NCBI RefSeq assembly: GCF_000410515.1
Contig: NC_021500.1
Location: 434,001 to 498,000, forward strand
DNA length: 64,000 nucleotides
Source: Enterobacter sp. R4-368
GTDB taxonomy: Bacteria > Pseudomonadota > Gammaproteobacteria > Enterobacterales > Enterobacteriaceae
Direction of reading: 5' to 3'
Every line of letters begins with the position of its first letter. The first letter of the stretch is position 1. The position numbers and the translations under genes are program-made. Of the stretch, positions 1-64,000 are shown in pieces. The notes below the pieces were generated by a model, which was not told the DNA's origin, searched no databases, and worked only from the letters and a program-made list of their open reading frames with translations.

Positions 1-839
1 TGCGTCATTCGCGCCAGCAACGTGCGCGTGGCCCACTCCGCGTCGCGCTCCTGTTCCAGCCGCTGCCGGGTCAGGCCGTTTTCGCGAAATATGCGAATGG
101 CCTGCGCCATATCGCCAATTTCATCCACCTGCGCCAGTACCGGCGCTTCCACATTGTAATCCTGGGTCGCGAGGCGGTTAACCACATCACTCAACGTCAC
201 CACCGGGCGCAAAATGCGGTGTTTGATAATAAAACCAAGCACAAACAGGAACAGCAGCGCCGTCAGCCCGACCATAATTTCTGATAACGTGCGCAAGCGT
301 AAAGAGCGATCGGTTGCTTCGCTTATCGCGCTCTGGACACGCTGATCCGACAAGCTGCGGAAGTGGGCGAAACGGTACTCCGCTTCGGAAAGTCGCTCTT
401 CATAGCTGGCGCTGTACAACAGATTCATCGCCTCGTCCGTTTTCCCGGCTTCGATATCGGCGATGGCGATGCGCTGCTCATCTTCGAGTTGGTCCAGCGT
501 CGACAGCCCATCGCGCAGGATCAGTAACTCTTCATCGGAAGCGCCACGGTCACGCAGGGCGACCAGATGATTTTCCAGAGCGATATCCTGCTGCTGGCGG
601 GTTTTCCAGCTTTGAATCACTTCCGGCTGCTTCTTGATCACCGCTTCACGCGCCAGTTCAGTTAACGCATAAGCCTCTTTTTCCAGATCGTCCGTCAACG
701 TATCGAAAACGCGATTTTGCGCCACGGCGTCACGCTCGGCGCGTTCCGCATTCGACGCCATAAACAGCGCCACGCCGGAGGTCAGCGTTAATACCACGGT
801 CGCGGTATAAGCAAAATTGGTGATCGTAGCGATGCGCAC
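1..839 (-). CDS. HAMP-domain membrane sensor, N-terminal part (C-terminus beyond window)
   Basis: Reading leftward from a GTG at 839-837, preceded by an AAGGA-type ribosome site, the frame stays open to the window edge (about 279 codons). It begins MRIATITNFAYTATVV with a first membrane segment at roughly residues 5-25. A helical, charged periplasmic region follows, then a second membrane segment (SEIMVGLTALLFLFVLGFII) and a HAMP linker (ILRPVVTLSDVVNRLA ... VDEIGDMAQAIRIFRENG). This is the front end of a sensor histidine kinase or related receptor; the signalling output lies outside the window, so kinase versus chemoreceptor cannot be decided. It is divergent from the ABC importer at 1077-4445, which suggests by inference that it senses that importer's substrate. 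Confidence 0.75.
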   Translation of the reverse strand, partial: MRIATITNFAYTATVVLTLTSGVALFMASNAERAERDAVAQNRVFDTLTDDLEKEAYALTELAREAVIKKQPEVIQSWKTRQQQDIALENHLVALRDRGASDEELLILRDGLSTLDQLEDEQRIAIADIEAGKTDEAMNLLYSASYEERLSEAEYRFAHFRSLSDQRVQSAISEATDRSLRLRTLSEIMVGLTALLFLFVLGFIIKHRILRPVVTLSDVVNRLATQDYNVEAPVLAQVDEIGDMAQAIRIFRENGLTRQRLEQERDAEWATRTLLARMT

Positions 840-984
840 GGGGGATCCTTTTCGACGTGAGTGCGGGAATATGCCTATCAGTTTAGACATTCAGTTAAAA
901 ATCAATGCGCAATATTGACGTCATTTCTTCGTCATATTCGCTGCCTATAGTCAGCCGCAATCAAATCCCAAAGAGGATAACAAT

Positions 985-1080
985 ATGTTTGCTCCCCTGA
1001 CTTTTGTGCAGGTGGATGCGCCCCGTCGGATGAAGACCGCGGGTACGTCACGACTTTCTGTTACGGGAGGGCGTGAATGA
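985..1080 (+). CDS. 31-codon ORF translationally coupled to the ABC ATPase
   Basis: ATG at 985 sits seven bases after an AAAGAGGA ribosome site (970-977) and opens a 31-codon frame, MFAPLTFVQVDAPRR..., ending in TGA at 1078-1080. That stop overlaps the ATG of the ABC ATPase (ATGA, 1077-1080), the usual geometry of translational coupling. The ATPase ATG has no comparable ribosome site of its own outside this frame except GGGAGG at 1065-1070, which also lies within the small ORF. The peptide has no recognisable domain. It could be a leader, a coupling ORF, or the remnant of a longer gene. No function is assigned. Confidence 0.45.
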   Translation: MFAPLTFVQVDAPRRMKTAGTSRLSVTGGRE

Positions 1081-1778
1081 GCGCATTCACAGACATCCGC
1101 TTACAAGGCGTTTCCTACGCCTTTGGCGCACATACCGTTCTTAATCACATCGATTTACATATTCAACCTGGCAGCATTGTCGCGCTGCTCGGCCCGTCAG
1201 GCTGCGGCAAAAGCACGTTGCTGCGCTTGCTGGCAGGGCTGAGTGAACCGGCGGAAGGTGAGATCTGGTTTGGCGATCGCCTGGTGGCGAAAGCGGGCTG
1301 GACGCTACCGCCGGAAGCGCGCGATATCGGCATGGTATTTCAGGATTACGCGCTGTGGCCGCATATGAGCGTGGCGCAAAACGTCGCTTTCCCGCTGAAA
1401 ATGCGCAACGTGCCGCGTGCAGAGCGCGAACAACGCGTGTCGCAGGCGCTGGAAAGGGTTGGGCTGGCGGAATTTGCCGGGCGCAAACCGGCAGGCCTTT
1501 CCGGCGGGCAGCAGCAGCGCGTCGCGCTGGCACGCGCCATTGTCGCCGAACCCGGCGTCCTGCTGTTTGACGAGCCGCTCTCCAATCTCGACACCGCGCT
1601 GCGCGAATCCTTATGCCTTGAGATGGCACGACTGCTGCGCCAGCTCGGCACCACCGCCGTGTATGTCACTCATGACCACCGCGAAGCACAGCTTCTTGCC
1701 GATCGCATTGTGCATTTAGCGTCCGGGACCGTTGAATCTGTACGAACCGTTACTTCAACCTCAGGGGAAATTGCATGA
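1077..1778 (+). CDS. ABC transporter ATP-binding protein (AfuC/FbpC type, short form)
   Basis: The 233-residue ATPase would energise the importer encoded with it. Walker A is GPSGCGKST (about residues 39-47), the Q-loop is VFQDYALWPH, the signature is LSGGQQQR and Walker B is VLLFDEPLSNLD, followed by the H-loop VYVTHDHREA. The order and wording match ferric-iron/hexose-phosphate/2-aminoethylphosphonate importers. At 233 residues it stops just after the nucleotide-binding domain and lacks the C-terminal TOBE region that brings AfuC/FbpC proteins to about 350 residues, so substrate-dependent regulation through that domain is absent. The gene overlaps the binding-protein gene by four bases (1775-1778). 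Substrate cannot be read from the sequence. Confidence 0.85.
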   Translation: MSAFTDIRLQGVSYAFGAHTVLNHIDLHIQPGSIVALLGPSGCGKSTLLRLLAGLSEPAEGEIWFGDRLVAKAGWTLPPEARDIGMVFQDYALWPHMSVAQNVAFPLKMRNVPRAEREQRVSQALERVGLAEFAGRKPAGLSGGQQQRVALARAIVAEPGVLLFDEPLSNLDTALRESLCLEMARLLRQLGTTAVYVTHDHREAQLLADRIVHLASGTVESVRTVTSTSGEIA

Positions 1779-2743
1779 AAGCCTTACTGTCCGTGAAAAA
1801 AGGAGTCGCTTTAGCCATGGTGCTGTCGTCGATGATGATCTCCAGCGCGCACGCGCTGACTGTTTACACCGCAGGTCCTGGCTCGCTGGCAAAAAGCCTG
1901 GCCAGCGGCTTTGAGCAAAAAACCGGCGTTAAAGTGAATATTTTCCAGGCCACCACCGGCAAAGTGATGGCGCGACTCGAAGCCGAGCAGGCCAATCCGC
2001 AGGCCGACATTCTGATTTCTGCCTCGTGGGATACCGCCGAAGATCTGCATCATCGCGGCTGGCTGCTGCCGTTTATCAGTGCCAATGCCCAAAATGTCCC
2101 GCAGACACTGAAAAGCGGCGACTATGTGGCGCAGGGCATCTCCGCGCTGGGGATTGTCTGGAACACCAAGAGCGGCACCCCGGAGCCGAAAGAGTGGAAC
2201 GATCTGACATCTCCAGACTTTAAAGACAAAGTGACTACGCCGGATCCGTCACTTTCCGGCGCCTCGCTTGATCTGCTGATTGGTCTGCAAAATGGCATGG
2301 GCGACCGCGCATGGCAGTTGTTCGGGGCGCTGAAAAAGAACGGCATGGTGGTGAGCGGCCCGAACGCCCAGGCGGTAACGCCGGTGATGCAAGGGGCGAA
2401 AGCGGCGGTGTTTGGCGCGGTCGACTATGTCACCTATGGCAATATCGCGCAGGGCGAATCGCTGAAAGTGATCTTCCCGGCCAGCGGCACCGTTATCGCG
2501 CCGCGCCCGATGATGATCCTCAAAACCACCCAACACGCTGACGACGCTAAAGCGTTTATCGATTATGTGCTGTCGCCGGAAGGGCAAAAAATGGTCGCCG
2601 ACGCGTGGCTGATGCCTGCCCGCACGGACGTGGAAGCGAAACGCCCGCTGTTTACCGAACTGAAAGTGCTGCCAACCCAGAGCAGCGGCACCAGTGAACG
2701 TGGCGAGGTTCTGAAGCGCTTTAACGCGCTCTTTGCTCAGTAA
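1775..2743 (+). CDS. Periplasmic substrate-binding protein, AfuA/FbpA type
   Basis: This 322-residue extracellular solute-binding protein starts with a signal peptide (KKGVALAMVLSSMMISSAHA, cleaved near residue 28) and continues LTVYTAGPGSLAKSLASGFE, the opening strand-helix of the family-1 iron/phosphonate/hexose-phosphate binding fold. Typical later landmarks are QADILISAS, WNDLTSPDFKDKV, GASLDLLIGL and the C-terminal AKAFIDYVLSPEGQ. It would deliver a small anionic ligand in the periplasm to the permease encoded next. AfuA proteins bind hexose phosphates and FbpA binds ferric iron; no conserved Tyr pair typical of FbpA was noticed, so an organic phosphate is a reasonable but unproven guess. 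The stop is followed by a stable stem-loop (2758-2773). Confidence 0.85.
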   Translation: MKALLSVKKGVALAMVLSSMMISSAHALTVYTAGPGSLAKSLASGFEQKTGVKVNIFQATTGKVMARLEAEQANPQADILISASWDTAEDLHHRGWLLPFISANAQNVPQTLKSGDYVAQGISALGIVWNTKSGTPEPKEWNDLTSPDFKDKVTTPDPSLSGASLDLLIGLQNGMGDRAWQLFGALKKNGMVVSGPNAQAVTPVMQGAKAAVFGAVDYVTYGNIAQGESLKVIFPASGTVIAPRPMMILKTTQHADDAKAFIDYVLSPEGQKMVADAWLMPARTDVEAKRPLFTELKVLPTQSSGTSERGEVLKRFNALFAQ

Positions 2744-2757
2744 TCCTTTCGATCTTT

Positions 2758-2773
2758 GCGGGGGCAACCCCGC
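2758..2773 (+). promoter_or_regulatory. Intercistronic stem-loop with GCAA tetraloop
   Basis: GCGGGG (2758-2763) pairs perfectly with CCCCGC (2768-2773) around a GCAA loop of the GNRA class. It lies between the binding-protein stop (2743) and the permease start (2790) and has no T-tract. Such hairpins after periplasmic binding-protein genes commonly protect the upstream mRNA from 3' exonucleases so that more binding protein than permease is made; that role is inferred here. Confidence 0.6.
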
Positions 2774-2789
2774 TTTCAGGATACCCGTT

Positions 2790-4445
2790 GTGAACCAGAG
2801 ATTGATTGCGCAAGCGACGCTGGCGCTGCTGCTGATACTGGTGGCGCTGCCGTTGCTATTTATTGTGTTGCAGGCGGTATTCCCGCACTTTAGCGCCGGG
2901 AAATTCAGCGGCGCATTTTCCGCCATGCCCGCCTTATTGTCAGAGCCGCAACTGCCGGCCATGTTCGGCGGGACACTACAGATTGCCTGCGGTGTGGCGC
3001 TTTGCAGCGCACTGATTGGCTTGCCGCTTGGCGTCGCGCGCGGGTTATTTAATTTACCGTGGCCGAAACTGTGGGATCTGCTGTTTTTGATCCCGTTCTT
3101 AACTCCGCCCTATATTGCCGCGCTGTCGTGGATGCTGGTGCTGCAAACCCAGGGCTACCTGATGCAGCTCACCGGGCTGGATCTCAACAATCTGCTGTTT
3201 AGCAAGAGCGGCATCATTCTGGTGATGACGCTGAATATCTTCCCGGTGGTGTACTTTGCCGTATCGCGCAGTTTGCTCGCCAGCGGGCAGCGCCTGGCAC
3301 AAGTCGCCCGCGTTCATGGCGCCACGCCGTGGCGCGCATTTTGCCATATCACCTTGCCGTTACTTTCCCCGGCGCTGGCGGCAGGGATGTTGCTGGCCTT
3401 TACACTGGCGGTGGAAGAGTATGGCGTGCCCGCCGCGCTGGGTACCCGTTCCGGCGTGGTGATGCTGACGGTCGGTATCGAAGAGAAACTCGCCGACTGG
3501 CCGATCGATTTGCCCGGCGCGGCGCTGCTGTCGGTGGTGCTGATCGCCATTGCGCTGTGCGGATGGTGGCTGCAACGCAAACTGACCGGCGATAAAGATG
3601 TCACTAGTGTTTCCGGGAAACCGACCGAGCTTGTCGGGGCGAAACTCGGTTTTGCCACTTTACCGGTACTGCTGGTGATGGCGGCGGTCGGTTTTCTCGC
3701 CGTGGTGCTACCGGGGTTATCGATGGCGTTCACCGGCTTTAGCTCTACGCTTTCCGGCGGCGTGTCGCTGGATAATCTCACCATGAAGCATTTTGCGGCG
3801 CTGTTCGAACAGCGCGGTGATGCGCTACCCGCGCTGGGCACCAGTTTATCGCTGGCATTCGGCGCGGCGCTGATTACCGGCGCGCTGGGCTTGTGCGCCG
3901 CCTGGCTGGTGGTGATGCAGAAGATAAAAGGGCGCTCGGTAATTGATGCGTTATCGCTGATGCCAGCCGCGCTGCCTGGCGTGGTGGTTGGCGTTGGGTT
4001 GATTTTGCTGTGGAACCGCAGCTTCTGGCCGGTTTCGCCCTACAACAGCTGGGCAATTTTGCTTATCTCTTACTGTTGCCTGCTGCTGCCGTGGCCGGTG
4101 CGTTATATCGGCAGCGCCATGCGTCAGCTAGGCGGCAACCTGGAGCCTGCCGCCCGGGTTCACGGTGCCAGCGCGTTCCAGGCACTGCGTCTGATTGTGC
4201 TACCGCTCATTTTCCCGGCGATGCTCGCCTCCATGTTAATGGTGTTCGCCATTGCCTCGCGCGAGCTGGTCACCTCGCTGTTGCTGGCACCGGCGGGTAC
4301 ACAAACCGTGGCGGTATTTATCTGGCGGCAATTCGAGCAAGGCTCAGTAGGTCAGGGGATGGCGATGGCGACACTGACGCTGCTCACCGGGCTGGTGTTG
4401 ATGCTCACCGCGCTCGGCATTATGCAGCGCAGCACAAAGGGATAA
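2790..4445 (+). CDS. ABC transporter permease, fused double-domain type (AfuB/FbpB-like)
   Basis: This inner-membrane permease of about 551 residues contains two homologous halves, each with the binding-protein-dependent transport signature: RVHGATPWRAFCHITLPLLSPALAAG in the first and RVHGASAFQALRLIVLPLIFPAMLAS in the second. About twelve hydrophobic segments are visible. The frame is open from an ATG at 2733 that would overlap the binding protein, but the GTG at 2790 is preferred. It follows AGGA at 2778-2781 at a good distance and gives a normal N-terminus, MNQRLIAQATLALLLILVALP. It works with the ATPase (1077) and binding protein (1775) as one importer operon. A fused permease of this kind is standard for AfuB, FbpB and PhnV-like systems. 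Confidence 0.85.
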   Translation: MNQRLIAQATLALLLILVALPLLFIVLQAVFPHFSAGKFSGAFSAMPALLSEPQLPAMFGGTLQIACGVALCSALIGLPLGVARGLFNLPWPKLWDLLFLIPFLTPPYIAALSWMLVLQTQGYLMQLTGLDLNNLLFSKSGIILVMTLNIFPVVYFAVSRSLLASGQRLAQVARVHGATPWRAFCHITLPLLSPALAAGMLLAFTLAVEEYGVPAALGTRSGVVMLTVGIEEKLADWPIDLPGAALLSVVLIAIALCGWWLQRKLTGDKDVTSVSGKPTELVGAKLGFATLPVLLVMAAVGFLAVVLPGLSMAFTGFSSTLSGGVSLDNLTMKHFAALFEQRGDALPALGTSLSLAFGAALITGALGLCAAWLVVMQKIKGRSVIDALSLMPAALPGVVVGVGLILLWNRSFWPVSPYNSWAILLISYCCLLLPWPVRYIGSAMRQLGGNLEPAARVHGASAFQALRLIVLPLIFPAMLASMLMVFAIASRELVTSLLLAPAGTQTVAVFIWRQFEQGSVGQGMAMATLTLLTGLVLMLTALGIMQRSTKG

Positions 4446-4520
4446 ATCGAGGGCACGAAATCGACGGTAAAGCGAAAAAAATGCGCTATAACAACGGGAC
4501 ACCATTCGCAAGGAGCCTGT

Positions 4521-5363
4521 ATGACCCCTTTTTTGACCGCTTATCTGGCCCGTATTGGCTGGGAGCAAACGCCCGATGTCTCACTGGAAACGCTGCGGGC
4601 GCTGCATTTATATCACAACGGCGCTATCCCTTTTGAAAACCTCGATGTGGTACTGCCGCGCGAGATTGAACTCAGCGATGAGGCGATTTTTCATAAACTG
4701 GTGGTTGCCCGTCGCGGTGGCTACTGTTTTGAGCAGAACGGGCTATTTGAGCGCGTGCTGAAAGAGGTGGGTTTTACGGTGCGCAGCTTGTTAGGACGGG
4801 TGGTGATTGCTAATCCACACCAGATGCCACCGCGCACGCACCGTATTTTGCTGGTGCAGATTGCGGGCGAGCCGTGGATCGCCGATGTCGGATTTGGCGG
4901 GCAGACACTGACCGCGCCAATCCGCTTACAGGAGGATATTGAGCAGGCCACGCCGCATGGCGTCTACCGCTTGCAGCGCAAGGGGGAAGACTGGGTGCTC
5001 CAGTTCCGTCACCACGAACGCTGGCAGTCAATGTATCAGTTTGAGATGGGGCAGCAGTACCAGGCCGATTTCGTGATGGGGAATTTTCACTCCGCACACT
5101 GGCCGGCATCCCATTTTCGCCATCACTTGCTGATGTGCCGCCATCTGCCGGACGGCGTAAAACTGACGTTAACCAACTTCCATTTTACCCACTGGAAAAA
5201 CGGTCAGGTGCTGGAAGAGGTGACCTTTGCGGATGTTCCGGCGCTGTATGACGCGCTGCAACAGCGCTTTGGGCTTGGTGTGAACGATGCACAGTATGGC
5301 TTTAGCCTGCAACAGCTGGAAACGGTGATGGCCGGTTTCGATTTGCACGGCGAAAAAGTTTAA
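4521..5363 (+). CDS. nhoA: Arylamine N-acetyltransferase
   Basis: NhoA transfers acetyl groups from acetyl-CoA to arylamines, N-hydroxyarylamines and hydrazines through an acetyl-cysteine intermediate in the cytosol. The 280-residue length and sequence follow E. coli/Salmonella NhoA throughout. The catalytic triad is in register: Cys69 in RRGGYCFEQNG, His107 in PPRTHRILL and Asp122 in WIADVGFGGQTLTAPIRL. An AAGGAG ribosome site (4509-4514) precedes the ATG. It stands alone after the ABC importer and its end overlaps the convergent smvR gene by four bases. Neighbouring nhoA and smvA are also close together in Salmonella, which supports the assignment. Confidence 0.95.
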   Translation: MTPFLTAYLARIGWEQTPDVSLETLRALHLYHNGAIPFENLDVVLPREIELSDEAIFHKLVVARRGGYCFEQNGLFERVLKEVGFTVRSLLGRVVIANPHQMPPRTHRILLVQIAGEPWIADVGFGGQTLTAPIRLQEDIEQATPHGVYRLQRKGEDWVLQFRHHERWQSMYQFEMGQQYQADFVMGNFHSAHWPASHFRHHLLMCRHLPDGVKLTLTNFHFTHWKNGQVLEEVTFADVPALYDALQQRFGLGVNDAQYGFSLQQLETVMAGFDLHGEKV

Positions 5364-5935
5364 CGGAGCTCGTTGTCAATCATGACGGCCAGATGGCGAT
5401 TGAAGGCAGCTTCATCGACATCTGGCATGCCCAGCATGCAAATCCCGTCCAGCCCGCAGACCAGCGCCATCAGGCGCCAGGCAATGTTTGCCGCCGTATC
5501 GGTATCCGTGAATTCACCTGCCGCACGGCCTTGCTCAATCAGTTGCATCACTTTGACGTGCCACATCTCCATGGTCAGCAGGTACGCGCCTTTGAATTCC
5601 GGCTCTTTACTCGCCAGCAGTAACGCTTCACGCCACAAATGCACATAGGGTTCGAGGCCGCCTTCATCGCTGCCCAGCATCGCGTGCAACTGCTCGCGCC
5701 ATGGCGCGGTTGCGGGTACCACTTCCACCTCCAGCAGTTCCGCAATCAGGCGGATAAAGGCCTCGGCTTTTAATGCATTCGCCGAGGTGAAATGGTGGTG
5801 GACCTGGCCGGTGGCAACCCCGGCTTCGCTTGCCACGCGGCGAACGGTCATGGCGGAAAAACCTTCCGCCAGCGCTACGCGCATCGCGGCTTTCAGGATC
5901 ACCTCCCGGCGATCATCCTTGTTCAGATAGCGCAT
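5360..5935 (-). CDS. smvR: TetR-family repressor of the SmvA efflux pump
   Basis: This 191-residue TetR regulator has an N-terminal helix-turn-helix (REVILKAAMRVALAEGF ... VRRVASEAGVATGQVHHHFTSANALKAEAF) and a helical C-terminal ligand-binding domain. The frame extends upstream to 6022, but ATG 5935 is chosen: it has GAGG five bases before it and gives the family's normal length. It is divergent from smvA, the arrangement known in Klebsiella and Salmonella where SmvR represses smvA and loss raises tolerance to cationic biocides. Two inverted repeats of one type (5979-5994 and 6015-6030) lie in the 119-bp gap and are the likely operators. Confidence 0.85.
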   Translation of the reverse strand: MRYLNKDDRREVILKAAMRVALAEGFSAMTVRRVASEAGVATGQVHHHFTSANALKAEAFIRLIAELLEVEVVPATAPWREQLHAMLGSDEGGLEPYVHLWREALLLASKEPEFKGAYLLTMEMWHVKVMQLIEQGRAAGEFTDTDTAANIAWRLMALVCGLDGICMLGMPDVDEAAFNRHLAVMIDNELR

Positions 5936-5978
5936 ACAACCTCGGTTAAATAGAGCGTCAACGGAGTTTAACAAAAAG

Positions 5979-5994
5979 CTGGACATGCGTTCAA
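5979..5994. promoter_or_regulatory. Second, imperfect SmvR operator candidate
   Basis: CTGGAC-ATGC-GTTCAA differs from the perfect palindrome at 6015-6030 at two arm positions, both in the right arm, and keeps its 6-4-6 geometry. The two sites are 36 bp apart centre to centre, which would place two TetR dimers about three and a half helical turns apart. This site is nearer to the smvR start. Confidence 0.45.
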
Positions 5995-6014
5995 CTTTAC
6001 GTAGGATCGCGATT

Positions 6015-6030
6015 CTGGACATCTGTCCAG
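6015..6030. promoter_or_regulatory. Perfect palindrome, probable SmvR operator
   Basis: CTGGAC-ATCT-GTCCAG is a perfect 6-bp inverted repeat with a 4-bp spacer, 24 bp before the smvA ATG (6055). Palindromes of this size in the gap between a TetR gene and a divergent efflux gene are normally the repressor's operator. Confidence 0.65.
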
Positions 6031-6054
6031 GAATGAAAAACGATGGAGAGAAGT

Positions 6055-7542
6055 ATGTTTCGTCAGTGGTTAACGCTGGTCATCATTGTGCTGGTTTATA
6101 TTCCGGTCGCGATTGATGCGACGGTGCTGCATGTTGCCGCGCCCACACTGAGCGTGGAGTTAAATGCCAGCGGAAATGCGCTGTTATGGATAATTGATAT
6201 TTACTCGCTGGTGATGGCCGGTATGGTGCTGCCGATGGGCGCGCTGGGCGACAGAATTGGTTTTAAGCGGCTGCTGCTTGTCGGCAGCGGCCTGTTTGGC
6301 GCAGCCTCGTTACTGGCGGCCTTTGCCGCGAGCGCCAGTTGGCTGATTGCCACGCGCGCGCTGTTAGCTGTGGGCGCGGCGATGATCGTGCCGGCAACGC
6401 TTGCCGGGATCCGTAATACCTTCTCGCAGGCACAGCAACGCAATACGGCGCTCGGCGTCTGGGCGGCAATTGGTTCCGGCGGCGCGGCGTTCGGCCCATT
6501 AATTGGCGGTATGTTACTGGAGCATTTCTACTGGGGGTCGGTATTTTTAATTAACGTGCCGATCGTCATTGTCGTGATGGCGCTGACCGCACGCTTTGTA
6601 CCGCGCCAGCAGGGCCGCGCCGATCAGCCGTTACACCTGAACCAGGCGTTGAGCCTAATTGTCGCCATCTTACTGCTGGTGTGGAGTGCCAAAACGGCAA
6701 TGAAAGGCACGCTTCCGCTGTGGATCGTAGCGAGCACGTTACTGGTTGGTGCCACCTTGCTGACCGGATTTGTCCGCATTCAGCTGGCCGCCAGCACGCC
6801 GATGATCGATATGCGTCTGTTTACGCATCGCGTCATTTTGAGCGGTGTATTGATGGCGATCACCGCGATGGTCACGCTGGTCGGTTTTGAACTGCTGATG
6901 GCGCAGGAGCTGCAATTTGTCCACGGTTTCACGCCATTTGCCGCCGGGGTGTTTATGCTGCCGGTGATGCTGGCAAGCGGGTTTAGCGGGCCGATTGCCG
7001 GGGTTCTTGTGTCAAAACTGGGCTTACGCCGCGTCGCCGCAGGCGGAATGGCGCTCAGCGCGCTGAGTTTTCTTGGTCTTTCCGCGACCAATTTTGCCAC
7101 CCAGCCGTGGCAGGCCGGAGTATTGATGGCGCTGCTCGGTTTCAGTGCGGCGAGCGCGTTACTGGCTTCAACGGCGGCGATAATGGCCGCAGCGCCCAAA
7201 GAGAAAGCGGCAGCCGCCGGGGCGATAGAAGCGATGTCTTACGAACTGGGCGCCGGACTGGGCATTGCCGTGTTTGGGCTGATTTTGAGCCGCAGTTTCT
7301 CCGCCTCGATCCAGCTTCCGCAGGGGTTAAGCAGCGAGACCGCCGCGCAGGCTTCATCCTCCATTGGTGAAGCATTCCGCCTGGCGCAGGAAGCACCACC
7401 CGCACTTGCTGAAGGGATCATCTCGGCGGCGAAAACGGCGTTTACCGGTTCGCACAGCATTGCACTGAGCACCGCCAGCGCACTGTTAATGCTGCTGGCG
7501 GTAGGGATCTGGTTTAGCCTGGCGCGAGTGGAAAAAGCGTAG
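6055..7542 (+). CDS. smvA: MFS efflux pump SmvA (DHA2 family)
   Basis: SmvA is a 14-segment proton-driven exporter of quaternary ammonium compounds, methyl viologen, chlorhexidine and similar cations. The protein (495 residues) opens MFRQWLTLVIIVLVYIPVAI and carries the DHA2 motifs DATVLHVAAPTL near segment 1, GALGDRIGFKRLLLVG in loop 2-3 and GSGGAAFGPLIGGMLLEHFYWGSVF around segment 5. It matches Salmonella SmvA almost word for word in the first 200 residues. ATG 6055 is preferred over the upstream ATG at 6043: it has GGAGAG just before it and matches the known N-terminus. Expression is probably controlled by the divergent TetR gene through the adjacent palindromes. Confidence 0.93.
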   Translation: MFRQWLTLVIIVLVYIPVAIDATVLHVAAPTLSVELNASGNALLWIIDIYSLVMAGMVLPMGALGDRIGFKRLLLVGSGLFGAASLLAAFAASASWLIATRALLAVGAAMIVPATLAGIRNTFSQAQQRNTALGVWAAIGSGGAAFGPLIGGMLLEHFYWGSVFLINVPIVIVVMALTARFVPRQQGRADQPLHLNQALSLIVAILLLVWSAKTAMKGTLPLWIVASTLLVGATLLTGFVRIQLAASTPMIDMRLFTHRVILSGVLMAITAMVTLVGFELLMAQELQFVHGFTPFAAGVFMLPVMLASGFSGPIAGVLVSKLGLRRVAAGGMALSALSFLGLSATNFATQPWQAGVLMALLGFSAASALLASTAAIMAAAPKEKAAAAGAIEAMSYELGAGLGIAVFGLILSRSFSASIQLPQGLSSETAAQASSSIGEAFRLAQEAPPALAEGIISAAKTAFTGSHSIALSTASALLMLLAVGIWFSLARVEKA

Positions 7543-7554
7543 CATTTGGCCGGA

Positions 7555-8439
7555 TCACGCGCGCTGGCGGGTTGAGTACCAGCAGAGCAGCGATCCGGCG
7601 CACACCATCAGCGCGCCCTGCCAGAAAGAGAACGAGAGCGGGGCGCTTAACACCACCGCCGCCAGCGCGGAAGAGAGCACCGGCGTGAAATAGGACGCGG
7701 CTGCCAGCACGGTGACGTTGCCGTGCAAAATACCAATATTCCACGCGGCATAACCACAACCGAGCGCAATGCCGGTCATCAATAATTTCACCACAACCGG
7801 CAGCGTAAAAACCATTTCCGGCTGCGGTGTGAGCGCGAATTTCACCCATAATGTCGCGGCTGTCAGCAATACAAACAGCGTAATGCCGTTCGCGCCGTTG
7901 GCGTATTTGGTAGTAACGGTGCAATAAATCGCCCAAATAAACGCCCCGGCAAATGCCAGCGCATAGCTCAGCGGGCTGGAGATAATATTGTGCTGGATTT
8001 CAGCGGTATTAAGACCGCTTTCGCCGCCGAGCACCCAGCTCACGCCCAATAACGCCAGTAATAAACCGGGAATAACCCATAACCTGGCTTTTTGACCGTT
8101 GAATAATATTGCGCAAAGAATCGTCAGACTCGGCCATAAATAGTTGACCATGCCCACTTCAATCGCCTGTTGGCGCGTCGCGGCAAAGCCCAGCGAGAGT
8201 GCCAGACACAGTTCATAACTGACAAACAGCACGCTTCCGGCAATAAGGTAACGAGCTGAAAAACGGCGTAAATCCGGGATACCGACGATGACAGCCAGCA
8301 GCAACCCGCTTAAGGTGTAGATCATCGCCGCACCGCCAACCGGGCCAAGCCCTTCGCTGACGGCGCGAATAAAACCGACCATCGTGCTCCAGAGTAATAC
8401 CGCCAGTAAACCAATCAGCGTTGCTTTATTTTTATTCAT
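7555..8439 (-). CDS. yddG: Aromatic amino acid exporter (DMT superfamily)
   Basis: YddG is an inner-membrane exporter of aromatic amino acids and, in Salmonella, methyl viologen. The 294-residue product has ten membrane segments and two EamA repeats. Wording such as VSEGLGPVGGAA, FVSYELCLALSLGFAATRQQAIEVGMVNYLWPSLTIL and SYFTPVLSSALAAVVLSAPLSFSFWQGALMV is close to E. coli YddG. ATG 8439 gives the family N-terminus MNKNKATLIGLLAVLLWSTMVG; the open frame up to 8517 is not needed. The gene is divergent from fdnG exactly as in E. coli and converges on smvA with a 12-base gap and no obvious terminator. Confidence 0.93.
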   Translation of the reverse strand: MNKNKATLIGLLAVLLWSTMVGFIRAVSEGLGPVGGAAMIYTLSGLLLAVIVGIPDLRRFSARYLIAGSVLFVSYELCLALSLGFAATRQQAIEVGMVNYLWPSLTILCAILFNGQKARLWVIPGLLLALLGVSWVLGGESGLNTAEIQHNIISSPLSYALAFAGAFIWAIYCTVTTKYANGANGITLFVLLTAATLWVKFALTPQPEMVFTLPVVVKLLMTGIALGCGYAAWNIGILHGNVTVLAAASYFTPVLSSALAAVVLSAPLSFSFWQGALMVCAGSLLCWYSTRQRA

Positions 8440-8518
8440 TACCGCACTTAACCGCCTGAAACAAAGCCTCAATGTATAACACGCGTGAATGCTTAAACGA
8501 AATGAATCGCATGGCATC

Positions 8519-8525
8519 TACTCCT
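8519..8525 (+). promoter_or_regulatory. Possible NarL heptamer upstream of fdnG
   Basis: TACTCCT fits the NarL heptamer TACYYMT and lies roughly 105-110 bp before the expected fdnG transcription start. The main NarL site of E. coli fdnG lies at a similar distance. Here no good second heptamer forms the usual 7-2-7 palindrome, so the call is weak. Confidence 0.3.
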
Positions 8526-8581
8526 TTCGAGTCATGAAAAGAGAACGCTCGAGACTATTAGGTATCAAGCGCCAGGCGTTA

Positions 8582-8595
8582 TTGATTTACCGCAA
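8582..8595 (+). promoter_or_regulatory. FNR box candidate of the fdnGHI promoter
   Basis: TTGAT-TTAC-CGCAA has a perfect left FNR half-site and a right half-site with two changes from ATCAA. It lies about 65-78 bp before the fdnG ATG, compatible with a class II FNR promoter near -41.5. Anaerobic FNR control of fdnGHI is established in E. coli; use of this exact site is inferred. Confidence 0.5.
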
Positions 8596-8659
8596 TTAAT
8601 TCACCGCGTGGAATGTTTAGTTTTCCGGCCGCAGTCAAAGACAATAATTGAGGAAAACA

Positions 8660-11600
8660 ATGGACGTCAGCCGCAGACAATTTTTTAAAATCTGCGCGGG
8701 CGGAATGGCAGGAACCACGGCGGCCGCGTTGGGATTTGCTCCCAAAATGGCGCTGGCGCAGGCGCGAAATTATAAATTACTGCGCGCCAAAGAGACGCGA
8801 AATTCCTGTACATACTGCTCCGTGGGTTGCGGGTTATTAATGTATAGCCTGGGCGATGGTGCGAAAAACGCGAAAGAGGCCATCTATCATATCGAAGGCG
8901 ACCCGGATCATCCGGTCAGCCGCGGCGCGCTGTGCCCGAAAGGGGCCGGTCTGCTGGATTACGTACACAGTGAAAACCGCCTGCGCTACCCGGAATACCG
9001 CGCGCCAGGCTCTGAGAAATGGCAGCGCATTAGCTGGGAAGACGCCTTTAACCGCATCGCCCGTCTGATGAAAAACGACCGCGACGCCAACTTTGTTGAA
9101 AACAATGCCGCAGGCGTAAAAGTCAATCGCTGGCTGTCAACGGGCATGTTGTGTGCCTCAGCGGCGAGTAATGAAACCGGCATGCTGACGCAAAAATTCG
9201 TGCGTTCTCTCGGCATGCTGGCGGTAGATAACCAGGCGCGCGTCTGACACGGACCAACGGTAGCAAGTCTTGCTCCAACATTTGGTCGCGGTGCGATGAC
9301 CAACCACTGGGTTGATATCAAAAACGCCAACGTGGTGATGGTGATGGGCGGTAACGCCGCTGAAGCCCACCCGGTCGGTTTCCGCTGGGCGATGGAAGCC
9401 AAAAACAATAACGACGCCACGTTGATCGTCGTCGATCCGCGTTTTACGCGCACGGCATCAGTTGCCGATATTTATGCGCCAATACGTTCCGGGACGGACA
9501 TCACTTTCCTCTCCGGCGTGCTGCGCTACCTGATCGAAAACAACAAAATCAACGCCGAATACGTCAAACACTACACCAACGCCGCGTTGCTGGTGCGGGA
9601 CGATTTTGCCTTTGAAGACGGCTTGTTCAGCGGCTACGACGCGCAAAAACGCCAGTACGACAAAACCTCATGGAACTACCAGTTTGATGAAAACGGCTAC
9701 GCCAGACGTGATGACACGCTGACCGATCCGCGCTGCGTATGGAACTTGCTGAAACAGCATGTGGCCCGCTATACGCCGGAAACGGTCGAAAACATCTGCG
9801 GTACGCCAAAAGCGGACTTCCTGAAAGTGTGTGACGTGCTGGCCTCAACCAGCGCGGCGGACAGAACCACTACCTTCCTGTACGCCCTGGGCTGGACGCA
9901 ACACACCGTCGGTGCGCAGAACATCCGTACCATGGCGATGATCCAGTTGCTGCTCGGCAATATGGGGATGGCCGGTGGCGGGGTAAACGCCTTGCGCGGG
10001 CACTCCAACATTCAGGGGCTGACGGATCTGGGGCTGTTATCAACCAGCCTGCCGGGTTACCTGACGCTGCCGTCGGAAAAACAGACCGATTTACAGCAAT
10101 ACCTGGCGGCGAATACGCCAAAAGCGCTGTTGCCGGACCAGGTGAACTACTGGAGCAACTATCCCAAGTTCTTTGTCAGCCTGATGAAGTCGTTCTACGG
10201 CGACGCGGCGCAGAAAGAGAATAACTGGGGCTTTGACTGGTTGCCGAAGTGGGATCAGGCCTGGGATGTGATCAAGTACTTCAACAAGATGGCGAAAGGC
10301 GAAGTCAACGGTTATATCTGCCAGGGCTTTAACCCGGTGGCGTCGTTCCCGGACAAAAACAAAGTGGTCAGCACGTTGAGCAAGCTGAAGTACCTGGTGG
10401 TTATCGATCCGCTGGTGACCGAAACCTCCACCTTCTGGCAGAACCACGGTGAGATGAACGACGTCAACCCGGCGGATATCCAGACCGAAGTGTTCCGTCT
10501 GCCATCGACCTGCTTTGCCGAAGAGGATGGCTCGATCGCCAACTCCGGCCGCTGGTTACAGTGGCACTGGAAAGGCCAGGACGCGCCGGGCGAAGCGCTG
10601 AACGATGGCGAAATCCTCGCCGGGATTTACCACCGCCTGCGCGAGATGTACCGCACCGAAGGCGGCAAAGGCGCCGAGCCGCTGCTGAAGATGTCCTGGA
10701 ACTACCGCCAGCCGCACAACCCGCACTCGGAAGAGGTGGCGAAAGAGAACAACGGCTACGCGCTGGCGGATCTCTATGACGCCAACGGGCAACTGCTGGC
10801 GAAAAAAGGCCAACTGCTCAATAGTTTTGCGCTGCTGCGCGATGACGGCACCACCGCCTCATCGTGCTGGATCTACAGCGGGAGCTGGACGGAGCAGGGT
10901 AACCAGATGGCGAACCGCGATAACGCCGATCCGTCCGGGCTTGGCAATACGCTCGGTTGGGCGTGGGCGTGGCCGCTGAACCGCCGCGTGCTCTACAACC
11001 GCGCGTCGGCGGATGTGCAGGGTAAACCGTGGGATGCGAAACGGATGCTGATCCAGTGGAACGGGGCGAAGTGGGTCGGCAACGACATCCCGGACTTCAA
11101 CAGCGCGCCGCCGGGGAGCAATACCGGGCCATTCATCATGCAGCAGGAGGGACTGGGTCGGCTGTTCGCCCTCGACAAGCTGGCGGAAGGGCCATTCCCG
11201 GAACACTACGAGCCGGTGGAGACACCGCTGGGCACCAACCCGCTGCATCCGAACGTGATCTCCAGCCCGGTAGTGCGTTTGTTCGAGGACGATGCCAAAC
11301 GGATGGGGAAAAAAGATCAGTTCCCGTATGTCGGCACCACCTACCGCCTGACGGAGCATTTCCACACCTGGACCAAGCATGCGCGTCTCAACGCCATCGC
11401 TCAGCCGCAGCAGTTTGTCGAAATCAGCGAAACGCTGGCGGCGGCAAAAGGCATCGCCAACGGCGATCGCGTGACGGTGAGCAGCAAGCGCGGCTTTATT
11501 CGCGCGGTCGCGGTGGTGACGCGTCGTCTGCGGACTTTGCAGGTTCATGGTCAGCCGGTGGAAACCATTGGTATTCCGCTGCACTGGGGCTTTGAAGGGG

Positions 11601-11707
11601 TGGCGCAAAAAGGTTATATCGCCAACACCCTGACGCCGAACGTGGGCGACGCAAACTCGCAAACGCCGGAGTACAAAGCGTTTTTAGTCAATATCGAGAA
11701 GGCGTAA
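8660..11707 (+). CDS. fdnG: Formate dehydrogenase-N alpha subunit, selenocysteine-containing
   Basis: FdnG oxidises formate on the periplasmic side using molybdopterin-bis-MGD and passes electrons to FdnH. The reading frame is interrupted only by TGA at 9245-9247, codon 196, the same position as the selenocysteine of E. coli FdnG (QARV-U-HGPTVASLAPTFGRGAMTNHW). Read through, the protein is 1015 residues, the E. coli length. A twin-arginine signal (MDVSRRQFFKICAGG) targets it to Tat, and CTYCSVGCG plus the downstream CPKGAG cysteine bind the 4Fe-4S cluster. ATG 8660 follows GAGGAAAAC; an upstream in-frame ATG at 8648 is less likely. It heads the operon fdnGHI. Automatic annotation would split it into two ORFs at the UGA. 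Confidence 0.97.
9245..9276 (+). promoter_or_regulatory. UGA-Sec codon and bacterial SECIS hairpin
   Basis: Immediately after the UGA, the inverted repeat AGCAA (9262-9266) / TTGCT (9270-9274) closes a GTC-containing loop, with GG/CC just outside. The distance and the GTCT loop match the SelB-binding SECIS elements of fdhF and fdnG, which place selenocysteine at the UGA. Confidence 0.85.
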
Positions 11708-11719
11708 AGGAGCGAAATA

Positions 11720-12604
11720 ATGGCTATGGAAACGCAGGACATTCTGAAACGCTCCGCCACCAACCCGGTCACGCCGCCCCCGCGGGCGCGTGATTACAAA
11801 GCGGAAGTCGCCAAACTTATCGACGTTTCCACCTGTGTGGGCTGCAAAGCCTGCCAGGTGGCCTGTTCGGAGTGGAACGATATTCGCGATGAAGTGGGGC
11901 ACTGCGTCGGGGTTTACGATAATCCGGCCGATTTGAGCGCCAAATCCTGGACGGTGATGCGTTTTAGCGAAACCGAGCAGAACGGCAAACTGGAGTGGCT
12001 GATCCGTAAAGATGGCTGTATGCACTGCGCGGAACCGGGCTGCCTGAAAGCCTGCCCGTCGGCGGGCGCGATTATTCAGTACGCCAACGGTATTGTCGAT
12101 TTCCAGCAGGAGAACTGTATCGGCTGCGGGTACTGCATCGCCGGGTGTCCGTTTAATGTGCCGCGCCTCAACAAAGAGGATAACCGGGTTTATAAATGCA
12201 CGCTCTGTGTCGATCGCGTCAGCGTCGGCCAGGAGCCCGCGTGTGTGAAAACCTGCCCGACCGGCGCTATCCATTTCGGCACCAAAGCCGAGATGCTGGA
12301 GCTTGGCGAGCAGCGCGTGGCAAAGCTGAAGGCGCGCGGTTACGCCAGTGCGGGCATCTACAACCCGCAGGGCGTGGGCGGTACGCATGTGATGTATGTG
12401 CTGCATCACGCCGATCAGCCGGGCCTGTACCACAACTTACCGAAAGATCCGCAGATAGATACCTCGGTCAACCTGTGGAAAGGGGTACTGAAACCGTTGT
12501 CGGCGGCGGGCTTCCTCGCCACCTTCGCCGGGCTGATTTACCACTACATCGGCATCGGGCCGAACAAAGAGGTGGACGACGATGAAGAGGAGCACCATGA
12601 GTAA
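11720..12604 (+). CDS. fdnH: Formate dehydrogenase-N beta (iron-sulfur) subunit
   Basis: FdnH is the electron-transfer subunit that carries four 4Fe-4S clusters between FdnG and the cytochrome FdnI. Its 294 residues equal the E. coli length. Four cysteine groups are visible: [11 protein letters not shown] (about residues 39-49), CMHCAEPGC with following [15 protein letters not shown], and CTLCVDR with CVKTCP. A single C-terminal membrane anchor ([20 protein letters not shown]) tethers it to the membrane from the periplasmic side. It starts 12 bases after fdnG behind AAAGGAG, and its end overlaps the fdnI start. Confidence 0.96.
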
Positions 12605-13253
12605 GTCAAAAATGATTGTGCGCACCACGTTTATCGACCGCGCCTGTCACTGGACGGTGGTGATCTGCTTTTTCCTGGTCGCGCTGTCCGGCATTTCGTT
12701 TTTCTTCCCGACGCTGCAATGGCTGACGGAAACTTTCGGCACGCCGCAGATGGGGCGCATTTTGCACCCGTTCTTTGGCGTGGTTGTCTTCCTCGCGCTG
12801 ATGTTTATGTTTGTGCGTTTTGTACATCACAACATCCCGGACAAGCAGGATCTGCCGTGGCTGAAAAACATTGTCGAAGTGCTGAAAGGCAATGAGCACA
12901 AGGTGGCGAAAGTCGGCAAATACAATGCCGGGCAAAAAATGATGTTCTGGTCAATCATGAGCATGATTTTTGTGCTGCTGGTGACCGGGGTGATTATCTG
13001 GCGCCCGTACTTTGCGCACTACTTCCCGATTCAGGTGATCCGCTACAGCCTGCTGCTGCACGCCACTTCGGCGATCATTTTGCTGCACGCTATCCTGATC
13101 CATATGTATATGGCGTTCTGGGTGAAAGGCTCCATCAAAGGGATGATTGAAGGGAAAGTGAGCCGCCGCTGGGCGCAGAAACACCACCCGCACTGGTATC
13201 GCGATGTGGAGCGTCTGGAAGCGAAAAAAGAGAGCACCGAAGGCATTAAATAA
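12597..13253 (+). CDS. fdnI: Formate dehydrogenase-N gamma subunit (cytochrome b556)
   Basis: FdnI is the membrane cytochrome that takes electrons from FdnH through two haems b and reduces menaquinone on the cytoplasmic side. The 218-residue protein has four membrane helices. Haem-ligand histidines are visible in DRACHWTVV, in [11 protein letters not shown] and in [18 protein letters not shown], the same places as in E. coli FdnI. ATG 12597 overlaps the last codons of fdnH and is inside a GAGGAGCACC ribosome site context. The operon ends at a strong terminator (13260-13292). Confidence 0.95.
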
Positions 13254-13259
13254 TCTGCA

Positions 13260-13292
13260 AACCGCTCCGGATAACCGTTCGGAGCGGTTTTA
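13260..13292 (+). terminator. Rho-independent terminator of fdnGHI
   Basis: AACCGCTCCG (13260-13269) pairs perfectly with CGGAGCGGTT (13280-13289), a 10-bp stem with a 10-base loop, followed by TTTAT. It begins seven bases after the fdnI stop codon. Confidence 0.9.
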
Positions 13293-13447
13293 TCTTTCCC
13301 CACACCTGCGTTTCACACCTTTTGCGCTTTATTCATTAATCTGCCCGAATGCATGGATTTATATGCCAGCCCGGCCATTTCAACTGGTCGCTGCGGCATG
13401 AATAGTCAATAATGCCTGTCGCAAACTTTTAACAAGTGGTTAGTGGT

Positions 13448-14635
13448 ATGAAAAAAACCGTTTTTTCGTTGGCACTTGCGACCTTTGGTCTGGGCATGGC
13501 GGAGTTCGGCATTATGGGCGTGTTGACCGAACTCGCGAACAATGTCGGCATTTCAATTCCTTCGGCGGGGCACATGATCTCCGCTTACGCCTTTGGCGTG
13601 GTGATTGGCGCACCGATCATGGCGCTCTTTTCGAACCGCTTTTCGCTGAAAAACACGCTGCTGTTTCTGGTGGCGCTGTGTCTCGTCGGTAACGCCATTT
13701 TTACCTTCTCCAGCTCCTACACCATGCTGATTATCGCGCGCCTGATGTCCGGTTTCCCGCACGGGGCGATTTTTGGCGTGGGGGCGATAATCCTCTCTAA
13801 AATCGCGCCGCCGGGAAAAGTGACCATGGCGGTAGCCGGGATGATCGCCGGGATGACCGTCGCCAATCTGATTGGCATTCCGCTCGGCACGTGGATCGGA
13901 CACGCGTTCAGTTGGCGCTACACCTTCTTGCTGATCGCCGTCTTTTTCGCGCTGGTGATCGTCTCGGTGATTGCCTGGGTGCCGTCGCTGTTTGATACCA
14001 GCGAAAGCCGCCTGAGCGAGCAGTTTCACTTCCTGAAAAAACCAGAACCGTGGCTGATTTTTGCCGCCACCATGTTTGGCAACGCGGGCGTATTCGCCTG
14101 GTTTAGCTATGTGAAGCCGTTTATGGTCAATGTTTCCGGTTTCAGCGAAAGCGCGATGACACTGATCATGATGCTGATGGGGCTCGGCATGGTGCTGGGC
14201 AATATGTTCAGCGGCAGGCTTTCGGTGAAATTCAGCCCAGTGCGCATCGCGGCGGTAACGGAATTACTGATTATGCTGGCGATGCTGGCGCTGTTTGTCG
14301 CCGGTGAAAGCAAAGTGGGGGCGTTGTCGCTTGGTTTTGTCTGCTGCGCCGGGCTGTTTGCGCTCTCTGCGCCGCTGCAAATCATGCTGCTGCAAAATGC
14401 GAAGGGCGGTGAAATGCTCGGCGCGGCGGGGGGACAGATGGCGTTTAACCTCGGCAACGCGGTCGGTGCCTGGTTTGGCGGGTTGATTATTGCGTTTGGT
14501 TTCACTTACAGCTACCTGACGTTACCGGCGGCGGTGCTGACGTTTGCCGCCATGACCTCGCTTCTGATCTATGGTCACCGAAAAACAAAGCATCAACCGC
14601 AACAGGCTGTTCAACACTCGTCCTCCACCCGGTGA
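13448..14635 (+). CDS. araJ: MFS transporter, AraJ-like
   Basis: This 395-residue twelve-segment MFS protein aligns by eye with E. coli AraJ along its whole length: MKKTVFSLALATFGLGMAEFGIMGVLTELANNVGISIP at the start, SGFPHGAIFGVGAIILSKI and GLFALSAPLQIMLLQNAKGGEMLGAAGGQ later. AraJ belongs to the DHA1 drug/sugar efflux group and is arabinose-induced in E. coli, but its natural substrate is unknown. I saw no AraC-type half-sites upstream here. ATG 13448 is favoured over the upstream start at 13436 by the AraJ N-terminus. In E. coli araJ is elsewhere on the chromosome, so its place after fdnI reflects local rearrangement. Confidence 0.8.
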   Translation: MKKTVFSLALATFGLGMAEFGIMGVLTELANNVGISIPSAGHMISAYAFGVVIGAPIMALFSNRFSLKNTLLFLVALCLVGNAIFTFSSSYTMLIIARLMSGFPHGAIFGVGAIILSKIAPPGKVTMAVAGMIAGMTVANLIGIPLGTWIGHAFSWRYTFLLIAVFFALVIVSVIAWVPSLFDTSESRLSEQFHFLKKPEPWLIFAATMFGNAGVFAWFSYVKPFMVNVSGFSESAMTLIMMLMGLGMVLGNMFSGRLSVKFSPVRIAAVTELLIMLAMLALFVAGESKVGALSLGFVCCAGLFALSAPLQIMLLQNAKGGEMLGAAGGQMAFNLGNAVGAWFGGLIIAFGFTYSYLTLPAAVLTFAAMTSLLIYGHRKTKHQPQQAVQHSSSTR

Positions 14636-14660
14636 GCCTTGTGCCCACCGGGTCAATCAC

Positions 14661-15752
14661 TCACGGCAAATACGGCTCGCCAAGCGTTAACATCAAGCGG
14701 TTCGCCCATGCGAAAAACGCAGCAGACTGGATAAGATCCAGTTGCTGCAAGGTATCCAGCCCCTGAGCATTGAGTCTTTCCAGATGCGCCACCGTTAACG
14801 CAGGCGGCGTTACCGACAGCGCGGCAGCGGCATCAATTTCTGCCTGCCAGCGCGTCGATTGTCCCTCGCTCAAAATCCCGCCCGGCTGCACGGCCAGCAA
14901 GGTTTCCACGGCATTATCATCCTTCGATAACTGGCTGGTTTTACGCGCATGGACCGAAGCGCAGTAGATACAGCCGTTAATTTTACTGGCCGCGGTGGCC
15001 GCCAGCTCGCGTTCCGCTCGCGGTAAACCACCCGGCGTATAGAAAATGCCTTTATCGGTTAAGGTGCGCTGCTCCAGCACCGGCAGGTTACGGCCCAGCA
15101 GGCGGAAATAGTCGGAATCCGTATGGCCAAACTTCGCCAGGATCGCCTGTTCGTCGGGCGTGAATTCCGCCAGCGGTTTTGCCGCCAGCCACGGCTCCCA
15201 GCCTAATTCCTGTTGCGTAAATTGTACCGGCGCGGCTTTGCCGCTTTGCGTTTTCGCGCTGGTGTGCCAGGCACCGGCCACCACCGGAATATCGCTGTCA
15301 GCTACCGTTTTTCCGTTTAACAGCCGCAATCCGGCCAGTAACCGGCTCTGGAAGCTGACAAACGCAACCAGTTGCGCCAGCGTGACAATGCTCTCTTTCT
15401 TCCAGCCCGCGGCAACCAGTGTGTTCAGCGCCTGAGGCGTCGCGTTCACCGGCGAAAAAGTCAGTAAGCGGGCGAATTCCAGCGCCGGGGTTAAGCGTGC
15501 CGAAGTCGGGTCGGCGAGGCCAAAACCGGCGTAGTGTGCCGCCAGTTCATTGGCGTTGTGCCATTTCGCCACTTTCGCCGCCACGCTATAGCGCTCATCG
15601 GCGGTGAACGCCTCTTCCTGAATATCAAACAGCGCCTGGTAACTGCCTTGCGCATGCTGCGTTGCGGCATCACGCGTGTCACGCGCCTGAGCCACAGGAG
15701 AGCCGGGGGCGATCTCCGCCAGTTCGGCAAGAATGTCCTGAGTAAACGCCAT
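14661..15752 (-). CDS. Two-domain carboxymuconolactone-decarboxylase/alkylhydroperoxidase protein
   Basis: The 363-residue protein combines two AhpD-like helical domains. The N-terminal half (to about residue 180) resembles CMD proteins of the Avi_7170 type. The C-terminal half contains the redox motif CIYCASVHARK with following His (around residue 265), as in the Avi_7169-type alkylhydroperoxidases. It may reduce a peroxide or support the flavin-linked reaction of the monooxygenase encoded just upstream. ATG 15752 sits five bases after AAGGAG; the GTG two codons earlier is less likely. It is the last gene of a six-gene operon (21778 to 14661). These two families are often separate genes; the fusion is the notable point. 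Confidence 0.8.
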   Translation of the reverse strand: MAFTQDILAELAEIAPGSPVAQARDTRDAATQHAQGSYQALFDIQEEAFTADERYSVAAKVAKWHNANELAAHYAGFGLADPTSARLTPALEFARLLTFSPVNATPQALNTLVAAGWKKESIVTLAQLVAFVSFQSRLLAGLRLLNGKTVADSDIPVVAGAWHTSAKTQSGKAAPVQFTQQELGWEPWLAAKPLAEFTPDEQAILAKFGHTDSDYFRLLGRNLPVLEQRTLTDKGIFYTPGGLPRAERELAATAASKINGCIYCASVHARKTSQLSKDDNAVETLLAVQPGGILSEGQSTRWQAEIDAAAALSVTPPALTVAHLERLNAQGLDTLQQLDLIQSAAFFAWANRLMLTLGEPYLP

Positions 15753-15761
15753 AACCACTCC

Positions 15762-16751
15762 TTATAAAATCTGCGGGGCGATCCGCCCGGCGATCAGTTC
15801 GATGGAACGCAGGGTGTCCTGGTGCGAAGGTTCGACCGAATGCACCTGGAAAGAGATATCGGTGGCGCGCGCCAGCACGCTGTCTTTGCTGAGCGAATCC
15901 AGAACGGTTTTCGCATCACCGATATGGGCATCAAATTGCTGAATATAATCAGTGACGTTGTCACCATTTACGCGATAGCCCGCCGCGCGGTGCTGCTGCG
16001 CTTGCTTCGTAAGACCCGGTGCGGCGACGTGAAGCGCGTAATCAACGCTGTCGGCAACAAACGCGGTGCGCGACGCCAGAATGCGCGGTGTCACACCGGA
16101 TGGCAGCGCGGCAAGGTAGGCATCGATCATCGGGTTCTGGATAGCATCCAGCGGCAGGAAGGGTTCATCGGCCGGACGCGGTTGGGTGCGCGACAGCATC
16201 AATCCGTGACCGCCTTGCGCTGCCCGGATAGCCCCTTCAACCGAAAAGGTGGCGATCCACACGCGCTCCGCCAGCTGCGGCGCAGGCGGGTAGAGGTGGT
16301 TATCCGGGTGAGTGAGGGAATCCCCGCGCCACGCACTCTGGATCAGATGCAGACCATCGGCAAAAGCTGTCGCACGTTCGTTAATCGTCAGACCAAACGG
16401 CAGAAAGGATGTCGGCGTCCCGCCGGAGCCAAAGCCCACTTCCAGCCGTCCGTCGCTGAGCAAGTCCAGCACCGCCGCGTCTTCCGCCACCCGCAGCGGG
16501 TTTTCCAGCGGCAGAGTGATGATGGCAGTGCCGAGCCGAATGCGTTCAGTGTGCGCGGCAACGTGCGCCAGAAAAACCAGCGGCGACGGTAAACCGCCTT
16601 CGTGCTCATGGAAATGGTGCTGCGCAATCCACGCCGTATCGAAACCGTGGCGTTCGGCATGGCGGATCTGTTCCGTCGCCAGCCGGTAGCGCTCTTTTGG
16701 CGCGGCGTTATCAAGCAGGCGGGTAAAAAAGCCCAGGCGTTTTCGCGTCAT
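15762..16751 (-). CDS. FMN-dependent luciferase-like monooxygenase
   Basis: This 329-residue TIM-barrel enzyme belongs to the bacterial-luciferase superfamily, which oxygenates substrates with FMNH2. Family landmarks are HGFDTAWIAQHHFHEHEG near the start, RIRLGTAIITLPLENPLRVAEDAAVLDLLSDGRLEVGFGSG, and a C-terminal half with a family-typical insertion. It looks like the KPN_01858 group known from Klebsiella, where it also sits with an oligopeptide-type importer and CMD proteins. The start overlaps the ATPase stop by four bases, so the two are translationally coupled. The substrate is unknown; desulfonation or oxidation of an imported organosulfur or peptide-like compound is a guess from context. 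Confidence 0.82.
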   Translation of the reverse strand: MTRKRLGFFTRLLDNAAPKERYRLATEQIRHAERHGFDTAWIAQHHFHEHEGGLPSPLVFLAHVAAHTERIRLGTAIITLPLENPLRVAEDAAVLDLLSDGRLEVGFGSGGTPTSFLPFGLTINERATAFADGLHLIQSAWRGDSLTHPDNHLYPPAPQLAERVWIATFSVEGAIRAAQGGHGLMLSRTQPRPADEPFLPLDAIQNPMIDAYLAALPSGVTPRILASRTAFVADSVDYALHVAAPGLTKQAQQHRAAGYRVNGDNVTDYIQQFDAHIGDAKTVLDSLSKDSVLARATDISFQVHSVEPSHQDTLRSIELIAGRIAPQIL

Positions 16752-18355
16752 GCGAACTCCTCCGTAGCGGGTGAAAAATGGGGAATGGCGTTGATTAATT
16801 CGCGGGTATAGTCGTGCTGCGGCGCGGCAAACAGTTGCTCAACCGGACCGTGTTCGACAACGCGACCATTACGCAGCACCGTGACGCTGTGACCAATACG
16901 GCGCACGGTCGCCAGATCGTGGGTGATAAACAGATAAGTCAGACCCAGTTGCTGCTGCAGTTGCTGAAGCAGGGCGAGGATCTGCGCCTGTACCGTGACA
17001 TCCAGCGCAGAAGTGGCCTCATCCAGCACCAGAATGGCTGGCTCAAGGATCAGTGCGCGGGCAATCGCAACGCGCTGACGCTGCCCGCCGGAAAGCTCCC
17101 GCGCCGTGCGTTCAAGTAGCGGCAGCGGCAGCGCGACCCGGCGGGCAACGGCCTCCACGCGCGCCATGCGTTCCGCTTTCTCAATGCGCTCAAAGTTCTT
17201 TAACGGCTCTTCGATAATCTGTGCCAGCGTCTGGCGCGGATCGAGCGAGGCGAAAGGGTTCTGATAAACGAACTGGATTTTGCGCCGCAGTTGCCGGTGC
17301 GCCTCCGGGCGCAACTGCGTGGCATCGATATCATCAATGATCACTCTGCCGCTATCCGCTTGTTCAAAGCCCAGCAGAATGCGCGCCAGCGTGGTTTTAC
17401 CGGAACCGGATTCGCCCACCAGCGCGTGGGTGCTGCCGCGGCGTACCTCAAAGCTCACGGCGTCAAGCGCCTGTAACGTGTGGCCTTTACCGAGCGAAAA
17501 GCGTTTATCGATATCCAGCAAACGGATTGCCGGTGAGGAGTGCGGCTGGCCGGAAACCGGCGCGATAGTCAGTGATTGCCCGTGCACATCGCTGAGCAAC
17601 TGGCGGGTGTAGGCATGCTGCGGCGCGCGCAAAATATCCGCCGTCTTACCCTGTTCCTGAATGTCGCCGTCACGGAAAACCAGCAGCCGATCGGCGCGCT
17701 CGGCGGCCAGCGCCAAATCATGCGTCACAAACAGCACTGCCGTGCCGGATTCGCGGCGTAGCACGTCCAGCAGATCGAGAATGCGTTTCTGCACGGTGAC
17801 ATCCAGCGCACTGGTCGGTTCGTCGGCGATAATCACATCCGGTTGCAGAGCGATAGCCATGGCGATCAGGACACGCTGTTTCATGCCGCCGGAAAGCTGG
17901 TGCGGATACTGTTTGATGCGTTGCTCTGGATGGCTAAGTCCCACTTTGCTCAACAGCGCCAGCACCTGCGCGTCGCGCTGTCGGGCAGTGAGTTTGCTGT
18001 GCAGATGGAGCACTTCCGCCACCTGCGCACCGATCGTTTTGACCGGGTTGAGCGAATTTCCCGGATCCTGCGGCACCAGACTGATGCGCGCACCGCGCAA
18101 GCTGTTCAGCCGCCTGGCCGACCACTGGCTTATCACTTCGCCATTAAGCACAATGTTGCCACTGTCGCGCCGGGCATTCTCAGCGAGCAGGCCAATAATC
18201 GCCTGCGCCGTGGTGGTTTTACCGGAACCCGACTCGCCGACAAATGCCAGCATTTCACCACGCTGGAGGGTAAAACTGACCTGATGCACCACTTCGCGCC
18301 ATTCTCGCCCGGTGCGATAACTGACGCGTAAATTTTCTACCGATAACACTGTCAT
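16748..18355 (-). CDS. Dipeptide/oligopeptide-type ABC transporter, fused dual ATPase
   Basis: This 535-residue protein contains two complete nucleotide-binding domains. Each has Walker A GESGSGKTT (first near residue 40, second near residue 310), signatures LSGGMKQR and LSGGQRQR, and Walker B VIIADEPTSALD and ILVLDEATSALD. Fusions of the DppD-like and DppF-like subunits occur in the GsiA/YejF group. The open frame runs upstream to 18619, but the ATG at 18355 (MTVLSVENLRVSYRTG) is the real start: it overlaps the stop of the permease gene as ATGA. It powers the two permeases at 18352-20144 and hands over to the monooxygenase gene with another four-base overlap. Confidence 0.9.
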   Translation of the reverse strand: MTVLSVENLRVSYRTGREWREVVHQVSFTLQRGEMLAFVGESGSGKTTTAQAIIGLLAENARRDSGNIVLNGEVISQWSARRLNSLRGARISLVPQDPGNSLNPVKTIGAQVAEVLHLHSKLTARQRDAQVLALLSKVGLSHPEQRIKQYPHQLSGGMKQRVLIAMAIALQPDVIIADEPTSALDVTVQKRILDLLDVLRRESGTAVLFVTHDLALAAERADRLLVFRDGDIQEQGKTADILRAPQHAYTRQLLSDVHGQSLTIAPVSGQPHSSPAIRLLDIDKRFSLGKGHTLQALDAVSFEVRRGSTHALVGESGSGKTTLARILLGFEQADSGRVIIDDIDATQLRPEAHRQLRRKIQFVYQNPFASLDPRQTLAQIIEEPLKNFERIEKAERMARVEAVARRVALPLPLLERTARELSGGQRQRVAIARALILEPAILVLDEATSALDVTVQAQILALLQQLQQQLGLTYLFITHDLATVRRIGHSVTVLRNGRVVEHGPVEQLFAAPQHDYTRELINAIPHFSPATEEFA

Positions 18356-19203
18356 GCGCGGCCTCCGCGAAACTGGCGGCTGATGCGGTTTACCGCCAGC
18401 ACCACCACAACCACGACTACACCCGGGAAGGTCGTCAGCCACCAGGCAGTGGATAAATAATTGCGTCCTTCCGCAATCAGTAAGCCCCATTCCGGCACCG
18501 GCGGCGGGGTGCCGTAACCGAGGAAACTGAGGGTGGAAAGGGCGAGGATCGCCTGGCCGAATTGCAGCGTGGCGAACGCCAGCACCGCCGTGAGCGAGTT
18601 GGGTAAAATGTGTCGCCACAGCACGGCCAGAAAGGTGCCGCCGCTGCCTCTGGCCGCTTCGACATAATCGGTATGGCGAATGCGCACCACTTCGCCGCGC
18701 GACAGGCGGGCAAAACTGGCGACCGAAGCCACGCCGACGGCAATTGCCGCGTTCACCGTGCCAAAGCCAAGCAAAATAATGACCGTAAGCGACAGCAACA
18801 GCGAAGGAATTGAGAGCAGAACATCCACCAGACGCATCAGTACCGATTCGACGCGTCCGGCAAGCGCTCCGGCGATAACGCCGGTCAGCGTGCCGACAAT
18901 CAACCCCATCGCCACCGCCGCCAACGCAGCCGAAAGGGAATGCGACGCGCCATAAACAATGCGCGCATACAGGTCGCGTCCTAGCTGGTCGGTGCCCAGC
19001 CAGTGACCGGCTTGTGGCGCCAACCGCTGCGCGCCGGCGATACCTTCTGTCGGGCTATACGCGGTAAACAACGCAGGGAATAACGCGGCCAGAACCGCCA
19101 GAATAATCACCGTCCACGCCAGCCATAATCCTGGCTGCCAGCGAAAACCCGACCAGACAGGAACCCGCTTGCGTGCGGCGATGGCGTAATCAACCAGGCT
19201 CAT
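18352..19203 (-). CDS. Oligopeptide-type ABC transporter permease (DppC-like)
   Basis: The 283-residue inner-membrane permease has an N-terminal membrane segment, the periplasmic sequence AQRLAPQAGHWLGTDQLGRDLYARIVYGAS typical of DppC/OppC proteins, and the transport signature EAARGSGGTFLAVLWRHILPNSLTAVL. About six membrane segments are visible. It pairs with the DppB-like permease encoded immediately upstream, whose stop it overlaps by four bases, and with the dual ATPase downstream. Confidence 0.9.
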   Translation of the reverse strand: MSLVDYAIAARKRVPVWSGFRWQPGLWLAWTVIILAVLAALFPALFTAYSPTEGIAGAQRLAPQAGHWLGTDQLGRDLYARIVYGASHSLSAALAAVAMGLIVGTLTGVIAGALAGRVESVLMRLVDVLLSIPSLLLSLTVIILLGFGTVNAAIAVGVASVASFARLSRGEVVRIRHTDYVEAARGSGGTFLAVLWRHILPNSLTAVLAFATLQFGQAILALSTLSFLGYGTPPPVPEWGLLIAEGRNYLSTAWWLTTFPGVVVVVVVLAVNRISRQFRGGRA

Positions 19204-20144
19204 AACGCCCCTCCGCTAACGGTTTGCAGCCGCGGGTCAAACCACGGCATCAGTAAATCAACCAGCAGGTTGATCAGCACAAAGCCGAGCGCGGAGATCA
19301 TCACCACCGCCTGCAACACCGCGATATCCTGATTATTTACCGCCTGCTGAGTAAGCTGGCCTAAGCCGGAACGGCCAAACACGGTTTCGGTAATTAGCGC
19401 CCCGGCAATCAATTCACCCAGCAGCAACCCGGCAATGTTCAGCACCGGCAGCAGGGCGTTGCCCGTCACATGCCGCCACAGCACGCCGGTTTCGCTAAAG
19501 CCTTTCGCGCGTGCTACCGCAACAAAGGGTTGCGCGGCAACCTGATCGATACTGCGCATGAAAATTTGCGCCAGCGGTGCACTAATCGGAATGGCAACGG
19601 TAATAATCGGCAGGATCAGCCCCTGTAGTGGCGAAGGGTTAATCACCGGGATCAACCGCCAGTGAAATGAGAACAGCTGAATCAGCGCGATACCCAGCCA
19701 GAATGTCGGTAAGGAGATCAGCAGCACCGGAACAGACTGAATCGCATTACTAAGCCAGCGCAGCGCCGGAAGTCGGGAGGCAAACGCCAGCGTGAAGGCC
19801 AGTGCTACCGCGAGCGCAAAGGCGGGGAGCGCCAGCTGGAGCGTGTCCGGCAAATTGCTGGCGATAAGCTCGCTGACCGGTACACCCGCTTGCACCGAAT
19901 AGCCAAAATCTCCGCGCACCATGGCAAGCAGCGTATGAAAATATTGCTGCCAGAGTGGACTGTTTGCGCCATAGGCCACGCGCATCTCTTCGATTTGCGT
20001 CGGGCTGAGGCCCAGATCCGGGTTCTGAAACTTAATCAGCACCGCGTCGCCCGGCAGCACCTGAAGCAGCACGAAGGAGAGAGTAAACGCGGCCCATAAC
20101 ACCAGCAGACCTTGCCCGGCGCGCCGCAGAAGATAGTGGCTCAT
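19200..20144 (-). CDS. Oligopeptide-type ABC transporter permease (DppB-like)
   Basis: The 314-residue permease opens MSHYLLRRAGQGLLVLWAAFTLSFVLLQVLPGDAV, the standard DppB/OppB first segment. It contains the coupling-loop signature VARAKGFSETGVLWRHVTGNALLPVLN and the C-terminal LVDLLMPWFDPRLQ. With the DppC-like partner it forms the channel of the importer; the binding protein is encoded 11 bases upstream. The operon order binding protein, B, C, ATPase, monooxygenase, CMD fusion indicates import followed by oxidation. Confidence 0.9.
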   Translation of the reverse strand: MSHYLLRRAGQGLLVLWAAFTLSFVLLQVLPGDAVLIKFQNPDLGLSPTQIEEMRVAYGANSPLWQQYFHTLLAMVRGDFGYSVQAGVPVSELIASNLPDTLQLALPAFALAVALAFTLAFASRLPALRWLSNAIQSVPVLLISLPTFWLGIALIQLFSFHWRLIPVINPSPLQGLILPIITVAIPISAPLAQIFMRSIDQVAAQPFVAVARAKGFSETGVLWRHVTGNALLPVLNIAGLLLGELIAGALITETVFGRSGLGQLTQQAVNNQDIAVLQAVVMISALGFVLINLLVDLLMPWFDPRLQTVSGGAL

Positions 20145-20155
20145 CGCCCGCCTCC

Positions 20156-21778
20156 TCAGTGTTTTTCAATCCACGCGCCGTAGAACGACGGGCGACCTAC
20201 GGCTTCAAAGCTTGCGCCTTTTAGCCATGGCGCGCCGGCAAAGACCTGCGGCTCTTCAAAAATCGGGATCACATAAGCGTTATCCAGCAGATAACGCTGC
20301 GCGTCACCGGTCAGTTGCAGACGTTTTTGCCCATCCACTTCGGCGGAAATGCTCACCAGCAGGTCGTTAAGTTTGTCGTCGCGGAAATTTTTCACCTTGT
20401 CGCTGGAGCCACCTTTTTGCAGCAGCGCGTCGCGGTTTGCCGGATAGAACATGCTTTTCACCACATCCGGATCGGCACGCCCGACTTCGGAAACAGTGAG
20501 CGGTGTTTTCAGCGGGTCGAGGTTATCCAGCGTATGGCTACCCGCATCGCCGGCTTTTACGCTCAACGCCACGCCAACCTGTCGCCACTGCTGCGCCACC
20601 AGTTGCAGCACCTCTTTGTTTTGCGGCTGCGGCAAGGATTCATACACTGCCAGCGCCAGTCGTTGTCCGTCTTTGCTGCGAATACCGTCCGCGCCTGTTT
20701 TCCAGCCCGCGTCGTCCAGCAGTTGCTTCGCTTTCGCCGGATCGAATGTCAGTTTGTCGCGCAGATCGACGTAACCGGCGGCAGAATGAGCAATCACAGA
20801 GGTTGCCTGCGGATAATTCGGCGAGAAAAGGGTATCGACAACTTGTTTAGCGTCAGTGGCGTGCAGCAGCGCCTGGCGGACCCGCACATCGGCAACCAGC
20901 GGGTTATCGGGGCGGAAACTTATGCTGTCATTCACGCCACGTGTCGGCGCGGCATAAATGTTGAAACCCTGATCGGTGGCCTGCTTTTCGTCGTATGCCT
21001 GCACCTGGCGAATAAAGCCCGCCTGACCCGACAGCAACGCGCCGATGCGCACACTGTCTTCCGGGGTGACAATAATTTTTATGCCATCAAGATTCGCCGG
21101 GCCTTGCTGGGTGAGGTTTTTCGGCCCCCACTGATAATCTTTACGCGCGGTGAGGGTGACTTCACGCCCCAGTTTTTCATCGCTGACGACAAACGGCCCG
21201 GAACCAATAATCTGCCGCGCGTCGCCCAGTTGTTCGAAGTTACGCTGTAACGTACTGAGCGATACCAGACCAGAGCCAATGGTAGCGGTGCCTTGCAGGA
21301 AGCCCGGCGACGGTTTTTTAAAGTAGAATTTAACGGTCTGCGCATCGATCACTTCACTGTGATCGTAGTTATTGATCACTTCCGATACCGGCAGGCGTTG
21401 CGCTTTGTTGCCAAGGCCGTAGGTGTCGAAGTTTTTCGCTACCGCGTTGGCATCAAGCGGCGTGCCGTCGGAAAAGGTCACCCCCGGGCGAATTTTAAAG
21501 GTGTATTCGGTCTTATCGGCGTTGGTGCTCCAGCTTTCAGCAATCCACGGCTCCACCTGCAATGTTTTGGGGTTCTGCCAGGTCAGCTTGTCGGTGATTT
21601 GATTAAGAATGCCGCCGTTGGGGTAAAAACCCCCGGCTGGAGGGTATAAATTGGTGTGCGCCTGCTGCTCAAGATAAATTAGCGTGCCACCTTTAACCGG
21701 CGTCTGTGCCGCCCAGCTCTGAACGGAAGCGGCCGTTATCAGCACCGTCAGCAGCGGCAAGCGAAAAGGGATGTGCAT
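20156..21778 (-). CDS. Periplasmic solute-binding protein, family 5 (peptide/nickel type)
   Basis: This 540-residue binding protein has a signal peptide (MHIPFRLPLLTVLITAASVQSWA) and the family-5 fold: LTWQNPKTLQVEPWIAESWSTNADKTEYTFKIRPGVTFSDGTPLDANAVAKNFD in pieces, SFRPDNPLVADVRVRQALLHATD in the middle and DDKLNDLLVSIS near the end. It resembles the KPN_01854-type binding proteins that accompany luciferase-like monooxygenases in Klebsiella. It is the first gene of the operon, behind AAAGGA about eight bases before the ATG. The ligand is not evident. Confidence 0.88.
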   Translation of the reverse strand: MHIPFRLPLLTVLITAASVQSWAAQTPVKGGTLIYLEQQAHTNLYPPAGGFYPNGGILNQITDKLTWQNPKTLQVEPWIAESWSTNADKTEYTFKIRPGVTFSDGTPLDANAVAKNFDTYGLGNKAQRLPVSEVINNYDHSEVIDAQTVKFYFKKPSPGFLQGTATIGSGLVSLSTLQRNFEQLGDARQIIGSGPFVVSDEKLGREVTLTARKDYQWGPKNLTQQGPANLDGIKIIVTPEDSVRIGALLSGQAGFIRQVQAYDEKQATDQGFNIYAAPTRGVNDSISFRPDNPLVADVRVRQALLHATDAKQVVDTLFSPNYPQATSVIAHSAAGYVDLRDKLTFDPAKAKQLLDDAGWKTGADGIRSKDGQRLALAVYESLPQPQNKEVLQLVAQQWRQVGVALSVKAGDAGSHTLDNLDPLKTPLTVSEVGRADPDVVKSMFYPANRDALLQKGGSSDKVKNFRDDKLNDLLVSISAEVDGQKRLQLTGDAQRYLLDNAYVIPIFEEPQVFAGAPWLKGASFEAVGRPSFYGAWIEKH

Positions 21779-21913
21779 GGTGAATTCCTTTGTTATCTAT
21801 TGTCTTAACGTCGGATTCATCATCCGGTGCGCGCTATAACAAGGGAACAAAGGAATTGAGATAAGCATTTCAGAAAAGCGCAAAACCGGGGCACGCCCCG
21901 CTAAGACAGCGCG

Positions 21914-22348
21914 TTAACGCAGCCAGGGCGTAATGGTCAGCCCGACCAGTACCCCTTCAGGCGCAAGCAGGCGCGTGACGCTCTGCCCCCAGGGTTCCAG
22001 ACGGTTAGCAACCAGCAGTTGATACCCTTTGTTGACCAACACATCGGTAGCGGTAGCCAAATCCTGCACTTCAAATTCAACCCAGCTTTGCGGAACGGGG
22101 TGGGAATCCGGCCACTTCTCTGCGCCAAAGCACGACGCGGCGGCGTGATGCAGCGGCCACAGGGCGAAGTGTTTTGCGCCGTCGAGCGCATCGTGGTCGG
22201 CGACGAGGTAATCGCTCGCGCCCTCCATCGGTTTCAACGGCAGCCCAAGGGTGTGCTGGTAAAACGCCTGGCTGTCGGCAACGTTTTGCGGGATGGGGCC
22301 GAAACCGGCGATAAACAGCACTTCAAGCCCGGGGATAGTGGGGATCAT
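21914..22348 (-). CDS. VOC-superfamily (glyoxalase/dioxygenase-fold) protein
   Basis: The 144-residue protein has the paired beta-alpha-beta-beta-beta modules of the vicinal-oxygen-chelate fold: VLFIAGFGPIPQNVADSQAFYQHTLGLPLKPM in the first half and SWVEFEVQDLATATDVLVNKGYQLLVANRLEPWGQSVTRLLAPEGVLVGL in pieces in the second. Such proteins include glyoxalases, bleomycin-resistance proteins and dioxygenases; no specific reaction can be inferred. ATG 22348 has GAGGT five bases before it; the upstream extension to 22402 would run into the adhP terminator. It is transcribed leftward after adhP but separated from it by that terminator. Confidence 0.78.
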   Translation of the reverse strand: MIPTIPGLEVLFIAGFGPIPQNVADSQAFYQHTLGLPLKPMEGASDYLVADHDALDGAKHFALWPLHHAAASCFGAEKWPDSHPVPQSWVEFEVQDLATATDVLVNKGYQLLVANRLEPWGQSVTRLLAPEGVLVGLTITPWLR

Positions 22349-22365
22349 AAACACCTCTGTGTCAG

Positions 22366-22390
22366 AAAAAAGGGGGCAGTCATGCCCCCC
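22366..22390 (-). terminator. Rho-independent terminator of adhP
   Basis: On the minus strand GGGGGCA pairs with TGCCCCC (22383-22389 with 22372-22378) around a 4-base loop, followed by a run of six T. It lies 23 bases beyond the adhP stop. Confidence 0.85.
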
Positions 22391-22412
22391 GATTATAGGC
22401 AATGCCCGGTGA

Positions 22413-23423
22413 TTAATGGCGGAGGTCGATCACCATACGACCACGGATCTGGCCCTGTTCCATCTCTTTAAAGATGGCGTTGATATCTTCCAGCGGGCGC
22501 AGCGCCACTTTCGGCACCACTTTGCCTTCTGCGGCGAACTGGAAGGCTTCGTGCAGATCCTGACGCGTTCCGACCAGCGAACCAACGACCTGAATGCCGT
22601 CCAGCACCAGGCGCGGAATATCGAGGCTCATTGCTTCTGGCGGCAGACCCACGGCCACCACGCGCCCACCGGCACGCACGGCATCAACAGCCGAGTTAAA
22701 GGCTGCTTTTGCCACCGCGGTAACTACGGCGGCATGTGCACCGCCGGTTTTTTCATGCACCACTGTTGCCGCATCTTCGCTGCGCGAGTTGATGGTGAGA
22801 TCCGCGCCCATGCTGGCAGCGAGTTTAAGCTGCTCATCATTTACATCGATGGCGATCACTTTGGCGTTAAACACATTTTTGGCGTATTGCAGCGCCAGGT
22901 TACCCAGCCCGCCGAGACCGTAGATAGCAATCCACTGGCCCGGTTTAATCTGCGAAACTTTCACCGCTTTATAGGTGGTCACGCCCGCGCAGGTGATGCT
23001 GCTGGCCGCGGCGGAGTCCAGACCGTCCGGCACTTTCACCGCATAATCCGCGACCACAATGCACTCTTCCGCCATGCCGCCATCGGCCGTGTAACCCGCG
23101 TTTACTACCTCACGGCACAAGGTTTCGTTGCCGCTGTTGCAATATTCGCAGTGGCCGCAGCCCTGAAAAAACCACGCCACAGAAGCGCGATCGCCCACTT
23201 TCAGCGAGGTCACGCCTTCGGCCACCTGGGTGACAATACCAATGCCTTCGTGTCCGAGGATCACACCGGTTTTGTCGCCGAAATCCCCGTTTTTCACGTG
23301 CAAGTCCGTATGGCAAACGCCACAGCACTCCATTTTCAGTAACGCTTCGCCATGTTTCAGCGGGCGTAATGTTTTTTGAGTCACTTCAACCTGATGATCT
23401 TTTGTAACAACAGCAGCCTTCAT
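22413..23423 (-). CDS. adhP: Ethanol-preferring zinc alcohol dehydrogenase
   Basis: AdhP interconverts primary alcohols and aldehydes with NAD in the cytosol. The 336-residue protein equals E. coli AdhP in length and nearly in sequence. Catalytic zinc ligands are in [10 protein letters not shown] and GHEGIG with the later Cys of [12 protein letters not shown]; structural zinc is bound by [15 protein letters not shown]; the Rossmann motif is [20 protein letters not shown] 23423 ([15 protein letters not shown]) follows GGAGAAACACC; the frame to 23447 is an extension. It is the expected backbone neighbour of fdnGHI and maeA. Confidence 0.96.
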
Positions 23424-23698
23424 GGTGTTTCTCCTGTGATGAGGCATGGAACTGAGATCCGGGTGTGGCGTATGGCTTCATCCGTAATATACGTCTTTAG
23501 AATTAATGGTTTAGGAGGGACATTCAAGAGCAGGGCAACATGCTGTAATACTTTCAGCGCCTTTCCCCTGGTTTAGGTAGGGTAAATAATCAGTAACCAC
23601 TCTGTTGATAAGGTTATAGAGTTCGCAGCATCAATGTCATGCTACTGTCATCAATTGTCGCCAAATTGTTGCTTTCTATAACAAAAGAGTGATTAACA

Positions 23699-24301
23699 AT
23701 GCATCTGGTGAAAAAACTGCTGGCCGTCAGCATTCTCTTATCCGCCTCGGTTCAGGCACACAATATTCTTGCGTTTCCGCAGCCGGAAAATAACCCGGAA
23801 GAGTTCTACGCGGTAACGGAAATCCCGGCGGGCGGCATTATTAAGTATGAAACGGACGCCGAAACCGGCTTTATCGAGGCTGATCGCTTTCAGTCAATGC
23901 CGGTGGCTTACCCGGCGAACTACGGCTCGCTCACCCAGTCGCTGGCGGGGGATGGCGATCCGCTGGATGTGATTTTCTACACCCGCGCGCCGCTGGCACC
24001 GGGAACGCTGATTAAGCTGCGCCCGATTGGCGTGCTGAAAATGATTGATGGCGGCGAAACGGACGACAAAATTGTTGCCGTACCGGCCAGCAAAATCGAC
24101 CCGACCTATGACGACATTAAAAACATCACCGATTTGCCTAAAATCGAGCAGCAACGGCTGGAAGCGTTCTTCCGCGTTTACAAACAGTTGCCGGACGGAC
24201 GTAAAAAAGTGGAGCTGAACGGTTTTAACGACGCGGCAACCGCAAAGCAGGAAATCAAACAGGCATGGGAGGCCTGGAAAGCGAAAAAACCGCAGCAGTA
24301 A
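23699..24301 (+). CDS. Inorganic pyrophosphatase, family I, with signal peptide
   Basis: The core of this 200-residue protein is a family-I soluble inorganic pyrophosphatase, hydrolysing PPi to two phosphates with magnesium. Active-site landmarks are IIKYETDAETGFIEADRF (lysine, glutamate, arginine), YPANYG, the signature DGDPLDVIF, DGGETDDKIVAV and YKQLPDGRK. Unlike the essential cytosolic Ppa it begins MHLVKKLLAVSILLSASVQA, a clear Sec signal peptide with a likely cleavage after residue 20, so a periplasmic location is inferred. It is a solitary gene divergent from adhP, preceded by ACAAAAGAGTGATTAAC. A second, cytosolic ppa is presumably elsewhere in the genome. Confidence 0.9.
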   Translation: MHLVKKLLAVSILLSASVQAHNILAFPQPENNPEEFYAVTEIPAGGIIKYETDAETGFIEADRFQSMPVAYPANYGSLTQSLAGDGDPLDVIFYTRAPLAPGTLIKLRPIGVLKMIDGGETDDKIVAVPASKIDPTYDDIKNITDLPKIEQQRLEAFFRVYKQLPDGRKKVELNGFNDAATAKQEIKQAWEAWKAKKPQQ

Positions 24302-24472
24302 GAAACCACCTGCATGCCACTGGCATGGGTTACGCTTTTGAGTGACGTCCTCACTAAAAAGTCTCTGCCGGTTCTGCACGATGTCGATCCGAAGACACGC
24401 AGGGTGTCTCCTCCGGGCGAAAAGAATTAACCAGCACCTGTTGCTGACCCGCAGCACAGGCTGATGTTAAAA
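24302..24472 (+). other. Non-coding stretch after the pyrophosphatase gene with several small hairpins
   Basis: No supported ORF. Visible elements are CATGCC-ACT-GGCATG (24313-24327), a GTGA/TCAC pair near 24341-24354, and GACAC/GTGTC around 24394-24408. A 33-base segment (24391-24423) is nearly identical to part of the GT2 coding region. It could be the 3' UTR of the pyrophosphatase mRNA or encode a small RNA; neither is shown. Confidence 0.4.
24391..24423 (+). repeat. Short near-identical block shared with the GT2 gene (copy 1, intergenic)
   Basis: This segment matches 30634-30666 at 30 of 33 positions, with 27 of the last 28 identical (24396-24423 against 30639-30666). Both copies are in the same strand orientation. 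By chance such a match is not expected within 64 kb. The intergenic copy contains the palindrome GACAC-GCAGG-GTGTC. Confidence 0.7.
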
Positions 24473-24498
24473 AACAGGCGCCGTAAGGCGCCTGTTTG
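24470..24498 (-). terminator. Terminator of the ABC-F gene
   Basis: AAACAGGCGCC (24473-24483) pairs perfectly with GGCGCCTGTTT (24488-24498) around GTAA. On the minus strand it is followed by a T-run and lies eight bases beyond the ABC-F stop. It may also slow plus-strand transcripts from the pyrophosphatase gene. Confidence 0.85.
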
Positions 24499-24506
24499 TT
24501 GTGGTA

Positions 24507-26213
24507 CTACAACCTCTGTTGAAGGCGGGCAATCTCCTCGCGCCACTGCGCCTGAAGCTGCGGTTTCTGGTGCTTCGCTTTACGCGCCAGGTCTTCTGCC
24601 AGTTGGGTTTCAAGCTTAATTAACCGCTCCAGAAGGGCATCAATATCCTCTGGCTCAGCGGCGACGCTAAGCGCCTCCGGCGCTGACTGCTCGTGGCGGA
24701 CACTTTCGCGCAGGCGTTCAAACACCGCCTCAGCATCATGCCATTCGCTCAGCTCACCGTTTTCCACCAGCCAGAAGCGGTTACAGCTACTGCTGATAAG
24801 CGCTCTGTCGTGGCTGACCAGCAACACACCGCCGCTGAACTGTTGCAGCGTTTGCGCCAGCGCCTCTTTGCCTGCCATATCCAGATGGTTGGTTGGCTCA
24901 TCCAGCATCAGCAGGTTAAAGCGCGCCAGCGACAGACCGACAAACAGCAACCTGGAGCGCTCACCGCCGCTGAGTGTCGCCACGCGTTGCCCGTGACGCG
25001 CCCAGGCAAAACCGGCGCTGATGAGCGCCATTTTGCGATCCTGTGGCGTGGGGGCAAACGGCCCTAGCGCGTCAAACAGCGTGGCGTCATCCGGCAACTG
25101 ATGCAGCGTCTGGTCGTAGTAACCGGCGTTCAGCCGGGGATGCAGACGCAACCCGGATGCGCTTTCCTGCTGGTAAGCCCGCCAGATAAGACGCAGCAGC
25201 GAGGATTTCCCGCAGCCGTTACGCCCGACAATGGCGACCCGATCGCCGCTTTTCAGCCGCGCAACCGGCACCCGAAACAAGTCCGGTAATCCGGGCGCAG
25301 GCGGAACAGCGAGCTGTTCCATCTCCAGCAGACGGTCCGCCCTGAGTTCCTCGCCATGCAGCGCCAGCCGCCACTGGCTGCCCTCGGTCAGTTCGGTCTG
25401 GTTCTCTTTCAGGCGTTCAACCTGGCGCTCCATCTGTTTCGCTTTGCGCGCCAGATCTTCGTTGTCATAGACGCGCCCCCAGGTGGCCAGCCGTTTGGCG
25501 CTGGCGGTAACGCGGTCGATCTCCTTTTGCTCCGCTTTGTGACGCAGGGCATCGCTCTCATCCCGCGCTTCCAGCGCCTGCCGCGCCGCGCTACAGGGGA
25601 GCGCGAAGCTGTGCAGCGTATGGTCACGCAGGATCCAGCTGCCATTGGTCACCGCATCCAGTAACGCCGCGTCGTGCGACACCATCACGAAACTGCCGGA
25701 CCAGCTTCGCAGAAACTGTTCCAGCCACAGCAATGTGGGCAGATCGAGGTGGTTGCCCGGCTCATCCAGGAGCAGCAGATCCGGTTCGCGGATAAGCGCC
25801 CGCGCCAGCAGCAAGCGGGTATGTTGCCCACCGCTCAGCGTGGCGGCCGTTAAGGCGATTTCCTGCGGACTCAGCCCCATGCTGGCCAGTAATGCTTCGC
25901 CGCGCCAGCGCTGGCTGTCGCGCTCCGTCGACGGGAGCTGCGCCAGTACCGCATCAAGCAGCGTCATCGATAACAGGGCATCGGGCAGATGTTGCTCAAC
26001 GCGCGCCAGCAGGCACTGGTTTGCCACCGTCACGTTGCCGGAAAGCGGCGACAGCGAACCGTCCAGCACTTTTAGCAGCGTACTTTTGCCGCAGCCATTG
26101 TCGCCAATTAGCCCGAGGCGATCGCCTTTTTTCAGGGTGAAGGAGAGATCGGAAAATAACGGACCAAACGCCGTTTCAACACGGATGGATTGTGCAGATA
26201 GTAATGTGCTCAT
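24507..26213 (-). CDS. ABC-F family ATPase (ribosome-associated or antibiotic-resistance type)
   Basis: The 568-residue protein has two ATP-binding domains in one chain and no membrane segments, the mark of ABC-F translation factors. Walker A motifs are GDNGCGKST and GRNGCGKSS; signatures LSGGQ and LSGGE; Walker B/H regions LLLLDEPGNHLD and LLMLDEPTNHLD, the first with Gly in place of the usual Thr. Between them lies a charged linker (GRVYDNEDLARKAKQMERQVERLKENQTE) of the kind that reaches into the ribosomal E/P site, and a coiled C-terminal tail follows. Members either tune translation (EttA, YheS) or protect ribosomes from antibiotics (Msr, Vga, Lsa). A leader ORF and alternative stem-loops precede it. 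The ATG at 26213 has only TTGAG as ribosome site. Confidence 0.85.
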   Translation of the reverse strand: MSTLLSAQSIRVETAFGPLFSDLSFTLKKGDRLGLIGDNGCGKSTLLKVLDGSLSPLSGNVTVANQCLLARVEQHLPDALLSMTLLDAVLAQLPSTERDSQRWRGEALLASMGLSPQEIALTAATLSGGQHTRLLLARALIREPDLLLLDEPGNHLDLPTLLWLEQFLRSWSGSFVMVSHDAALLDAVTNGSWILRDHTLHSFALPCSAARQALEARDESDALRHKAEQKEIDRVTASAKRLATWGRVYDNEDLARKAKQMERQVERLKENQTELTEGSQWRLALHGEELRADRLLEMEQLAVPPAPGLPDLFRVPVARLKSGDRVAIVGRNGCGKSSLLRLIWRAYQQESASGLRLHPRLNAGYYDQTLHQLPDDATLFDALGPFAPTPQDRKMALISAGFAWARHGQRVATLSGGERSRLLFVGLSLARFNLLMLDEPTNHLDMAGKEALAQTLQQFSGGVLLVSHDRALISSSCNRFWLVENGELSEWHDAEAVFERLRESVRHEQSAPEALSVAAEPEDIDALLERLIKLETQLAEDLARKAKHQKPQLQAQWREEIARLQQRL

Positions 26214-26303
26214 TGCTTACTCAAGAGTTACAGGCACGAGCGTGCCTCGTCAAACATCGCTGACGATAACCTGGTAAGCCCAAGGGAAGGGATTGTTGTC
26301 TTC

Positions 26304-26348
26304 GCTCAAGCCGAAGTTATCGCAGCACGAAACCGATAACGCTTGAGC
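26304..26348 (-). promoter_or_regulatory. Stem-loop over the end of the leader ORF, candidate attenuator
   Basis: On the minus-strand transcript GCTCAAGC plus GTTATCG (26348-26334) pair with CGATAAC (26322-26316) and GCTTGAGC (26311-26304), interrupted only by a TTCG bulge. The stem contains the last ten or so codons and the stop of the leader ORF, so a ribosome there must open it. The same CTCAAG (26347-26342) can alternatively pair with CTTGAG at 26225-26220, the ribosome site of the ABC-F gene. Confidence 0.6.
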
Positions 26349-26400
26349 TGGCGCGATCGCCAAAGGCATGTGAATAGTCAAACAATTCACAATACAGCAT
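26317..26400 (-). CDS. 27-codon leader peptide upstream of the ABC-F gene
   Basis: A perfect AAGGAGG ribosome site lies six bases before ATG 26400 and drives a 27-codon frame that begins MLYCELFDYSHAFGD and ends SSVIGFVLR before TAA at 26319-26317. The ribosome site is stronger than that of the ABC-F gene 103 bases downstream. Its 3' end is folded into a long stem-loop (26304-26348). Leader peptides of this kind precede erm, msr and vga genes, where drug-stalled ribosomes on the leader expose the downstream start. This leader is not recognised, so the inducing signal is unknown; the assignment rests on the ribosome site, position and RNA structure. Confidence 0.65.
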   Translation of the reverse strand: MLYCELFDYSHAFGDRASSSVIGFVLR

Positions 26401-26480
26401 AAGTAGCCTCCTTTTTTATATTCAGTAAGTTAATGGGTGAAAAGGAGTTTAGCGGGGAAATGAATGTTTTACCAGCAGGG

Positions 26481-26508
26481 AAAAACCCGGCGCACTGCGG
26501 CGCCGGGT
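26481..26508 (-). terminator. Rho-independent terminator of maeA
   Basis: On the minus strand ACCCGGCGC pairs with GCGCCGGGT (26500-26508 with 26485-26493), 6-base loop, followed by five T. It starts eight bases beyond the maeA stop and separates maeA from the ABC-F leader. Confidence 0.88.
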
Positions 26509-26515
26509 GCGGAGA

Positions 26516-28219
26516 TTAAATAGAAGTACGGCGGTAGCTGCGGTACTTCGGCTCCCAGAAGTTTTCGTCAATGGATTGCTTCAGCGCTTCGGCCGAGGTT
26601 TTTGCCGCCAGGCCTTGTTGTTGCGCCATTTTGCCAACGGCAAAGGCTATGGCGCGCGAAACTTGCTGAATGTCCTTCAGCTCCGGCAGCACCAACCCTT
26701 CGCCATTAAGCAGCAGCGGGGAGTATTCCGCCAGCGTTTCGCTTGCCGCCATCAGCATTTCATCCGTAATGCGTGACGCGCCGCTGGAAATAACCCCCAG
26801 ACCGATGCCCGGGAAGATGTAGGCGTTGTTGCACTGGGCAATCGGGTAGGTTTTCTCTTTCCACTGCACGGGCGAGAACGGGCTGCCGGTGGCAACCAGC
26901 GCCATCCCATCCGTCCAGCTAATGATATCCTGCGGCGTTGCTTCCACGCGCGAGGTCGGGTTCGACAGCGGCATGATAATCGGTCGCGGGCAGTGTTTGT
27001 GCATTTCACGGATGATCTCTTCCGTGAACAACCCGGTCTGACCAGAAACACCGATCAGAATATCCGGTTTCACGTTACGCACCACATCCAGCAGGGAAAG
27101 GGCTTCATTTTGCGCGCCGGTGTCCCAGTTTTGCAGGTTTTCGCGTTTTTGTACCAGCTTACTCTGGAACGGCAGCAAATTCGGCATTTCGTCCGTCAGC
27201 AGGCCGAAACGGTCAACCATATAGACCTTCTGACGGGCGTCCGCTTCGCTCAACCCTTCACGCTGAGTCTGCGCAATGATTTGTTCCGCAATACCGCAAC
27301 CGGCGGAACCCGCGCCAAGGAAGACGATTTTCTGCTGGCTGAGCTGGCTGCCCGCCGCGCGGCTGGCGGCGATCAGCGTCCCGACAGTGACTGCCGCCGT
27401 GCCCTGGATGTCATCGTTAAAGCAGCAGATTTCATCGCGATAACGGTTCAGCAGCGGCATGGCATTTTTCTGCGCGAAGTCTTCAAATTGCAACAGCGCG
27501 TCCGGCCAGCGCTGTTTCACCGCCTGAATAAATTCATCCACAAAAGCGTAGTAATCATCGCCAGTGATACGCGGATGACGCGAGCCCATATATAGCGGAT
27601 CGTTAATCAACTGCTGGTTGTTGGTGCCAACATCCAGCACGACGGGCAGGGTGTAAGCCGGGCTGATACCGCCGCAGGAGGTGTAAAGCGACAGCTTACC
27701 AATCGGAATACCCATGCCGCCGATGCCCTGGTCGCCAAGACCGAGGATGCGTTCCCCGTCGGTCACCACGATCACTTTGATGTTGTGGTTCGGCACGTTT
27801 TGCAGGATGTCGTCCATGCTGGCGCGGTTCTGCCAGGAGATGAACACCCCGCGTGCGCGGCGGTAAATATCAGAGAAACGCTCGCATGCCCAGCCGACGG
27901 TTGGGGTATAGATCACCGGCATCATCTCTTCGAGATGATTTTCGACCAGCCGATAGAAGAGGGTTTCATTGGTGTCCTGAATATTGCGCAGATAGATGTG
28001 CTTATCGATGTCGGTTTTAAAGCCCTGATACTGCAACCAGGCGCGTTCGGCTTGTTCTTCAATGGTTTCAACCACTTCTGGCAGCAGGCCAAGCAGGTTG
28101 AAGTTGCTGCGCTCTTCCATGCTGAAGGCGCTGCCTTTGTTCAGCAACGGAAACTCCAGCAACACGGGTCCAGCGTAAGGGATATATAACGATCGGTTTT
28201 TATTATGCTTTGCATTCAT
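26516..28219 (-). CDS. maeA: NAD-dependent malic enzyme
   Basis: MaeA (SfcA) decarboxylates malate to pyruvate with NAD in the cytosol, linking the TCA cycle to gluconeogenesis and pyruvate supply. The 567-residue protein matches E. coli MaeA (565) throughout: [21 protein letters not shown] at the start, [18 protein letters not shown] with the active-site tyrosine, [18 protein letters not shown] and [19 protein letters not shown] around the metal site, and [13 protein letters not shown] as NAD motif. The 5' leader contains CCCGTG/CACGGG (28245-28265) and TTGATCAA. It lies between sra and the ABC-F gene, all leftward; adhP and sra are its usual neighbours in enterics. Confidence 0.97.
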
Positions 28220-28369
28220 CTTACAGCTCCTTGATCAACTTTCTCCCGTGGGGGTGAGTCACGGGCAGGTACAGCGGCGGGCGCAAGTATAAAGCATCGC
28301 TTCAGCAAATACTTCCCGATCGCGGTATTCGTTGATTGAATTTTTAGCAATAACAAGGAGAGGGAAGAT

Positions 28370-28396
28370 AAAACACCACCCCGGACGGGGTGGTGA
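28370..28396 (-). terminator. Terminator of sra
   Basis: CACCACCCCG (28374-28383) pairs with CGGGGTGGTG (28386-28395); on the minus strand it is followed by TTTTAT. It begins about 12 bases beyond the sra stop. Confidence 0.82.
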
Positions 28397-28407
28397 GGGT
28401 GGACAAA

Positions 28408-28545
28408 TCAGCCTGCGCGGCGATGACGCCCGGAACGGTGAGTGACCACCGTCTCTTCCTGGTTGTCTTTCGTGACAACTTTGCGGGTGTTCGACACTTT
28501 GTAATCCAGCCCCATAAGATGACGTGCCTGACGGTTCGATTTCAT
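28408..28545 (-). CDS. sra: Stationary-phase ribosome-associated protein Sra (S22)
   Basis: The 45-residue basic protein reads MKSNRQARHLMGLDYKVSNT and ends in an Arg-rich tail (RSGRHRRAG). E. coli Sra (RpsV) is also 45 residues and begins MKSNRQARHILGLDYKISN; it binds the 30S subunit in stationary phase. ATG 28545 is preceded by AAGGAG with six bases between. It is the last gene of the recognisable enteric backbone in this part; in E. coli bdm and osmC would follow, whereas here an AT-rich gap and a glycosyltransferase operon begin. Confidence 0.93.
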   Translation of the reverse strand: MKSNRQARHLMGLDYKVSNTRKVVTKDNQEETVVTHRSGRHRRAG

Positions 28546-29027
28546 GCTTACTCCTTAATCCAGTTCAATGTTTCAAGGACAAGCCCGGTGACTGACCGGG
28601 CGAAATTCAATCTCATCATTGCGCGGTACAAAAAACATACCGAACTGTTATCCTCGGACATCCCGGTATAAAGTGCAATAAGAAAAGTTACCTTTAGGTT
28701 TTATCGCGATAAATAATAAAGCCTCTCTAACAGATTAAATTCCTGCACACTATAGGGTTTGCGAGTAAAAATTCCGAATGGCCTCAATTAAAGTAGAATA
28801 TTCTTGAGTTTAAACGCCTTCACAAAGTTGCTTAATGGTTACAATAATTAAATTGATATATTACGGATGAAACATCATTTCGCTTTTTTGTGTGACGAAA
28901 AGTAAAAAAATGACATTATCTTCAACATTGCGATGCCAACCACTTTAAACCCAGGCCGTAATATGCTTTTCTTAGCATCAATGGAATAATTAAAAAAATA
29001 TCTTCGCAATGAGAAAGAGGTAATTCC
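28546..29027. other. AT-rich intergenic region before the glycosyltransferase operon
   Basis: About 480 bases without a supported gene. From roughly 28660 on it is markedly richer in A and T than the flanking backbone, with runs such as TAATAATTAAATTGATATATTA. It must contain the promoters of sra (leftward) and of the operon starting at 29028; I could not settle on a -35/-10 pair. Such composition is typical of H-NS-bound, horizontally gained DNA. Confidence 0.6.
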
Positions 29028-30386
29028 ATGGACGTTAGAAATGGAGTAATTTTTATTTCTTTTGATGCTGTTGCTTTTTCAGGAATTACTGTTGAAGCAT
29101 TCAAAACAGCACAAGAGTTAGTGCACAAGGGAATTAAGCCTTATCTTGATCTTGGTTACGACATCAAGATTGATAAAGGCAAATTCAATAAGCCATATGA
29201 ATGGGAGAATGCTATATATAAAGATGGATTTACGCTTGTACGAATAAATGACATTACCAGCCTACCTGACTACAACCCCGGTTTTATCGAGTACTCGCAT
29301 AATGTATTGATTAGCCAGAAAATAACCGTTTCATCAGCGGAACGTGAAAGAATTCTTTCTGTGATTGATAAAACAGCATGCCAACTGGCAAAAAAAATCG
29401 TGCTGCAATGGGAGCAACTCAATATCGGTACGGTTTATGTTGAAAACGGCACGCTTCCGGAAAATATTATTTATACAAAAGCTCTATATATTGCAATAGA
29501 TGTATATGGGAAGCGATATGATTTAGAGAAATTCGTCACCTGGCGCGACCATGATTTAATGTGGAACAGCGAAAAAACGGTGATGAAATATGGTGCTTAT
29601 CCATACCCATATGCCATCAAACCCATAAAATCCCCTTATATCAACTACGTTACGCTTAATGAGGATTTGAAAGCAAAACTTGAAGAATGGTGTAACTATG
29701 CTGTTGAAGTTAAAGTTAAAAAGAACGCTTACAACTTTAGCGAGGCGCGAAGTCATAGTGATATGCGGCGCAGCCTTGGTATAGGTTGTAATGATATATT
29801 GATTGCCCGAACCACGCGCCTCATCCCACAAAAACGGCTTGACCGGGATATTTACCTGGTATCAAAACTCAACCAGCTATTTCAACAACACGGTCGCGAG
29901 GGGCACGTATTTCTTGTTATCGCAGGCGATCCCCATGAGGCGCCAGAGTGTTATCAATCGCTGGTTGATTTAGCAAGGACATTACAGGTTGAACCGTTTA
30001 TACACTTTATTGGTTGGCTGCAGCACGGTTACATGCCTCCGGGCATGAACACCTACACCATTGAAGATTTATATTACTCGTGTGATGTCGTCTCTTTTCT
30101 GACGTCATGGGATTACGACAGTTATGGAAATCCAATTGGTGAAGCGATTAGTCACCGGCGTTGTTACATTTCGACACGTTACGAATATTATGACGAAGTT
30201 TATGGGCAATATGGTTTCTTTGCGCCAGTCATGGATATTTCTGCCGAGAAAGATGATTTACCTGACGATGAGTTTATTCTCAATGTTTATAAACTCATCA
30301 CTAACAAACCGTTAATGTCAGAAATGGCTTATCAAAATTTTCTTATTGGTAAGAAAATACTTAACAGTAAGAGCATTGAGTCTTAA
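29028..30386 (+). CDS. Glycosyltransferase, GT4-like (GT-B fold)
   Basis: The 452-residue protein looks like a retaining glycosyltransferase. An N-terminal half begins VIFISFDAVAFSGITVEAFKTAQELVHKG. The C-terminal half carries GT4-type elements: ILIARTTRLIPQKRLDRDIYLVSKL, VFLVIAGDPHEAPECYQSLV, HFIGWLQ, and SYGNPIGEAISHR with the acidic residue that contacts the sugar nucleotide. There is no signal peptide or membrane segment, so it is cytosolic. AAGAGG precedes the ATG by about eight bases. Codon use is AT-rich compared with all neighbours, pointing to transfer. It starts a six-gene operon; the GT2 gene begins 22 bases after it. The acceptor is unknown. Confidence 0.75.
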   Translation: MDVRNGVIFISFDAVAFSGITVEAFKTAQELVHKGIKPYLDLGYDIKIDKGKFNKPYEWENAIYKDGFTLVRINDITSLPDYNPGFIEYSHNVLISQKITVSSAERERILSVIDKTACQLAKKIVLQWEQLNIGTVYVENGTLPENIIYTKALYIAIDVYGKRYDLEKFVTWRDHDLMWNSEKTVMKYGAYPYPYAIKPIKSPYINYVTLNEDLKAKLEEWCNYAVEVKVKKNAYNFSEARSHSDMRRSLGIGCNDILIARTTRLIPQKRLDRDIYLVSKLNQLFQQHGREGHVFLVIAGDPHEAPECYQSLVDLARTLQVEPFIHFIGWLQHGYMPPGMNTYTIEDLYYSCDVVSFLTSWDYDSYGNPIGEAISHRRCYISTRYEYYDEVYGQYGFFAPVMDISAEKDDLPDDEFILNVYKLITNKPLMSEMAYQNFLIGKKILNSKSIES

Positions 30387-30408
30387 TTAATACTCAGGGA
30401 GAGTATAT

Positions 30409-31683
30409 ATGCGTAACAATGTTTATGTTTCGATTGTCTTACCCGTTTATAACGAGAGCGACAGAATTAATTCTGTGCTTGTCTCGTTACTTCATCAAAG
30501 AACGCGTAATAATATGCTGACACATGATAACTGGGAGCTGATCGTGGTGGATAATAATTCCACCGACGATTCAGTAGCGCAAATAGAGGATTTTCATCGG
30601 CTCAATCCGGCAATGGATATTCATATCATCAAGGAAACCACGCAGGGTGTCTCCTCCGCGCGAAAATGCGGAATGGACTACGCCTCGCTGCGTTCAAAAG
30701 CGCGTGATAAACGCCTTGGCATAAACCGTAAGCACTATATCGTTTCGGCCGATGCGGACTGTACCGTGGACAGCTGGTGGCTGCACACGCTAATTGAAAA
30801 AATGGTCGAGGAAGCAGGGGATTTAGGCACCTGTAATTACTACTACAACGAAAACGACTTCCGGCTGCGCCCGAACCTGTTTGCGGAGATCCAGAAAACG
30901 CTGCGCTGCCGCGATGTCTCCTTCTCGCTGTTTGGCGGCTTCCCGGATGGCAAAGGTTTTGCCGTTGAACGTACGATGTACGACAAAGTCGGCGGCATTG
31001 AGATCTTTTACCAGCTCAATAACGGCCGGTTTGTCGAGCACCTTTCCGATGACTGGGATTTCGGTATTCGCGTGATCGCCGCGGGCGGAAAACCTGTCTA
31101 CGCACGCGATTCCCATGTTGAAATCAACAGCCGCCGCGTGGACACCATTCTGCAGGAAGTGATAACCGGTGTCGCTTATGGACAGGATGGCATCATCATC
31201 ATGAAAGATGTCCGTCCGGAAGGGGGACAGCAAACCTCGCTGAGCGACACGACACCAGAACAGTCATTACAGGCCTGGCACTACTCCATAAAAGATTACG
31301 TGCCGAAAAACATTGTGCTGCCGGTGCTTCTCAACCCGCACCTGCTGTTAGACAGCGACGCCGTGCGTCACTTCTTCGGTCCGGTGGTAGCCGATCGCCT
31401 GTTCCGGCGCATCGAGGCCATCAAACACGAAACTCGCATTATCGATTTCACGCCCATCCACGCCTATAAAACGCCCGCTTACCGGCTCTATTTCGAATTT
31501 CGCGACGAGATTTTCAGCGCCATGCGCCGCGCGATGGGCGAAGACATTGGTTTCCCGCCGCCGCTGCCAGCCTGTTTTGACGAGGTTCAGGAGCGCGATT
31601 TCCAGCGTTTCGTCTGGTATTTCTGTGAAGATCGCGAGTCCGGCATGGCGCATAACTACTTTGCCAACGGGGGAGTCTTCTGA
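30409..31683 (+). CDS. Glycosyltransferase family 2
   Basis: The 424-residue cytosolic protein has a GT-A fold N-terminus: SIVLPVYNES (residues 8-17), ELIVVDNNSTDDS (43-55), ETTQGVSSARK (76-86), and the DxD metal/nucleotide motif DAD (115-117) in YIVSADADCTVDSWW. The acceptor-side motif LSDDWDFGIRVIAAGGK follows. The last 150 residues have no family feature I recognise. GAGAG precedes the ATG, and the stop overlaps the radical-SAM start. Base composition changes from AT-rich at its beginning to ordinary further on. It carries the second copy of a 33-base block found after the pyrophosphatase gene. With the GT4 gene it probably builds or decorates a glycosylated small molecule. Confidence 0.8.
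   Translation: MRNNVYVSIVLPVYNESDRINSVLVSLLHQRTRNNMLTHDNWELIVVDNNSTDDSVAQIEDFHRLNPAMDIHIIKETTQGVSSARKCGMDYASLRSKARDKRLGINRKHYIVSADADCTVDSWWLHTLIEKMVEEAGDLGTCNYYYNENDFRLRPNLFAEIQKTLRCRDVSFSLFGGFPDGKGFAVERTMYDKVGGIEIFYQLNNGRFVEHLSDDWDFGIRVIAAGGKPVYARDSHVEINSRRVDTILQEVITGVAYGQDGIIIMKDVRPEGGQQTSLSDTTPEQSLQAWHYSIKDYVPKNIVLPVLLNPHLLLDSDAVRHFFGPVVADRLFRRIEAIKHETRIIDFTPIHAYKTPAYRLYFEFRDEIFSAMRRAMGEDIGFPPPLPACFDEVQERDFQRFVWYFCEDRESGMAHNYFANGGVF
30634..30666 (+). repeat. Short near-identical block shared with 24391-24423 (copy 2, coding)
   Basis: This copy encodes ETTQGVSSARK of the GT2 domain. Read in the same frame the intergenic copy gives EDTQGVSSGRK, so both nucleotide and peptide are similar, but similarity ends abruptly on each side. 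Confidence 0.7.
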
Positions 31684-33134
31684 TGAACAGCGCACTTCTG
31701 GATTCATTGAACGATCTCGACCCGCACTACCCGGTGCCGCGCGTGTACGACTTTCTGGCGGCGCCGGAAAATCACACCTTGCTGGAGTACGTCTACCGGG
31801 ATCCTTTTGGTTGCCATGTGTTTCCGGGCGACATCAAAGACTACCCGCAGGACGCCTTTTTCCGCGAGATGGAACACGACATTAAACAGGCAGCGCAGAT
31901 CCATCTCTGGGCGTCGATTCCCACCTGCCGCTACCGCTGCCATTTCTGCCAGTTCCCGACCATTATCATTAATCCGCAGAGCGCCCCCTCGCGGGCCGTT
32001 TTTCACCGGGTTGTGGATCAGAACATTCAGGAAGCAACGTTGTGGCTGCAAAACGTGCCCGCGCTTGCCCATGCGGAAGTGGGCGAATTTAACGTTTTCG
32101 GCGGCACGCCGTCGTTGCTGCCGGAAGCGGAACTTCGGCGTCTGATTGAGTTTTACCGCAACAATTTTAACTTTTCTGCCGCCACGCTGCGCTTTGAAGG
32201 GGAACCGGCAACGCTGACAAAAGCCTATCTGCAGCTGCTCAAAACGCTGGGGTTCAGCAAAATCAGTTTTGGCGTCCAGTCATTCAATAACCAGCTTATC
32301 GAGGCCTGTGGACGTAAACATAGCGCGGAAACCTGCGAACAGACGATTGCGAACGCGCGCGAAGTCGGTTTCGACTGGATAAGTGTGGATCTGATCTACG
32401 GCCTGCCAGGGCAAAGCGTCGATGACGTGAAATATGATATGGAGAAGTGCCGCGAACTGGCGCTTTCCCATGTCGTCTGCACAAAGCTGCATATGGCGGA
32501 ATTGATGAAGCAGCGCACTGGGGTATCGGGGCAGCGCCAAAGTTTATGGCAAAAAAAAGGGACGACCAGCCGCTTTCCGGGGCTCGGTAAGCAGTACCAG
32601 ATGCGTGAGCTGATCGAGCGCTACTTCGCCGATGAGTACACTGAGCATCCCACCATGTATTTCCATCAGCGCACCCAGCCTGCGGAGAAGTGGAAAGGGC
32701 TGATTACTGATCTTGATAAACAGTATCCGGAAGTGGCGATTGGTCTTGGCGGCAGTTCGAAATGCACGCAGTCGGAGGCGATCAACATTACGGATTACAA
32801 ACACTACTCCCAGGCGCTGGAAGAAGGGCGCTTACCCATTGAATCGCAACAAGGTTTTTCACCGCTTCAGCGCGAAGTTAATGCCTTCAAAATGGCGCTC
32901 TCCACTCTGCGCCCGGTCAACGATAGCGAATTCCGCCAGCGCTTCGACGGTCGCAGTTTTTTCAGCAACCCGGTTATTCATCGTGCGTTAGAAACGTTAA
33001 CGCAAAAAGCGCTCATCACCGTGACTGGCGATAACGTCACGCTTACGCCAAATGGCATCACGCTGGTGGAAGCGATCATTAATACCCAATTCACATTCGC
33101 CGACAGCCAGGAGGTCGCGCATGAAACGCACTGA
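31683..33134 (+). CDS. Radical SAM protein, HemW/coproporphyrinogen-oxidase-like
   Basis: The 483-residue protein carries the radical SAM cluster motif CRYRCHFC (Cys82, Cys86, Cys89) in the HemW-like setting LWASIPTCRYRCHFCQFPT. It has the downstream strands GEFNVFGGTPSLLP and FEGEPATLTKAYLQLLKTLGFSKISFGVQSFNNQLIEACGRKH (in pieces), and DLIYGLPGQSVDDVKYDM. This matches the HemN/HemW/HutW superfamily but not the housekeeping HemN, HemW or YggW sequence, so it is a specialised member. A winged-helix-like C-terminus is present. GGGGGAG lies before the ATG, which overlaps the GT2 stop. The next gene begins inside its last codons. Possible roles are carbon-centred radical chemistry on the operon's product or on a haem/porphyrin; neither is shown. 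Confidence 0.78.
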   Translation: MNSALLDSLNDLDPHYPVPRVYDFLAAPENHTLLEYVYRDPFGCHVFPGDIKDYPQDAFFREMEHDIKQAAQIHLWASIPTCRYRCHFCQFPTIIINPQSAPSRAVFHRVVDQNIQEATLWLQNVPALAHAEVGEFNVFGGTPSLLPEAELRRLIEFYRNNFNFSAATLRFEGEPATLTKAYLQLLKTLGFSKISFGVQSFNNQLIEACGRKHSAETCEQTIANAREVGFDWISVDLIYGLPGQSVDDVKYDMEKCRELALSHVVCTKLHMAELMKQRTGVSGQRQSLWQKKGTTSRFPGLGKQYQMRELIERYFADEYTEHPTMYFHQRTQPAEKWKGLITDLDKQYPEVAIGLGGSSKCTQSEAINITDYKHYSQALEEGRLPIESQQGFSPLQREVNAFKMALSTLRPVNDSEFRQRFDGRSFFSNPVIHRALETLTQKALITVTGDNVTLTPNGITLVEAIINTQFTFADSQEVAHETH

Positions 33135-33933
33135 CGCATCAACACCGGTTTTTAGCCTTTATTACATCGCCATTGACACCGAAGCCGGGGTCACCAATGA
33201 ACAGTTTGAGCAGTTTGTTCGTGAGAAAGGGTGCCAGATCCCCTGTTATCCCGGCTGGCGCTGGACGTTGCTGCGCGGCCTGCGGGGAGAGCGCGCCGGG
33301 CAATTTCTGATGCTGTATGAAATCGAAAACGCCGACCTGCGCGATCGTTACCAGCGCGCAGACGGCAATCTCACCGAACTGGCCCGTCAGTTCTGGCGCG
33401 ATCGTCCGCACGCTCAGCAATTGCTGCGGGAGTGGCAACAACTAGGGACATTCAGCGCGCTACCGACGATCTACACCGATTATCGTCTGCTGGCAGAAAA
33501 CAAAAAAAGCACCGTGATGGATGGCCCCCGTTATCGCGAGCGGCCGGGAGAGGAACCGGAAGCCAGGGTGATTGGCATCCATAACCTGGCGCTGCGCCCG
33601 GATGTCGAAGCCGCGACCTTCGAGACCTTTATCGCCGAAAATTACCAGCGTATTGAAGATTACCCGGACTGGAAATTCCGCTTGCTGAAAGGCGAGCGCG
33701 GCAACCGGCTGGATCAATATGTGGTGATGATGGAGATCGCAAGCCTTGCGGCGCTGGATGTTTTCTATCCTGAACCGGATATCGCCACCGATCAGGCAGC
33801 CATTTTCGCCAGCGCACACCGGGACACCAAACAGATGTACGAGGAGTGGAAACAGCTCGCGTCCTTCTCGGGATCGCCGCAAATCTACACCGATTATCTG
33901 GCCGTGGCCGAAAGCCAGGGACAAGGAGTGTAG
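33121..33933 (+). CDS. Internally duplicated alpha+beta barrel protein (copy A)
   Basis: The 270-residue cytosolic protein consists of two related halves. Each has a YP-W-W/F-x-LL-G-x-x-G-R element (YPGWRWTLLRGLRGER near residue 40; YPDWKFRLLKGERGNR near residue 180) followed by a methionine/leucine-rich strand, and ends in a W-x-x-L-x-x-F-S-x-x-P-x-I-Y-T-D-Y motif. This looks like a tandem ferredoxin-like dimeric alpha/beta barrel of the EthD/antibiotic-monooxygenase kind, but no family is firmly recognised. ATG 33121 follows AGGAGG and overlaps the radical SAM gene by 14 bases. A clear paralogue is encoded at 35146, after the MFS gene. Function unknown. Confidence 0.7.
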   Translation: MKRTDASTPVFSLYYIAIDTEAGVTNEQFEQFVREKGCQIPCYPGWRWTLLRGLRGERAGQFLMLYEIENADLRDRYQRADGNLTELARQFWRDRPHAQQLLREWQQLGTFSALPTIYTDYRLLAENKKSTVMDGPRYRERPGEEPEARVIGIHNLALRPDVEAATFETFIAENYQRIEDYPDWKFRLLKGERGNRLDQYVVMMEIASLAALDVFYPEPDIATDQAAIFASAHRDTKQMYEEWKQLASFSGSPQIYTDYLAVAESQGQGV

Positions 33934-33936
33934 CCA

Positions 33937-35088
33937 ATGACAACGCCTCACCCGGCCACAAATACCGGCGCACAGCATGCGACGCGGGGGATATTTTTTA
34001 TCGCCGGTCTGGCGGTCTCCGCGTGGGCACCGCTGATCCCGCTGGTGAAAGCCACGCTGCACGTTGATGACGGCGCGCTGGGTTTGCTGCTGTTTTGCAT
34101 TGCCGCAGGGTCGATGCTGGCAATGCCGTTCAGCGGCAGCTTAATCAGCCGGTTTGGCTGTCGGGCCGTGATCCTCTGCTGCGCCCTGGTGTTGTGTCTC
34201 GATCTGCCCGTAATGTTGTTTATCGATTCCCCCGTCGTGATGGGCGGGGTTCTGCTCTTTTTCGGCGCGGCAAATGGCCTGCTCGATGTGTCGATGAATA
34301 GCCAGGCGGTGGTGGTTGAGCGTGAATCCAGCCAGGCAAGAATGGCCGGTTTCCATAGCTTTTATAGCCTGGGTTGCATCGCGGGTGCCGGAAGCGTCAG
34401 CCTGTTGTTGTGGACAGGTGTGGCGCCGCGACACGCCATTTTACTGATTGCGCTGCTGATTCTGGCGATCGCGCTGGCTTCATCCGGCCATTTATTAGCC
34501 AGACGCCCGCAACAAACCGACGCGAAAGGAAGCCTGCTGCGAACGCTGGCGCATCCGCATGTGCTTTTCATCGCCATCGTCTGTTTTTTTATCTTTCTGA
34601 TCGAAGGCGCGATGCTGGACTGGTCCGCCGTTTTCCTGCACAGCGAACGGCAGATGCCCGCGCAGCAGGCGGGCCTGGGATTTACGCTCTACTCCATTGC
34701 CGTAGCGCTGGGGCGGGTATATGGCGATCGCTTAATCAACACGTATGGCAACGTGCGCGTGCTGCTCTTCGGCGGAGTATGTGCCGCGGCGGGGTTGCTG
34801 GTGATGGTTTCACTGCATAGCGCCATGCTCTCTCTTGCCGGGTTCGTGCTGGTTGGCGCGGGGCTGGCGAACATTGTGCCGGTGCTTTTCTCCGGCGCGG
34901 GGAATCAGCCCAGTGTGCCGTCGCACTTCGTGCTGCCCGCCGTCACGTTATTCGGCTATGCGGGATTGCTGAGCGGCCCGGCGCTGATTGGCGCCATGGC
35001 TCAACACTTCAGCCTGAGCGCGGTGTTCAGCGCCGGCATTGTGCTTCTGCTGCTGGTTAGCCTGCTGGCGCGCAACATTATCCATTAA
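33937..35088 (+). CDS. MFS transporter (YbjJ-like)
   Basis: The 383-residue protein has twelve hydrophobic segments and MFS features: GIFFIAGLAVSAWAPLIPLVK at segment 1, FSGSLISRFGCRAVILCCAL at loop 2-3, FFGAANGLLDVSMNSQAVVVER typical of the YbjJ/FucP-like subgroup, and FHSFYSLGCIAGAGSVSLLL. It lies three bases after copy A of the duplicated barrel gene and 57 bases before copy B, so it belongs to the operon and most likely exports the product or imports a precursor. Direction and substrate are inference. Confidence 0.82.
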   Translation: MTTPHPATNTGAQHATRGIFFIAGLAVSAWAPLIPLVKATLHVDDGALGLLLFCIAAGSMLAMPFSGSLISRFGCRAVILCCALVLCLDLPVMLFIDSPVVMGGVLLFFGAANGLLDVSMNSQAVVVERESSQARMAGFHSFYSLGCIAGAGSVSLLLWTGVAPRHAILLIALLILAIALASSGHLLARRPQQTDAKGSLLRTLAHPHVLFIAIVCFFIFLIEGAMLDWSAVFLHSERQMPAQQAGLGFTLYSIAVALGRVYGDRLINTYGNVRVLLFGGVCAAAGLLVMVSLHSAMLSLAGFVLVGAGLANIVPVLFSGAGNQPSVPSHFVLPAVTLFGYAGLLSGPALIGAMAQHFSLSAVFSAGIVLLLLVSLLARNIIH

Positions 35089-35145
35089 CCACGGGCACGC
35101 CCGTGTTGTGAAAATTGAAAAATCGAAAAAAAGAAAGGAGTCTTT

Positions 35146-35943
35146 ATGAATTACCCATCTCATGCAGTTTTTAGCGTGCATTACATTGGCCTCAACCTGA
35201 AAAAAGGGGTAACGGCGGGCGATTTTGAGCAATTCGCCCGCGAGCGCGGTGTGCAGATCCCGGCGTATCCGGGCTGGCGCTGGACGTTGCTTAAAGGTTT
35301 GCGCGGTGAGCGAGAAAACGAGTATCTGATGCTGTACGAAGCGCCGGATGCGCAGCAGTACGCCCGCTATGTGACAGCCAGTGGCGAGCAGACCGCCGAA
35401 GCTCAGCAATTCTGGCAGCAACACCCGCAGGCGCTGGCGCTGATTGCTGAGTGGAAAACCTTCGCGACGTTTGCCGAGCTGCCGACCATTTTCACCACTT
35501 ATTCCCTGGTGGCGGAAAATACGCATAGCTCGTTGCCGGATGGGCCGAATTACCAGGCCAAAGCCGGGCAAGAAACGGTGGCGCGCGTCGTCGGTTTCCA
35601 CAACCTCGCCCTGCGCGCGGGCGTGCTGCCGCAGACGTTCGAAAAATTCATTACTGATAATATCCACCGCGTCGAAGATTACCCCGGCTGGAAATTCCAC
35701 ATGCTGAAAGGTCAGGGCGGTAATCGTCTCGATCAGTACGCGGTGATGCTGGAAATCGAGAGTCTGGCGTCGCTGAACGCCTTTCATCCGGGGCTGGATG
35801 TCTCCACGGAAAAATCACTGGCCTTTGTCGCCGCACATCAGGATACGGAACGGATGTATGACGAGTGGCGCACGCTCGCATCGTTTTCCGGTGCGCCACA
35901 GCTCTATACGGACTATCTGGCGATAGCCGGAAACGCCGGTTAA
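35146..35943 (+). CDS. Internally duplicated alpha+beta barrel protein (copy B)
   Basis: This 265-residue paralogue of the protein at 33121 has the same two-half architecture: YPGWRWTLLKGLRGER in the first half, YPGWKFHMLKGQGGNRLDQY in the second, and W-x-x-F-A-x-x-x-E-L-P-T-I-F and SFSGAPQLYTDYLAIA closing them. More than half of the residues agree with copy A. AAAGGAG precedes ATG 35146. It is the last gene of the operon. Two paralogues flanking an exporter suggest either subunits of a hetero-oligomeric enzyme or binding proteins for one hydrophobic or aromatic product. Family and reaction are unknown. Confidence 0.7.
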   Translation: MNYPSHAVFSVHYIGLNLKKGVTAGDFEQFARERGVQIPAYPGWRWTLLKGLRGERENEYLMLYEAPDAQQYARYVTASGEQTAEAQQFWQQHPQALALIAEWKTFATFAELPTIFTTYSLVAENTHSSLPDGPNYQAKAGQETVARVVGFHNLALRAGVLPQTFEKFITDNIHRVEDYPGWKFHMLKGQGGNRLDQYAVMLEIESLASLNAFHPGLDVSTEKSLAFVAAHQDTERMYDEWRTLASFSGAPQLYTDYLAIAGNAG

Positions 35944-35949
35944 CCTCAC

Positions 35950-37032
35950 TTACTCCTGTCGGGCGGTGGCGGCCATCAGATGGCTGAGATCACCGCCCAG
36001 ACGGGTGTTTTGCAGCGGGCGCAGGGGCGCTATACGCTGGCGCAGCGGATCATCACACCTATAAAGCTGGCACCAGCCTTCAAGCCAGGCCAGATTGGTC
36101 GGGTGCTGTAAAAACGACACATCCTGCGCCGCGCCTGTCTTTTGCGCAAACGGCTGCGCATCGGTTATCCCGCCAATCACCACTTCCCCCAGACGCCGCA
36201 GCGCGTCGTGATTTTCCGCTTCTGGATCGACACCGTTTGCACGGGCAAACAGCGCAATCATCACCAGCGGCTGGATAGCGTAATTGTGGTAAGAGAACGC
36301 CCGCTGACGACGGCGCAGTTCGTTGGGTAAAAAACCTTGCGGATCAATTTGCTGCATCGCCGTACGGTAAATATCCAGCGCGTCGGTAAAGAGATCGCGC
36401 CGCTGCGTGACGACCGCGGTTGCCATAATGGCCCAGGCCGCCCAGTAGCTGTGGTTATTGACTTTATTCAGCGGTAAATCATGCCATTCGTTAACGGTTA
36501 AATCGCCAAGTGTGCTGAGCCAGCGCTCAATATTTGCCTGCTGAGCCGGATAAGCGCGCAGCGGATGCTGAGGCGAATATTGCAACTGCAGCCAGGCAGA
36601 AGAGAAGGTGGCCAGCGCCCATTTACGCATTGATCTGCCGGTATGGTTCTTCGCATCGCCAGTTAACGCACCCGCGCTGGCCCATTCCGCCAGGGCGTTG
36701 ACCACACAGGCGACATTCAACGGGTTCCCGTTTTGCGCCCAGGCGGTGACCTGGCGGCTGACAAAGCGCTCCATATCGGTAATCGGTCTGGTTTGCTGGC
36801 GGAAAGCGGCGTCGGCTTCAGGGTTGAGCGTGGCGCGCGCGCTGTCGGAGCCTGCATATTTACTTTGAAAATCCAGCACGCCAGTAAAAGGCGCGGGAGC
36901 TGTGGGGCAGTTAACCGCTTTTGCTGGGTGGTGTTCCGGCGGTTGCATAAACCCGGCGGGAGGAGAAAGACGATCGGCGCCATGGGCGGCTGCCGAAAAG
37001 ATGAAGATCAGCACTGCTCTTAGAAACACCAT
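35950..37032 (-). CDS. algL: Alginate lyase, polysaccharide lyase family 5
   Basis: The 360-residue protein has a signal peptide (MVFLRAVLIFIFSAAAHG) and the PL5 fold. It cleaves alginate (mannuronate-rich) by beta-elimination in the periplasm. The catalytic regions agree with Pseudomonas and Azotobacter AlgL: PFTGVLDFQSKYAGSDSAR, NHTGRSMRKWAL, LNKVNNHSYWAAWA with the active-site Asn-His, and NELRRRQRAFSYHNYA with the active-site Arg and Tyr. No alginate synthesis genes (algD, alg8, alg44) are in the window, so it may act on environmental or host alginate or a similar uronan. It converges on the glycosyltransferase operon with only six bases between stops and no terminator. Confidence 0.9.
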   Translation of the reverse strand: MVFLRAVLIFIFSAAAHGADRLSPPAGFMQPPEHHPAKAVNCPTAPAPFTGVLDFQSKYAGSDSARATLNPEADAAFRQQTRPITDMERFVSRQVTAWAQNGNPLNVACVVNALAEWASAGALTGDAKNHTGRSMRKWALATFSSAWLQLQYSPQHPLRAYPAQQANIERWLSTLGDLTVNEWHDLPLNKVNNHSYWAAWAIMATAVVTQRRDLFTDALDIYRTAMQQIDPQGFLPNELRRRQRAFSYHNYAIQPLVMIALFARANGVDPEAENHDALRRLGEVVIGGITDAQPFAQKTGAAQDVSFLQHPTNLAWLEGWCQLYRCDDPLRQRIAPLRPLQNTRLGGDLSHLMAATARQE

Positions 37033-37088
37033 GCTATGTCCTGTTTTCCACGACCGGGAGCAGCACTATAGCATGGTGTGCTGGACTA

Positions 37089-38627
37089 TCAGCTACCGCC
37101 GAAAACATGCACCGCGCGATGCAGGCGGGCGGCGCGTTCAGAGAGATCTTCCGCCGCGCTGGTGACATGCTCCACCATGCCGGTGTTGTTGTGCGTCATG
37201 GCGCCAATACGCGAAACGGACTGGTTAATCAGCTCCAGCGCCTGGGTCTGTTCGTGGGTGGCGATGCCGATCTCTTTAATCATCGCCGACATATTGATCA
37301 CGCTTTCGATCATCGCTGTCAGGTGGGTTTCGGTGTTTTCGACCATCTCAACACCGCTTTTCACGTTAGCCACGTTGTGTTCGATAAGCGTCTGGATTTC
37401 ACGCGCGGCAGAGGCGGAGTGTTGCGCCAGATTACGCACTTCCGCTGCAACCACGGCAAAACCGCGGCCGGATTCACCGGCACGCGCCGCTTCCACCGCC
37501 GCATTCAGCGCCAGAATATTGGTCTGGAAAGCGATACTGTCGATGACGCCAATGATGTCGACGATTTTATTATTGTCCGCGGAAACCGACTGCATCATGG
37601 CAATGGTCTTTTTCATCACATCGCCGCTTTCCATCGCGCTGGCGCTGGTCTCATCCGCGCGCGCCATCGCTTCTGTTGCGGTTTCCGCCGTTTGCCTTAC
37701 CGCGCTGGCGATCTCTTCAACTGCCGCCGCAGTCTGGTGCAGATCGCCGGAGGTCTCTTCCGTACGTTGCCGCAGAGAGTCGCCTTCGCTGGAAATGCGC
37801 CCGCTGATCACGCGAATGCCTTTTATTTGCGCGGAAACATCGCCCACCAGCGAATTAAGGTTCAACCCGGACTGGTTTACCAGGCGCATCAGCAAACCGA
37901 TTTCATCCACGCGGTTAAAATGGCGGTAGTCGGCTTTTCGCCCGGAGACCACTTTTTGCATTTGTGACAAAACTATTTTGAGCGGGCGTGATATTTGGCT
38001 CTGCAAAAAAGCGGAAAGTAATCCCAATGCAATAACCGTTACACCGGCTTTTTCAGCAGCATTAAATGGCAGGAATTGCAATACCACTAACAGGGCAGCG
38101 GTAATAATGGCGCCCAGGTTAATCCGTTTTGAAACACTAATCCGCTGGAAAATTGAAAGGAAAGAAAATAACCCACGGCGAACCACTAAACCTTTATAAA
38201 AACGGAAACCGCGAAGTTTGTTTTCATTCACTTGATCATAAAGCGCGGCGCTGGCGTCAATTTCATCGCGTTGTGGAATATTCCGCACCGAGATATAACC
38301 GGTCAACTCACCTTGCTGATAAACCGGCGTCACGTTAGCGCGCACCCAGTAATGATCGCCGTTCTGGCGGCGGTTTTTCACCATCCCGGTCCAGCTATCA
38401 CCTTGCTGGATGGTAAACCACATATCACCAAAAGCGGCGGCGGGCATATCCGGGTGGCGAATAATATTGTGCGCTTCGCCCATCAACTGGTCTTCGGTAA
38501 ATCCGCTGGCGTCAATAAATGCCGTATTGGCATAAGTAATATGGCTGTGCGTATTTGTGGTCGACAACAGCGTCGCCCCATCGTTAAGCAAATACTCTTT
38601 CTGTGTAACAGGAGTGTTACGCTTCAT
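37089..38627 (-). CDS. aer: Aer-type PAS-domain chemoreceptor
   Basis: The 512-residue receptor has an N-terminal PAS domain ([37 protein letters not shown] ... in pieces, with the FAD-type [24 protein letters not shown]), a central membrane hairpin around residues 165-205, a short HAMP-like region and a methyl-accepting coil. The conserved tip is [38 protein letters not shown]. coli Aer mediates energy and oxygen taxis with the same layout and length (506). No C-terminal NWETF pentapeptide is present. A FliA-type -10 lies about 110 bases upstream. Several Aer homologues can exist per genome, so orthology is not certain. Confidence 0.87.
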
Positions 38628-38737
38628 GAAAAACCCCGTAATGTACCGCGATCAATAAATTGCTGACGCGGTAATAGGCTTTTTTATAATTTACCGGCCA
38701 GTGAGTTTTTGTTATTACCAGTGCATTCTCCACAAAG

Positions 38738-38764
38738 TTATCGGCAACGGAAAGTAGCTGCGTT
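38738..38764 (-). promoter_or_regulatory. FliA (sigma-28) promoter candidate for aer
   Basis: The minus strand carries a perfect sigma-28 -10 element, GCCGATAA (38745-38738), with TAAC sixteen bases upstream (38764-38761) against the consensus TAAA at fifteen. It faces aer, whose ATG is about 110 bases downstream. Class 3 flagellar control of aer is known in E. coli. Confidence 0.55.
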
Positions 38765-39049
38765 AAATATTTTTTTAGTCATACTTACGACTCAATTTAT
38801 AAATATTGTTATGATTTTGCGAAAGAAAAATGACGACAAAAAAACAAACCAGCCATAAGTACATTCTTAAGTCAAATTAATAGCCAGTGATGCAGCAAAG
38901 GCGAATAAATAGACGATCAAAAATAGAAACATTAACATCGCAGGCTAACATTTTTACTTTTAGATAAAGTCCCAGGTATAAGAAAACCACAATACAAGTA
39001 ATTTATTTATGGTTATTAACGATGCAGCAGCAGAATATTGACTGCGACG
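38765..39049. other. AT-rich gap between aer and the ABC importer operon
   Basis: No gene, repeat family or strong hairpin is seen here apart from the aer promoter elements at its left edge and the perfect hairpin at its right. The sequence is dominated by A/T runs. Confidence 0.5.
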
Positions 39050-39077
39050 GCAGTGCGGCGGAAAACCGCCGCACTGC
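39050..39077 (-). terminator. Perfect 12-bp hairpin at the end of the ABC importer operon
   Basis: GCAGTGCGGCGG (39050-39061) pairs perfectly with CCGCCGCACTGC (39066-39077) with AAAA (TTTT on the minus strand) as loop. It begins two bases beyond the ATPase stop. There is no T-tract after it on either strand, so it may be an mRNA 3'-end stabiliser or an imperfect terminator. Confidence 0.6.
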
Positions 39078-39079
39078 AA

Positions 39080-39838
39080 TTAATGGCTGAGGATCTGATC
39101 GAGGAACTGACGGGTACGCGGATGCGCAGGCTGAGTGAAAAACGTTTCCGGCGGCGCGGATTCAACAATGCGGCCGTCGGCCATCAAAATCACGTTATCC
39201 GCCACGGTACGGGCAAAGCCCATTTCATGCGTGACCACAATCATCGTCATGCCGCTGTCCGCCAGATCCAGCATCACATCCAGCACTTCTTTGATCATTT
39301 CCGGGTCCAGCGCCGAGGTTGGCTCGTCAAACAGCATAATCTCCGGTTGCATACAGAGCGCGCGGGCAATCGCCACGCGCTGTTGCTGGCCGCCGGAGAG
39401 CTGCAACGGGAACTTATGCGCCTGGTTGGCGATCTGCACTTTTTCCAGATAGTGCATCGCCAGCTCCGTTGCCTGCGGGCGGCTCATCTTGCGCACCAGC
39501 GTGGGGCCGATAATCAGGTTATCCAGCACGCTTAAATGCGGAAACAGATTAAACTGCTGAAACAGCATGCCGATGCTCAAACGAATGCGGCTGATGTTGC
39601 GCACATTGTCATTCATTTCGATACCGTTCACCAGAATCTGGCCTTTCTGGTGCTCTTCCAGCCGGTTAATACAGCGGATAAGCGTCGATTTACCGGAACC
39701 GGATGGCCCGCAAATCACCACGCGTTCGCCTTTTTTTACGCTGAGCGAAACATCATCCAGCACCTGAAATTTCCCGTACCATTTGCTGACGGAGGTCATT
39801 TGAATGATCGCATCGTGCGGGGGCGTTGTGGTTTGCAT
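39080..39838 (-). CDS. Polar amino acid ABC transporter ATPase (YhdZ/AapP-like)
   Basis: The 252-residue ATPase has Walker A GPSGSGKST, Q-loop LFQQFNLFPHL, signature LSGGQQQRVAIARAL, Walker B IMLFDEPTSALDPEM and H-loop VTHEMGFAR, all in the wording of the GlnQ/AapP/YhdZ group that energises uptake of polar amino acids. It is the last gene of the importer (binding protein 43239, permeases 42129 and 40905, ATPase) and its ATG overlaps the end of the permease gene. It resembles E. coli YhdZ but the locus differs, so it is a paralogue rather than yhdZ itself. Confidence 0.9.
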   Translation of the reverse strand: MQTTTPPHDAIIQMTSVSKWYGKFQVLDDVSLSVKKGERVVICGPSGSGKSTLIRCINRLEEHQKGQILVNGIEMNDNVRNISRIRLSIGMLFQQFNLFPHLSVLDNLIIGPTLVRKMSRPQATELAMHYLEKVQIANQAHKFPLQLSGGQQQRVAIARALCMQPEIMLFDEPTSALDPEMIKEVLDVMLDLADSGMTMIVVTHEMGFARTVADNVILMADGRIVESAPPETFFTQPAHPRTRQFLDQILSH

Positions 39839-40905
39839 CAGGAAACTCCTTCAGGGTTGCGGCGTTCATCGATGCGTCCTTCGATCCACACCGCGTAACG
39901 GGAAAGCGAAAAGCCAAACAGTAAATACAGGCCGGCGATAAACACATAGGTTTCAATGTAATAACGACGCCATACCGGGTCCTGCATCACTGCGGTGGTG
40001 GCGGTCAGAACATCGAACAGGCCGATAATGATCACGAATGATGAGTTCTTCATCGCCGCAATAATATGGTTGGTCACCGCTGGCAGGCAGATGCGCAGCG
40101 CCTGCGGCAGCACAATTTTGGTGGTGGTGTGCCAGTAACCCAGATTCAGCACCGCGGCCGCTTCATACTGACCGCGCGGTACCGCCTGCAAACCACCACG
40201 GATCACTTCAGCCTGATAGCAGGCAAAGAACAGGGCAATACCAATAATCACCCGCAGCAGCTTGTTCACTTCCATCCCGGCCGGTAAAAACAGCGGAAAA
40301 ACGTTCACGGCGACAAATAAGATCGTGATCAACGGTACGCCGCGTAACCCTTCAATAAACACCACCGACAAACCGCGCAAAAACGGTAGCGGAGAGCGGC
40401 GGCCCAGCGCCAGCGCCACCGACACCGGCATGCCAATAATCACCGTCCCGGAAAAAAGCAGCAGCGTCAGCGGCAGGCCGCCCCAGTCCGCAGAAGAGAC
40501 CGGCGGTAGCCCGAACAGACCACCACTCATCAGCACTGACATCACAACCAGCGAGACTATCCACAGCGGCCACAACAGGCGCGAGTGCCAGCACATCGGC
40601 GACAGCGAAAGCCCGACGGTAACAAACCACACCAGCACCGCCAGGGCGGCACGCCACTGCTCATCATACGGATAGAGCCCGAAGAGGATCGGACGATACT
40701 TCTCGCCGATCACCGCCCAACAGGCACCGGCCGCCGCCCGGCACTGCTCGGCCGTCCCGTTAAAACCGACCGCGTCTATCACGCCCCAGCGCAGGATCGT
40801 TGCCCCCACCAGCGCCAGCACGGTTAATAACAGCAGCGTCAATACGCTTTGTGCAACGCTGCTAAATAAATGCTGTCGTAGCCAGAAAACCACAGGATTT
40901 TGCAT
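39838..40905 (-). CDS. Polar amino acid ABC transporter permease (YhdY/AapM-like)
   Basis: The 355-residue permease has a long N-terminal region with several membrane segments before the transport domain, as AapM/YhdY do. The His/Glu/Gln-type signature is RGGLQAVPRGQYEAAAVLNLGYWHTTTKIVLPQALRICLP in pieces, followed by VTNHIIAAMKNSSFVIIIGLFD. It works with the partner permease encoded nine bases upstream. The extra N-terminal segment distinguishes AapQ/AapM-type permeases from the shorter GlnP type. Confidence 0.88.
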   Translation of the reverse strand: MQNPVVFWLRQHLFSSVAQSVLTLLLLTVLALVGATILRWGVIDAVGFNGTAEQCRAAAGACWAVIGEKYRPILFGLYPYDEQWRAALAVLVWFVTVGLSLSPMCWHSRLLWPLWIVSLVVMSVLMSGGLFGLPPVSSADWGGLPLTLLLFSGTVIIGMPVSVALALGRRSPLPFLRGLSVVFIEGLRGVPLITILFVAVNVFPLFLPAGMEVNKLLRVIIGIALFFACYQAEVIRGGLQAVPRGQYEAAAVLNLGYWHTTTKIVLPQALRICLPAVTNHIIAAMKNSSFVIIIGLFDVLTATTAVMQDPVWRRYYIETYVFIAGLYLLFGFSLSRYAVWIEGRIDERRNPEGVS

Positions 40906-40914
40906 AACGGTTCC

Positions 40915-42129
40915 TTAGCGCTCTTTAATGGCGACGTAGCGGTTAAACAGGTTCATCAACAGCGAGGTGGTACCGCTAATGACCAGATACACCACCATCA
41001 TAATGGCTATAGCCTCCAGCGCCTGGCCGGTCTGACTCATCATGGTGTTGCTGATATTCGCCAGTTCCGGGTAGCCAATCACCACGGCTATCGAACTGTT
41101 TTTCGCGAGGCTCACATATTTGCTCGCCAGCGGCGGCACCATCACCCGCATCGCCTGCGGAATGACGACATAGCGCATGACATGCCACGATGAAAACGAC
41201 AGCGCGCGTGCCGCTTCCAGTTGCCCCTTGGGCACGGACTGAATCCCCGCGCGAACAATTTCGGCGATATAGGCAGACGAGTAGAGCGAGATGCCCAGCA
41301 GCAACGCGGTAAATTCCGGACTGATGGTAAACCCGCCGCGAAAGTTAAACCCGCGCAGCTCCGGCGTATTCAGCGCATGGGGCGCACCGGACAACCACCA
41401 CACCATCAGCGGCAGGCCGATAATCAGCGCGAGGCGAATACGTCCAGTGGGCAGCACTTTGCTGCGCCGCTCGCGCCAGTAACGCGCAAGCAGTGAAACC
41501 AGCAGGCTTAACACACAGCCAGCCAGCAGCGCCAGCAATGTCCACTGCCAGCCGCTGTGCGCCGCCGGAACGCTGAACGTTAAGCCCCGGTTGGTAAGAA
41601 AACCGCCCGGCAGTTCTATCGCCTGGCGCGGCGCGGGCAGGTTGCGGATCACCATCGACCAGAAGATCACATGCAGGATCACCGGGACATTACGCAGCAG
41701 CTCCACGTAAGTGACGCACACTTTCATCAATAGCCAGTTTCTGGAAACCCGGCCAATACCAACCAAAAATCCGAGCAGTGTCGCCAGCACAATGCCGCAC
41801 AGCGTCACATAGAGGGTATTGAGGAACCCCACCACCAGCGCGCGGGTGTAGGTGTCATTCGCGGAGTAGGGAATTAACGTTTCCCCGATGGCGAAGTGCG
41901 CAGGCTGGTGCAGAAAACCGAAACCAGTCGAAATGCGTTGCGCATGCAGGTTTTCCACCACGTTGCTGTAGAGCCAGTAGCTAAATCCTGCAAGCAGCGC
42001 CGCCAGCAGCAACTGGTAGCAGGCGCTGCGCACGGACTGACTGCCAAAAAAGGTGAAAAGGCGAAACGCGGTGGCCTCGCGCGTCGCATCCGACGCCAGA
42101 ACACCGGAGTTGTCAGACTGTTTCATCAT
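40915..42129 (-). CDS. Polar amino acid ABC transporter permease (YhdX/AapQ-like)
   Basis: The 404-residue permease has the AapQ layout. An N-terminal membrane segment and periplasmic part (NLHAQRISTGFGFLHQPAHFAIGE) are followed by LLGFLVGIGRVSRNWLLMKVCVTYVELLRNVPVILHVIFW in pieces. A large insertion precedes the signature AGIQSVPKGQLEAARALSFSSWHVMRYVVIPQAMRVMVPP. It pairs with the permease at 39838-40905. A stable stem-loop separates it from the binding-protein gene, so it is probably made in lower amount. The AapJQMP systems of rhizobia and YhdWXYZ of E. coli take up broad sets of polar amino acids. Confidence 0.88.
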   Translation of the reverse strand: MMKQSDNSGVLASDATREATAFRLFTFFGSQSVRSACYQLLLAALLAGFSYWLYSNVVENLHAQRISTGFGFLHQPAHFAIGETLIPYSANDTYTRALVVGFLNTLYVTLCGIVLATLLGFLVGIGRVSRNWLLMKVCVTYVELLRNVPVILHVIFWSMVIRNLPAPRQAIELPGGFLTNRGLTFSVPAAHSGWQWTLLALLAGCVLSLLVSLLARYWRERRSKVLPTGRIRLALIIGLPLMVWWLSGAPHALNTPELRGFNFRGGFTISPEFTALLLGISLYSSAYIAEIVRAGIQSVPKGQLEAARALSFSSWHVMRYVVIPQAMRVMVPPLASKYVSLAKNSSIAVVIGYPELANISNTMMSQTGQALEAIAIMMVVYLVISGTTSLLMNLFNRYVAIKER

Positions 42130-42159
42130 TAAAATTACGACTGTGGCAGGAGTGGAGAA

Positions 42160-42187
42160 GGGCCGCCCCGCAAGACGGAGGCGGCCC
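42160..42187 (-). promoter_or_regulatory. Intercistronic stem-loop after the binding-protein gene
   Basis: GGGCCGCC (42160-42167) pairs perfectly with GGCGGCCC (42180-42187) around a 12-base loop, five bases beyond the binding-protein stop (42193). No T-tract follows. As at 2758-2773 it probably stabilises the binding-protein part of the mRNA. Confidence 0.6.
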
Positions 42188-42192
42188 GGCGA

Positions 42193-43239
42193 TTAACGGA
42201 TCGGCAGGCCGTAAAGCAGGCCACCTTTGTTCCACTGATTATTCAAATCGCGATCCAGCGGTTCAGCGCTTTTCGGGCCAAAGTGGCGGTTGTAAATATC
42301 GCCATAGTTGCCCACCTGTTTAACGATGTTGTATACCCATTTGTCATCCAGACCCAGTTTCTGACCGAAGCCGCCTGTGACACCAAGCAGGCCCTGAACA
42401 TCCGGATCGGTGGATTTCAGTTTTTCATCGACATTACTCTGGTTAACATCCATCTCTTCGGCATCGAAAGTGGCGTAAACCACCCATTTCACAATGTCAT
42501 ACCACTGGTTGTCGCCTTTGCGCACCGCCATCGCCAGCGGCTCTTTGGAGTACATCCCCGGCAGGAGCACATGATCCTGCGGTTTGTCGGTATCAAACGC
42601 CAGGATACCGGGCAGCGCCACTTTATCGCGGGCGATCACATCACAGCGACCCGCGAGGTAGGCGGCGACATACTCTTTATTGTTTTCAATAACCACTGGC
42701 GTGTAGTGAATGTTGCGCGAGCCGAAAATCTGCGCGACGTTACGTTCGGTACTGCTTGGCGTGACACAAACGGTTGCGCCGTCGAGATCTTCGAGTTTTT
42801 TCACGCCGCTGTTGGCGCGCACCATAAAACCGGTGCCGGTGTAGAAGTTAGGCGGCGCAAAACTGATGCCGAGCGACACATCGTTAGTGAGCGTCGCGGT
42901 GGTATTACGTGACAGCACGTCCACTTCGCCAGACTGCAGCGCCATAAAGCGTTGTGCGGTTGAGAGCGGGGTAAAACGCACTTTCGACGCGTCGCCCAGC
43001 ACCGCCGTTGCCAGCGCACGGCAGAAATCAACATCAAGACCTTCCCACTGGCCTTTGCTGTTAATCGCGGCAAAACCGTGACGGGCAGGGTGAACGCCGC
43101 ACACCAGTTCACCGCGCGCTTTGATTTTTTTCACGGTATCGCCATTAACAGCAGGCGCGTTTTCCGCCTGGGCAGGCGCCAGGAAACTGCCGAGCGCCAG
43201 CAGCAAGGCTGAGGCGGCAAGGTGAGATTTTTTGAGCAT
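42193..43239 (-). CDS. Periplasmic amino acid-binding protein (YhdW/AapJ-like)
   Basis: The 348-residue binding protein has a signal peptide (SHLAASALLLALGSFLAPAQA) and the family-3 fold: GELVCGVHPARHGFAAINSKGQWEGLDVDFCRALATAVLGD in pieces, ALQSGEVDVLSRNTTATLTNDVSLG, and VGNYGDIYNRHFGPKSAEPLDRDLNNQWNKGGLLYGLPIR at the C-terminus, diagnostic for AapJ/YhdW. It would bind a polar amino acid or related acid in the periplasm. It has its own upstream gap (43240-43392) that contains a TTGTATAC box, so it may be transcribed separately from the PrpD genes but under the same regulator. Confidence 0.9.
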   Translation of the reverse strand: MLKKSHLAASALLLALGSFLAPAQAENAPAVNGDTVKKIKARGELVCGVHPARHGFAAINSKGQWEGLDVDFCRALATAVLGDASKVRFTPLSTAQRFMALQSGEVDVLSRNTTATLTNDVSLGISFAPPNFYTGTGFMVRANSGVKKLEDLDGATVCVTPSSTERNVAQIFGSRNIHYTPVVIENNKEYVAAYLAGRCDVIARDKVALPGILAFDTDKPQDHVLLPGMYSKEPLAMAVRKGDNQWYDIVKWVVYATFDAEEMDVNQSNVDEKLKSTDPDVQGLLGVTGGFGQKLGLDDKWVYNIVKQVGNYGDIYNRHFGPKSAEPLDRDLNNQWNKGGLLYGLPIR

Positions 43240-43310
43240 GACCGATCCTTTTTAAAGTTGCTATCCGATTAATTAACTGTATTTATTACTGATTTCACTA
43301 ACATTTCCGT

Positions 43311-43320
43311 TTGTATACGT
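43311..43320. promoter_or_regulatory. GntR-type box before the importer operon
   Basis: TTGTATACGT shares TTGTATAC with the perfect palindrome at 46976-46985. It lies 72-81 bases before the binding-protein ATG (43239) in the gap after the TauE/SafE gene. A second site for the GntR regulator encoded at 47153 is inferred. Confidence 0.5.
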
Positions 43321-43392
43321 ATGTTCCTCATCCATGACCTCCTTAGCAAAGAACGAATTCAGTAAAGCATATCCAGAAAACCGACGATGGAA

Positions 43393-44154
43393 TTATTGCA
43401 GCCATCCCCGCACACCTTGCCACAGCAACTGCGCACTGAGCAGGATCATGGTAATGCGAAACAGTATGCGGAACAGCCGCTCCGGTACGTTATCCAGTAC
43501 GCGCGTTCCGAGCCACGTACCCAGCGCACCGCTGATAATCATTGCCGCCAGCACCGGTAACCAGCTGGCCCAGGCAAAACCCATCAGCCCGAACGCGAGG
43601 ATCTTTAACCCGTGTTGCAACACCATGCAGGTCGCATGTGTGGCAATCAGCGGCTGGCGTTTTAGCCCTTGTGAACTGATAAGCCCGGCGACCATCGGCC
43701 CGGTTGCGCCAACAATCATCGTCCCAAGACTACTCACTGCGCCGCCAATAATAAACAACGGCCGACTCAGCGGTTTCTGTTCTCCGCGTTTACGCAGCAC
43801 CGACCAGAGAATAAACACCCCCAGTGCGATACGGGCGATGCTGTCCGGGATCACCGCCGCAACCGGTGCGCCAACGGCAATGCCCACCGCGCTACCCAGT
43901 AAAAACCACAGCACCAGCGGCCACACCACATGGACTCGCTGAATCAGCGTCCGGCTAAAGTTGGAGCCAAGCTGCACCATGCCGTGTACCGGCATCAGGC
44001 TGCTCACCGGCATCCCCAGCCCCATGATCGCCAGCAATGCCGTGCCCCCGCCGAGCCCCATGGCGGCCGTCAGCGCCGAGGTCAGGAAACTGCAAAACAC
44101 CATCACCCCGGCAAATAGCGGGGAAATCTCCGGCGGAATCAACGTCAGTGTCAT
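43393..44154 (-). CDS. TauE/SafE-family membrane carrier
   Basis: The 253-residue integral membrane protein has about eight hydrophobic segments and two TauE/SafE repeats (LTSALTAAMGLGGGTALLAIMG early and GTMIVGATGPMVAGLISSQG later). Family members move organic or sulfur-containing anions such as sulfite, sulfoacetate or acetate. ATG 44154 is chosen over the GTG two codons upstream because of ribosome-site spacing. It lies 12 bases after the MmgE/PrpD gene at 44167 and appears to be the third gene of that operon. It may export an anion produced in the pathway; direction and substrate are not shown. Confidence 0.8.
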   Translation of the reverse strand: MTLTLIPPEISPLFAGVMVFCSFLTSALTAAMGLGGGTALLAIMGLGMPVSSLMPVHGMVQLGSNFSRTLIQRVHVVWPLVLWFLLGSAVGIAVGAPVAAVIPDSIARIALGVFILWSVLRKRGEQKPLSRPLFIIGGAVSSLGTMIVGATGPMVAGLISSQGLKRQPLIATHATCMVLQHGLKILAFGLMGFAWASWLPVLAAMIISGALGTWLGTRVLDNVPERLFRILFRITMILLSAQLLWQGVRGWLQ

Positions 44155-44166
44155 ACTCACATCCGT

Positions 44167-45489
44167 TTAACGAAAATCATCCTGCAGCAGGCGATGATAC
44201 AGCGCCTGAGCCTCTGCCGCTGGCAGAATTCGGCTGGCGCAATCAAGAAATTTCTGTTCGATCAAGTTATCCGGCAGCGGGATTGCCGGGCTGGAACCCC
44301 GCGCCCCGGCGACCCGCAAGGCAAACTGCCGTCCGTCGACGGTGGTCAGCGTGACGAAGGCGCTGTGTGTAATCTCTTCGTCATGGCGCTCCAGCGTCAC
44401 TTTCTGCATTAACGTCTGTGTCGCCGGATCCTGAAAACGCGCGTCGTCGATAAAATCATCCAGCGTCAGGGTGCCGGTGACAAACGCACGCGCCACGCAA
44501 TAATGCAGGCTGAATTTACCCGCCAGCGGGTTTTCCGGCTGCGGAATATTGATATGCGGGAAGCGGATCGGGTGAACTTTCACCTCAATGTGCTTAATCT
44601 CATGCGGCTGCAACCCGGTTTCCTCACGCAGCGCCAGCACGCCATCCAGCGGCGATAAAGTAGCGTAACAGCATGGGAAGTATTTGTAATTGTTACTCTT
44701 CACGGTATCGAGAATAAACGGCGTTGCATCCCAGTTTTCCGTTAACGGGAGTGGGTCGACATTCGCCTGGCCGTTATAGACGTGAAAATATCCCTGATGA
44801 TGCTCGAAGGCATTCGCGCCTGCGCTGAAATCCTCTTTTGCCAGTTTGCAGGCCATTACCGCGCTCCGCGCCGCCTGGCCGACCGCCAGGGCTTTGGTTT
44901 CCGTGCCGAAGTTCGATTTAATGCCGCTGGCGAGTGAAGCGGTCATCGCCAGCGCCGTGGCGGTTTGCTCTTCATTAAGATCGAGTGCCACCGCGCAGGC
45001 CGCCACACCGGCGAAAACGCCGACCGTGGTAGTCGGATGCCAGCCATGGCGGTACTGAAACGGGCTCACGGCTTTACCCATGCGCACCGCGGTTTCATAG
45101 CCGGTAATATACGCGCGCAGCACCGCTTCGCCATTGATATCCAGCTCATCCGCCAGTGCCAGCAGCGCAGGCAAAACGGCGACAGAAATATGGCCGTGCA
45201 GCCAGGAGTTGGAATCATCAAAATCAAGCAGGTGCGAAGAGACGCCATTTAACAGGGCGGCATCGAGCGCGTTCAGCTTCAGGTCGGTGCCAAATACGCG
45301 GCTGTTGCCGGTCGCGGCAGAAGGGACAATCACTGCACGCAATTTGCGCGAGCCATCCTGCACACCGCCGGCAAGCGTCACGCCTAACGTATCAATTATC
45401 GCGGTACGCGCCTGGGCGTACGCGGCCTGCGGGAAAGCCTGCCGGGAGAACGCCAGTAAATTACCGGCAAGTTGTCGGGCAATAGTCAT
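44167..45489 (-). CDS. MmgE/PrpD-family protein (copy 1)
   Basis: The 440-residue cytosolic protein belongs to the MmgE/PrpD fold, which includes 2-methylcitrate dehydratase, cis-aconitate decarboxylase and iminodisuccinate epimerase. Family landmarks are ARTAIIDTLGVTLAGG, LNGVSSHLLDFDDSN, WLHGHISVAVLPALLALAD, YRHGWHPTTTVGVFAGVAACA and KYFPCCYATLSPLDGVLAL. The reaction cannot be named from sequence; the substrate is expected to be a di- or tricarboxylate or amino-dicarboxylate. The gene follows a second MmgE/PrpD gene by 27 bases. Two dissimilar copies in one operon suggest two steps of one pathway or a hetero-complex. Confidence 0.85.
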   Translation of the reverse strand: MTIARQLAGNLLAFSRQAFPQAAYAQARTAIIDTLGVTLAGGVQDGSRKLRAVIVPSAATGNSRVFGTDLKLNALDAALLNGVSSHLLDFDDSNSWLHGHISVAVLPALLALADELDINGEAVLRAYITGYETAVRMGKAVSPFQYRHGWHPTTTVGVFAGVAACAVALDLNEEQTATALAMTASLASGIKSNFGTETKALAVGQAARSAVMACKLAKEDFSAGANAFEHHQGYFHVYNGQANVDPLPLTENWDATPFILDTVKSNNYKYFPCCYATLSPLDGVLALREETGLQPHEIKHIEVKVHPIRFPHINIPQPENPLAGKFSLHYCVARAFVTGTLTLDDFIDDARFQDPATQTLMQKVTLERHDEEITHSAFVTLTTVDGRQFALRVAGARGSSPAIPLPDNLIEQKFLDCASRILPAAEAQALYHRLLQDDFR

Positions 45490-45516
45490 GAACAGATTTC
45501 CTGTACAAAAAAAGAA

Positions 45517-46881
45517 TTAGTGGTCGCCGGCAAGTAATCCGGTGATGCGCGCCAGCGATCCGGGACGCTCAAAGTGCAGGGCGGCGTCATATAATTGTGC
45601 GCTTCGCGCCGCGCCGAGGACAGGAACGGTGAGGGCGTCAAATTTGGCGCGCAACTCATCGTCGCTCAGTGGATTTTGCGCGTGACCGCGATAGACATCC
45701 GTATGCGCATGCAACACGCTGCCATCATCCAGCCAGACATCCATAAAGGCGGAACTGGCGGACTGTCCATCAACCGCTTCCACTTCCAGCAGCGGCAACA
45801 GCGCACGCGGGCGCGGATCGTCAACCGTCGCCTGGGTGAAATCGGTATCTGTCAGAGCGTAGCCGCTTAATGCAAGAGTGATACAGTGAGGAATGCTGAA
45901 TTTACTCTCCAGCGGCGTACGCGGCTCCATAATTCCGGCGTTAACCATGCCCATCGGGTGCACTTTTGCCGAAATTCGGGTGATAGTGCGCCCCTGCAAT
46001 TGTGGATAAAGTTTACGTGCGGTCTCAATGGACGCATGCGTACCACGGCAGCTGGCATACAGCTTGTAGCCGTTGGTGAGCAGTTCCCAGCTCTCGCCGA
46101 AATCAAGCGGGGGAATTTCCGCGCTGCCGTCCTGGATAAAGATTTTTACCCAGCCGTCAGCTTCATAAAAATGGTGGGCACCGACAAAATTTTCCGCTGC
46201 CAGTTCAGCCGCCAGAATACCGTCCATTGCCGCTTTCCCGGCGTGGAACGGTTTTCCGTGGGTGCCGGAAGATTTCTGCAAACCGCCCATCATGGTTGCC
46301 GCCGCGCCTAACGCGTTGCGCACCTGTTCTTCGGAAAGCTGCAAAATCGCTGCGGCAACGGCTGCCGCGCCGGCGCGACCGACAACAGAAGTAGGGTGAA
46401 AACCACGGCGTTGCAGGTTGCGGCCAACGCCCGGAACCCAGCCGCCGCCCAGTTTCGCCATCACTTCAAAACCAGTGATAAAGGCCAGCAGGATCTGCTC
46501 CTCGTCAACCGGATGCGCCTGCGCCATCGCCAGCGCCGTTGACCAGCACGGGCCGCCGGGGTGGCCTGCGCCCGCTGGGTGGGTATCGTCGTAATCGGCG
46601 GCGTGCGCCATGGTGGCGTTAACTAATGCGGCAAGTGCCGGAGTGGTGGTAGTAGAAAGGAAAATTCGCGCATCACCGGCGGCATTCCATTTTTTCGCCA
46701 CCTGGCGAACAGCGTTAACGGCATCGTCATTAACGGCGCCAATCGCCACGCCAAGAAAATCAATTAATGCGCGTTTTGCTTCGTGCCGAACGGCAACTGG
46801 CACAACGAGTTGATTAGCATGGCTGATAAAATGGCTTAGCTGTTCTCCACGGGTTAATGCAGTTTCTGCTTTCGTTGTCAT
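45517..46881 (-). CDS. MmgE/PrpD-family protein (copy 2)
   Basis: The 454-residue protein has the same fold as the downstream copy but is clearly diverged. It shows KRALIDFLGVAIGA, LVNATMAHAADYDDTHPAGAGHPGGPCW, RGFHPTSVVGRAGAAAVAAAIL, GTHGKPFHAGKAAMDGILAAELA and YKLYASCRGTHASIETARKL, all at positions typical for MmgE/PrpD. It is the first gene of the leftward operon, divergent from the GntR regulator. A perfect GntR-type palindrome lies about 100 bases upstream of its ATG. With the amino-acid-type importer nearby, an amino-dicarboxylate or aconitate-like substrate is a reasonable guess. Confidence 0.85.
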   Translation of the reverse strand: MTTKAETALTRGEQLSHFISHANQLVVPVAVRHEAKRALIDFLGVAIGAVNDDAVNAVRQVAKKWNAAGDARIFLSTTTTPALAALVNATMAHAADYDDTHPAGAGHPGGPCWSTALAMAQAHPVDEEQILLAFITGFEVMAKLGGGWVPGVGRNLQRRGFHPTSVVGRAGAAAVAAAILQLSEEQVRNALGAAATMMGGLQKSSGTHGKPFHAGKAAMDGILAAELAAENFVGAHHFYEADGWVKIFIQDGSAEIPPLDFGESWELLTNGYKLYASCRGTHASIETARKLYPQLQGRTITRISAKVHPMGMVNAGIMEPRTPLESKFSIPHCITLALSGYALTDTDFTQATVDDPRPRALLPLLEVEAVDGQSASSAFMDVWLDDGSVLHAHTDVYRGHAQNPLSDDELRAKFDALTVPVLGAARSAQLYDAALHFERPGSLARITGLLAGDH

Positions 46882-46975
46882 GGTAAAACACAGTTTCCCT
46901 GGTGTTGACTTGCAAATACGGTGTTGGCTTACAAAATAAAAAGCAAATATTCGTTTTGTGTATATTTGAATTCAT

Positions 46976-46985
46976 TTGTATACAA
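46976..46985. promoter_or_regulatory. Perfect GntR/FCD-type operator palindrome
   Basis: TTGTATACAA is a perfect 10-bp palindrome matching the T-x-GT-n-AC-x-A pattern of FadR-subfamily regulators. Flanks extend the symmetry loosely (ATTCATT on the left, ATGAATT on the right, offset by one base). It lies between the MmgE/PrpD operon and the gntR-type gene. Confidence 0.7.
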
Positions 46986-47152
46986 TGAATTTAAAATAAA
47001 CATAGCAGCGATTTCGTAAACGTCAAAAGATGTTTTTTAAATAAGCAAAGAATAAAAAATGCAAAAGCCTCCCCGTTCCTGTGGCAAGATGAACGACGGC
47101 AGGGTGCAGACTTTGCAAAGCCATCATCAGTACATACGAAAGGAGCTAAAAC

Positions 47153-47800
47153 GTGAAATCGACGGGTCGCGACGCGGGCTTAACGCCGTTTGAAATTCTT
47201 ATTTCCGCTATCGAAGCGGGAGAGTTGCTGCCGGGAGAGCGTCTACAGGAGACGCGGCTGGCAGAGCAGTTTGGCCTGAGCCGAACGCCGATACGTGAAG
47301 CGCTTCACCGCCTGGAAACGCTCGGGCTTGCCGAACCGGGACCGCAACGCGGTCTTATCATCGCCCACATCAGTTACGAGCGTCTGCGTCAGTTGTTCGA
47401 TGTGCGCGAAGGGCTGGAGCGGCTGGCGATGGCACTGGCAGTTAATGCCGCTTCTGACGCGGAGATCGCCTTGCTACAGGAGATGGTTCACGCCGAAGCC
47501 TCTCTGACCGACAGCAAAGCCCTTCACGATCACAACCGCATGTTCCACCGTCAAATCTACCGCGCAACACATAATCCCTATCTCAATGAAATGCTGGACA
47601 ATTTACGCATCCATTTGTCGTTATTGCGCAGCACCACCTACGAACTAAAAGAGCGTACCGAAGAGTCGAAACGCGAACACCAGGCCATTGTTGACGCGCT
47701 GGCGCGACGTGACAGTGCTGCGGCGCAGGAAATCGCCTGTGAGCATATTCGCCACGGCTATCGCGCACGTTTGACAATTTTAAGCCAACGAGAACGCTAA
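47153..47800 (+). CDS. GntR-family regulator with FCD domain
   Basis: The 215-residue DNA-binding protein has an N-terminal winged helix (LPGERLQETRLAEQFGLSRTPIREALHRLETLGLAE in pieces) and a helical FCD ligand domain (FDVREGLERLAMALAV, HDHNRMFHRQIYRATHNPYL, EHQAIVDALARRDSAAAQEIACEHIRHGY) with Asp and His residues that bind a metal and carboxylate ligands. The GTG start at 47153 follows AAAGGAG. It is divergent from the MmgE/PrpD operon and is the likely local regulator, with sites at 46976-46985 and 43311-43320. FCD regulators usually respond to organic acids, consistent with the enzymes nearby. Confidence 0.87.
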   Translation: MKSTGRDAGLTPFEILISAIEAGELLPGERLQETRLAEQFGLSRTPIREALHRLETLGLAEPGPQRGLIIAHISYERLRQLFDVREGLERLAMALAVNAASDAEIALLQEMVHAEASLTDSKALHDHNRMFHRQIYRATHNPYLNEMLDNLRIHLSLLRSTTYELKERTEESKREHQAIVDALARRDSAAAQEIACEHIRHGYRARLTILSQRER

Positions 47801-47905
47801 CAGATTGCCCCTTATTTGACGGACGGAAATCCTCAACCGCTGATAGACTCCGGAATGGCGTATTTTTAATCGGGCTTTCTGTGGGCATTCTGAGGGTAGC
47901 ATTTC

Positions 47906-49126
47906 GTGTTAGCGACTTTGATTTACCGTAGCCGACTGAATCGAACATTAGATCCCTCACAACTGGCAGGCATTGTCGAGCGAGCAAGCCTGCGCAACGC
48001 GCAATTGCATGTAACGGGAATTTTACTGTTCGACGGCGATCATTTTTTACAGGTCCTTGAGGGACCGCAGGCATCGGTCAACGCGGTGTATGAGCGGATC
48101 GGCAAAGATCCCCGCCACGGTAACGTGGTTGAACTGCTGCGCGATTTCGCGCCGCGCCGTCGCTTTGTTGACAGAGGAATGGTGTTGTTCGATTTGCGGG
48201 TGATGAAACCCCACGTCGTGCTACGCGCGATCCTCCGCTTTGGCACACTGAAATATAAGCTGGCCAGCAATGATCGGGTCTACAAATTTATCCGCACGTT
48301 TATCGCCTCGCCGAACACCAACGGCGGGGTGCGTAACACGTCGCCCGAACAGTGGCGTTTCGCCATCAAAACATCGCCTTTCGCCAGCGATACCCCGTTA
48401 TTTCACGAACAACCGTGCCAGTTTGCCTTCCAGCCCATTATCGAACCGTTGCGCGGCAATATTTCGTCGCTGGAAGCCCTGATCCGTGGACCCGACGGCG
48501 GCAGCCCGCAGGACTATTTCTCAACGATTGCGCCAAACAAGCTGCACGAAGCCGACCTCGCATCGAAAGGCTGGGCGCTGGCAATGGCGCGTCGCCTCGG
48601 CATTGGTAACCACAAAGTCGCCATCAATTTGCTGCCGATGTCGCTGGTCAAAATTCCCGGCGCGGTGGACATTCTGCTGAATCACATCACCCGTAACCAG
48701 CTTAATCCCGGGCAGATCATCGTCGAAGTGACAGAAGATGAAGTGATTTCCGGTTATGAAGAATTTACCTGGGCCATCCGCCAGCTGCGCGCCGCCGGTA
48801 TTGGTCTGGCGATTGACGATTTTGGTTCCGGTTTTGCCGGGTTGTCATTGCTGGCGAAATTCCAGCCAGACAAGCTGAAAATCGACCGCACCATCGTCAC
48901 CGATATTCATCTGCATGGCCCGAAACAGGCGATTGTGAAAGCGATTATCGATTGCTGCGCCGAACTGCAAATTACCGTCGTCGCCGAAGGGGTGGAGAAG
49001 GTGGAAGAGTGGTGCTGGCTGGAAGCCGTTGGCATTCAGCGTTTCCAGGGTTTTCTGTTTGCCCGCCCGATGCTTAATGGTGTTTCGGCAATTAACTGGC
49101 CCCAGCGCATCCTTCACAAAATCTAA
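47906..49126 (+). CDS. bluF: BLUF-EAL blue-light-sensing c-di-GMP phosphodiesterase
   Basis: The 406-residue protein joins a flavin-binding BLUF domain (MLATLIYRSRL, with Tyr7, Asn31 and Gln49 in the photo-active positions) to an EAL domain. Unlike E. coli BluF, whose EAL part is degenerate, this one keeps EALIRG (Glu190), INLLP, EVTEDE, IDDFGSG, KLKIDRTIV, VAEGVE and QGFLFARP, the residues for metal and c-di-GMP. It is closer in these motifs to Klebsiella BlrP1, a light-activated phosphodiesterase. The GTG start follows GAGGG by nine bases. A diguanylate cyclase gene follows in the same direction. The symbol is used loosely because a BlrP1-like function is more probable. Confidence 0.87.
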   Translation: MLATLIYRSRLNRTLDPSQLAGIVERASLRNAQLHVTGILLFDGDHFLQVLEGPQASVNAVYERIGKDPRHGNVVELLRDFAPRRRFVDRGMVLFDLRVMKPHVVLRAILRFGTLKYKLASNDRVYKFIRTFIASPNTNGGVRNTSPEQWRFAIKTSPFASDTPLFHEQPCQFAFQPIIEPLRGNISSLEALIRGPDGGSPQDYFSTIAPNKLHEADLASKGWALAMARRLGIGNHKVAINLLPMSLVKIPGAVDILLNHITRNQLNPGQIIVEVTEDEVISGYEEFTWAIRQLRAAGIGLAIDDFGSGFAGLSLLAKFQPDKLKIDRTIVTDIHLHGPKQAIVKAIIDCCAELQITVVAEGVEKVEEWCWLEAVGIQRFQGFLFARPMLNGVSAINWPQRILHKI

Positions 49127-49295
49127 TCTTTTCCGGCAAGCCTCACTGCTAAGGAGGATCCACACGGTATTCTCCTTTTTTATGCCAACGCCGCGCGTAT
49201 TACGCCGGAAATAGCGCAAACCACTGCGTTATTTGGCTTATAAATCATCGTTCTTCTATGCTTAACTGAATAACAGTGGATGTGGTTGCGGGGGA

Positions 49296-50873
49296 ATGAT
49301 GAAACTCAAAAGACGTGTCGCGCGGGCGCTGGCGCTCCATTCCTCCCTAGGGCGCAGTATCACTTTTTTTATGGTTGGTCTGTTACTGGCTGGCAGCGCG
49401 ACCAGCGCATGGACCTTATCCCGGGCATGGGAACGTGTCGTCGAAGACAGCGAACGGGATGCGATTAACCTTTCCGTTTCACAGGCGCGCCAGGCGGAAG
49501 ATACCTTTTTGCAAACGGAGCTGGTGCTGCGGGACATTCGCCGCAACCTGCCAACAGACAGCATTGAAGGCATTGATGTCAACCAGTTCGGCGTTTATCT
49601 CGCAGAGCTGGCAGAGCGGTTACCGCAGTTGCATGGGCTGATGGTTTACGACACCCAGGGCAATATGAAAGCCACCTCGTTTGGCAAAATTCCGGTGATG
49701 TCGAACAACAGTGACCGCGAATATTTTGTCTACCACCGCCGTAACGGCCACGGCAGTATTCACATCGGCCATGTTATTCGCAGTCGTTCGACCGGCGATC
49801 TGGTGATCCCGGTGTCGCTGCGCATCAGCGACAGTTCCGGCGGTTTTGCCGGTGTTTTACTGGCAACGGTAAAAGTCGACTATTTCCGCCATTTCTATGG
49901 CTATTTTGAGTTGCAAAGCCGCGACATGCTGGCGCTGGTAAATACCGACGGCACCGCCGTGTATGTGCGCCCCTATGGCGATGAAATCATCAACCGCAAT
50001 CTCTCTGCCAGCCCGTTATTTACCCGCGAACTGGCGAAAAAGGACCGGGGGAATGGCACCTGGGTTTCCGCACTGGATCACATTGAGCGCATTTATGGGT
50101 TCGCCCGCCTGGAGCGCTATCCGCTGGTGGTGGCAGCGGGTTATGACAAACCCGCGCTGTGGCATAGCTGGTTAAAAGACAGCCTGCCGGATCTGGTGCT
50201 GAATGCCATGCTGCTGCTGGGTACGCTGCTGATGGGGGCGATTATCTTCCGCCAGGTCAGGCTTAATGTGCGCAACCAGACGGAACTTGCCGTCCTGCGC
50301 GATGAGCTCACCAGCATCAATCACACCTTGCAGCTGATGGCGCTGGCCGATGGGTTGACCGGGCTTGCCAACCGTCGCCAGTTCGATCTGTTTCTGGCAA
50401 AAAGCCTGAAAGCCTCTGCGGTGACGCAAAAACCCGTCTCGCTTATCATGCTCGATATCGACTATTTCAAGCGTTATAACGATTTTTACGGTCACGTTGC
50501 CGGCGATAACTGCCTGCGAATGGTCGGCGAAATTATTGCCAAACTGAAAGTGCGCAGTCACGATCTGATTGCCCGTTACGGCGGCGAAGAGTTTGCCATT
50601 ATCCTGCCCGATACCGGCCCGGAAGGCGCGCTGTTTGTCGCGCGTCAGGCTGTCGCAATGGTGCGCAGCGCCAAAATTCCGCACACCAAAACCAGCGGTC
50701 AGGAAAATGTGGTCACTATCAGCGCAGGCTGTTACAGCCTGATCGCCGATGCGAATTTTGACGATGCCATCCGGCTGAAAGAGGGCGCTGATAAAGCGCT
50801 TTACCAGGCCAAAATAGAAGGGCGCGATCGCGCAGTTGCCGCAACTGAAGCGCTGTTACGGCAAGCGGATTGA
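49296..50873 (+). CDS. Membrane-bound diguanylate cyclase (sensor-GGDEF)
   Basis: The 525-residue protein has two membrane segments (around residues 20-40 and 295-318) enclosing a periplasmic Cache-like sensor domain, and a C-terminal GGDEF domain. The active loop is RYGGEEFAI (GGEEF at 429-433), preceded by the inhibitory site RSHD (420-423), so product inhibition is expected. MLDIDYFKRYNDFYGH carries the metal and substrate residues. It makes c-di-GMP from GTP. Two adjacent ATGs (49296 and 49299) follow GGGGGA; either could be used. It follows the BLUF-EAL gene with a gap of about 170 bases and ends three bases from the convergent GNAT gene. Confidence 0.9.
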   Translation: MMKLKRRVARALALHSSLGRSITFFMVGLLLAGSATSAWTLSRAWERVVEDSERDAINLSVSQARQAEDTFLQTELVLRDIRRNLPTDSIEGIDVNQFGVYLAELAERLPQLHGLMVYDTQGNMKATSFGKIPVMSNNSDREYFVYHRRNGHGSIHIGHVIRSRSTGDLVIPVSLRISDSSGGFAGVLLATVKVDYFRHFYGYFELQSRDMLALVNTDGTAVYVRPYGDEIINRNLSASPLFTRELAKKDRGNGTWVSALDHIERIYGFARLERYPLVVAAGYDKPALWHSWLKDSLPDLVLNAMLLLGTLLMGAIIFRQVRLNVRNQTELAVLRDELTSINHTLQLMALADGLTGLANRRQFDLFLAKSLKASAVTQKPVSLIMLDIDYFKRYNDFYGHVAGDNCLRMVGEIIAKLKVRSHDLIARYGGEEFAIILPDTGPEGALFVARQAVAMVRSAKIPHTKTSGQENVVTISAGCYSLIADANFDDAIRLKEGADKALYQAKIEGRDRAVAATEALLRQAD

Positions 50874-50876
50874 ATT

Positions 50877-51296
50877 TCAGACCAGCGCTTTCGTTAGATA
50901 GTGGCGCTGCATACCGGTGTGCGGATAATCCGGCAGCGACATTTGCAATTCATAACCGAGTTTTTGATAGAAAGGCAGCGCCTGGAAACTGAAGGTATCC
51001 ACCAGCGCATGGTGGCAACCCAGCGCGACCGCTTCCTGCGCGGCGCGCTGCATCAGTTCTTTGCCAAGCCCGCTGCCACGCCGATCCTCATGCACCCATA
51101 AATAGTGGATATTCAGCCAGCCACCTTGCTGGTGGGCAATCAAACCGCCCTGCATAACGCCATTATCATCGCGAAAATAGACGCCCAGGTGCGCCCATTC
51201 GCTGAGATTAACAAACTGCTGATTGTAGCGGCGCAAACCGGTAAAAAGCTCCTGCTGATCCTGCTCGGTCACTTCATGTTTAACTATCAGCGCCAT
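50877..51296 (-). CDS. GNAT-family N-acetyltransferase
   Basis: The 139-residue cytosolic protein has the GNAT core: [40 protein letters not shown] in pieces, with the acetyl-CoA pyrophosphate loop [10 protein letters not shown], then [20 protein letters not shown], the standard beta-6 and acceptor region. The substrate is not evident. AAAGGAGAAAAG precedes the ATG. It is a single gene convergent with the cyclase gene and divergent from the TPP enzyme. Confidence 0.82.
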
Positions 51297-51400
51297 TTCT
51301 CTTTTCTCCTCTTTGTATTTATCAGAATGATAACAGGTTGGTCAGCGGCGAGCGTCGTCTACCCTTAAAGACTGTTACCAATTCGCAAGGAGAAAGTACA

Positions 51401-53179
51401 GTGAGCATGAAAACCAGTGATTTCTTTGTTCAGCGTCTGAAAGAATGGGGCGTGACTCGCATTTACGGTTATCCAGGCGATGGCATCAACGGTGTGCTGG
51501 GCGCCATCCAGCGCGCTAATAAAGCGGGCGACGGGATTGAATTTATCCAGGTTCGCCATGAAGAGATGGCCGCGTTTATGGCGGTCGGTCACGCGAAGTT
51601 TACCGGTGAACTGGGGGTCTGCTTATCGACGGGCGGCCCGGGTGCCACGCATCTGCTCACCGGCTTGTATGACGCCAAAATGGATCACGCACCGGTGCTG
51701 GCCATCACCGGGCAGGCAGAAACCACCGCGCGCGGTGCCAGTTACCAACAGGAGATGAACCTGGATCGCGTTTTCGCCGATGTCGCCAACTTCGTGCAGG
51801 AAGCGGCATCGCCCGCGCAAGTCCGGCATCTGGTCGATCGCGGCGTTCGTGTGGCCATGGCGCAAAACGGCGTTGGCGTGGTGATCATCCCCAAAGATGT
51901 ACAGGACGAAGCCTGGCAACCGCCCCGGCACGCGCACGGATTTACCCATTCAGGTTCGGGTTACCAGCGACCGCGCGTCATCCCACACGATGCCGACCTG
52001 CAACGGGCGGCAGAGGTACTCAACGCCGGGAAAAAGGTGGCGATACTGATTGGCGCGGGCGCGCGTAACGCGGCGGTGGAAGTGGTGCAGGCGGCAAATT
52101 TACTGGGCGCAGGCGTGGCAAAAGCCCTGCTCGGCAAGGATGTGCTGCCTGATGATGCGCCGTTCGTCACCGGCGCCATTGGCCTGCTGGGCACGGAACC
52201 ATCGTGGAAACTGATGCAGGAGTGCGACACGTTATTGATGATCGGGAGCGGTTTTCCGTGGACGGAATTTCTGCCGCCGGAGGGCAACGCGCGCGCGGTA
52301 CAGATCAATATTGACCCGGCAATGCTTGGCCTGCGCTACCCCTGCGAAGTCAATTTGCACGGGGATGCAGCCGAAACCCTGCGCGCATTGCTTCCGTTGC
52401 TGACGCACAAAAACGACCGTAGCTGGCAGGAAGAGATTGCCCGTCAGGTGCGCGACTGGTGGCAACTGATGGAGCAGCGCGCCATGGCGCCGGCAAAACC
52501 GGTCAACCCGCAACGCGTGGTCTGGGAGATGTCTCCGCTGCTGCCGGAGAATGCGATTGTCACCTCTGACTCCGGTTCCTGTGCGAACTGGTTCGCCCGC
52601 GACTACCGCGTTAAGCAGGGGCAGCGCGCCTCGCTTTCCGGCGGGCTGGCCTGTATGGGTGCCGCAGTGCCGTACGCCATTGCCGCGAAATTTGCCACGC
52701 CGGAAAAACCCGTGGTGGCGCTGGTGGGCGATGGCGCCATGCAAATGAACAATATGGCCGAACTGATCACCATTCAGAAATACTGGCAACAGTGGCAGGA
52801 TCCCCGCTTAATCATTTGCGTATTCAATAACCAGGATCTCAACCAGGTCACCTGGGAGCAGCGGGTAATGGAGGGCGATCCCCGTTTTGAAGCAACGCAG
52901 CAACTACCGGATGTGCATTATGCGGAATTTGCCCGCACGCTGGGGCTGGAGGGTATTTTTGTCGATACGCCCGAGGCCTTATCCGCCGCCTGGCAACAGG
53001 CGTTGCAGGCGGATCGCCCGGTGGTGCTGGAGGTGAAGACCGATCCGGAAGTTGCGCCATTACCGCCGCACATCACCTTCAAACAGGCGAAAGCGTTTAT
53101 GGCGTCAATGGTGAAAGGGGATCGCGGTGCAGTTCAGGTGCTGAGCGATACCGCCAGCCAGTTGTTCCATAAGAAGTGA
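51401..53179 (+). CDS. Thiamine-diphosphate enzyme, pyruvate oxidase/acetolactate synthase-like
   Basis: The 592-residue enzyme has the three domains of the TPP oxidase/decarboxylase family. The N-terminal Pyr domain contains YGYPGDGINGVLGAI and the activating glutamate in FIQVRHEEMAAFMAVGHAKFTG, and CLSTGGPGATHLLTGLYDAK follows. The central Rossmann-like domain is AILIGAGARNAAVEV. The C-terminal PP domain has the TPP-magnesium motif GDGAMQMNNMAE ... VFNNQDLNQVTWEQR. It resembles PoxB, but the C-terminal membrane-binding helix of PoxB is not seen. GTG 51401 is preferred: AAGGAG lies eight bases before it, against 14 for ATG 51407. The exact reaction (oxidase, decarboxylase or ligase) is open. 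Confidence 0.8.
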   Translation: MSMKTSDFFVQRLKEWGVTRIYGYPGDGINGVLGAIQRANKAGDGIEFIQVRHEEMAAFMAVGHAKFTGELGVCLSTGGPGATHLLTGLYDAKMDHAPVLAITGQAETTARGASYQQEMNLDRVFADVANFVQEAASPAQVRHLVDRGVRVAMAQNGVGVVIIPKDVQDEAWQPPRHAHGFTHSGSGYQRPRVIPHDADLQRAAEVLNAGKKVAILIGAGARNAAVEVVQAANLLGAGVAKALLGKDVLPDDAPFVTGAIGLLGTEPSWKLMQECDTLLMIGSGFPWTEFLPPEGNARAVQINIDPAMLGLRYPCEVNLHGDAAETLRALLPLLTHKNDRSWQEEIARQVRDWWQLMEQRAMAPAKPVNPQRVVWEMSPLLPENAIVTSDSGSCANWFARDYRVKQGQRASLSGGLACMGAAVPYAIAAKFATPEKPVVALVGDGAMQMNNMAELITIQKYWQQWQDPRLIICVFNNQDLNQVTWEQRVMEGDPRFEATQQLPDVHYAEFARTLGLEGIFVDTPEALSAAWQQALQADRPVVLEVKTDPEVAPLPPHITFKQAKAFMASMVKGDRGAVQVLSDTASQLFHKK

Positions 53180-53211
53180 TAAAAAAGCCCGGTGCGCATG
53201 GCGTACCGGGC
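53180..53211 (-). terminator. Terminator of the alpha/beta-hydrolase gene
   Basis: GCCCGGT (53187-53193) pairs with ACCGGGC (53205-53211), with an inner CGC/GCG pair. On the minus strand a run of six T follows. It starts 20 bases beyond the hydrolase stop and may also serve the convergent TPP-enzyme gene. Confidence 0.82.
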
Positions 53212-53231
53212 GAGTGCAATATCAGGGGTAA

Positions 53232-54053
53232 TTACAGTTTGTTGAGGAACGCCAGCAGATCGGCGTTCAACTGATCCTGATGCGTGACTGCAAAGCCGTG
53301 CGGGCCATTTTCATAGACTTTCAGTTCCGCGCCTTTAATCAGTTCAGCCGATAATTTACCGGTCGCTTCAAACGGCACGATCTGGTCGTTACTGCCGTGA
53401 ATAACCAGCGTCGGCACATCCACTTTCGCCACATCCGGGCGGAAATCTGTTTCCGCAAACGCGGTAACGCAGTCAAGCGTGCCTTTCAGCGACGCCAGCA
53501 GGGCGATATTCAGCGTTTGCGTCAGCACGCCGTCAGAGACTTTCTGCCCGGCGTTCAGGCCATAAAACGGCGTAGCGAAATCACTGATAAACTGCGCGCG
53601 ATCTTTCAGCAGACCGGCCTGAATCCCGTCGAATACGCTTTTATCAACGCCCTGCGGGTGATCGTCGGTTTTGCCAAAAATCGGCGTCACCGCGCCGAGC
53701 AGTACCAGACCGGCGACACGCGCGCTACCGTAGCGGCCGATATAACGGGTGACGTCACCGCCGCCCATCGAGAAGCCAACCAGCGTCACATCGTGCAGAT
53801 CCAGCGCGGTGATCAGATCGTTAATATCGGAAGCAAAAGTATCGTAGTTGTAGCCATTCCACGGCTGATCGGAGCGACCAAAACCGCGACGGTCGAACGC
53901 AATCACACGGTAGCCGCGTTCAGCAAGAAAATTCAGCTGGCTGTCCCACATATCGCCATCTAACGGCCAGCCATGGCTGAAGAGAACCGGCTTACCCGCA
54001 CCCCAGTCTTTGTAATAGATCTGAGTACCATCCTGCGTTTTGATTGTGCTCAT
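53232..54053 (-). CDS. Alpha/beta hydrolase, cofactor-free haloperoxidase/perhydrolase type
   Basis: The 273-residue protein is an alpha/beta-fold hydrolase whose wording follows the non-haem chloroperoxidase/aryl-esterase group: LFSHGWPLDGDMWDSQLNFLAERGYRVIAFDRRGFGRSDQPW in pieces. The catalytic triad is Ser95 in GFSMGGGDV, an aspartate near residue 223 in HGSNDQIVPF, and a histidine near residue 252 in NGPHGFA. Such enzymes hydrolyse esters and form peracids from acetate and hydrogen peroxide. No signal peptide; cytosolic. It lies 44 bases downstream of the MFS gene and may be the last gene of that operon. Confidence 0.87.
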   Translation of the reverse strand: MSTIKTQDGTQIYYKDWGAGKPVLFSHGWPLDGDMWDSQLNFLAERGYRVIAFDRRGFGRSDQPWNGYNYDTFASDINDLITALDLHDVTLVGFSMGGGDVTRYIGRYGSARVAGLVLLGAVTPIFGKTDDHPQGVDKSVFDGIQAGLLKDRAQFISDFATPFYGLNAGQKVSDGVLTQTLNIALLASLKGTLDCVTAFAETDFRPDVAKVDVPTLVIHGSNDQIVPFEATGKLSAELIKGAELKVYENGPHGFAVTHQDQLNADLLAFLNKL

Positions 54054-54097
54054 GTGTTTACCTCATTGTTGTGTTGTGGTTTTTAACTGCATAACGC

Positions 54098-55732
54098 TTA
54101 TCGTTGCGCGGGCGCGACCAGATGCCGGACCACCGGCGGCTCGTCGCCCTGATGAAAGGCCAGCACGCGCTCTCTAATCAGTTTGTCATTGACCGTGTGA
54201 CGTTCATGCTGGCGCAAATGCTCGATCCACGATCCCATCACCCAGGTTTCAACAAACAGGCCAGCATGGTGGGCATCTTCATACACCGCCCAGCCCATCG
54301 CGCCGGTACGCCTGCGCACGCGGCGCATCTCCTGCATCGCACAGACAAAATCATGCGCATCTTGCGGGGAGACCCGATATTCGCAACTGACCATCACCGG
54401 CCCGCGTTCATGCGGAATGTCGGTTTCGGTCGCGAAGCCCGCCGGATCAATCATGTCGAGATCCAGCGCGGCGTCTTTTTCCAGCCGCCAGCGTAAAACT
54501 GTAGCAGTTCCCAGCACCATCCCCAGCGTGGCGGCACAAAGTGCCCACGTCACGCTGAACTCTGACGCCAGCTTGCCCCAGATGGCGCTGCCGACCGTCA
54601 TTGAGCCGAAAAACACGGTCAGATAGACCGCCAGCGCGCGCGCTTTTACCCAGCGGGCCGCGCTGCGCTGTGCGCCGACGTTCAGCGTCGAGAGCACGGC
54701 AATCCACGCGAAGCCGGTAAAAAACTCAAAGGCGTTGAGCAGCCAGACATGGCGAATAAACGCCAGCGCCACCATGGTGACGGCAAACAGCAAACTGGCG
54801 GCCACCATCATCTGGTCGGCATTCAGCCGCTTGCGCAGTTTTGGCAGCAGCATCGCGCCACAAATCGCGCCGGACCCGATACAGGCCAGCATGATGCCGT
54901 AACCGCCAGGGCCGAGACCCAGCTCGCGTCGCGCCACCAGCGGCAGCATTGCCCATCCGGCGCTACCAAACAGGAAAAACGCCACCGTACGCGCCAGCAC
55001 ATTGCGCAGCACCGGCGCGGCGTGAACATAGCGCAGCCCTCCGCGAATGGCGGTAAAGAAGTGTTCCGGCGGCAGACGCTGAATGGTCACCTGCGGCTGC
55101 CAGCGATAGAGCACAAACGCCACGCCCAGCACCGACAGGGCGTTCAGGAAGAACACCATCCACGGACCGGCGAAAGAGAGCAGCAGCCCGCCCAGCGCCG
55201 GACCAATCGCGCGGCTGATATTGATGCCCAGCGAATTAAGGGCAATCGCCGGACTCAGTTCGCGTTTTTCAACCAGATCCGGCACCACCGCCTGGAAAGC
55301 CGGTGAGCTAAGCGCCGCGCCAGTACTGAGTAAAAACGTCGCCGCCAGCAGCACTTCCGGCGTGACATTGCCGGTAAACGACAGCAGCGCCAGACCGGCT
55401 GCCGCGCAGAACGTCCAGGCTTGCGAAAAGAGCAGGATTTTGCGCCGTTCAACGATATCCGCCAGTACCCCCGCAGGCAGTACAAACAGGAACATCGGCA
55501 GGCTGCTGGCCGCCTGCACCAGCGCGACCGCCAGCGGATCGGCGCTCAGCGAGAGCATTGTCCAGTTCACCCCGATGTCGCTCATCCATGAGCCGACATT
55601 GGATACCACTGTCGCTATCCATAGCGTGCGAAAAACGCGCTGGCGCAGCGGCTGCCAGGCAGAAGCGGCTGGGGCAGCGTTGATATCAGGTGACACTGTC
55701 ACCGCTGCGTGCAGTTCGTTTTGTTGCGTCAT
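54098..55732 (-). CDS. MFS exporter with C-terminal alpha+beta domain (MFS_3/EntS-like)
   Basis: The 544-residue protein has twelve membrane segments with WIATVVSNVGSWMSDIGVNWTML and VLPAGVLADIVERRKILLFSQ, typical of the EntS-like MFS_3 group. A soluble C-terminal region of about 110 residues follows (PVMVSCEYRVSPQDAHDFVCAMQEMRR ... HLRQHERHTVNDKLIRERV) and looks like a ferredoxin-like monooxygenase fold. The frame is open to 55981, but ATG 55732 follows AAGGAG by eight bases and overlaps the DoxX stop as ATGA. Direction is probably export; the substrate is unknown. Confidence 0.85.
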   Translation of the reverse strand: MTQQNELHAAVTVSPDINAAPAASAWQPLRQRVFRTLWIATVVSNVGSWMSDIGVNWTMLSLSADPLAVALVQAASSLPMFLFVLPAGVLADIVERRKILLFSQAWTFCAAAGLALLSFTGNVTPEVLLAATFLLSTGAALSSPAFQAVVPDLVEKRELSPAIALNSLGINISRAIGPALGGLLLSFAGPWMVFFLNALSVLGVAFVLYRWQPQVTIQRLPPEHFFTAIRGGLRYVHAAPVLRNVLARTVAFFLFGSAGWAMLPLVARRELGLGPGGYGIMLACIGSGAICGAMLLPKLRKRLNADQMMVAASLLFAVTMVALAFIRHVWLLNAFEFFTGFAWIAVLSTLNVGAQRSAARWVKARALAVYLTVFFGSMTVGSAIWGKLASEFSVTWALCAATLGMVLGTATVLRWRLEKDAALDLDMIDPAGFATETDIPHERGPVMVSCEYRVSPQDAHDFVCAMQEMRRVRRRTGAMGWAVYEDAHHAGLFVETWVMGSWIEHLRQHERHTVNDKLIRERVLAFHQGDEPPVVRHLVAPAQR

Positions 55733-56145
55733 GCCAGTGCTCCTTTCGCCGCCACGCGCAGCCGCCAGCTTCCCGGCCCGGTTAACAGCAAGGTGGTGAA
55801 GATAATCAGCAACAACCAGCCGAATTGCCCCTCGGCCAGCGACCAGTCTGCATGCACGACCAGCATCGCGACCAGCAGCACCACGATGATCGGGATACAG
55901 GCCAGCCGTGTGGCGACACCGGCGATGATCAGCAGCGGGCAAACCACTTCGGCGAAAATCGCTGGCAGCAGACTCATCCACGGGCCGAGACCAAACGGAT
56001 CTTCGATATGCGCCAGTTCGTTACTGAAATGCAGCACCTTCGGCAGGCCATGCACATACAGCAACAGCAGGCTGCCGGTCAGGCGCAGGAAGAACAGCCC
56101 CGCATCAACGCGGGGCGAAACAGCTGAGAAAGAGGATGTTTTCAT
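55729..56145 (-). CDS. DoxX-family membrane protein
   Basis: The 138-residue protein has four membrane segments and the DoxX signature: ARLTGSLLLL-like GLFFLRLTGSLLLLYVHGLPKV, then FAEVVCPLLIIAGVATRLACIPIIVVLLVAMLVVH in pieces. DoxX proteins are associated with quinone- or thiosulfate-linked redox reactions, but most members have no assigned role. ATG 56145 lies four bases after the amidohydrolase stop, so coupling is likely; upstream extension to 56256 would overlap that gene. It is the middle gene of amidohydrolase-DoxX-MFS. Confidence 0.8.
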   Translation of the reverse strand: MKTSSFSAVSPRVDAGLFFLRLTGSLLLLYVHGLPKVLHFSNELAHIEDPFGLGPWMSLLPAIFAEVVCPLLIIAGVATRLACIPIIVVLLVAMLVVHADWSLAEGQFGWLLLIIFTTLLLTGPGSWRLRVAAKGALA

Positions 56146-56149
56146 GATG

Positions 56150-58024
56150 TCAGAACGCAAAGCAGCTGCAACCGAGCGCGCCCCAGAAGGCGTTCTCATC
56201 GGAAACCGGCATGGCGGCACCGCGTGCAACATCGTGTTGATGGATATGTACGCCACACGGACCAGAGCAGTGGTGTACGCCCGACGCCTGACCTACGCGA
56301 GCGGCCTGCGGCGGCGCACTGCGATAATGACCAGGGACCTTCACCACCGGCGACCAGTCTGGCAGTACCGGGATCGCCGGCGGTGCCAGCGGACCAAACG
56401 CGCCAGCGGCATAAACAATCTCACCGCCGACCACCGTCAGCACCGATTCAATCCCTTTGATCTCCTCCTCAGGTACGCGGAAGTAGTCCTTGCTGAGGAT
56501 AGCGAGATCGGCCAGTTGACCGACTTTAATCTGGCCTTTTTTCCCCTGTTCGCTGGAGAACCAGGCGCTGCCTTGCGTCCAGAGCAGCAGGGCGGTATCG
56601 CGATCGAGACGCGCGCTGTGGTCGTACATTTGCATGCCGCCAACCGTGCGCCCGGAAACCAGCCAGTAGAGTGCCGTCCACGGGTTGTAGCTGGCAACGC
56701 GCGTGGCGTCGGTGCCCAGACCAACCGGCAACCCGGCTTCCAGCATTTTCGCCACCGGCGGCGTCTGTTTGGTGGCCTGCGAACCGTAGCGTTCGGCGAA
56801 ATATTCGCCCTGGAAGGCCATGCGATGCTGAACCGCAATCCCGCCGCCGAGCGCTTTTACCCGCTCAATATTGGCTTCGGTGATGGTTTCCGCATGGTCA
56901 AAGAACCAGTGCAGACCGTTAAACGGAATGTCGCGGTTCACTTTTTCGAATACATCCAGCATGCGGCTGATCGATTCGTTATAGGTGGCGTGCAGGCGGA
57001 ACGGCCAGCGGTGCTCAACCAGATGGCGCACCACGCGCTCCAGTTCCTCTTCCATACCGGGCGCCAGATCCGGGCGCGGCTCAAGGAAATCTTCAAAATC
57101 GGCGGCGGAAAAGACCAGCATTTCACCGGCACCGTTGTGGCGGAAAAAGTCGCTGCCCTGGCCCGGCGTTAACATATCGGTCCATTTTTCGAAATCTTCC
57201 AGCTCATGCCCCGGACGCTGGGTAAACAGGTTATAGGCGATGCGAATGGTCATCTGCTGTTTGCTGTGCAGTTCGGCGATCACTTCGTAATCTTCCGGGT
57301 AGTTCTGGAAACCACCGCCCGCGTCAATAGCGCTGGTCAGCCCCAGACGATTCAGCTCACGCATAAACTGGCGCGTGGAGTTGACCTGCTGCTCCAGCGG
57401 CAGTTTTGGCCCTTTCGCCAGCGTGGCGTAGAGGATCATCGCGTTTGGCCGCGCAATCAGCATCCCGGTCGGATTGCCATTGCTGTCGCGCTGAATTTCG
57501 CCGCCCGGCGGGTTAGGCGTGTCTTTGGTGTAGCCCACCACATTCAGCGCCGCGCGGTTGAGCAGGGCGCGATCGTACAGATGCAGGATAAACACCGGCG
57601 TATCCGGCGCGGCCTCGTTAATTTCGTCCAGCGTCGGCATACGGCGTTCGGCGAACTGGAACTCTGTCCAGCCGCCCACCACGCGTACCCACTGCGGAGA
57701 CGGCGTGCGCAGCGCCTGTTCTTTCAGCATACGCAGGGCATCCGCCAGCGACGGCACACCTTCCCAGCGCAGCTCCAGGTTGTAATTAAGCCCGCCGCGG
57801 ATCAGGTGCAGGTGCGAGTCATTCAGCCCCGGGATCGCCGTATGGCCTTTCAGATCCACCACTTTTGTGCGTTCACCACGGTAAGCCATCACCTCGGCTT
57901 CGGTCCCCACCTGGACAAATTTTCCGTCGCGGATAGCCACGGCATCGGCGAGCGGGTTTTCCCGATCAACCGTATGAAACTGACCATTAAGCAATATCAG
58001 TTCTGCATGTACGAGCGAATCCAT
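56150..58024 (-). CDS. YtcJ-like metal-dependent amidohydrolase
   Basis: The 624-residue enzyme belongs to the amidohydrolase_3 (YtcJ) family: AIPGLNDSHLHLIRGG with the HxH metal pair, FRLHATYNESISRMLDVFE, WFFDHAETITEANIERV, and GLGTDATRVASYNPWTALYWLVSGR. Family members hydrolyse amides, formamides or exo-enol lactones. After the barrel ends (ILSKDYFRVPEEEIKGIESVLTVVGGEIVYAAG in pieces) it has a tail of about 70 residues rich in Cys and His (VHHCSGPCGVHIHQHD, GCSCFAF). GGAGG precedes the ATG. It heads the leftward operon; 16-bp repeats lie upstream at 58105-58142. No signal peptide. Confidence 0.87.
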   Translation of the reverse strand: MDSLVHAELILLNGQFHTVDRENPLADAVAIRDGKFVQVGTEAEVMAYRGERTKVVDLKGHTAIPGLNDSHLHLIRGGLNYNLELRWEGVPSLADALRMLKEQALRTPSPQWVRVVGGWTEFQFAERRMPTLDEINEAAPDTPVFILHLYDRALLNRAALNVVGYTKDTPNPPGGEIQRDSNGNPTGMLIARPNAMILYATLAKGPKLPLEQQVNSTRQFMRELNRLGLTSAIDAGGGFQNYPEDYEVIAELHSKQQMTIRIAYNLFTQRPGHELEDFEKWTDMLTPGQGSDFFRHNGAGEMLVFSAADFEDFLEPRPDLAPGMEEELERVVRHLVEHRWPFRLHATYNESISRMLDVFEKVNRDIPFNGLHWFFDHAETITEANIERVKALGGGIAVQHRMAFQGEYFAERYGSQATKQTPPVAKMLEAGLPVGLGTDATRVASYNPWTALYWLVSGRTVGGMQMYDHSARLDRDTALLLWTQGSAWFSSEQGKKGQIKVGQLADLAILSKDYFRVPEEEIKGIESVLTVVGGEIVYAAGAFGPLAPPAIPVLPDWSPVVKVPGHYRSAPPQAARVGQASGVHHCSGPCGVHIHQHDVARGAAMPVSDENAFWGALGCSCFAF

Positions 58025-58104
58025 ACTTCCTCCAGTCTGGCGGCCTCATGGGCCGGATAAGCGTCTGGGCGGATTATGCTAAGCGTTGGGAAAGAATGAA
58101 CAGT

Positions 58105-58142
58105 TATACGAACGTATAGGTATACGAAAGGATAGTTATACC
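58105..58142. repeat. 16-bp tandem repeat in the divergent promoter region
   Basis: TATACGAACGTATAGG (58105-58120) is followed directly by TATACGAAAGGATAGT (58121-58136) and then TATACC. The first two units agree at 13 of 16 positions. The first contains the palindrome ATACG-AA-CGTAT. Lying between the two divergent operons it is a likely binding array for a regulator not visible in this window. Confidence 0.65.
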
Positions 58143-58257
58143 TTCAGATAATAGTTATGCCGGGGAGGGATACCTAACATACAGCCAACGATAGCGATGG
58201 CGCGTGAGTTGCTGTCTGAACGTAACACTCCTCACTTTAACCTCTAAGGATGCTTGT

Positions 58258-58944
58258 ATGACTACCGCGAAACTTGAAGTTCTGACCCCGGCAAACTGTC
58301 AGTTAATCTTTATCGATCACCAGCCGCAGATGGCGTTTGGCGTGCAGTCTATTGACCGCCAGGTGCTGAAAAACAACACCGTCGCGCTGGCGAAAGCCGC
58401 CAAAGTGTTCAATATTCCGACCATCTTCACTACCGTCGAGACCGAAAGTTTCTCCGGCAACACCTATCCTGAACTGCTGGATGTGTTCCCGGAGAAAGAT
58501 ATTCTGGAACGTACCTCAATGAACTCCTGGGATGACCAGAAAGTGCGTGATGCGCTGGCGGCCAACGGCAAACGTAAAGTGGTGGTGTCCGGCTTGTGGA
58601 CCGAAGTGTGCAACAACACTTTCGCCCTGTGCGCCATGCTGGAAGGCGACTACGAAATCTATATGGTGGCAGATGCCTCCGGCGGCACCTCGAAAGAGGC
58701 GCATGATTACGCCATGCAGCGCATGATCCAGGCAGGCGTGATCCCAGTGACCTGGCAGCAAGTGATGCTGGAGTGGCAGCGTGACTGGGCGCACCGCGAA
58801 ACGTACGACGCGGTCATGAATATTGTGAAAGAGCATTCCGGCGCATACGGCATGGGCGTCGATTATGCCTACACCATGGTGCACAAAGCGCCTTCACGCG
58901 CGAAAGCGGGTCATCGCACGCTGGCACCGGTTCCGGCGAAATAA
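58258..58944 (+). CDS. Isochorismatase-family cysteine hydrolase (YcaC-like)
   Basis: The 228-residue cytosolic protein has the isochorismatase fold with catalytic Asp20 in LIFIDHQPQMAFG and nucleophile Cys118 in SGLWTEVCNNTF, preceded by the conserved cis-peptide region. The lysine of the triad is not assigned with certainty. The wording (LKNNTVALAKAAKVFNIPTIFTTVE, VADASGGTSKEAHDYA) is close to E. coli YcaC, an octameric hydrolase of unknown substrate. ATG 58258 has AAGGA eight bases before it; the frame to 58204 is an extension. First gene of the rightward operon, divergent from the amidohydrolase. Confidence 0.88.
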   Translation: MTTAKLEVLTPANCQLIFIDHQPQMAFGVQSIDRQVLKNNTVALAKAAKVFNIPTIFTTVETESFSGNTYPELLDVFPEKDILERTSMNSWDDQKVRDALAANGKRKVVVSGLWTEVCNNTFALCAMLEGDYEIYMVADASGGTSKEAHDYAMQRMIQAGVIPVTWQQVMLEWQRDWAHRETYDAVMNIVKEHSGAYGMGVDYAYTMVHKAPSRAKAGHRTLAPVPAK

Positions 58945-58997
58945 GTCTCTTGCTGGCCGGTGTACGCCGGTCAGCCTTTAAACGGCAGGAGAATGCC

Positions 58998-59168
58998 ATG
59001 AGTGTCGGACTTGTCTCTTTCGCCGCAGGCGTGCTGATTGGCGTGATGTACGCCTTGCTGAAGGTGCGATCGCCTGCGCCACCGGCGATTGCGCTGGTCG
59101 GGTTGCTTGGCATGTTGATGGGCGAACAGCTCGTCAGCGCACTGATCACACACGCTGCGGCGGGGTGA
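58998..59168 (+). CDS. XapX-domain small membrane protein (copy 1)
   Basis: The 56-residue protein has two short hydrophobic segments joined by the XapX core MYALLKVRSPAPPAIALVGLLGMLMGEQL. XapX proteins are small membrane proteins found near xanthosine-permease-like and stress genes; no activity is known. ATG 58998 follows AGGAG; the reading frame to 58950 is not needed. A second, longer copy begins four bases downstream. Confidence 0.8.
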   Translation: MSVGLVSFAAGVLIGVMYALLKVRSPAPPAIALVGLLGMLMGEQLVSALITHAAAG

Positions 59169-59172
59169 GCCT

Positions 59173-59436
59173 ATGAAATCCTGGATCCTTTCCCTCCTGG
59201 TCGGTCTTCTGGCCGGGGGGATTTATGCTTTACTGGGGACGTGTTCCCCCGCACCGCCGGTGATTGCCTTACTGGGGTTATTCGGCATGCTGGTGGGAGA
59301 GCAACTGGTTCCGATTACCCGTCGGTTACTTGCCCGGCAACCGTTAACCATGGCATGGTTTCGCCATGAGTGTGTGCCAAAGATTAGCGGTACGCCGCAA
59401 CCTGAACCGCCGGACGCACCGCCGCGCCGGGATTAA
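59173..59436 (+). CDS. XapX-domain small membrane protein (copy 2)
   Basis: The 87-residue protein repeats the XapX core (IYALLGTCSPAPPVIALLGL then FGMLVGEQLVP) and adds a polar tail of about 35 residues ending PPDAPPRRD. It is a tandem paralogue of the gene before it, and the pair may form a hetero-oligomer in the membrane. It is followed by the receiver gene after 16 bases. No function is known. Confidence 0.8.
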   Translation: MKSWILSLLVGLLAGGIYALLGTCSPAPPVIALLGLFGMLVGEQLVPITRRLLARQPLTMAWFRHECVPKISGTPQPEPPDAPPRRD

Positions 59437-59452
59437 TGCCCCGAGGATAACC

Positions 59453-59839
59453 ATGACGCACACCCTGCGTATTGCCATTGTTGATGATGAACCGTCCGTG
59501 CGTAGCGGGTTAAGCAATTTGCTGCAATCGGCGGGGTACGCCACGCTGACCTTCGCGTCCGCCGAGGCCTTCCTCAACGATGGTAGCGCGCAGCGGCAAA
59601 CCGCACTGGTGATTGCCGATATTAAACTTAAAGGCATGAGCGGGGCGGCGCTGTACGAGAAACTGCAATGTAGCCCGTGCCCGCCGCCGCTGATATTTAT
59701 TTCCGGTCACGACGATGAAACCTGGCAACGGTTCGCGGGGCAACCCGGTGCCGTTGCTTTTTTGCATAAACCGATCGATATCGACATGCTGCTTGATCAT
59801 ATTTCGCGCACGCTGGCGGGAGGTGAAGAGACACCATGA
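59453..59839 (+). CDS. Single-domain response regulator (FixJ-type receiver)
   Basis: The 128-residue protein is a stand-alone receiver domain: acidic pair Asp11-Asp12 in IAIVDDEPSVRSGL, phosphorylation site Asp56 in VIADIKLKGMSG, Ser84 in IFISGHDDE and Lys106 in FLHKPIDID. The K-P-ID context and the insertion-free length resemble FixJ/NtrC-type receivers. There is no DNA-binding domain, so it would act by phosphotransfer or protein contact. ATG 59453 follows GAGGAT. Its stop overlaps the ATG of the large sensor gene (59836), so the two are made together and are very probably partners. Confidence 0.85.
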   Translation: MTHTLRIAIVDDEPSVRSGLSNLLQSAGYATLTFASAEAFLNDGSAQRQTALVIADIKLKGMSGAALYEKLQCSPCPPPLIFISGHDDETWQRFAGQPGAVAFLHKPIDIDMLLDHISRTLAGGEETP

Positions 59840-62800
59840 CCGGAAACGCAAAATCTCCCCCCTGGCCGCCGATGCTGGCCGAAAACCAACCGTTTACGCT
59901 GCAGGATGATGCTATCTACACGCCGCTGGCGCAGGAGGGCGGCATTGTCTGGATGAATGCCCACTACCCGTGGGCGAGTGATGCGTTTATTCTCGCCACG
60001 GCGGTAAGCGACGATGCCGAGCCGCGCGCCAGCCAGTTGCTGAACAACGAATTAGCGCTGCGCCAGCAGCTAGATAGCCGTTGGGCGGTAAAACCGGTGG
60101 CCAGCACGCAGTATCACGGCCGCGTTGCGCTGGTTTACCCTACATTTGCCTTTAAACCGCTCACCCGCATGATCACCCAGCCGATGGCGTGTATCGCCAG
60201 CTGGCTTGAACTGACCCTGCGCATCTGCACGCCGCTGCGCCAGATGCACCAGAGCAACCTGATCCATGGCGATATTAAACCCGGCAATATTTTTCTCACC
60301 GATGAAGGCTGCCGGTTGGGCGGGTTTGGACTGACGACCAGTACCGTCGGGGAACCGGCGCAGAACTGGCTGCCGCTCTCCGGCGGTACGCTGGCCTATA
60401 TGTCACCGGAGCACACCACGCGCACCCACCACGCCGTGGACAACCGCAGCGATCTCTACAGTCTGGGGATTGTCTTTTATGAGCTGTTGACCGGCACATT
60501 GCCGTTCGATCTCAGCGAAGGCGGGCAGGCGGAATGGGTGTTGCACCACATCGCCTCTGAACCTTCGCCGCCGCATAGCCTGCGCGACGGGGTGCCGGAG
60601 ATGCTCTCCACCATTGTGCTGAAGCTGCTGGCAAAGTCGCCGGAAAAACGTTACCAGACGGTCGATGGGTTGATGGCGGATTTGCGCCGCTGCCAGGCGA
60701 CATTAACGCCCGATGGCGAGATAGCCGCCTTTACGCCAGGTCTGCAGGATCGCTCACCGGCGCTGCATTTTGCTAACACATTGTATCGCGCCCATCCGCA
60801 GGCCAAATCGCTGGCAGACGCGCTGGACGCGGTTGTGCAAAGCGGTACGCAAACGCTGGTCACCATCAGCGGTCCTGTCGGGATGGGGAAATCGTCGCTG
60901 ATGGCCTCGTCGTTAAAGGCCTTTCAGAGTCGCCCGTCGCTTATCGCGCTCGGGAAGGTGGAACAAAACTCGTCGATTCTGCCGCTGGGTGTGCTGACGG
61001 CCGCTTTCCGCTCGCTGGCGCTGCATTTACTGGGGTTACCCGCTGAGGAAGTGGCGCGCTGGAAGACGCGGCTCAGCAGTGCGCTCACCGGTTATGAAGC
61101 GCTGGCGGTGAGCCTCGCGCCGGAGCTGGGTCTGCTGATTAACAGTAAACCCGTGCTGTTTGTCGACACTTTGTCACTCGATTCACGCGCGCGCTTCAAC
61201 CACATGGTGCTGCGGCTGGTGAATGTCTTTGCCACTCCGGGTTGCCCGCTGATTATCCTTATCGATAACCTGCACTGGATCGATGACGCCAGCCTGCATT
61301 TACTGGAATACCTGTTACAGCACAGCCATGCCTTGCCGCTGCTGATGGTGGTTTCACACCGCGACGTAGCCTCGTTAGACGATCCGGCTTTTGCCACCGC
61401 GCTGGCCCGCTTGCGTAGCGCCGCCAGCCGGGTAATTGAGTGTGTGCCGCAACCGCGTTCGGCGAAAGCAATCTCGCGCTGGCTGGCGACCGTTTTTCAG
61501 ACGCGCCCGGCATCCACCCTTGAGCTGGCAAAACTGATCCATGAAAAAACCGGCGGCAATCCGCTGTTCGTCCATGAGTTCTTTAAGCGCATTACCGAAG
61601 ACGGTCTGGTGAGCCATAACAGTTACCAGGGCAAATGGCAGTATGACCTGGCGGCGATTAGCACCCGCTACCACCGCGAAAACGTCCCCGATTTGCTGCT
61701 CCAGCAGCTGGCGCAAATGCCGCCTGAAACGCGCATCCTGCTCGGGAGCATGGCCTGTCTTGGCAGCGCGGGGGATATCACGTTAATAAGCCGTGTGCTG
61801 AACCTTTCTGCCAGCGAGGTGCATTACCGTCTGCATCCTGCGCTTACGGTACAACTGGTCACGCTTAACGCCGCCGCGTACACCTTTACCCATGAGCGCA
61901 TTCACGAAGCGGCCTGCGCGCTGCTGGAACCTGCATATTGCCGCCAGTTGCATCTGGCCACGGCCACGCTTCTGGCGCAAACGGCAGCCGAAGCCCCGGG
62001 CAATGAGCTGCTGTTTCGCGCAATTCACCACATTAATGCCGCGGCCGACGACATTTTGCCGCCGCAACGCCAGCACTTCAGTGAACTTAGCCTGCTTGCC
62101 GCCAGACGGGCAAAACATACCGGCGACTACACGTCGGCCCTGAGCTATTTACATCTCGCGCAGTGGCTTCGCACCGGGACAGGGCATGACTTTGCGCTGT
62201 CGCTGGAGGAGACCGCCTGTGAGTTTTTGCTCGGTAACCTGTCAACCGCGCGCGGACTGTGCGAACGGTTACTGGCCTCGCCTGGCGGGCTCACGGAAAA
62301 AGCGCAGGCCGCGACATTGCTGGCAGAAGTGCATATTCGCCAGTCCGGTTATCAGCTGGCGCTGGAAACAACGCTCTGTTGGTTGACCGTGTTTGGCATT
62401 CACCTCAGCCGTTATCCTGACGATGCAGCCTGTGATCACGCGTGGCAGGAGATGCATGCGCGTGTTGGAGATAATCCCGCGCATCTGTTTACTGCGCTGC
62501 CGCGCATGAATCATCAGGAAACCGACGCGCTGATGAACCTGCTGGCGAGCGCCAGTTTGTATGCCAGCTTTAATTGCCCGCGCCTGCATTTCCTGTTGCT
62601 GTGCCAAATGCTACAACTGACGCTCGAACGTGGGCTGACCGGCGCATCCACCTCGGCACTGGCCTGGTTTGGTGTACTGCTCGGTGAACGCTATGAAGAG
62701 TATGAACTGGGCTACCGTTACAGCGTTCTGGCGCAGGAGCTGGTGACGCGCCACGGTTTACATGAATTTGCCGCGAAAGCCCTGGTGCCGCTCGGGCGTA

Positions 62801-64000
62801 GCTGTGTCTGGACACAACCGCTATCACGAAGCGTGGAATGCGCTAACGCCTGCTTTACCGCGGCCGTTGCGCATGGCGATCTGACCATTGCCTGTTTTGC
62901 CGCTTTTCGCCAGGTGATCAACGCCATGAGTCGCGGCGATCACCTCGACACGGTATTAGGCCATATCGATCGCGGTCTGGCTTTTATTCGTGAAACCCAG
63001 TATTCGGACATGGATCACCTGCTGCTGTTACAACGTCACTTTGTCGAGTATCTGCGACAGCCGGATAGCATGTTAAGCGGCAAAGCGATCCTCCCCCGAT
63101 CGCTGCTGCCCCCGACGCCGCCTGCCACCATGCTGTTCTGGTTCTGGCTCTATCGCGGAATGGCGCACTTTTTCACCGGGGCCTGTTCCCGCGCGGAATC
63201 GTGTCTGAAAGAGGCGGGGAAACATGCCTGGTCCGCACCGGGGCATATCAGTCTGCTGGATTATCACCTTTACAGCGCACTTGCGCTGTCGATGCAGTTA
63301 ACGCCAGAGACGTTTTCCGCTGAGCACCGCCTGCGGCTGAACCAGCACTACAATAAAATCGCCCGCTGGGCGCGCGTCAATCCGGGAACCTTCAGCGATA
63401 AAGAAGCGCTGGTTTACGCAGAAATCGTACGCCTAGACGGCATGAACAGCATCGCGCTCGAACAGTATGAGAAGGCGATTACGCTGTCCCGCGAAGCCGG
63501 TTTTAACCCCAGCAATGCGCTGGCGCATGAACTGGCGGGGCGTTTTGCGCTCTCCTGTGGATACCAGACCGCAGCCGACGCGTATTTTCGCGGCGCGATG
63601 GCCGCCTGGGGACGCGTCGGGGCGCAGGCCAAAGTCCGCCATTTGCAGCAGGAGCATCCCCATCTTTTCACGCCCGTGGAAAGTACCCCCTATGACACCA
63701 TCTCCTTTGCGCAGAACGATGAAATCCGCGATCTGCAAAGTATCATCAAAGCCTCCCGCGCCTTATCAGAGGAGATCAACCTCGAACGGTTGATTCAGAT
63801 CCTGATGACCATGTTGCTGGAGCGTGCCGGTGCGCAGCGCGGCTTACTGATTCGCGTACTTGATGACAACATTCCGGAAATCGAAGCCAGCGCACACACC
63901 AGTAAAGAGGGCGTACTGGTGCGGGTGATCAAAGAGATGCCGCTGGCGACAGATATGCCGTTATCGGTGCTGGCGGCCGTGATCCGCACCGGACAAGAGA
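59836..64000 (+). CDS. Very large sensor: kinase-like domain, AAA-type ATPase, helical repeats, GAF (C-terminus beyond window)
   Basis: From ATG 59836 the frame is open to the window end, about 1388 codons. The first 280 residues resemble a Ser/Thr protein kinase with catalytic loop HGDIKPGN (144-151) and GGTLAYMSPEHTTR, RSDLYSLGIVFYELLTGTLPF. The DFG motif reads GFG (LGGFGL), and no glycine-rich loop is seen, so activity is doubtful. A STAND-like ATPase follows with Walker A GPVGMGKSS (346-354) and Walker B LIILIDNLHWID (about 472-483). A long alpha-helical repeat region runs to about 1300. Then a GAF domain starts (NLERLIQILMTMLLERAGAQRGLLI). This order is that of trifunctional kinase/ATPase/histidine-kinase proteins; a histidine kinase beyond the edge is expected but not seen. 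Confidence 0.85.
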   Translation, partial: MTGNAKSPPWPPMLAENQPFTLQDDAIYTPLAQEGGIVWMNAHYPWASDAFILATAVSDDAEPRASQLLNNELALRQQLDSRWAVKPVASTQYHGRVALVYPTFAFKPLTRMITQPMACIASWLELTLRICTPLRQMHQSNLIHGDIKPGNIFLTDEGCRLGGFGLTTSTVGEPAQNWLPLSGGTLAYMSPEHTTRTHHAVDNRSDLYSLGIVFYELLTGTLPFDLSEGGQAEWVLHHIASEPSPPHSLRDGVPEMLSTIVLKLLAKSPEKRYQTVDGLMADLRRCQATLTPDGEIAAFTPGLQDRSPALHFANTLYRAHPQAKSLADALDAVVQSGTQTLVTISGPVGMGKSSLMASSLKAFQSRPSLIALGKVEQNSSILPLGVLTAAFRSLALHLLGLPAEEVARWKTRLSSALTGYEALAVSLAPELGLLINSKPVLFVDTLSLDSRARFNHMVLRLVNVFATPGCPLIILIDNLHWIDDASLHLLEYLLQHSHALPLLMVVSHRDVASLDDPAFATALARLRSAASRVIECVPQPRSAKAISRWLATVFQTRPASTLELAKLIHEKTGGNPLFVHEFFKRITEDGLVSHNSYQGKWQYDLAAISTRYHRENVPDLLLQQLAQMPPETRILLGSMACLGSAGDITLISRVLNLSASEVHYRLHPALTVQLVTLNAAAYTFTHERIHEAACALLEPAYCRQLHLATATLLAQTAAEAPGNELLFRAIHHINAAADDILPPQRQHFSELSLLAARRAKHTGDYTSALSYLHLAQWLRTGTGHDFALSLEETACEFLLGNLSTARGLCERLLASPGGLTEKAQAATLLAEVHIRQSGYQLALETTLCWLTVFGIHLSRYPDDAACDHAWQEMHARVGDNPAHLFTALPRMNHQETDALMNLLASASLYASFNCPRLHFLLLCQMLQLTLERGLTGASTSALAWFGVLLGERYEEYELGYRYSVLAQELVTRHGLHEFAAKALVPLGRSCVWTQPLSRSVECANACFTAAVAHGDLTIACFAAFRQVINAMSRGDHLDTVLGHIDRGLAFIRETQYSDMDHLLLLQRHFVEYLRQPDSMLSGKAILPRSLLPPTPPATMLFWFWLYRGMAHFFTGACSRAESCLKEAGKHAWSAPGHISLLDYHLYSALALSMQLTPETFSAEHRLRLNQHYNKIARWARVNPGTFSDKEALVYAEIVRLDGMNSIALEQYEKAITLSREAGFNPSNALAHELAGRFALSCGYQTAADAYFRGAMAAWGRVGAQAKVRHLQQEHPHLFTPVESTPYDTISFAQNDEIRDLQSIIKASRALSEEINLERLIQILMTMLLERAGAQRGLLIRVLDDNIPEIEASAHTSKEGVLVRVIKEMPLATDMPLSVLAAVIRTGQE

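Follow-up and report, generated by a model that had tools for sequence, protein, structure and literature searches.

The 64,000-nucleotide stretch of Enterobacter sp. R4-368 DNA analyzed here (contig NC_021500.1, positions 434,001 to 498,000; hereafter, the window) harbors on its minus strand an ABC-F ATPase gene preceded by a short leader open reading frame (ORF) and by several mutually complementary sequence arms. The features of this locus, in window positions, are the following:

24507..26213, minus strand: ABC-F ATPase gene, 568 aa, start at 26213; not EttA, Uup, YheS or YbiT by NCBIfam cut-offs, and in line with the distribution described for PAF1
26215..26230, minus strand: region of the ABC-F ribosome site (TAACTCTTGAGTAAGC), whose complements are arm 1 and, for GTAAGC, arm 3
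26233..26246, minus strand: GGCACG/CGTGCC hairpin preceding the ABC-F ribosome site, with the top covarying pair
26264..26289, minus strand: arm 3 (CTTCCCTTGGGCTTACCAGGTTATCG), partner of arm 2; alternatively, its GCTTAC (26279-26274) pairs with GTAAGC (26220-26215)
26300..26322, minus strand: arm 2, with the leader stop codon inside; partner of arm 1 or arm 3
26317..26400, minus strand: leader ORF, 27 codons, MLYCELFDYSHAFGDRASSSVIGFVLR-stop, read from the sequence (ATG at 26400, stop end at 26317)
26334..26348, minus strand: arm 1, the end of the leader ORF; partner of arm 2 or the ABC-F ribosome site
26347..26373, minus strand: codons 10-18, peptide segment S-H/R/L-x-F/L-G/S-D/N-R-x-S/C under amino-acid-level selection
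26407..26413, minus strand: leader ribosome-binding site AAGGAGG, read from the sequence
26446..26451, minus strand: -10-like element TAAACT of a putative leader promoter
26485..26508, minus strand: intrinsic-terminator-like hairpin 3' of maeA, dividing maeA from the leader unit

The leader ORF and its AAGGAGG site are present as reported in an initial annotation of this DNA, which had also described the ABC-F ribosome site as poor; CTTGAG (26225-26220) is the sole candidate upstream of the ABC-F start. The TAAACT element is only a candidate, because a consensus scan of 26180-26560 gave no sigma-70-type site; similarly placed hexamers (TACACT, TACAAT, TATAAT) were seen by eye in many of 24 loci. 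A CRP site suggested by TGTGA and TCACA was rejected, their spacing being 13 instead of the 6 of the CRP consensus.

The ABC-F protein scored below the cut-off for each of the 25 NCBIfam families shown, of 191 matched. The equivalog cut-offs for Uup (score 314.5, cut-off 900), PRK15064 (233, 762), PRK10636 (213.1, 917) and EttA (207.1, 599) were not reached, PRK15064 and PRK10636 being families that we take to be YbiT and YheS, and the score for the ribosomal protection-like ABC-F family NF000355 was 318.5 against a cut-off of 380. The gene does fit PAF1, as judged by described distribution. In its passages on this group, PMC6723617 describes PAF1 in Vibrio, Enterobacter, Klebsiella, Serratia and Citrobacter and as absent from Escherichia, and predicts it to be a resistance ABC-F from its phylogeny and patchy distribution. 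Named records for Vibrio, Enterobacter, Klebsiella and Citrobacter carry the gene, no match to either leader or gene DNA was found among 20,395 E. coli records, and the distribution of the ABC-F is patchy (39 of 154 genera at E ≤ 1e-130). A literature search on PAF1 with ABCF returned PMC6723617 alone, in whose main text the terms uORF, leader and attenuation are absent.

The leader accompanies the gene throughout the genomes surveyed. Among 392 genomes of the family, the leader region was found, by DNA match in 109 cases and by inspection in three, in all 112 encoding an ABC-F of at least 56% identity; one leader is frameshifted, and the 112 include two genomes with an in-frame TGA in ABC-F (G066, G286) and three with partial ABC-F matches (G231, G235, G399). 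The leader was likewise detected in all 26 non-family genomes having the gene, among 394 genomes of the order, so that an upstream ORF with a strong ribosome site precedes the ABC-F gene in 138/138 genomes (112 + 26). Two genomes with just a 42-43% relative have no leader, and one (G372) contains leader DNA with no ABC-F match at threshold. In a plasmid collection, 40 records carry the ABC-F, with the leader in 6/6 inspected. Carriers of the gene include Enterobacter cloacae, Klebsiella pneumoniae, Vibrio, Aeromonas and bacteria associated with plants and soil, and the leader, which the initial annotation had discussed for enterics, extends to other families, including Vibrio- and Aeromonas-type loci.

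The ORF has exactly 27 codons in 119 of a first set of 122 loci (including two repeats, L117 = L017 and L118 = L016) and in 55 of 56 further loci, many of them from genomes already in the first set. A 27-codon ORF with an ATG and a GGAG site is thus present in 174/178 enteric loci; the exceptions include two 28-codon leaders (L067, L072) and a frameshifted one of 35 codons (L044). Within 20 bases of the start, these 174 loci present AGGAGG in 170 cases and GGAG in all, under an acceptance criterion that included GGAG or AGGA. In other families the leader has 25, 26 or 28 codons.

Direct reading upheld the pairings originally proposed for this region: a 15-bp stem between 26348-26334 and 26322-26304 with a TTCG bulge, the GGCACG/CGTGCC hairpin, and the pairing of CTCAAG (26347-26342) with the ABC-F ribosome site, which proved longer than had been recognized, CTCAAGcGTTA (26347-26337) forming ten pairs and one mismatch with TAACtCTTGAG (26230-26220). 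A third arm, missed by the initial annotation, rivals arm 1 as partner of the stem's 3' half, yielding three mutually exclusive pairings: the leader end with the ABC-F ribosome site, the leader end with the segment following its stop codon, and that segment with the third arm. All three are kept despite letter changes, the first weakly in some clades, and by computation one of the competing folds masks the ABC-F ribosome site. The fold of 26190-26420 is more stable than most shuffled versions (z = -2.35; 3/200 shuffles equally stable). Pairing of arm 3 with GTAAGC, a candidate for the main OFF pairing, was demoted to a secondary one because the folding model prefers arm 1 with the ribosome site (mean 0.61 vs 0.22). 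The only intrinsic terminator detected in a scan of 26180-26560 is that of maeA, with none between leader and ABC-F gene. Of the two modes initially put forward, translation attenuation is therefore preferred, and transcription attenuation via an intrinsic terminator was rejected for the scanned region.

We compiled two alignments, a first one of 112 distinct rows (L044, L067, L072 and L105 dropped) and a second one of 143 distinct rows out of 172 (L018 also dropped). In the latter, the hairpin and the leader stem provide the two highest-scoring column pairs of ~20,500. The hairpin pair (A-T in 97 rows, G-C in 45, T-C in 1) reaches E = 0.01 over all pairs; arm 1 with arm 2 reaches E = 0.68 and is so significant only among predicted pairs. 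For arm 1 with the ribosome site, the column pair 78-203 has p = 0.013 before correction. The CGATAAC segment of arm 2 is nearly invariant, with 0.57 changes per column vs 9.0 in leader columns 24-72. Arm 3 with GTAAGC is also nearly invariant, and covariation therefore provides no test of this pairing, which by eye is missing from Vibrio-type RSRV loci.

Own and foreign pairing partners were also compared in 19 chosen representatives, with statistics that ignore kinship. Own partners were better on average for arm 1 with the ribosome site (p = 0.0008), arm 1 with arm 2 (p = 0.0002) and arm 2 with arm 3 (p = 0.0002), while the controls, arm 2 with the ribosome site (p = 0.59) and arm 1 with arm 3 (p = 0.07), had no such advantage. 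The own ribosome site ranked first for arm 1 in 2/19 representatives only; in six (L093, L102, L106, L108, L094 and L327) it came no higher than 14th, and these would need arm 3. In the Aeromonas-type locus L326, all three pairings are formed with other letters (-19.7, -20.7 and -21.2 kcal/mol; own-partner ranks 1, 1 and 2 of 19). Compensating changes across families thus bear out the core of the initial proposal, that the leader end is shared between the stem and the ABC-F ribosome site.

Constraint on the peptide is localized. Codon-level constraint, whose lack was among the refuting conditions named in the initial annotation, gives a mixed picture: in the first data set the leader taken as a whole shows none (synonymous fraction 0.290 vs 0.293), and in the second it is clear at codons 10-18, in frame 0 only (0.402 vs a null of 0.300 ± 0.032; 0/300 null runs as high). 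In that second set, codons 2-9 and 19-27 have no synonymous excess in frame 0, and codons 19-27 have a weak excess of their own in frame 1 (21/300 null runs as high). Independent peptide-level selection was detected in codons 2-19 of the Aeromonas-type leader (p = 0.006); for nine Vibrio-type leaders, p was 0.14. A +1-frame peptide overlapping the leader, suggested by first codon positions varying most, was rejected, as 33/112 rows have stops in it. No family in NCBIfam (three peptides) or Pfam (two peptides) matched the leader peptides. The segment HFFGNR, which we take to resemble the SpeFL arrest peptide, was set aside as a lead, the motif term not being found in the literature searched.

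To relate ribosome position to ABC-F site accessibility, a ribosome was placed on each leader codon in a folding model that ignores kinetics, Rho and cotranscriptional folding. Occupancy of codons 14-24 is predicted to open the site by ~2-3 kcal/mol, with openings above 1 kcal/mol in 94/112 rows for each of codons 19 and 20, whereas occupancy of codons 1-12 has mean effects of -0.45 to +0.28. The stall at the stop codon initially envisaged as the inducer is contradicted by the model: with codon 27 in the P site, the site closes by a mean of ~1.2 kcal/mol (+1.15), by more than 1 kcal/mol in 50/112 rows and with the opposite direction in 10/112. Spacer shuffling (56 rows, 168 shuffles, 7 codons) reduced the mean opening at codon 20 from -2.95 to -1.06, part of it thus remaining, and changed the codon 27 effect from +1.09 to -0.15. 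Opening was seen again in 28 loci of other families with varying strength, weakly in L327, and the termination effect there ranged from 0.0 to +1.9; the Aeromonas-type profile is irregular (+0.4 and -0.3 at seven and eleven codons before the end).

Together, the computed conservation, competing pairings, position dependence and peptide constraint point to a reading that we consider likely, in which a ribosome-position sensor responding to an elongation stall governs ABC-F translation, with a compound as probable trigger and with probable feedback. Its best form is translation attenuation by an elongation stall within the leader, the stall being probably drug-induced. We infer that the leader would be translated from its own strong ribosome site. 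With no ribosome on it, or after run-through and termination, arm 1 would bind the ABC-F ribosome site and arms 2 and 3 would pair; in an alternative OFF fold, arm 1 would pair with arm 2 and arm 3 with the ribosome site, and both folds would hold the ABC-F gene off. An elongating ribosome stalled with its P site at about codons 14-24 would cover arm 1, permit pairing of arms 2 and 3 and expose the ABC-F ribosome site. The near-invariant last codons (I-V/A-L-R-stop) are a feature for which such a mid-ORF stall offers no explanation. The cause of the stall would probably be a ribosome-targeting compound acting together with nascent codons 10-18, and the ABC-F protein would probably free the stalled ribosome, turning its own gene off again. 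More tentatively, these leaders may constitute a new arrest-peptide family of 25-28 residues, with an [H/R/Y]-x-F-G-like core, spanning several Gammaproteobacterial families, in which a drug or cell compound would elicit a ligand-specific mid-ORF stall, termination would be the active OFF state and the ABC-F would clear the stall and close its own gene.

Several other explanations were weighed against this reading. The leader might be a general translation-stress sensor akin to toiL, in which the gene opens at any slowdown of ribosomes in the leader, largely irrespective of peptide sequence. The broad opening window of about eleven codons and the lack of frame-0 synonymous excess outside codons 10-18 suit such a sensor; the amino-acid-level constraint on that segment and on the Aeromonas-type leader does not, and we judge it rather unlikely. 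An autogenous loop without any drug, in which ribosomes stall on the leader unaided and are freed by the ABC-F, letting the cell gauge ABC-F sufficiency, would accord with a peptide constraint lying directly before the predicted stall zone, as suits an intrinsic arrest motif, and has precedents in passages reporting an action of EttA on MgtL, a leader peptide (PMC11282234), and repression of induction by ectopic MsrD via its own leader (PMC10314930). We judge it unlikely, as no known arrest motif was recognized in the leader and the patchy presence of the gene resembles the resistance-factor sign described in PMC6723617.

A Rho-dependent scheme, in which the RNA is protected by translation of the leader while its structures merely modulate Rho loading inside the ABC-F transcript, recalls the drug-sensing uORF of E. 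coli topAI, where, in the account given in PMC12121999, ribosome-site occlusion is followed by Rho termination. As the pairings here are aimed at the ribosome site, such a scheme seems improbable, and the two can be layered because topAI combines both. Lastly, the ORF could be incidental to a trans-acting or metabolite-binding RNA, for which speak the conservation of codons 19-27 mainly as RNA, a locus without a 27-codon leader that by eye retains complementary arms (L285) and the frameshifted L044. The ORF is nonetheless kept at the 174 of 178 enteric loci cited above, with two more at 28 codons; no match within 22000-31000 reached the Rfam gathering score; and on the larger tree 2 stop changes were reconstructed in codons 2-18 vs 13.1 expected, among rows in which frame 0 is open partly by selection because loci without a 27-codon ORF were excluded. 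We regard this last explanation as very improbable.

No earlier description of the leader was found in the literature searched. Its arrangement resembles those of vmlR, cplR, lsaA, vga(A) and msrD, where, according to portions of PMC9226507, PMC10201436, PMC10314930 and PMC12121999, a short ORF precedes an ABC-F gene and a stall, here predicted, refolds the RNA. The uORF consensuses given there for CplR, VmlR, VmlR2 and LsaA comprise 3-4 residues, whereas the leader here has 25-28 codons; vmlR, cplR and msrD are described with terminators, whereas none was found here in the region scanned; and, unlike in leader-controlled resistance ABC-F genes, the stall zone is predicted to lie mid-ORF. While msrD is on mobile elements in some Gram-negatives, the present leader forms a lineage across Gammaproteobacterial families. 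As in E. coli toiL-topAI, where occupancy of the uORF by a ribosome opens the site (PMC12121999, in its treatment of that operon), sequence within the uORF base-pairs with the ribosome site lying downstream. However, toiL has eight codons, belongs to a toxin-antitoxin operon and is opened by a stall anywhere, whereas this leader includes a third arm, and its target site is predicted to open within a defined window and to close, on average, at termination; in the folding model the site does not open from every position (~0 for codons 1-12, closing at codon 27). The action proposed here of an ABC-F on a leader peptide also has a parallel in E. coli MgtL and EttA, as presented in part of PMC11282234, but MgtL controls mgtA, and the leader described here precedes the ABC-F gene itself.

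A predicted ribosome-sensing leader, frameshifted in one case, in 138/138 genomes having a close homologue is independent evidence that this ABC-F answers ribosome trouble. The leader would constitute a ready reporter, as an inducing compound would point to what the ABC-F handles, and, if this reading is true, native Gammaproteobacterial ABC-F genes would gain a form of leader control unlike known designs.

The leader and the ABC-F gene that it precedes lie on the minus strand, in the following arrangement:

28545-28408, minus strand, a gene that we take to be sra
28219-26516, minus strand, oxaloacetate-decarboxylating malate dehydrogenase by family match, presumably maeA
26508-26485, minus strand, intrinsic-terminator-like hairpin between maeA and the leader
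26400-26317, minus strand, leader ORF of 27 codons
26213-24507, minus strand, ABC-F gene (568 residues)

All coordinates in the initial annotation proved correct when read from the sequence. Named proteins of 97-98% identity lead us to judge the host a probable Kosakonia of the sacchari group. maeA is found nearby in 66 of the 108 loci with wider flanks (some genomes being counted twice), and by-eye comparison of loci suggests that leader and ABC-F gene form a unit with its own promoter. This unit is also present on the 50.6-kb record of Morganella morganii plasmid p48659_1 (L295), where ada, alkB and prp genes lie close to it. Adjoining the ABC-F gene in the window is a gene (23699-24301) for an inorganic pyrophosphatase whose N-terminus is signal-like; a pyrophosphatase also occurs near the ABC-F gene in one Klebsiella record.

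The ABC-F gene was detected (E <= 1e-130) in 114 of 392 Enterobacteriaceae genomes, spanning 39 of 154 genera. Identity was at least 56% in 112 of these, all of which carry the leader region (recognised by a match at the DNA level in 109 and by inspection in G315, G357 and G407), and the two genomes with 42-43% identical proteins had no such leader within 350 bases upstream. Among 394 genomes of the order, 26 beyond the family encode the protein at E <= 1e-140; all 26 have a leader, with 25 (one), 26 (11) or 28 (14) codons. It is likewise present in four named records (Vibrio THAF64, Vibrio campbellii, Photobacterium GJ3 and Aeromonas caviae). Of 122 enteric loci, 119 have a leader of exactly 27 codons, as do 55 of 56 in a further set. 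Among the 112 family genomes one leader (L044) is frameshifted and two (L067, L072) have 28 codons. The final codons, I-V/A-L-R-stop (26331-26317), hardly vary between Kosakonia and Aeromonas, a degree of conservation beyond what the proposed pairings account for. Rhizobial relatives of the ABC-F protein (L130-L133, 34-37% identical) have a leader ORF of another kind, some 290-170 bases ahead of the ABC-F start. Its ribosome site is strong and its end, ..xLQxxLQG-stop, falls within a palindromic hairpin, so that it appears to represent a second type of ABC-F leader, unrelated to the first.

The window protein's score falls far short of the cut-off for each of the four ABC-F families of E. coli and is also below that of the resistance-type model NF000355 (318.5; cut-off 380). 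Its closest solved structures by sequence are YheS, ARB1, ExpZ and Uup, and named relatives come from Enterobacter cloacae, Citrobacter, Klebsiella, Pantoea, Rahnella, Ewingella, Proteus, Morganella, Vibrio, Photobacterium and Aeromonas. A search of 20,395 E. coli records matched neither leader nor ABC-F gene DNA. The ABC-F subfamily PAF1 was described in a paper that we take to be by Murina and colleagues. It is reported from Vibrio, Enterobacter, Klebsiella, Serratia and Citrobacter, not Escherichia, and is predicted to be a resistance factor (PMC6723617). In organism distribution the window protein fits PAF1.

The initial annotation had proposed mutually exclusive RNA pairings. That between the leader end and the ABC-F ribosome site is present and longer than first described, joining CTCAAGcGTTA (26347-26337) to TAACtCTTGAG (26230-26220). 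Covariation was assessed over about 20,500 column pairs in 143 distinct aligned enteric loci, against a null in which observed substitutions were dropped anew on the tree. One of the two best column pairs supports the GGCAY:RTGCC hairpin (A-T 97, G-C 45, T-C 1 of 143; E 0.01). The other joins arm 1 (the leader ORF end, 26348-26334) to arm 2 (the stretch with the leader stop, 26322-26300; A-T 90, G-C 51, G-T 2 of 143), and is significant as a single pair (p 3e-5) but not over all pairs (E 0.68). A third arm (26289-26264) rivals arm 1 for arm 2, whose nearly invariant CGATAAC finds, position by position, a partner in arm 3 in 106-112 of 112 rows and one in upper arm 1 less often (70-111 of 112). 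All three pairings are retained with different letters in the Aeromonas-type locus L326; in Vibrio-type RSRV loci, judged by eye, 2:3 is rebuilt and 1:ribosome site lengthened, with no arm 3:GTAAGC pairing. When own and foreign partners were swapped among 19 chosen representatives, kinship being ignored, own partners on average outdid foreign ones for 1:ribosome site, 1:2 and 2:3, with no advantage for 2:ribosome site and a marginal one for 1:3 (p 0.07). For 1:ribosome site, only two of the 19 representatives had the own partner in first place and six had it at rank 14 or lower, so that the strength of this pairing is uneven among representatives.

In L285, which lacks the 27-codon leader, the letters of arms 1 and 2 have changed and the two arms, judged by eye, retain their complementarity. 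At the start of the leader, codons 4-11 (26391-26368) can form a TGTGAA/TTCACA hairpin in most enteric rows (mean pairing 0.81), and in L115 these blocks appear by eye to move register jointly.

The energy to open the ABC-F ribosome site was modelled in 112 rows, a masking ribosome being placed on one codon after another. Mean shifts were -0.45 to +0.28 kcal/mol on codons 1-12; on codons 14-24 the energy fell by 1.9-2.9 kcal/mol on average, with drops above 1 kcal/mol in 94 of 112 rows at codon 19 and as many at codon 20. At termination (codon 27 in the P site) it rose by a mean of 1.15 kcal/mol, 50 rows rising and 10 falling by more than 1. In a spacer-shuffling control (56 rows, 168 shuffles, 7 codons) the codon-20 effect was -2.95 with native and -1.06 with shuffled spacers; at codon 27 the values were +1.09 and -0.15. 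Mean pairing in the free RNA is 0.61 for 1:ribosome site, 0.64 for 2:3, 0.34 for 1:2 (lower part) and 0.22 for arm 3:ribosome site. A P site on codon 20 leaves 2:3 as the sole competing pairing (helices 0.94 and 0.86); on codon 22 its helices fall to 0.34 and 0.69. Modelled opening recurs in loci of other families (28 loci), reaching 3.5 kcal/mol in nine Vibrio-type RSRV, 6.4 in two SSF and 4.7 in three FW loci; it is irregular in 13 Aeromonas-type loci (to -3.9, yet +0.4 at one codon and -0.3 at another) and weak in f6 L327 (to -1.9). The corresponding termination effects are +1.2, 0.0, +1.3, +0.4 and +1.9.

Codon-level constraint, as expected of a leader peptide, was only partly borne out: the whole leader showed no synonymous excess in the first set (160/552, 0.290 vs 0.293 ± 0.017), but codons 10-18 did in the larger one. 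There, codons 2-18 in the leader frame (frame 0) gave 163/461 synonymous changes (0.354 vs 0.284 ± 0.019; 0/300 null runs as high), the excess being located in codons 10-18 (82/204, 0.402 vs 0.300 ± 0.032; 0/300) and absent from codons 2-9 and, over codons 2-18, from frames 1 and 2. Codons 19-27 show a frame-0 deficit (0.191 vs 0.327), expected because the RNA arm rules there, and a weak frame-1 excess (21/300 null runs as high). Independently of the enteric set, Aeromonas-type codons 2-19 show an excess (11/22, p 0.006); that of nine Vibrio-type leaders is below significance (13/42, p 0.14). The stretch where the constraint lies, S-[HLR]-x-[FL]-[GS]-[DN]-R-x-[SC], runs into the codons where a modelled stall opens the gene.

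Together, these computations show conservation, exclusive folds, dependence on ribosome position and local peptide constraint, and translation attenuation through an elongation stall is the reading that fits them best. Under this reading the leader would be translated, the elongating ribosome would stall on it, and the ABC-F protein would relieve the stall. In titles and abstract openings of mainly open-access papers (few subscription papers, no preprints), no leader on this ABC-F gene is described. The closest designs are toiL (PMC12121999) and Gram-positive ABC-F uORFs, whose CplR, VmlR and LsaA examples have 3-4 residues; the msrD leader is reported on mobile elements reaching some Gram-negatives (PMC10314930). 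The main specific rival for the cause of the stall is an autogenous loop, for which MgtL and EttA provide a precedent (PMC11282234). Drug sensing is the likeliest cause of the putative stall, because known leader-controlled ABC-F genes are reported to work in this way (PMC9226507, PMC10201436, PMC10314930) and PAF1 is a predicted resistance factor.
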